Assembly (NCBI GenBank): GCA_030628575.1
Contig: DAOVQR010000001.1
Location: 1 to 17,610, forward strand
DNA length: 17,610 nucleotides
Direction of reading: 5' to 3'
Origin: a bacterium
GTDB lineage: Bacteria; Patescibacteriota; UBA1384; JAMDBS01; DAOVQR01
Shown: piece after piece, positions 1-17,610 of the stretch
How the letters are laid out: every line of letters begins with the position of its first letter
How positions within the stretch are numbered: the first letter of the stretch is position 1
Translations under genes and position numbers: made by a program
Notes under the pieces: generated by a model
Told to the model about the DNA's origin: nothing
Databases searched by the model: none
Seen by the model: the letters and a program-made list of their open reading frames with translations, nothing else

Positions 1-19
1 CAAATCAGATCTAAATTAA

Positions 20-180
20 TAAATGTCAAATAATATTAATTAATTCATTTGAGCTTAGGATTTCAATTGACATTTGTAATTTGAGTTTTTACATTTAATT
101 TGTTTAGAGTAATTAGGTTAATTAGAATAATTAGAAATTAATTTAAGATTTGTTTCGGATTTCGGATTTATTTTATTTAC
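20..180. repeat. AT-rich hairpin-type intergenic element
   Basis: Non-coding AT-rich stretch at the window edge. It has the same vocabulary of short AAATT, TTAGAAATTA and GTTTCGGATTTCGGA words as the insertions in the 23S gene, and inverted words such as AAATGTCAA (22-30) against TTGACATTT (67-75). I see no ORF or RNA gene. The left end may be cut by the window boundary, and the family assignment is by eye. Confidence 0.4.
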
Positions 181-214
181 TCTATATTTATATATTACAC
201 GATTTTTAAATAAA

Positions 215-257
215 CAAAAAATCTACCCGTACATTAAAGTTAAAGATAGATTTTTTG
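215..257 (-). terminator. Intrinsic terminator of the acidic-protein gene
   Basis: On the minus strand an AAAAAATCTA arm (247-257 side) pairs across a 21-nt loop with TAGATTTTTT, ending in a T run. It begins 15 nt past the stop codon at 273. The stem is AT-rich and the loop long, so it may be weak. Confidence 0.55.
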
Positions 258-272
258 TATTTTTTTAAATTG

Positions 273-575
273 TTAGGCGGCTGGTGCTTCACCTTCTGGT
301 TTGTCTTCGCCGGCTGGTGTTTCAGTAACAGTATCTGTTTCTTCAACATTTACTTCTCCGGATTTATCACCTTCTGCTGGTTCACCTTCCACTTTTACAT
401 CTTCTTCCACAACTGGCTGGTCACCTTCCACTTTTACATCTTCTTCCACTTTCACGTCACCACCTTCATCATCTTTACCTTCTACTGTTGCATCTGCTTC
501 CACAACTGGCTGATCACCTTGATCATCATCCACCGCACCGGTATCTTCTGCTGGTTTTTGTGTGTCGTCTTGCAT
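273..575 (-). CDS. Small acidic low-complexity repeat protein
   Basis: This encodes 100 residues composed almost entirely of D, E, G, P, V, T and A, with no Cys, Trp, Phe or Tyr, no signal peptide and no membrane segment. It should be highly acidic, intrinsically disordered and probably cytoplasmic. The core is built from repeated blocks around GDQPVVE and EEDVKVEG at residues about 20-66; at DNA level two copies about 29 nt long lie 39 nt apart (381-410 and 420-449), which points to growth by tandem duplication. The ATG start is well supported by an AGGAGG Shine-Dalgarno sequence 6 nt upstream, and the gene has its own strong promoter and a terminator, so it is monocistronic. I do not recognise a family. 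A charged buffer or chaperone-like role next to the Hsp20 gene would be a guess. Confidence 0.8.
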   Translation of the reverse strand: MQDDTQKPAEDTGAVDDDQGDQPVVEADATVEGKDDEGGDVKVEEDVKVEGDQPVVEEDVKVEGEPAEGDKSGEVNVEETDTVTETPAGEDKPEGEAPAA

Positions 576-604
576 TTAATCCTCCTAATATATTTAACTA
601 CTAT

Positions 605-678
605 TAAGAATCTATCTCGATTCTCTAATTTATATTATAGCATAAAATTACCCACAAGTCAAATTCAATAGATTCTTA
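605..678. other. 11-bp perfect inverted repeat flanking the acidic-gene promoter
   Basis: TAAGAATCTAT at 605-615 and its exact reverse complement at 668-678 bracket the promoter at 634-662. The right arm overlaps the stop codon of the Hsp20-fusion gene. It could be a paired operator, or an RNA hairpin at the end of the upstream transcript. Confidence 0.45.
634..662 (-). promoter_or_regulatory. Strong sigma70-type promoter for the acidic-protein gene
   Basis: Reading the minus strand, -35 TTGACT (657-662), a 17-bp spacer ending in TGC (an extended -10), then -10 TATAAT (634-639). The predicted start of transcription is about 50 nt before the ATG at 575. Confidence 0.75.
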
Positions 679-1245
679 TTTTTTAACTTTAATTTTAAGT
701 TTTTTAGCTTTTTTGACTTCAGTTTTTGGTAAAGTAATTTTCAATATTCCGTCTTTAGCTTCTGCTTCAACTTTATCACTTTTAACCTTCACTGGTAAAG
801 GTATAACCCGAGAAAAACTACCATAACTTACTTCTTTTCGATAAAAATTCTTATCTTTATCCTCCTTTTCTTCTTTTTGCTCTCCTGAAAGTGATACATA
901 ATTGTCAGCCACTTCAATATCAACATTTTCTATCTTGATTCCCGGTAATTGTGCTTCCACAATAACATTTTTCTCTTTTTCATAAACATTTACCGAAGGT
1001 GTTCTGATTGCTCTTCGTGTTAACTCTATAGGCATTAAAAAATCTTCATCAAAGAAAATTTCTTCAATTGATTTTTCAAATAAACTTGACATTTCAAGTG
1101 CTAAATTGAGCGATGGCAATGATTTACCCTGCTCTAATGCAATTAATGCCTGACGTGAAATACCAAGTTTCTCCGCCAATTCCTCCTGAGTTAATTCCTG
1201 CTTCTGGCGTAAATTCTTTAGATGACAGTGAATAATATACTTCAT
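676..1245 (-). CDS. XRE-type HTH / Hsp20 (alpha-crystallin) fusion protein
   Basis: This 189-aa protein joins two domains. Residues about 9-63 are a Cro/CI-type helix-turn-helix (LTQEELAEKLGISRQALIALEQG), with the recognition helix near 29-38. Residues about 83-174 are a small heat-shock alpha-crystallin domain: PSVNVYEKEKNVIVEAQLPG at its start, GSFSR at 142-146 and the closing GILKITLPK at 166-174. The C-terminus is Lys-rich (KKAKKLKIKVKK) and the usual IxI/V tail motif is not obvious. Ordinary bacterial Hsp20 proteins are about 140-150 aa and lack the HTH. By family knowledge the crystallin part would bind unfolded protein and the HTH part DNA. The promoter at 1295-1323 contains an operator-like palindrome, so autoregulation by the fused HTH, perhaps relieved by unfolded protein, is a reasonable inference. 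The ATG has only a weak GGA upstream. Confidence 0.93.
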   Translation of the reverse strand: MKYIIHCHLKNLRQKQELTQEELAEKLGISRQALIALEQGKSLPSLNLALEMSSLFEKSIEEIFFDEDFLMPIELTRRAIRTPSVNVYEKEKNVIVEAQLPGIKIENVDIEVADNYVSLSGEQKEEKEDKDKNFYRKEVSYGSFSRVIPLPVKVKSDKVEAEAKDGILKITLPKTEVKKAKKLKIKVKK

Positions 1246-1270
1246 AATTATTCCAATAGTTTCTGATTTT

Positions 1271-1282
1271 CTAGTCGACTAG
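1271..1282. promoter_or_regulatory. Palindrome CTAGTCGACTAG near the +1 of the HTH-Hsp20 gene
   Basis: A perfect 12-bp palindrome about 6-17 nt downstream of the predicted transcription start. It may be a second repressor site or simply a 5'-UTR hairpin. Confidence 0.45.
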
Positions 1283-1294
1283 TTTTCTAACACA

Positions 1295-1323
1295 ATTGTA
1301 AAGTAAACTTTACATTCTGTCAA
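1295..1323 (-). promoter_or_regulatory. Consensus promoter of the HTH-Hsp20 gene
   Basis: On the minus strand -35 TTGACA (1318-1323), a 17-bp spacer and -10 TACAAT (1295-1300). The expected transcription start is near 1288, leaving a 5' UTR of about 43 nt. The rRNA terminator ends just upstream at 1332, so this gene is insulated from the rRNA operon. Confidence 0.8.
1297..1314. promoter_or_regulatory. Operator-like inverted repeat inside the promoter
   Basis: TGTAAAG (1297-1303), a 4-bp centre, then CTTTACA (1308-1314). It fills most of the spacer and overlaps the -10 hexamer. A protein bound here would block RNA polymerase, and the HTH domain of the adjacent gene is the obvious candidate. 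Confidence 0.6.
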
Positions 1324-1331
1324 GAGAATAC

Positions 1332-1361
1332 AAAAAATCTCCCTTTTACGGGAGATTTTTT
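1332..1361 (-). terminator. Intrinsic terminator of the 23S-5S operon
   Basis: A near-symmetrical hairpin with AAAAAATCTCCC and GGGAGATTTTTT arms around a 6-nt loop, ending in a T run on the minus strand, starting about 10 nt after 5S. It would also work for plus-strand transcripts. Confidence 0.85.
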
Positions 1362-1369
1362 GATATAAA

Positions 1370-1484
1370 CCGGCAGTGACCTACTCTCACACCCCACTAT
1401 GAGGGCATTACCATCGGCGCTGAAGGGCTTAACTTCCGTGTTCGGGATGGAAACGGGTGTAACACCTTCGCTAAAACCACCAGA
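1370..1484 (-). rRNA. rrf: 5S ribosomal RNA
   Basis: About 115 nt. Conserved 5S segments are visible on the minus strand: CATCCCGAACACGGAAGTTA, the GCGCCGATGGTA stretch and GAGAGTAGGTCACTGCCGG. The 5' CTGGTGGT and 3' ACTGCCGG ends pair to form helix I. It is the last gene of the rRNA operon, about 200 nt after 23S, and is followed at once by a terminator. Exact ends are uncertain by one or two nt. Confidence 0.95.
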
Positions 1485-1486
1485 TG

Positions 1487-1515
1487 AATAGATATTAAAA
1501 AATTTAATATCTATT
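1487..1515 (-). other. 13-bp perfect hairpin just upstream of 5S
   Basis: AATAGATATTAAA (1487-1499) pairs perfectly with 1503-1515 across a 3-nt loop, adjoining the 5' end of 5S. It is probably a processing signal in the 23S-5S spacer. Confidence 0.5.
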
Positions 1516-1574
1516 GCATCCAAGGGTTTTATCCAATAATTTTCAGTATTTGGATTTTGGAATTTAACATTTGC

Positions 1575-1638
1575 CCTTCGATTTTACTCAGGGCATCCTG
1601 AGCCTATCGAAGGATGGAATTTTCCGCCTATCGGCGGA
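1575..1638. repeat. Extragenic palindromes in the 23S-5S spacer
   Basis: Two adjacent hairpins. The first (1575-1613) has CCTTCGAT...CTCAGG facing CCTGAG...TCGAAGG around a GCAT loop. The second (1623-1638) is TCCGCC-TATC-GGCGGA. The word TGAGCCTATCGAAGG recurs nearly unchanged inside the 23S gene near 3742-3758, so it behaves as a dispersed REP-like repeat. Confidence 0.5.
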
Positions 1639-1647
1639 TTTAGTATC

Positions 1648-1663
1648 TTTGTGGTTATCTCGA
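1648..1663 (-). other. 23S processing stem, 3' arm
   Basis: TTTGTGGTTATCTCGA is the exact reverse complement of 6022-6037, upstream of the 23S gene. Further pairing (TTATCA/TGATAA, ATAAGAA/TTCTTAT) continues towards the mature ends. This is the usual long stem cut by RNase III to release pre-23S, and it shows 23S is processed as its own precursor. Confidence 0.75.
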
Positions 1664-2099
1664 AATTACATAAGAACAAAATTATCAAATATGACTAATT
1701 AGTACTCCTTGGCTAAATCCCTTGCGGGACTTACACCTAGAGCCTATCAACCCACTGGTCTAGTGGGGGTCTAAGAATTCTTATCTTGGGGACGGCTTCG
1801 CGCTTATATGCTTTCAGCGCTTATCCAAACTAGACATAGCTACCGAGCACTGCCCTTGGTAGGACAACTCGTACACCAGAGGTCTATCCTTCTCGGTCCT
1901 CTCGTACTAGAGAAGGGTCACCCTCAAAATTCAACGCCTATAGCAGATTAGGACCGAACTGTCTCGCGACGTTCTGAACCCAGCTCGCGTACCGTTTTAA
2001 TTGGCGAACAGCCAAACCCTTGGGAGGTACTTCCCCCCCAGGATACGATGAGCCGACATCGAGGTGCCGAACCTGGCCGTCTATGTGGGCTATTGGGCC

Positions 2100-2141
<42 letters not shown>

Positions 2142-2390
2142 GGTCCGTCTGTCATTCAATCGGACCGGATCACTAAAACCTGCTTTCGCATCTGCTCGGC
2201 TTGTAGGCCTCGCAGTTAAGCACACTTATGCTTTTGCACTATCATCCCGATTTCCATCCGGGATTAGTGTACCTTTGTACGACTCCGTTACTTTTTTGGA
2301 GTCGACCGCCCCAGTCAAACTACCTGCCAGACACTGTCCCCCATAGGGGTTAGAATTCAAAATCACAAAGGGTGGTGTCACATTGTTGAA

Positions 2391-2542
2391 CCGCACACAG
2401 CACGGAAGTATCAATTTACAATTTTTAATTTACAATCAATTTACAATTTTTAATTTTCAAATCAATTAATCTGAAAATTTATTATATTGAAAATTCAATG
2501 AAAATTGAGAATTGATCATTGAAAATTCCGTGCTATGCACGG
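2391..2542 (-). repeat. 23S insertion 1 (about H79)
   Basis: AT-rich insertion in the helix following the conserved GTAGGTGGGAG. It is bounded by GC-rich mini-hairpins: CCGTGC-TAT-GCACGG at 2528-2542 and CCGCAC...GCACGG at 2391-2405. Its inner part shares a long word, beginning AATTCAATGAAAATTGAGAA, with the insertion at 3833-3962. Confidence 0.8.
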
Positions 2543-2701
2543 TTCTCCCACCTACTCTTTACATTATAATCTTAAATCCAATATCAAGTTGTAGTAAAGC
2601 TCCACGGGGTCTTTCCGTCTTGCTATAGGTAACCGGCATCTTTACCGGTAGTGTAATTTCACCGAGCTCCTCTCAGAGACAGTAGCCAGACCGTTATGCC
2701 A

Positions 2702-2740
<39 letters not shown>

Positions 2741-3032
2741 CAAATTAACAACGTTTTGTTTTATTGATATCTACGACTTTCGATATCCCTAATATCGCTA
2801 TTAGGATCAGACTATATCTTCTCACCTCTTCGGTGAGTTTGGCGTATAGTCGTTGAGGATCCCTCGTTAAATGAGGTTTCCTGCTGATTATCTGCACCAC
2901 ACAGATTTTTACCATAAAGGTACTGGTGGATACTCAGATTTTCCAGCATATAGCCAAATTTTTGTTCTACATCCCCGATGGCATACCGGGGTTCAAACAG
3001 AGGTTTGAATACCTCACTATGGCAGCTTTCCT
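2741..3032 (-). other. Group I intron in 23S rRNA at L1931, no ORF
   Basis: 292 nt. The upstream exon ends in CTATGGT, which pairs fully with intron GCCATAG near its 5' end, giving P1 with the required U.G wobble at the splice site. The intron ends in G. The R element CTCAACGACTATACG is at 2843-2857 and the S element AAGATATAGTC at 2810-2820, so GACTA/TAGTC forms P7. P2 (CCCCG/CGGGG), P8 (CTCACC/GGTGAG), P9 (CCTAATA/TATTAGG) and a following GATATC/GATATC stem are visible. The exon junction corresponds to E. coli U1931/A1932, a site known for bacterial group I introns. There is no room for a homing endonuclease. It should self-splice as RNA; subtype not assigned. Confidence 0.93.
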
Positions 3033-3097
3033 ACCATAGAACGATTATAGTTATCGCTGCCGTTCACTAGGGCTTAAGTTCAAACCTCGCCGTTACG

Positions 3098-3267
3098 TAG
3101 CAGCGGAAATTCCAAATCCTAAATTCCAAATCCTAAATAAATTATAAATACAAAATTCCAATTTTCAAAACGCTTTTAATATCCATTTTGAATTTTGGTC
3201 ATTTGAAATTTGAATTTGTTTAGAAATTAGAAATTAGAAATTAGAAATTCCCGATGCTACGCATCGG
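3098..3267 (-). repeat. 23S insertion 2 (about H68), twin of the 5524-5700 copy
   Basis: About 168 nt, roughly 96% identical by eye to the insertion at 5524-5700, including the end hairpin CCGATGC-TAC-GCATCGG (3251-3267) and an (AAATTAG)n run. The two halves are imperfect inverted repeats, so the element can fold into one long AT-rich hairpin. It replaces the loop of the helix before the conserved AGCCCTAGTGAACGGC. Confidence 0.85.
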
Positions 3268-3386
3268 TTCAGCTCTCCCTGTAACCTTCTAGCACTGGGC
3301 AGGCATCAGCCCCTATACTTCCCCAAATGGGTTTGCAGAGACCTATGTTTTTGGTAAACAGTCGCCTGGCAAACGTTCGCTGCGGC

Positions 3387-3561
3387 CTCGCGCAAAGCGC
3401 GAGAAAATCCGAATATCAAATCTCGAAATCCGAAACAAATTCTAATTTTCAAATGATCTAAATTAAAAAAACATATATTCTTTTATTTTGAACATTCGAA
3501 TTTTGATATTGTTTCGAGATTCGTATTTCTTATTCCGAATTTCCTTGTGCTTCGCACAAGG
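3387..3561 (-). repeat. 23S insertion 3 (about H63)
   Basis: Bounded by CTCGCGC-AAA-GCGCGAG (3387-3403) and CCTTGTGC-TTC-GCACAAGG (3543-3561). Inside are inverted AT-rich arms with GAAATCCGAAACAAATTC and GATATTGTTTCGAGATTCG, shared with the insertion at 4996-5163. H63 is a classically variable helix. Confidence 0.8.
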
Positions 3562-3832
3562 CAGACCTTATCCCTAAGTTACGATCGCTTTTTTGCCGAG
3601 TTCCTTTGAGAGGATTCTCTCGATCACCTGAGGCTTCTCGCCTCGTCCACCTGCGTCGGTTTACGGTACGGTTTACAAAGACAATTGACTTTATCCTTTT
3701 CTTGTCTCCAACTCCCCCAGTATAAAATAACCATAGTTTATACTGAGCTTATCGAAGCGTCAGATAAAGGTAAATCTTTGCAAGTGCAGGAATATCAACC
3801 TGCTGTCCATCGCCAGTGCTTTGATTACAAAT

Positions 3833-3962
3833 CACTGAAAATTTCAATTTTTAATTTTACAATTTACAATCAATTTACAATTTATCAATCTTCAAACAAT
3901 TTGAAAATTAAATCATTGGAAATTCAATGAAAATTGAGAATTGATCATTGAAAATTTTTTAT
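3833..3962 (-). repeat. 23S insertion 4 (about H54)
   Basis: AT-rich insertion between the conserved GTTAATCGTCCCGG region and CAGGTTGATATTCCTGCA. It shares the GAAATTCAATGAAAATTGAG and GATCATTGAAAATT words with insertion 1, making a second sub-family. Its end hairpins are less clear than in the other copies. Confidence 0.75.
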
Positions 3963-4683
3963 TGTGTCCTGTAAACAAGGCACTGGCTTAGGACCGACTA
4001 ACCCCGGGACGATTAACGTTGCCCGGGAAACCTTGGACATGCGGTGGGCAGATTTCTCGTCTGCCTAATTCGTTACTCATGCCAACATTCTCGCTTCTGT
4101 ACCATCCACCCAATCTCACGATTGAGATTCAACTAATACAGAACGCTCCTCTACCAGTCCGTCGAAGACGGACTTCGTGTCTTCGGTACTTAACTTGAGC
4201 CCCGTTAAATTTTCGGTGCAACAAACCTAGACTAGTGAGCTGTTACGCTTTCTTTAAAGGAATGGCTGCTTCTAAGCCAACCTCCTAGTTGTTTTAGATC
4301 CATCACATCCTTTACCACTTAGCTAAGATTTAGGGACCTTAGACGACGATCTGGGATGTTTCCCTCTTGCGCCATGAAGCTTATCCCTCACGCACTGACT
4401 CTTATACTTAAAGTTTTGGTATTCGGAGTTTGATTGGATATGACGACCGAAGTCGCCAAAAACCATCCAGTGCTCTACCTCCAAAACGTGAATATAAGGC
4501 TATACCTAAATATATTTCGAGGAGAACCAGCTATTTCCGAGTTCGATTAGTATTTCACCACTATCCACAGTTCATCTCCCCCATTTGCGACTGAGGTGAG
4601 TTCGGGCCTCCCCTCGATTTTACTCGAGGTTCACCCTGACCATGGATAGATCACTCGGTTTCGGGTCTAGTAAATACTGCAAT

Positions 4684-4829
4684 CGCGCTACGCGCTCAAA
4701 CTCAAAAATTAAAACTCAAAGTTTAAAAATATTGTATTCGCTTCGCTCATAATTTATATAATAAATCACGAAGTGATACCTTAATTTTGCATTTTACACT
4801 TTGCATTTTGAATTTAAGTGCGAAGCACG
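4684..4829 (-). repeat. 23S insertion 5 (near E. coli position 650)
   Basis: Bounded by CGCG-CTA-CGCG (4684-4694) and GTGC-GAA-GCAC (4818-4828), with further GAAGCG and CACTTCGTG mini-hairpins inside. AT-rich and different in sequence from the other copies. It sits just before the conserved AGACCCGAAACC segment (minus strand). Confidence 0.75.
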
Positions 4830-4995
4830 ATATACGCCCTATTAAGACTTGCTTTCGCTATGCCTCCCCCAGCACTCTTTCCCGAATTGTAACACGAATG
4901 AATAATTCGATGTGGAATAATTCGAGAAAAAGTGCTGGGTTAGACTGCAATATTTAACTAACTCGTTGGCTCATTCTACAAAAGGCACGCCGTCA

Positions 4996-5163
4996 CTGCG
5001 CACAGCATCGAAAATTCGAAATCCTAAATTCGAAATACGAAACAAATTCTAATTTTCTAAATTCTAATTTTCAAAAATAATATGTTTTGATCATTTAAAT
5101 TTTGATATTTGATATTGTTTCGAGTTTCGATATTCGTGCTTCGGATTTTCGTGCTACGCACAG
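4996..5163 (-). repeat. 23S insertion 6 (H25)
   Basis: Lies between CAAGGAGTCGGAGC and GTGACGGCGTGCCTTTTGTA, the H25 position where Salmonella 23S carries its intervening sequence. Inverted ends CGAAAATTCGAA and TTCGGATTTTCG, with a GTGC-TAC-GCAC hairpin at 5151-5161. Related to insertion 3 in its inner arms. Confidence 0.8.
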
Positions 5164-5215
5164 CTCCGACTCCTTGTAAGCATATAGTTTCAGGTTCTAT
5201 TTCACTCCCCGCGCC

Positions 5216-5262
<47 letters not shown>

Positions 5263-5523
5263 AATAGAGTATTTAGTCTTGGATGATGATCCACCCGTCT
5301 TCCTACTGGGTTTCACGTGCCCAGTATTACTTAATCCCGCACCCTTGAATCGAAGTATTCAATTCAAAAGTGCGGGATGATTATCTAATAGAAAATAAAT
5401 TTTTCATTTACGGGGCTTTCACCCTCTCTGGCGGTCCTTTCCAGGTTCCTTCAATTAAATTTATTCTCGTTTGATAATCTAGACTTTTCCACGTTCGCTC
5501 GCCGCTACTAGCGGAATCACAAC

Positions 5524-5700
5524 CGCTGCATAGCAGCGGAAATTCCAAACTCTAAATTCTAAATCCTAAATAAATTATAAATACAAAATTCCAATTTTCA
5601 AAATGTTTTTAATATCCATTTTGAATTTTGGTCATTTGAAATTTGAATTTGTTTAGAAATTAGAAATTAGAAATTAGAAATTCCCGATGCTACGCATCGG
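5524..5700 (-). repeat. 23S insertion 7 (about H13), twin of the 3098-3267 copy
   Basis: Bounded by CCGCTGC-ATA-GCAGCGG (5524-5540) and CCGATGC-TAC-GCATCGG (5684-5700). The interior matches insertion 2 with only about seven differences, while the flanking rRNA is unrelated, so the two copies must have moved or been copied recently. The interior folds as a long AT-rich hairpin. Confidence 0.85.
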
Positions 5701-6021
5701 TATTTTGTTTTCTTTTCCACGGCTTACTTAGATGTTTCAGTTCAGCCGGTTCCCAATTAGCAGCCAGAATATCAGATACCAAAATTCTAAAAAACCATTA
5801 AGTCCCTAAATTAACGGACCGGTTAAGATTTTGATATCTGATAACTGACTACTAATCATCTACTTCTTCAGTAGATAGGTTTCCCCATTCGGAAATCCCC
5901 GGATCAAAGCTTGTTAGACAGCTCCCCGAGGCTTATCGCAGCCTACTACGTCCTTCATCGGCTCTATCTGCCAAGGCATCCACCATATGCTCTTAATATG
6001 ATAAGTTTATTCTTATCAAGA

Positions 6022-6037
6022 TCGAGATAACCACAAA
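6022..6037 (-). other. 23S processing stem, 5' arm
   Basis: TCGAGATAACCACAAA is exactly complementary to 1648-1663 downstream of 23S. See that entry for the pairing. Confidence 0.75.
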
Positions 6038-6050
6038 AACACTAAATTAT

Positions 6051-6118
6051 CCACTAATTTTGAAAACGCTATTTACACTAATAATTATTAGTGTAAATTC
6101 GTGATAATAAATTAGTGG
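6051..6118. other. Nested palindromes in the 23S leader
   Basis: Outer arms CCACTAATTT (6051-6060) and AAATTAGTGG (6109-6118) enclose a perfect 28-nt palindrome at 6071-6098 centred on TAATTA. It could be an RNA hairpin in the leader or a protein-binding site. It lies between a possible second promoter and the processing stem. Confidence 0.65.
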
Positions 6119-6127
6119 AAGTTATAC

Positions 6128-6153
6128 ATTATATTTTTGCTCGGTTTATTCAA
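6128..6153 (-). promoter_or_regulatory. Possible second promoter of the 23S-5S operon
   Basis: TATAAT (6128-6133) on the minus strand with TTGAAT upstream (6148-6153). The 14-bp spacer is too short for a good sigma70 site. It is proposed because the stronger promoter upstream is separated from 23S by a terminator. Confidence 0.3.
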
Positions 6154-6172
6154 TTTTTAAGGTACTAAGTGA

Positions 6173-6198
6173 TAAAAAAACCGCTTCAGTTAAGCGGC
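6173..6198 (-). terminator. Intrinsic terminator between the leader promoter and 23S
   Basis: CCGCTT-(5 nt)-AAGCGG hairpin followed by seven T on the minus strand. An alternative stem, GTTTAAG...CTTAAC, shares the left arm and could compete with it, so this may be an attenuator and not a simple stop. Confidence 0.8.
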
Positions 6199-6233
6199 AC
6201 TTAAACAAATGCTATCAAATTATTAGCAATTGA

Positions 6234-6275
6234 TTATGCCACTTCCCCCTTTCTTGATTGTTGAACTTTACTCAT
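6234..6275 (-). CDS. Putative 13-residue leader peptide
   Basis: ATG at 6275 with a GGAG Shine-Dalgarno sequence 8 nt upstream, encoding MSKVQQSRKGEVA and then TAA. It sits between the consensus promoter (6295-6322) and the terminator (6173-6198), filling a predicted transcript of about 115 nt. Either it is a true leader peptide or mini-gene, or the transcript is a small RNA and the ORF is chance. I know of no family for this peptide. Confidence 0.35.
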   Translation of the reverse strand: MSKVQQSRKGEVA

Positions 6276-6294
6276 ATTTTTATCTCCAAGTGTG

Positions 6295-6322
6295 ATTATA
6301 TCAAAGCCATTTTTTCTGTCAA
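6295..6322 (-). promoter_or_regulatory. Perfect sigma70 consensus promoter upstream of 23S
   Basis: TTGACA (6317-6322), 16-bp spacer, TATAAT (6295-6300) on the minus strand. The -35 box overlaps the TGA stop codon of the upstream gene. It is the best promoter in the window and the likely rRNA promoter, with transcription starting near 6288. Confidence 0.8.
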
Positions 6323-7695
6323 GTCCCGATCCTATGATTATTTACTTTATCTTGAGCTACATCAAGCATGGTTGGCGTAACTTTTTGTTTTTCTATAATA
6401 GGTATCTGTTCTTTTACTTGTCTTGGTTTTAAGATAATATCTTCAGCAATCACCTTTTGTTTTACTACAATCATTGGTTCACTTTTATATCTTTCATATC
6501 CTTGCTTTGATGCAGTCGTATAATAATCACCTTGATTAATCATAAATCTAAACCTTCCCTTGGCATTTGAAACTTTTGTGGAAACTAATTTATTATTAGT
6601 ATCATTGAATACTCTTATGATAGCCAAATTAACAGGTGTATGAGTCATAAATTCAAATATATTACCAAATGCCTTGCTTTTGCTGATTAATCCATAAATC
6701 TCCCAAATCCAAATAAGTGAGTAAAAGCTGATTATAATAATATCAATTGTCCGATGATATACAACCACAAATGCAATAGAAATTAATGTTCCGATAACTA
6801 AAAGCGGAATTCTGATTACAGCCAAAAAATCAGTGATTTTTGATAGAATATTAAGTCGATGCTCTAGTACTTTTTTATTTGAATCTAATGGAATATCAAC
6901 AATTATCGGCTGGTCTTTTTTAAGTTCTAAAATTTGACCATGATAATCTTTACTAACCGCTTTTGAGGGAAAAGCAAAATCTTTTTTAACAACCTGAATA
7001 TAATATTTACCCGGACCAACTAAAAATCCGAACCTGCCTTTATTGTCAGTTAATTCTGTCTTGAGAAGTTTATTAAATTCCTTTTCAAATAATCTAACTG
7101 CCACCAAGGAAATTCCCTGGCCTGTTTCAGAATCATATACTTTTCCCCATGGTTTTTTTCTCTTGCTAAATAATGGAATAAACCAAGCAATCATACTGGA
7201 TATTGGGGAAGCCATTGGTAAATTCATAATTATTGGTACTAATGTCGCCCAAACTACTAAGGATGCCACCACTGCAGCTATTGGTAACTTCATTGTCTGA
7301 GCTATTGGATTATCTGTTATTGATTTTAAAAAATCTATAATTTTATCAATGATGTTCCCAATTATTCCCACTTCTCCCTCTTTAGGTAAAGTTGTAGGAG
7401 TAGAAGTCGGTTTAATTGTAGGTTGAACTGTTGAAGTTGCTGTTGGACTAGGAGAAATAACAGGTGTTACTGATTGAACAGGCATAATATCAGAATTACC
7501 AATTGAATCTACGATTTGATAATTTTCACTTGACGAAAAACCGCCGCCATAATCTATTAAACCTTCTGTTTGATAATTAGAAGAACTGGCAGCAAAAACA
7601 ATAATCGGTAATAAATTGATAATTATAAATAATAGCACAAACAAAGTGAACTTTATCCATTCAAAACAATTAGAGGTTTGACTATTATTTAGCAC
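6319..7695 (-). CDS. Secreted or anchored protein with two carboxypeptidase-regulatory-like domains
   Basis: 458 aa. Residues about 13-36 form a signal or anchor helix ending in VFAASSS. A short stretch follows with two copies of the NYQ...(D/G) pattern (NYQTEGLIDYGGG, ENYQIVDSIG). Residues 72-104 are a Pro/Thr/Ser linker. A hydrophobic helix lies at about 135-160. Residues 183-240 (WGKVYDSETGQGISLVAVRL...) and 342-400 (PVNLAIIRVFNDTNNKLVST...) resemble carboxypeptidase-D regulatory Ig-like beta-sandwich domains. Between them are two more membrane helices at about 290-335. The start is GTG, chosen because AGGAGG lies 6 nt upstream and no ATG fits. The function is unknown; a cell-envelope role is inferred from topology. 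Confidence 0.85.
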   Translation of the reverse strand: MLNNSQTSNCFEWIKFTLFVLLFIIINLLPIIVFAASSSNYQTEGLIDYGGGFSSSENYQIVDSIGNSDIMPVQSVTPVISPSPTATSTVQPTIKPTSTPTTLPKEGEVGIIGNIIDKIIDFLKSITDNPIAQTMKLPIAAVVASLVVWATLVPIIMNLPMASPISSMIAWFIPLFSKRKKPWGKVYDSETGQGISLVAVRLFEKEFNKLLKTELTDNKGRFGFLVGPGKYYIQVVKKDFAFPSKAVSKDYHGQILELKKDQPIIVDIPLDSNKKVLEHRLNILSKITDFLAVIRIPLLVIGTLISIAFVVVYHRTIDIIIISFYSLIWIWEIYGLISKSKAFGNIFEFMTHTPVNLAIIRVFNDTNNKLVSTKVSNAKGRFRFMINQGDYYTTASKQGYERYKSEPMIVVKQKVIAEDIILKPRQVKEQIPIIEKQKVTPTMLDVAQDKVNNHRIGT

Positions 7696-7740
7696 TATTC
7701 CCCTCCTTTTATCACAACATTTTTACTTCTGTTTTTATCA

Positions 7741-7763
7741 TAAATAAAAAAAGACCTTTGGTC
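7741..7763 (-). terminator. Weak possible terminator after the small membrane-protein genes
   Basis: GACC-AAA-GGTC followed by seven T on the minus strand. The stem is only 4 bp. Position and T run fit a terminator; stem length argues against it. Confidence 0.3.
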
Positions 7764-7774
7764 AATATCAGATT

Positions 7775-7955
7775 TCAGATTAAAGTAAGAAGCTCGAAAT
7801 CATAAAACATAGATCATAGAACATAAATCATGGAGTATGAATTATGAAGTAGGAAGTATGAATTATGAATTTTACTTAAACCTTAAATCTTTAATCTTAA
7901 ATCTACATTCTACATTCTACATTCTGCATTCTGAATTCCACATTCTGCATTTATT
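7775..7955. repeat. Intergenic low-complexity repeat block
   Basis: Two kinds of tandem words: ATGAATTATGAAGTAGGAAGT-type (7830-7870) and a run of seven-base units CATTCTA / CATTCTG (7905-7950). The halves are partly complementary, so the block can fold into a hairpin like the other intergenic elements. No gene seen. Confidence 0.5.
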
Positions 7956-8176
7956 CAAATTCCAATTAAACTCATTTTACCTAAAATAATAAGTAATCCT
8001 ACCAACATACAGATCATACCTATTATTATCCACATATTATATGTCCCACCTAGCCCAAGGTATTTTTCTGCAATATCATTCTTACCAAATATTCTAACAA
8101 TTTTTTCTCGATAATAAATAGTTGCTATTCCAGCAACATTAAAAACTATAAACCAAATCAATCTATTAAAAAACAT
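7955..8176 (-). CDS. Small two-helix membrane protein
   Basis: 73 aa from the ATG at 8176, chosen over upstream starts because AGGAGG lies 7 nt before it. Hydrophobic helices at residues about 4-21 and 47-67 flank a charged stretch (YYREKIVRIFGKNDIAEKYLG) and the motif GGTYNMWIIIG. The start overlaps the end of the upstream gene by 19 nt, so the two are translationally coupled. I recognise no named family. The pairing suggests a partner or accessory of the YdjM-like protein. Confidence 0.75.
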   Translation of the reverse strand: MFFNRLIWFIVFNVAGIATIYYREKIVRIFGKNDIAEKYLGLGGTYNMWIIIGMICMLVGLLIILGKMSLIGI

Positions 8177-8622
8177 AAACAACCTCCTATGATCAAAACT
8201 TGAGTTATTACTCCCCAATACCAATATTTTGGTTTAATTTTATAATGCACAAAGGTATGAATTTTATGAATAAATCTACCGAATGATGTTTGCCTCATCC
8301 AACGTTTCCAAAACGGCACATTGTCAATTAAATCTACTAATACTGCAGAAAACGCTCCCAATACTATATATATATTATAATCCCATTTTGTCCAAACCCA
8401 AAATAATAATATTCCTGCAGTTGATACATCTGTAACTAGCAAAATGTAATCTTTTTTTTCAAGCTTAAAATTAGAGTCATAATTATGCCAAGTTCCCCAA
8501 TCAAAATGCGGAATGGCATCCAAAATAAAATGACTTAAAAAAGCCAGAATTATTATCAAAGAAACATTGTTGGTTGATGCTCCAATCGACGCACCAACTA
8601 AAGTATGAGGTGTTAATAACAT
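8158..8622 (-). CDS. YdjM-like integral membrane putative metal-dependent hydrolase
   Basis: 154 aa from the ATG at 8622 (MLLTPHTLVGASIGA), which matches how this family begins; a GTG at 8664 would add 14 residues, and neither start has a Shine-Dalgarno sequence. Several membrane helices alternate with polar motifs: PHTLVG, SHFILDAIPHFDWG, DLIDNVP and a His-rich FIHKIHTFVH stretch. The H...D...PHxD pattern is like that of YdjM/DUF457 membrane proteins, proposed to be metal-dependent hydrolases; the activity is not proven. It overlaps the next small membrane-protein gene. No promoter was found in the short gap after the defence-like operon, so read-through from that operon is possible. Confidence 0.75.
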   Translation of the reverse strand: MLLTPHTLVGASIGASTNNVSLIIILAFLSHFILDAIPHFDWGTWHNYDSNFKLEKKDYILLVTDVSTAGILLFWVWTKWDYNIYIVLGAFSAVLVDLIDNVPFWKRWMRQTSFGRFIHKIHTFVHYKIKPKYWYWGVITQVLIIGGCLCFLID

Positions 8623-8750
8623 AATAAAAAATTTCAGATTTCCAGTAAATGCAATTGCATTCACTCACAATTATATTTTTTTATAATTCAAGTTATTTCG
8701 CCCAATTTTTTTGCGGACGAGCTACAAAATCAAAAGGGTGGTGGGTGGAT

Positions 8751-9782
8751 TTAGAATGGAATGTCGGCAATGTCCACTTCTTCTTTTCTTGTATTTTGAT
8801 TTACTTCCTTTGCATTGTCAATTTTTAAAATACGCTTGGCTCGTTTCAAAACATGATCATAAGTCATTATCGTCAAATTATGATAACTTGAGTTTAAAAT
8901 ACGATATGCTTTTTTTTGGTCATCATTCCAATTACTTGAACAACCAAAAATCAAAATACAACGCGGTTTTATTGTTTTGACATTGCCGACTCTTTCCAAA
9001 AACTTAACACTGTTTGCTTCTCTTTCCACTTCGTAAATGTATTTTGTCGCTTGCATAATGGCTTTTGTCAAATCAGAGGACGGCACATAATTTCCGTGAT
9101 CTTGGCCATCGGTCCAAAATCTTAAACTGCCTTGCGGGCGTTTAATCTCAACAATATCAAGAAAACCGTCGTATGCCTGCATTAAATAATCAGTAATGTT
9201 TGCAGTGTCTATTTCTCGCTCGTCCAAAATCCTCACAAATTCGCTTCCCAATACCCAATCGTTGTGCTTAAACCATTCTTGCCATTTTTGCTCGACCAAA
9301 TCCTGGCCAAACATAATTTTAAATTCTTGAATCGCTTTTATGCGTGTCTGATTTTGTAATCCAGCAACAAGATCATCGGAAAGAATATTGTTTTTTGCAA
9401 TAAAGTCCAAAACTTCCTGCTTGTCGGGATTATCAAAAATTGCTTTTAAGTGTTCGATACTTTTTCGGTCAAATTTTTCATCAATAGGGATATACTTTTT
9501 AACTCCTTTCTTGAATGGTTCGTAGTTTTCTAATAAAAACTCAAGCAATTTTTGAAATTCTTCATTATCCAAAGTAAGTTCACTTTTTGGATTTTCAACT
9601 TCAAGGGTTTCTGGGGCAAAACCAGTTTTATTATATCTGCCAATTTTTAAACAAATATCCTCTTGTTGTGAATTTTCGTGCCGAATTTTCCAAAAAATTG
9701 CACGCGTAATAGTTTTTGCCTTCTCTTTGAGAAGCCCAACTAAATACTCAATACCTTTTTGTGTTGTTTTGATTGTTGCCAT
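8751..9782 (-). CDS. sduA: Shedu-type (DUF4263) nuclease
   Basis: 343 aa. The C-terminal half matches the Shedu/DUF4263 nuclease. WQEWFKHNDWVLGSEF (about 167-182) precedes the PD-(D/E)xK-like core: D198 in TDYLMQ, D205-x3-D209, and VEIKRP with E212 and K214, followed by AIMQATKYIYEVE (Q244, Y248). The N-terminal 150 residues form the family's variable domain, probably the sensor. Shedu is known as a single-protein anti-phage system that cuts DNA; homologues oligomerise. Here it is the last gene of a unit, 19 nt after the TSPPY methyltransferase, which raises the possibility that methylation protects the host or gates the nuclease. The ATG is the first in frame, with no strong Shine-Dalgarno sequence. 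The family call is by motif and the pairing with methyltransferases is inference. Confidence 0.88.
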   Translation of the reverse strand: MATIKTTQKGIEYLVGLLKEKAKTITRAIFWKIRHENSQQEDICLKIGRYNKTGFAPETLEVENPKSELTLDNEEFQKLLEFLLENYEPFKKGVKKYIPIDEKFDRKSIEHLKAIFDNPDKQEVLDFIAKNNILSDDLVAGLQNQTRIKAIQEFKIMFGQDLVEQKWQEWFKHNDWVLGSEFVRILDEREIDTANITDYLMQAYDGFLDIVEIKRPQGSLRFWTDGQDHGNYVPSSDLTKAIMQATKYIYEVEREANSVKFLERVGNVKTIKPRCILIFGCSSNWNDDQKKAYRILNSSYHNLTIMTYDHVLKRAKRILKIDNAKEVNQNTRKEEVDIADIPF

Positions 9783-9801
9783 AAAATTATTCCTTCCACA
9801 C

Positions 9802-10644
9802 TCAAGATTTCCTAAAATTCAAAATATACTGATGATGATGATTCATTTTGTAAGCATAAGGGTAGCCAAATGGATAAAGCGGTTTATTGTCTTGAACAAG
9901 CACAACCATACCTTCAAAACCAAACCCTATATCTTGCATAAGCCGTATAACATCACCACTTGCGTTTGTCTCTTTTTTGTTTACAGTAAAATCGCTGATT
10001 ATAATTGAGCAGTATTTTTTATCTCGCAATTTTTTATATACCCCTGCCATAACCGCTTTCAACAATTTCAGAAAATCTTTATACTGCGCTTGATTACCTA
10101 AATCTCGTTTATCGTCTGAGTAATATTCAACACCGAGACGTGCGCCATTTCGCACATCCTTATCTTTCATTTCTCTTAATCCTCCACCATTATGTCTCAA
10201 AATATTATGATACGGCGGCGAAGTCACGCAATAATCAAGCTTTCCCTTAATTTGAGATATTTTTTTGAGAGAATCACCACAAACAACTTGTTGATTCTTT
10301 TTCAACTTTAAATCTTGTAAACGCTTTCGACTCATTTGACAATATTTTTTACTTAAATCTATTCCGATTCCTTTTCTATTCTCTTGCGCACTTGCGAGTA
10401 AGGTTGTCCCTGAACCGCAAAACGGATCAAGCACTATCATATTCTTTTTAGTAAAAAATCTAATCAGTTTTTTAATATCATTGATTAAAAAAGGAGCCGG
10501 ATGTTGAAACGCAAACTTATCATCAACGCATTTCTCACTTACCCAAACGCTTTTGGTCAATAATAACCACTCTCTACCAGTTAAATCGTTAATAGTATTA
10601 CGTTTGTCGTATTTTGCTTTTTTTTGGGGCTTCTTTTTTATCAT
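9802..10644 (-). CDS. DNA methyltransferase, TSPPY type (probable N4-cytosine)
   Basis: 280 aa. Motif X-like HPAPFLINDIKKLIRFFT (48-65) leads directly into AdoMet motif I VLDPFCGSGTT (71-81). GIDLS (94-98) is the acidic motif II, and catalytic motif IV is TSPPY (141-145). SPPY is typical of N4-cytosine enzymes, although some N6-adenine enzymes have it too. Motif I comes before IV, and the region after IV (about 150-210) would hold target recognition. It begins 4 nt after the stop of the 820-aa methyltransferase and ends 19 nt before the Shedu gene, so all three are probably made together. Key residues are intact. The target sequence cannot be predicted. Confidence 0.9.
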   Translation of the reverse strand: MIKKKPQKKAKYDKRNTINDLTGREWLLLTKSVWVSEKCVDDKFAFQHPAPFLINDIKKLIRFFTKKNMIVLDPFCGSGTTLLASAQENRKGIGIDLSKKYCQMSRKRLQDLKLKKNQQVVCGDSLKKISQIKGKLDYCVTSPPYHNILRHNGGGLREMKDKDVRNGARLGVEYYSDDKRDLGNQAQYKDFLKLLKAVMAGVYKKLRDKKYCSIIISDFTVNKKETNASGDVIRLMQDIGFGFEGMVVLVQDNKPLYPFGYPYAYKMNHHHQYILNFRKS

Positions 10645-10648
10645 AAAT

Positions 10649-13111
10649 TTACCTCAAGTTAGACAAATCTTTATGTTTAAGTGTTTTATCACTTTTATGC
10701 AAATTATAAAAATCTTTCAGTGCATCATAATGGATAGTTTGCCATTTATATTTATTATAACCTTCTTGAAACATAGGCTCATTCATTTTTCTCTCAAGCA
10801 TTTTTTGTCTTTCTTCTGGAATAACGATAAATCTTTTTGCATCGTATTCCTCTGGAATATGGGAAGCTCTTTCTATTGCAGATGTAATGCTTGTACTATT
10901 TTCAACTTCAAAAACATATTTAATAGAAGAATCGTCATACCAAAGAACATCTATCATTGCGATTCTGCGAAGTTCATCACCAGAAAATCCGGAAAGTTTT
11001 AGATTCGGCACAGTACAATATTTTGAAAGTTTTTCATTTCTAAAAGTATCGCCCTGCTCTTTACTTCCAACCCAAATTTTATAGCCCGCCTTTTTTCCGA
11101 TCTCGGACAAGTAACAAATCATTTCGCTGTGTTCTGAATCTCTATAATTTACTTCTGGTCTATACCGCCAGCGACCGTCACCAGTCGTTGTCGCATATTC
11201 CTTCAATACCTCTATAACACCCTTTGTGTCGGGCGTTAGTCCGTTTGGAAAAGTAATAAATAATTTCTGTAAAATTTCATCAAAAGTAACTTTGATATTC
11301 CCACGCAACATATCAAGCACCACCCTTTCAATCCTATCTGATAAAGGTACTCGTTTGAAAAGCATATCCTCTGGATTTTTTAACCACCATTTAGGCCCAA
11401 GTTTCCCCTCCTTATTCTCAATAAGAACAAATACCTTTTCGATGTTTTCTTTAAGAATATTTACAATGTCGTCGTGGCTACCCTCAAAAAATCTTCCTGT
11501 TGAAAATAACTCTGTATAAATTCCATTCAAAATAAAAGTCATTTCTGTTGGTTCACCCCTTAATGCAATAATATCTTTAGCAGCTTTAACAACAATTCTT
11601 TCATATTCTTCTTTGCCCATTTTTTGATGATCAGACACACCCGCTTTTTCAGGTTTCTTAAATCGCAAATAATAATCGCTTATTGCGCTACCGTAAGGCA
11701 TGGCAACTCCTGCCTCCGAAGCTCGTTTGTTTGGCTGATATAAAATCTTTTCAAAAACAAAACCTGAATACGCCCCAGCTTTAATAACGGAGTTCCAAAC
11801 ATTAATTTCTCTGTTGTGAAAAGTCAAAGTTAAATAGTGCCCGGGCTTTAAAACCTTATAAATTTCGCGTAATGCTTTAGTGAGAAGATTGTGGTATCGC
11901 TCAAAGTCCTTTTTGTGTTCAATGGTTATCTCATCTTCATAAGAAATTTCAAATTTTTTGTTACTGTGCTTTAGCCAGATTGCCCAAAGACTGCTCAAAC
12001 TAAAGTATTGGATTAGTCCGCCATAGGGCGGATCTGTTATAACATAATCAATGCTATTTTCAGGAATTCTCTTTGATAAGTCCAAAGCATCAATCGTTAA
12101 AATAAGTAAATTTTTATCTTTCTTGTCATCGGTTAATTCTTGAAAGTCTTTTGCTATATTCACCTTATTCGCAAGCAATTTTTCAGATGATTTCTTCGCT
12201 TTTATAAGACCTTGTCTATCCTCAACCGCTCTTTGAAACAAAATGACTGGATTTTGTTCCATATGCCTTTTTGGCAGAATAAATGCCGGTCTTCCCCAAC
12301 TTCCAGAATCGGGTCTTTTGCTTTTTGTTCTTCTTGCCGAAACCATAATTGAGGCAAGGTGAATCATTGAAATAAAGGCAAATTTCAAAAAGTCTTTTAT
12401 TTCTTCATCGTCAACATCTTCAATTTCTTTATACAAAAAAGAAATTAAGTAAAGCGTTCTTTCTGTCCAAAGTTTATAATATTGATTTCCAATTCCCTTG
12501 CGTACAGATTTGAAAAAATTTGTTTTTGGAAATTCATCTTCCGGATACCAATAGAGAATTTTTAAGTTTTCTGATTTTTTGATAATTTGTTTATCAAAAT
12601 CATCTGGCTCTTTACCTTGATTACTTTTAGTGCAAGAACATTTGTATCTTATAAGTATCGGGTTTCTGCCGTCCCAATGAACACCGATAACTCTGGCTTC
12701 GTTTTCGCATTTTTTGCATTTCGTAACAAAAACGCCAATCTCTTTTTCTTTCTTTATTAATTTTTCCAGTATTTTTGTATAGTGTTTTCCAAACTTTGAA
12801 TAATCGAGCGGTTTAGCAACCATCTTAATCATAAAAGTAGAAATGGGGTTGAGATCTATCGCAACAGCTTTTCTATTTATTTGTATTGCTTCCAACGGGG
12901 CAATACCGCTTCCTGCAAAAGCGTCTAGCACAATTTCATTTTCTTTTGTGTAATTCTCTATGTATTTGCGAAAAATATTGTGCGGTTTTTTGCCCCAATA
13001 TTTTAACGCTTTATACATCATCGGACGCGTACATTCAACTAAAGCATAATTGATATGCTTCATATTCTGGAAGGGATTAGTTATTGAAATTTTATTTTCT
13101 TTTTTTGACAT
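10649..13111 (-). CDS. Zn-ribbon DNA methyltransferase (COG1743-like) with nuclease-like C-terminal domain
   Basis: 820 aa. Residues 25-60 (ECTRPMMYKALKYWGKKPHN...) resemble the start of COG1743 adenine-specific methylases, followed by motif I VLDAFAGSGIAPLEA (61-75) and acidic AIDLNP (84-89). A Cys cluster, C132-x2-C135 with C158-x-C160, suggests a Zn ribbon inserted in the catalytic fold. Motif IV is DPPYGG (360-365), giving a probable N6-adenine (or N4-cytosine) methylase. After about residue 490 the protein continues with a separate C-terminal part. Residues 655-790 carry E663, IDVLW (D721) and FEVENS (E735-x-E737), arranged like a PD-(D/E)xK nuclease but with Glu where Lys is expected. 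The gene starts 4 nt after the RadC-like ORF and runs into the second methyltransferase gene. The C-terminal reading is inference. Confidence 0.88.
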   Translation of the reverse strand: MSKKENKISITNPFQNMKHINYALVECTRPMMYKALKYWGKKPHNIFRKYIENYTKENEIVLDAFAGSGIAPLEAIQINRKAVAIDLNPISTFMIKMVAKPLDYSKFGKHYTKILEKLIKKEKEIGVFVTKCKKCENEARVIGVHWDGRNPILIRYKCSCTKSNQGKEPDDFDKQIIKKSENLKILYWYPEDEFPKTNFFKSVRKGIGNQYYKLWTERTLYLISFLYKEIEDVDDEEIKDFLKFAFISMIHLASIMVSARRTKSKRPDSGSWGRPAFILPKRHMEQNPVILFQRAVEDRQGLIKAKKSSEKLLANKVNIAKDFQELTDDKKDKNLLILTIDALDLSKRIPENSIDYVITDPPYGGLIQYFSLSSLWAIWLKHSNKKFEISYEDEITIEHKKDFERYHNLLTKALREIYKVLKPGHYLTLTFHNREINVWNSVIKAGAYSGFVFEKILYQPNKRASEAGVAMPYGSAISDYYLRFKKPEKAGVSDHQKMGKEEYERIVVKAAKDIIALRGEPTEMTFILNGIYTELFSTGRFFEGSHDDIVNILKENIEKVFVLIENKEGKLGPKWWLKNPEDMLFKRVPLSDRIERVVLDMLRGNIKVTFDEILQKLFITFPNGLTPDTKGVIEVLKEYATTTGDGRWRYRPEVNYRDSEHSEMICYLSEIGKKAGYKIWVGSKEQGDTFRNEKLSKYCTVPNLKLSGFSGDELRRIAMIDVLWYDDSSIKYVFEVENSTSITSAIERASHIPEEYDAKRFIVIPEERQKMLERKMNEPMFQEGYNKYKWQTIHYDALKDFYNLHKSDKTLKHKDLSNLR

Positions 13112-13115
13112 AATT

Positions 13116-13406
13116 TTATGTAAAATAAATCCGTTTTGCTATTTCAAATGCTGTAGCAATTCTGATAATTTTTGCTTCTTTTATCCCTTTAATTTTCATA
13201 AACTCGTCTAAACGACGACCAGCTAACCCCTTCAGATTTTTATATTCATTCAGTAAATCATCAGCCATTTCCAGGGCAGACTTTCCTTTTAAGCCATGTC
13301 CGATTAAAATCGCCAAAAGCTCTTTATCGGACAATGACTCCGGTCCAAATTTTAGCAACTTTTCCCTAGGCCTTTGTTCTTTTGGTAAATCTTTTATTTT
13401 TGGCAT
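13116..13406 (-). CDS. RadC N-terminal (HhH) domain protein, lacking the JAB domain
   Basis: 96 aa from the ATG at 13406. MPKIKDLPKEQRPREKLLKFG is the usual beginning of RadC (UPF0758) proteins, followed by SDKELLAILIGHGLKGKSA and a helix-hairpin-helix-like KIKGIKEAKIIRIATAFEIAKR. Normal RadC continues with a JAB1/MPN metalloprotease-like domain of about 120 residues, which is absent: the frame stops here and the next gene begins 4 nt later. An upstream in-frame ATG at 13496 would add 30 residues unlike RadC. The stand-alone HhH domain could bind DNA for the methyltransferases encoded next. It may equally be the remains of a RadC gene truncated when the module inserted. Confidence 0.82.
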   Translation of the reverse strand: MPKIKDLPKEQRPREKLLKFGPESLSDKELLAILIGHGLKGKSALEMADDLLNEYKNLKGLAGRRLDEFMKIKGIKEAKIIRIATAFEIAKRIYFT

Positions 13407-13481
13407 AATTTTATTTTTTATTAAATCCTCAATTAAAACTCTGAGTACTTTAGTTAATTCAACACAAAGGATTTTAATAAC

Positions 13482-13507
13482 ATTCATCAAATTCATTCAT
13501 CAAATTC
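13482..13507. repeat. 13-bp direct repeat in the RadC-methyltransferase leader
   Basis: ATTCATCAAATTC occurs twice head to tail, about 30-50 nt downstream of the predicted transcription start. It may be a tandem operator or a chance duplication. Confidence 0.5.
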
Positions 13508-13541
13508 ATTCTGGTGGTATATTGTAAATGAAGTTAGAACT

Positions 13542-13570
13542 ATTATACAAAATTATAAAGGATATATCAA
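13542..13570 (-). promoter_or_regulatory. Promoter of the RadC/methyltransferase/Shedu operon
   Basis: On the minus strand TTGATA (13565-13570), 17-bp spacer, TATAAT (13542-13547). Transcription would begin near 13535 and run through four closely spaced genes. Confidence 0.7.
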
Positions 13571-13587
13571 CATTCCAAAATGAATCA

Positions 13588-13609
13588 CCCTGTGGCAGAG
13601 ACCACAGGG
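13588..13609. other. Perfect GC-rich 8-bp hairpin upstream of the defence-like operon
   Basis: CCCTGTGG-(6 nt)-CCACAGGG, striking in AT-rich surroundings. It lacks a T run on either strand, so it is not a classical terminator. It sits 18 nt upstream of the -35 box. Confidence 0.5.
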
Positions 13610-13713
13610 AATAACAAGTTTAACATAGTCTATATCCTTACTATAGGCCAACATTAGACTAAATAAAAATCATGAATTGAATTGATTGTGTTTGAATCGT
13701 AAAATATCACTAA

Positions 13714-13739
13714 ACAAAAAACACCTTAAATCAGATGTT
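13714..13739 (-). terminator. Probable terminator of the GIY-YIG gene
   Basis: AACATC/GGTGTT stem (one U.G pair) with the stop codon in its loop, followed by a T run on the minus strand. Confidence 0.5.
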
Positions 13740-13962
13740 TATTCCTAAAAGCTTTGCCCGATGAAGATTTAAGATATTTTTCAAATTTTAATGCTAACTG
13801 TTTATTTTTAAAAGCAGTATACCAAACCAAATATACCGGTCTAAACTTTGATGTATATAAAACTGCTCCCGTTTGATGTTTATCTAATCTTAATTTTATA
13901 TTTTTGGTCGAACCAGTATAATAATCGTCATTCGATAATTGTAATAAATAAGTAAAATACAT
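13726..13962 (-). CDS. GIY-YIG domain protein, UvrC/UPF0213-like
   Basis: 78 aa from the ATG at 13962 (MYFTYLLQLSNDDYYTGSTKN), preferred over the ATG at 13971 because the family starts this way; neither has a clear Shine-Dalgarno sequence. YFTYLL stands in for GIY and YYTGST for YIG. The Arg in LRLDKH, the K/Y-rich middle and E64 (numbered from 13971) in FEKYLKSSSGKAFRNK fit the single-domain GIY-YIG nuclease fold (UPF0213/YhbQ-like). Such small proteins are common in Patescibacteria; their job is mostly unknown, with DNA cutting or repair the best guess. It lies between tRNA-Ala and the defence-like operon, with a probable terminator of its own. Confidence 0.88.
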   Translation of the reverse strand: MYFTYLLQLSNDDYYTGSTKNIKLRLDKHQTGAVLYTSKFRPVYLVWYTAFKNKQLALKFEKYLKSSSGKAFRNKHLI

Positions 13963-13981
13963 ATTTATCATGACTCTAAAT

Positions 13982-14100
13982 GTCCAACTTCGCTAATAAG
14001 CTACGCTGGACAAACTTCTTAATATCTTAAGTGGCTCGCCAAGCAAAGTTTTAATTTATAATGGTTTGGTTCGCCAAGCGAAGCCACAATTTATTGTGGC
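13982..14100. repeat. Cluster of small hairpins between GIY-YIG and tRNA-Ala
   Basis: Repeated CGCCAAGC(G/A)AAG words and inverted arms: GTCCA/TGGAC (13982-14011), GTGGC (14031-14035) with GCCAC (14083-14087), and GCCACAAT-TT-ATTGTGGC (14083-14100). The GC-rich mini-hairpins resemble those bounding the 23S insertions. Confidence 0.5.
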
Positions 14101-14106
14101 GAAGTT

Positions 14107-14182
14107 TGGTGGACCCGACAGGACTCGAACCTGCCACCTCCTCCGTGCAAGGGAGGCGCTCTACCAGATGAGCTACGGGCCC
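14107..14182 (-). tRNA. tRNA-Ala (TGC)
   Basis: 76 nt including an encoded CCA. The acceptor GGGCCCG pairs with CGGGTCC and shows the G3-U70 wobble, the identity mark for alanyl-tRNA synthetase. Anticodon stem CCTCC/GGAGG, loop CTTGCAC, anticodon TGC. The T arm GGCAGGTTCGAGTCCTGTC is canonical. With tRNA-Ile it forms the pair usually found in the 16S-23S spacer, but here 23S lies about 8 kb downstream. Confidence 0.98.
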
Positions 14183-14189
14183 TCTTCAT

Positions 14190-14337
14190 AAATACCAAAT
14201 CACAAGCATCAAATTACAAACAAATTTCAATAACCTAAATTTCAATAATCAAAACGGTTTAGAATTTTGAAAATTGGATATTGGAAATTATTTGGAATTT
14301 GTAATTTGACATTTGTAATTTCTCAAGCTTTGCTTGA
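14190..14337. repeat. AT-rich hairpin element between the two tRNAs
   Basis: Two imperfectly complementary halves centred near 14255, with CTCAAG-CTTTG-CTTGAG (14322-14338) at one end. Same architecture and vocabulary as the 23S insertions. Confidence 0.6.
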
Positions 14338-14340
14338 GTA

Positions 14341-14417
14341 TGGTGGGCGATGGAGGATTTGAACCTCCGACCTCGTCATTATCAGTGACGCGCTCTAACC
14401 AACTGAGCTAATCGCCC
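14341..14417 (-). tRNA. tRNA-Ile (GAT)
   Basis: 77 nt including an encoded CCA. The acceptor GGGCGAT/ATCGCCC is perfectly paired. Anticodon stem CGTCA/TGACG, loop CTGATAA, anticodon GAT. D arm TAGCTCAGTTGGTTAGAGC and T arm GGAGGTTCAAATCCTCC are canonical. It has its own promoter directly upstream. Confidence 0.98.
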
Positions 14418-14435
14418 TTAAATTTCTACTTTAAC

Positions 14436-14464
14436 ATAATACCAAAAACTATAATTCTAATCAA
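14436..14464 (-). promoter_or_regulatory. Promoter of the tRNA-Ile/tRNA-Ala unit
   Basis: TTGATT (14459-14464), 17-bp spacer, TATTAT (14436-14441) on the minus strand. The start would be about 12 nt before the tRNA, so the tRNAs need not be part of an rRNA transcript. Confidence 0.6.
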
Positions 14465-14605
14465 TAGATCTCAAACTCTAAATTCTAATATCTAAATCCT
14501 AAATAAATTTAAATGAAATAAATCATAAATTCAAAATTTGTTTAAAATATTTGAGAATTTGAATTTTGTAGTTATTTAGAAATTGGAAATTAGGTCAATT
14601 AGAAA
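14465..14605. repeat. AT-rich hairpin element after the ClpC-like gene
   Basis: CTCTAAATTCTAATATCTAA on one side and TTAGAAATTGGAAATTAG on the other form inverted arms around about 14535. It shares TCTAAATCCTAAATAAATT with the twin 23S insertions at 3098 and 5524. Confidence 0.6.
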
Positions 14606-14609
14606 TTAT

Positions 14610-17171
14610 TTATATTATATCTTTCTCATCAATGACAACAGATTGACCTTTTGATACTTCCTCTTTAAGCATTTTTGTTGCCAAAAGATTTTCTACTTTC
14701 TCTTGAATCACCCGCGCCATTGGTCGAGCACCGAGCGTTGGATCATACCCAAGTTCTGCTAATTTTTTTATTGCCGGTTCAGTTATTTGTAATTTAATTT
14801 CCTTTTGTTTCATGGTTTTTTGTAATTTTTTAATCATTAATTTTGCAATCGCAAATATATGTTCCGGAAGTAATGGTCTATAACAAACAACTGCATCAAA
14901 ACGATTTAAAAATTCAGGTCTAAACAAAGCCTTTTTCTGTAAATAATCGAGAATATAATTGCTCAATTTATCAAGAAGTTTTTCGGATTTAATATATTGT
15001 CTAATTTCCTCTGCTCCAGCATTAGAAGTACAAATTATAATTGCATTGGTAAAATCAAGTTTTCGACCAGTTGCATCGGTAATAAATCCTTCGTCAAGCA
15101 TTTGTAAAAATAAATTCAGGATATTTGAATGTGCTTTTTCTATTTCATCAAATAATAGAACCGTATATGGATTTTCTTTTATCGCCACAGATAATCTTCC
15201 TTGCCCAGCTTTACCTTTGGCATTTTCACTACCAATTAAGCGTTCGACAGAACTAATTTGCTGAAATTCACTCATATCAAAGCGAATCATATTTTTTTCT
15301 GATCCAAAATAAATATCTGCTAGGGCTTTGGCAGTTTCAGTTTTACCAACTCCTGTAGGCCCAATAAATAGAAAAGAACCTATTGGTTTATTTTTTTTTG
15401 CTAATCCTGCTCTAGCACGACGCAATGAATTAGCAATTAATTTTACTGCTTCTTCTTGATCAATAATTCTTTCGTGCAATTCTTGTTCCAAATTAAGTAA
15501 TTTCTTTTTTTCTTCTTTGGTGGCTTCCGTTGCCGGTACTTTAAAACGTGTGGATATATAATCTTCTACTTCTTTTGATGTGATAATTTTTATTTGATTT
15601 CCTAAATTATATTTAGCTGACAATGCCTGAACAAGATCAATTGCTTTTTGCGGAAAGACCTCATTGTGAATATAACGATCGGCAAGTTTTATAATTGCTT
15701 TTAAGGCATTGTGACTAAACATTACACGATTTTTAACTTCAAACTGACCTACTACATCTTCTAATACTGGCATCATTTCACTAATTTTCGGCTCTATTAC
15801 ATCAACTTTTGTAAATAGATTCGCCAATGTTTGGTTTTGCTCTATTTTTTTATGCCATCCATTGTAATTTGAAGTAGCAATAATTTGCAGCTTATCTGAT
15901 TTTAAATAAGGAATTAAAAACTGCGAGGCATCAACAGTACCTAATTGCTCGATTTCTGGATTAACTAAATTATCAAAGTTATTGATAAAAAGAATAATAT
16001 TTCCGGCATTGGTTGCTTCGGCAAAAATCCTAACAAACCGCTGCTGCAATTCCGCTTCACTTGCCCCAGCTAAAAGTTGGCTTGTATCTAATTCAATTAC
16101 GTGTTTATATCTTAAAGAAAACAAAGCTTGACCCCTTATCACTTTTTGCGCAAAGGCATTAACTAAAGTCCTCTTACCAACTCCTTCATCCCCTATCAAC
16201 ATAACATTATTTTGACCCGATTTAACCAAAATTTCTTCTATTCTATCAATCACCTGCTTATGACCTGAAGCAATTGCCTGCAGTTTCACATCTAATAAAA
16301 ACTCAGAAATATCTTTAGAGAAATAATTCAAAATAGGAGTGTAGCCAGAAGCCCAATCCTGACCTACACCGCATCCATAATATTTCTTCTGCCAAAAATA
16401 TTGTTTTTTACTATATTCTATTAATCTTCTATACCAACTGACAATATCTGACAAATCTTCGCTTTTAAGAGATTTATCGTTTAGTATCTTTTTAACTGTT
16501 GTATTTTTTTCACCTAATGCCATACATAAATCACCAAAATCTGCAAATTCTCTTTTCCCCTTTATTGCTAATTTCATAGCATCAATTAATATCTGTTTTA
16601 ATTCTTCAGTAAAAATATTGACTGATTGAGAATTGTTGATATTCTCTTTACACATTTGAATAAATTGTTTCTCACTATTATTATCAAAATAAATTTCGCA
16701 GCGAAGTAATATCTGCTGACCAATTCTATCTTTAGAAAATGCCAGAAAAACCAACAATGGATCTATTTTATTTAAATTGTATTTTTTTTGTAATTTAATC
16801 GCTTGTATTAAAATCATACCAACCGAATTAGTATCAAGATATTCGGCCAAATTGATTGAGGTATCTGATGATTCGAAAGCTTCTGGCAAACCAACTTTGG
16901 GTTTTCCTTCTAAATGAAAAGTGATATAAATATCAATCATTCCTATAAATAATATTACTGATAATACTATACATAAAATACTGATTATACCATCAGGTGT
17001 CTGTAAATTAGTCAGAAGATTTATTGCTAAATAAATATACAATAGCAAACCAAGAACATAGATTATTACTCTGATTATTTTTATCGGCAATAGATTAATA
17101 TACTGCTTCGCATAAGCAGTTCTATAAGTATCAGAACTCAGAAAATCAATTTTGGGATTTTTATTTGACAT
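14610..17171 (-). CDS. Membrane-anchored ClpC/ClpB-like AAA+ ATPase with degenerate first module
   Basis: 853 aa. Two membrane helices at about 32-53 and 62-83, then a Clp-N-like helical region (about 105-235). The first AAA+ module has Walker A GDEGVGKRT (327-335), but its Walker B reads ILFINNFD, with N397 and N398 where ClpC has D and E, so ATP hydrolysis there is probably lost. The second module is intact: Walker A GPTGVGKT (604-611), Walker B VLLFDEIEKAH (D675, E676), RPEFLNRFD with R757, and sensor-2 GARPMAR (814-820). Between NAGAEEI and RPEFLNR I see no (L/I/V)GF ClpP-docking loop, so it probably works without ClpP, as a membrane-tethered unfoldase or disaggregase. It follows the small membrane-protein gene by 14 nt; no Shine-Dalgarno sequence, so coupling is likely. 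Confidence 0.9.
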   Translation of the reverse strand: MSNKNPKIDFLSSDTYRTAYAKQYINLLPIKIIRVIIYVLGLLLYIYLAINLLTNLQTPDGIISILCIVLSVILFIGMIDIYITFHLEGKPKVGLPEAFESSDTSINLAEYLDTNSVGMILIQAIKLQKKYNLNKIDPLLVFLAFSKDRIGQQILLRCEIYFDNNSEKQFIQMCKENINNSQSVNIFTEELKQILIDAMKLAIKGKREFADFGDLCMALGEKNTTVKKILNDKSLKSEDLSDIVSWYRRLIEYSKKQYFWQKKYYGCGVGQDWASGYTPILNYFSKDISEFLLDVKLQAIASGHKQVIDRIEEILVKSGQNNVMLIGDEGVGKRTLVNAFAQKVIRGQALFSLRYKHVIELDTSQLLAGASEAELQQRFVRIFAEATNAGNIILFINNFDNLVNPEIEQLGTVDASQFLIPYLKSDKLQIIATSNYNGWHKKIEQNQTLANLFTKVDVIEPKISEMMPVLEDVVGQFEVKNRVMFSHNALKAIIKLADRYIHNEVFPQKAIDLVQALSAKYNLGNQIKIITSKEVEDYISTRFKVPATEATKEEKKKLLNLEQELHERIIDQEEAVKLIANSLRRARAGLAKKNKPIGSFLFIGPTGVGKTETAKALADIYFGSEKNMIRFDMSEFQQISSVERLIGSENAKGKAGQGRLSVAIKENPYTVLLFDEIEKAHSNILNLFLQMLDEGFITDATGRKLDFTNAIIICTSNAGAEEIRQYIKSEKLLDKLSNYILDYLQKKALFRPEFLNRFDAVVCYRPLLPEHIFAIAKLMIKKLQKTMKQKEIKLQITEPAIKKLAELGYDPTLGARPMARVIQEKVENLLATKMLKEEVSKGQSVVIDEKDII

Positions 17172-17185
17172 AATAATTTCAAAGA

Positions 17186-17563
17186 TTAAAATAAAATAAT
17201 TGTTATTCCATAAACAAAACTAACTATTATTAAAATTGGCCAAAACAGCCAGAATATCATAAATTTTAATAATATCACTGAAGAAATTATTAAAACCATT
17301 AATCCAATAATAATTGTGATTGATCTGACAACAAAACCTATAAATCTAGCAACAAGATTATTGACAAAAGCATTAAACATTTCTTGCAAATTGGGATTTA
17401 CGGAAGTAGAAATATCGCGTTTCCATGGTGCAAAAAGTGTTTTAAACATATATGGAATAGAAAATGAATGATAAATATATCTTATCGTAGAAATAATAAA
17501 ACTATATATTTTTTTAGGCGACTTAGCATACCACCAAGAAAAAACATCTAAGATACTAATCAA
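17186..17563 (-). CDS. Small conserved-looking membrane protein paired with the ClpC-like ATPase
   Basis: 125 aa. The start is TTG at 17563, supported by an AGGAGGG Shine-Dalgarno sequence 8 nt upstream; no ATG is nearby. N-terminal aromatic stretch VFSWWYAKSPKKIY, a middle motif MFKTLFAPWKRD, and three closely spaced hydrophobic helices at about 70-123. It lies 14 nt before the transmembrane AAA+ gene, so the two are one unit and may form a membrane complex. I cannot name a family. The upstream promoter may lie partly outside the window. Confidence 0.8.
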   Translation of the reverse strand: MISILDVFSWWYAKSPKKIYSFIISTIRYIYHSFSIPYMFKTLFAPWKRDISTSVNPNLQEMFNAFVNNLVARFIGFVVRSITIIIGLMVLIISSVILLKFMIFWLFWPILIIVSFVYGITIILF

Positions 17564-17610
17564 TGTTTACTCCCTCCTAAATTTTTTATCTATTTATATA
17601 TTATCATATA

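Follow-up and report, generated by a model that had tools for sequence, protein, structure and literature searches.

A Shedu nuclease in the exchangeable last slot of a probable Type II restriction-modification cassette

Shedu (SduA, DUF4263) is otherwise treated as a single-gene system. In the accessible text of one report, EcSduA senses DNA ends, nicks at a fixed distance from them and combines end-dependent DNA cleavage with phage defence, and Shedu proteins are described as toxic on heterologous expression and diverse in their N-terminal domains (PMC12904381). The available portions of two further papers link Shedu to BREX as an auxiliary effector (PMC12839542) and describe a Type I restriction-modification (RM) genomic island in a Patescibacteria MAG (PMC12455944). 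In the literature searched on Shedu, RM, paired methyltransferases, RadC and CPR/Patescibacteria defence, with subscription journals mostly outside its reach, neither the gene set nor the cassette ends described below were found in the parts of the texts available.

The window, meaning here the whole 17,610-nt stretch of DNA analysed, contains four genes on the minus strand in the order RadC-N, M820, M280 and Shedu, as given in a preliminary description of this DNA. RadC-N (13116..13406, 96 aa) is followed after 4 nt (stop 13116, start 13111) by M820 (10649..13111, 820 aa), a methylase with a winged helix and a predicted nuclease domain. M280 (9802..10644, 280 aa), a second DNA methyltransferase, begins after another 4 nt (stop 10649, start 10644), and the accessory Shedu nuclease gene (8751..9782) follows after 19 nt (stop 9802, start 9782). 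The single promoter proposed earlier has a counterpart in a sigma-70-like TTGATA-17-TATAAT site upstream (13542..13570, minus strand, 11 of 12 matches), a pattern match in a region not enriched for such sites, since the 22 found in 8400-14100 do not exceed the shuffle mean of 23.3. The module is real and conserved; its parts are ordinary, and their assembly is unusual.

The layout resembles that of Type II RM systems in which a methylase is fused to a nuclease and another methylase stands apart (Type IIG/IIC), for which we take the Eco57I-like layout as the comparison: M820 unites methylase and predicted nuclease in one chain, M280 is separate, and a small HTH gene lies upstream in some relatives (L008, L009, L010 and L013). 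Unlike those systems, M820 carries its predicted nuclease at the C-terminus behind a winged helix, with a D..E-x-E motif, and the array includes a near-constant RadC-N gene and an appended, exchangeable Shedu, OLD or ATPase gene. The last gene shares the SduA_C domain and the D-x2-E-x-K core of Shedu, but follows an RM core as part of an operon-like array. A further parallel is the Tsp45I RM operon of genome G497 (L108/L130), ordered HTH, R.Tsp45I (Pfam 1e-124), N6_N4 methylase, a 197-aa protein, PDDEXK_5, Shedu and DUF4365. There too a restriction core is followed by extra nucleases that include a Shedu about 71% identical to that of the window; the RM enzymes, however, are unrelated, and PDDEXK_5 and DUF4365 genes flank the Shedu.

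The first gene consists of a UPF0758_N (helix-hairpin-helix, HhH) domain only (Pfam 1e-28), and Pfam finds no RadC JAB domain in it. The preliminary description named the HhH domain; the reading frame listed for it starts at 13496, but close relatives match only from Met31 (13406), and the longer frame is not conserved. A JAB domain is present in one cassette relative (L130 398-1081), and the accessible part of one paper discusses it as a mobile-element domain for processing nucleic acids (PMC5512222). RadC-N would be a constant small DNA-binding helper, which may hold DNA through its HhH motif.

M820 carries an N6_N4_Mtase domain (Pfam) with conserved methylase motifs (alignment A1). These features, all on the minus strand, comprise DAFAGSG at residues 63-69 (12905..12925), presumably motif I; the zinc-ribbon cysteines (C132, C135, C158, C160 region; 12632..12718), with C132, C135 and C158 invariant in alignment A1; and motif IV, TDPPYGG, at residues 359-365 (12017..12037). 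The C-terminal region from about residue 585 to 820 (10652..11359), overlooked in the preliminary description, is predicted to form a winged helix and then a FokI/N.BspD6I-like nuclease fold. Its predicted active site, D721-x13-E735-V-E737 (10901..10951), keeps D721, E735 and E737 invariant in 35 of 35 sequences, at identities to the window protein as low as 31% within the region. Searches with the C-terminus as a single sequence returned no solved structure, its profile matched only designed chains (sc-apCC-4), and the full-length model retrieved methyltransferases and other proteins, with no restriction nuclease among the best 50 matches listed. M820 appears to possess its own nuclease domain, a fused candidate for the endonuclease that a Type II RM system requires, with a putative cleavage activity.

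Alternatively, the C-terminal domain could be a dead nuclease that serves DNA recognition only, the methylase pair being methylation-only or BREX-like. The best PADLOC match of M820, PglX/PglXI at 176 bits, and an active-site motif that has no lysine would fit such a protein, but the D, E and E residues are invariant in all 35 sequences while the region around them diverges, and no BREX partner (PglZ or BrxC-type) is matched by Pfam among nine window ORFs scanned, on a contig of only 17.6 kb. This alternative has very little probability. The D..E-x-E motif is also kept in a mostly archaeal set of homologues with about 40-44% identity (L014-L020, L022-L029, L038, L042, L043 and L068), which have no M280 partner in the DNA examined.

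M280 likewise carries an N6_N4_Mtase domain (Pfam), with motif IV as TSPPY at residues 141-145 (10210..10224, minus strand), invariant in alignment A2. The two methylases therefore differ in catalytic motif, TDPPY in M820 and TSPPY in M280, as first noted; such a pair would fit an asymmetric recognition site, of which M820 and its partner M280 would protect both strands in host DNA while M820 cuts unmodified DNA. Among 379 genomes sampled from the phylum, a single one, the source genome itself, has M280 at E 1e-60 or better. Phage records give only matches below 60% identity for M280, as do plasmid records for M820, M280 and Shedu, and in viral contigs the best M820-like segments are at most 48% identical and the best M280-like segments at most 56%.

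The last gene matches SduA_C/DUF4263 in Pfam (2.9e-24, 86.5 bits against a cut-off of 27) and PADLOC SduA PDLC00385 at 474 bits. A profile built from it hits the Shedu structures 8ps4 and 8ti9, and the PD-(D/E)xK core D209-I-V-E212-I-K214 (9141..9158, minus strand) has D209, E212 and K214 invariant in the 13 sequences of alignment A3. By BLASTP the protein shares 28% identity with the L012 Shedu, 27% with the L081 one and 70% with that of L108. Species sampling for Shedu contexts, run with differing E-value limits, gave 6 of 286 and 2 of 285 genomes; at E 1e-30 the two among the 285 sampled around G385 are G383, the genome of L012, and G497 (71% identity). No Shedu relatives were found in viral contigs. 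One further Shedu (L109, G380:C11, 6082-8788, minus strand), in a genome that also holds cassette L009, adjoins an ORF read as a serine recombinase.

A pattern scan of species genomes with the M820 alignment yielded 77 loci from the best 80 of 82 matches. Nine are close cassettes, namely the window, L008, L009, L010, L011, L012, L013, L039 and L081, in records labelled Patescibacteria, Nomurabacteria, Zixibacteria, Omnitrophota, Nitrospinota and Margulisiibacteriota, some of which labels may reflect mis-binned contigs. RadC-N, M820 and M280 occur in this order in seven of the nine; L011 has no RadC-N, and the contig of L081 starts inside M280. The three genes are ordered alike at 87-93% identity in L008, L009, L010, L013 and L039 and at 59-65% in L012, and for M820 by itself the identity to the window protein is 85-90% in L008, L009, L010, L011, L013 and L039. 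Such high identity across distantly labelled records, together with the patchy spread of the cassettes, suggests horizontal transfer.

The position after M280 is an exchangeable last slot, or socket. An accessory nuclease or ATPase occupies it in six of the nine close loci and neither in three. Shedu is found in four, matching three different PADLOC models: PDLC00385 in the window; PDLC00391 in L009 and L081, 6 nt past the M280 stop, with the L009 contig ending within the gene; and, 358 nt downstream in L012, a Shedu scoring 168 bits to PDLC00402 and 158 to PDLC00385. In L039 the slot holds an OLD nuclease that overlaps M280, and in L008 an AAA_15 ATPase resembling AriA/PtuA. L010 (754 nt of contig left), L011 and L013 have no callable gene there, the 103-aa ORF behind M280 in L013 falling in repeat sequence. 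Because a different-clade Shedu, an OLD and an ATPase stand beside M820 proteins 87, 89 and 90% identical to that of the window (L009, L039 and L008), the exchange looks recent.

The linkage of Shedu with both methylases and the conserved gene order, for which a genome search had been proposed, are thus present in close loci. The preliminary description had named chance adjacency as the explanation should homologous clusters nearly always lack Shedu, or should Shedu and the methylases be unrelated in phylogeny and unlinked elsewhere. This applies in part, as Shedu is missing from five of the nine close clusters and its relationships are discordant with those of the methylases. Yet the one slot behind M280 is filled repeatedly, by different Shedus, so that exchange rather than chance is indicated.

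In none of seven distant long M820-M280 pairs (L030, L032, L033, L034, L035, L036 and L041) is M280 followed by a recognisable nuclease or ATPase gene. In three, no same-strand gene of at least 100 aa lies within 420 nt (L030 has 769 nt of contig left), and elsewhere the third gene is DNA polymerase III alpha (L033), a YbaK-like protein (L034), tyrosyl-tRNA synthetase (L041) or a 315-aa protein with no match (L035). L061 and L090, in which the methylases lie apart or in another order, are left out of the pair counts. By contrast, all three pairs with a short M820 (L045, L046 and L086) have a third gene of 524-530 aa. It is HNH-like by a weak McrA match in L045 (E 5e-4) and L086 (E 0.005), whose third genes are 54% identical to each other; L046 is counted as HNH-like from a start nearly equal to that of L045. 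An AlwI-like assignment of this gene was rejected, as Pfam shows the HNH-like stretch and no AlwI in L045 or L086. The pairs fit a layout rule by which a nuclease fused to M820 makes the third gene optional.

These loci bear on the proposal, made in the preliminary description, that Shedu substitutes for a restriction enzyme, with M820 and M280 modifying one strand each and Shedu cutting unmodified or wrongly modified sites. The 19-nt spacing behind a single promoter-like site, the presence of Shedu in four of nine close loci and the HNH-like gene of the short-M820 loci, which indicates that a nuclease can hold this position, are compatible with it. M820 has a conserved predicted nuclease domain of its own, however, and Shedu is missing from five of the nine close loci and all seven distant long pairs. 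A Shedu of another clade, an OLD or an ATPase beside an M820 of 87-90% identity fits site specificity poorly, and the related Shedu of G497 sits with R.Tsp45I and a methylase, where it is an addition to an RM system that already owns its restriction enzyme. The proposal is decidedly improbable in this form. Shedu is probably not a stand-in for the restriction enzyme.

A second alternative is that Shedu is an independent defence gene that shares the island by chance and has no functional tie to the methylases. In the accessible text of one paper, VcSduA beside GrwAB acts independently (PMC12137116); the discordant relationships of Shedu and methylases would also agree with independence, as would the rarity of close Shedu, which the source genome alone carries among 286 sampled. 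Against this stands the regularity of the position: three of the four Shedu genes start 6-19 nt behind M280 in its direction (358 nt in L012), the Shedus found there match three PADLOC models, and a 3' element is common to the ends after Shedu, OLD and AAA genes. Naive chance is negligible, and three independent cases in nine at an assumed slot rate of 5% give P ~0.008. Independence is unlikely.

The favoured reading, which we consider probable, is that the module is a transferable Type II RM cassette to which an accessory nuclease, exchangeable and perhaps acting at DNA ends, has been added. M820 would be bifunctional, with a methylase, a winged helix and a PD-(D/E)xK-type nuclease in one protein, and Shedu would be dispensable for restriction, occupying the last slot. 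Restriction cuts would yield DNA ends, near which an end-sensing Shedu would likely cut, hindering repair of the invader. Observed are the order of the genes, their domains and invariant active-site residues, the swaps in the last slot and the ends common to several cassettes; the nuclease activity of M820, the asymmetric site, the relay to Shedu and mobility are inferred. Given the diverse N-terminal domains and the toxicity reports, the window Shedu may sense something other than ends. If the reading is true, Shedu gains a second context, in which it is no lone nuclease but a later, exchangeable step of restriction, and the module hints at defences assembled and swapped as modules.

A 22-bp 3' element, TCCACCCACCACCCTTTTGATT (8728..8749, minus strand), lies 1 nt past the Shedu stop codon. 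Variants with small changes stand at the ends of other restriction cassettes, 9 nt past the L008 ATPase, 5 nt past the OLD gene of L145 (ordered methylase, DpnII-like, methylase, OLD), 1 nt past a 114-aa ORF in L130 and about 55 nt past an AAA_13 gene in L128. With at most one mismatch allowed, 2 of 379 phylum genomes hold a single copy of it, one behind the window Shedu and the other behind the L145 OLD; a reversed control of the pattern gave 0 among the matches listed. It was not found past the last genes of L009, L012, L039 and L081 with up to three differences, and its pattern has 0 matches in viral contigs. L128 (G000:C25, 3863-9336) is a second cassette of the source genome: two D12 methylase genes, the first of them truncated by the contig end, are followed by an AlwI-type enzyme, an AAA_13 ATPase (PADLOC PDC-S06) and the 3' element variant.

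A separate 5' element (L013 4390-4470) is present as a single copy in 10 of 379 phylum genomes, and the ten cassette-bearing or source genomes searched contain five copies in all. An HTH gene stands behind 14 of these 15 copies (10 of 10 in the phylum, 4 of 5 in the other set); the sole exception is an inverted copy directly behind M280 in L013. The cargo gene behind the HTH in the ten phylum copies is a methylase in seven (in L141 behind a GIY-YIG-like ORF) and GmrSD_N, a type II restriction enzyme and an unmatched ORF in one each, several of these ORFs, including the unmatched one of L137, being truncated where the stretch stops. The window cassette has neither an HTH gene nor a 5' element. 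The element might serve regulation and not recombination; an identity as an integron attC site was dropped, since the core-site consensus seems not to be matched. In G497 it precedes HTH, full-length RadC and two methylases, within a stretch (L130, G497:C8, 26-15067) that carries two restriction cassettes in tandem: the first runs HTH, RadC, methylase, methylase and two unmatched ORFs, and the second is the Tsp45I operon. On a contig filed as viral (L156 163-2875), the element is followed by ORFs that read by eye as HTH-like, RadC-like and methylase-like.

No inverted repeat lies near the ends of the window cassette, the only matches being AT-rich, at least 1 kb outside and present in both orientations, and no transposase or recombinase is among the four genes. 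Inverted repeats do surround some relatives: 78 bp at 92% in L013, a perfect 226 bp in L145 and a perfect repeat of at least 300 bp in L147 that begins at the contig end. None was found around the other eight of the ten 5'-element phylum cassettes, some of which are cut by contig ends. The L145 repeat (G136, 1300-6990) encloses the HTH, methylase, DpnII-like, methylase and OLD genes, and a serine recombinase gene adjoins the cassette. The perfect 141-bp end repeat of L008 (1-141 and 5560-5700) was rejected as a cassette-specific end, because repeats of the same kind, 131-141 bp long, bound other contigs of that genome and flank housekeeping-like genes (a HisRS-like ORF in L124; L125; by eye). 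It is a dispersed palindromic intergenic repeat (GGGCAAAAA..TTTTTGCCC), and 141 is also the k-mer in the contig name.

A wider reading, possible but on balance doubtful, is that Patescibacteria and their neighbours share portable two-layer defence cassettes with common ends, in which either layer can be swapped. Such a cassette would comprise the 5' element with its HTH regulator, a varying complete RM core, an exchangeable last gene and the 3' element. The RM core would supply DNA ends or damage, and the last gene (Shedu, OLD or AAA ATPases) would act on these and finish the invader; serine recombinases might move the cassettes in trans. If the favoured reading is right, the shared 5' and 3' elements also offer a sequence handle by which defence cassettes of small-genomed bacteria could be located and their limits set, and would help in asking how these bacteria acquire and trade immunity genes.

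The source contig (C77) belongs to an 823-kb genome bin of 145 contigs that is 68% complete. The cassette sits between tRNA-Ile/tRNA-Ala (14417-14107) and the 23S gene (window 8158-14417). A 168-aa gene at 8664-8158 has relatives with tRNA-Ala(TGC) within about 1 kb in 13 of 14 loci examined and tRNA-Ile nearby in 10 of 14, from which the rRNA-linked region appears remodelled, perhaps by insertion of the cassette. The 23S rRNA gene (1678-6006, minus strand) is 4.3 kb long, with a group I intron at 2788-3042, so further insertions are likely. At 676-1245 (minus strand), a single ORF joins an N-terminal Xre-type HTH to an Hsp20 small heat-shock domain.
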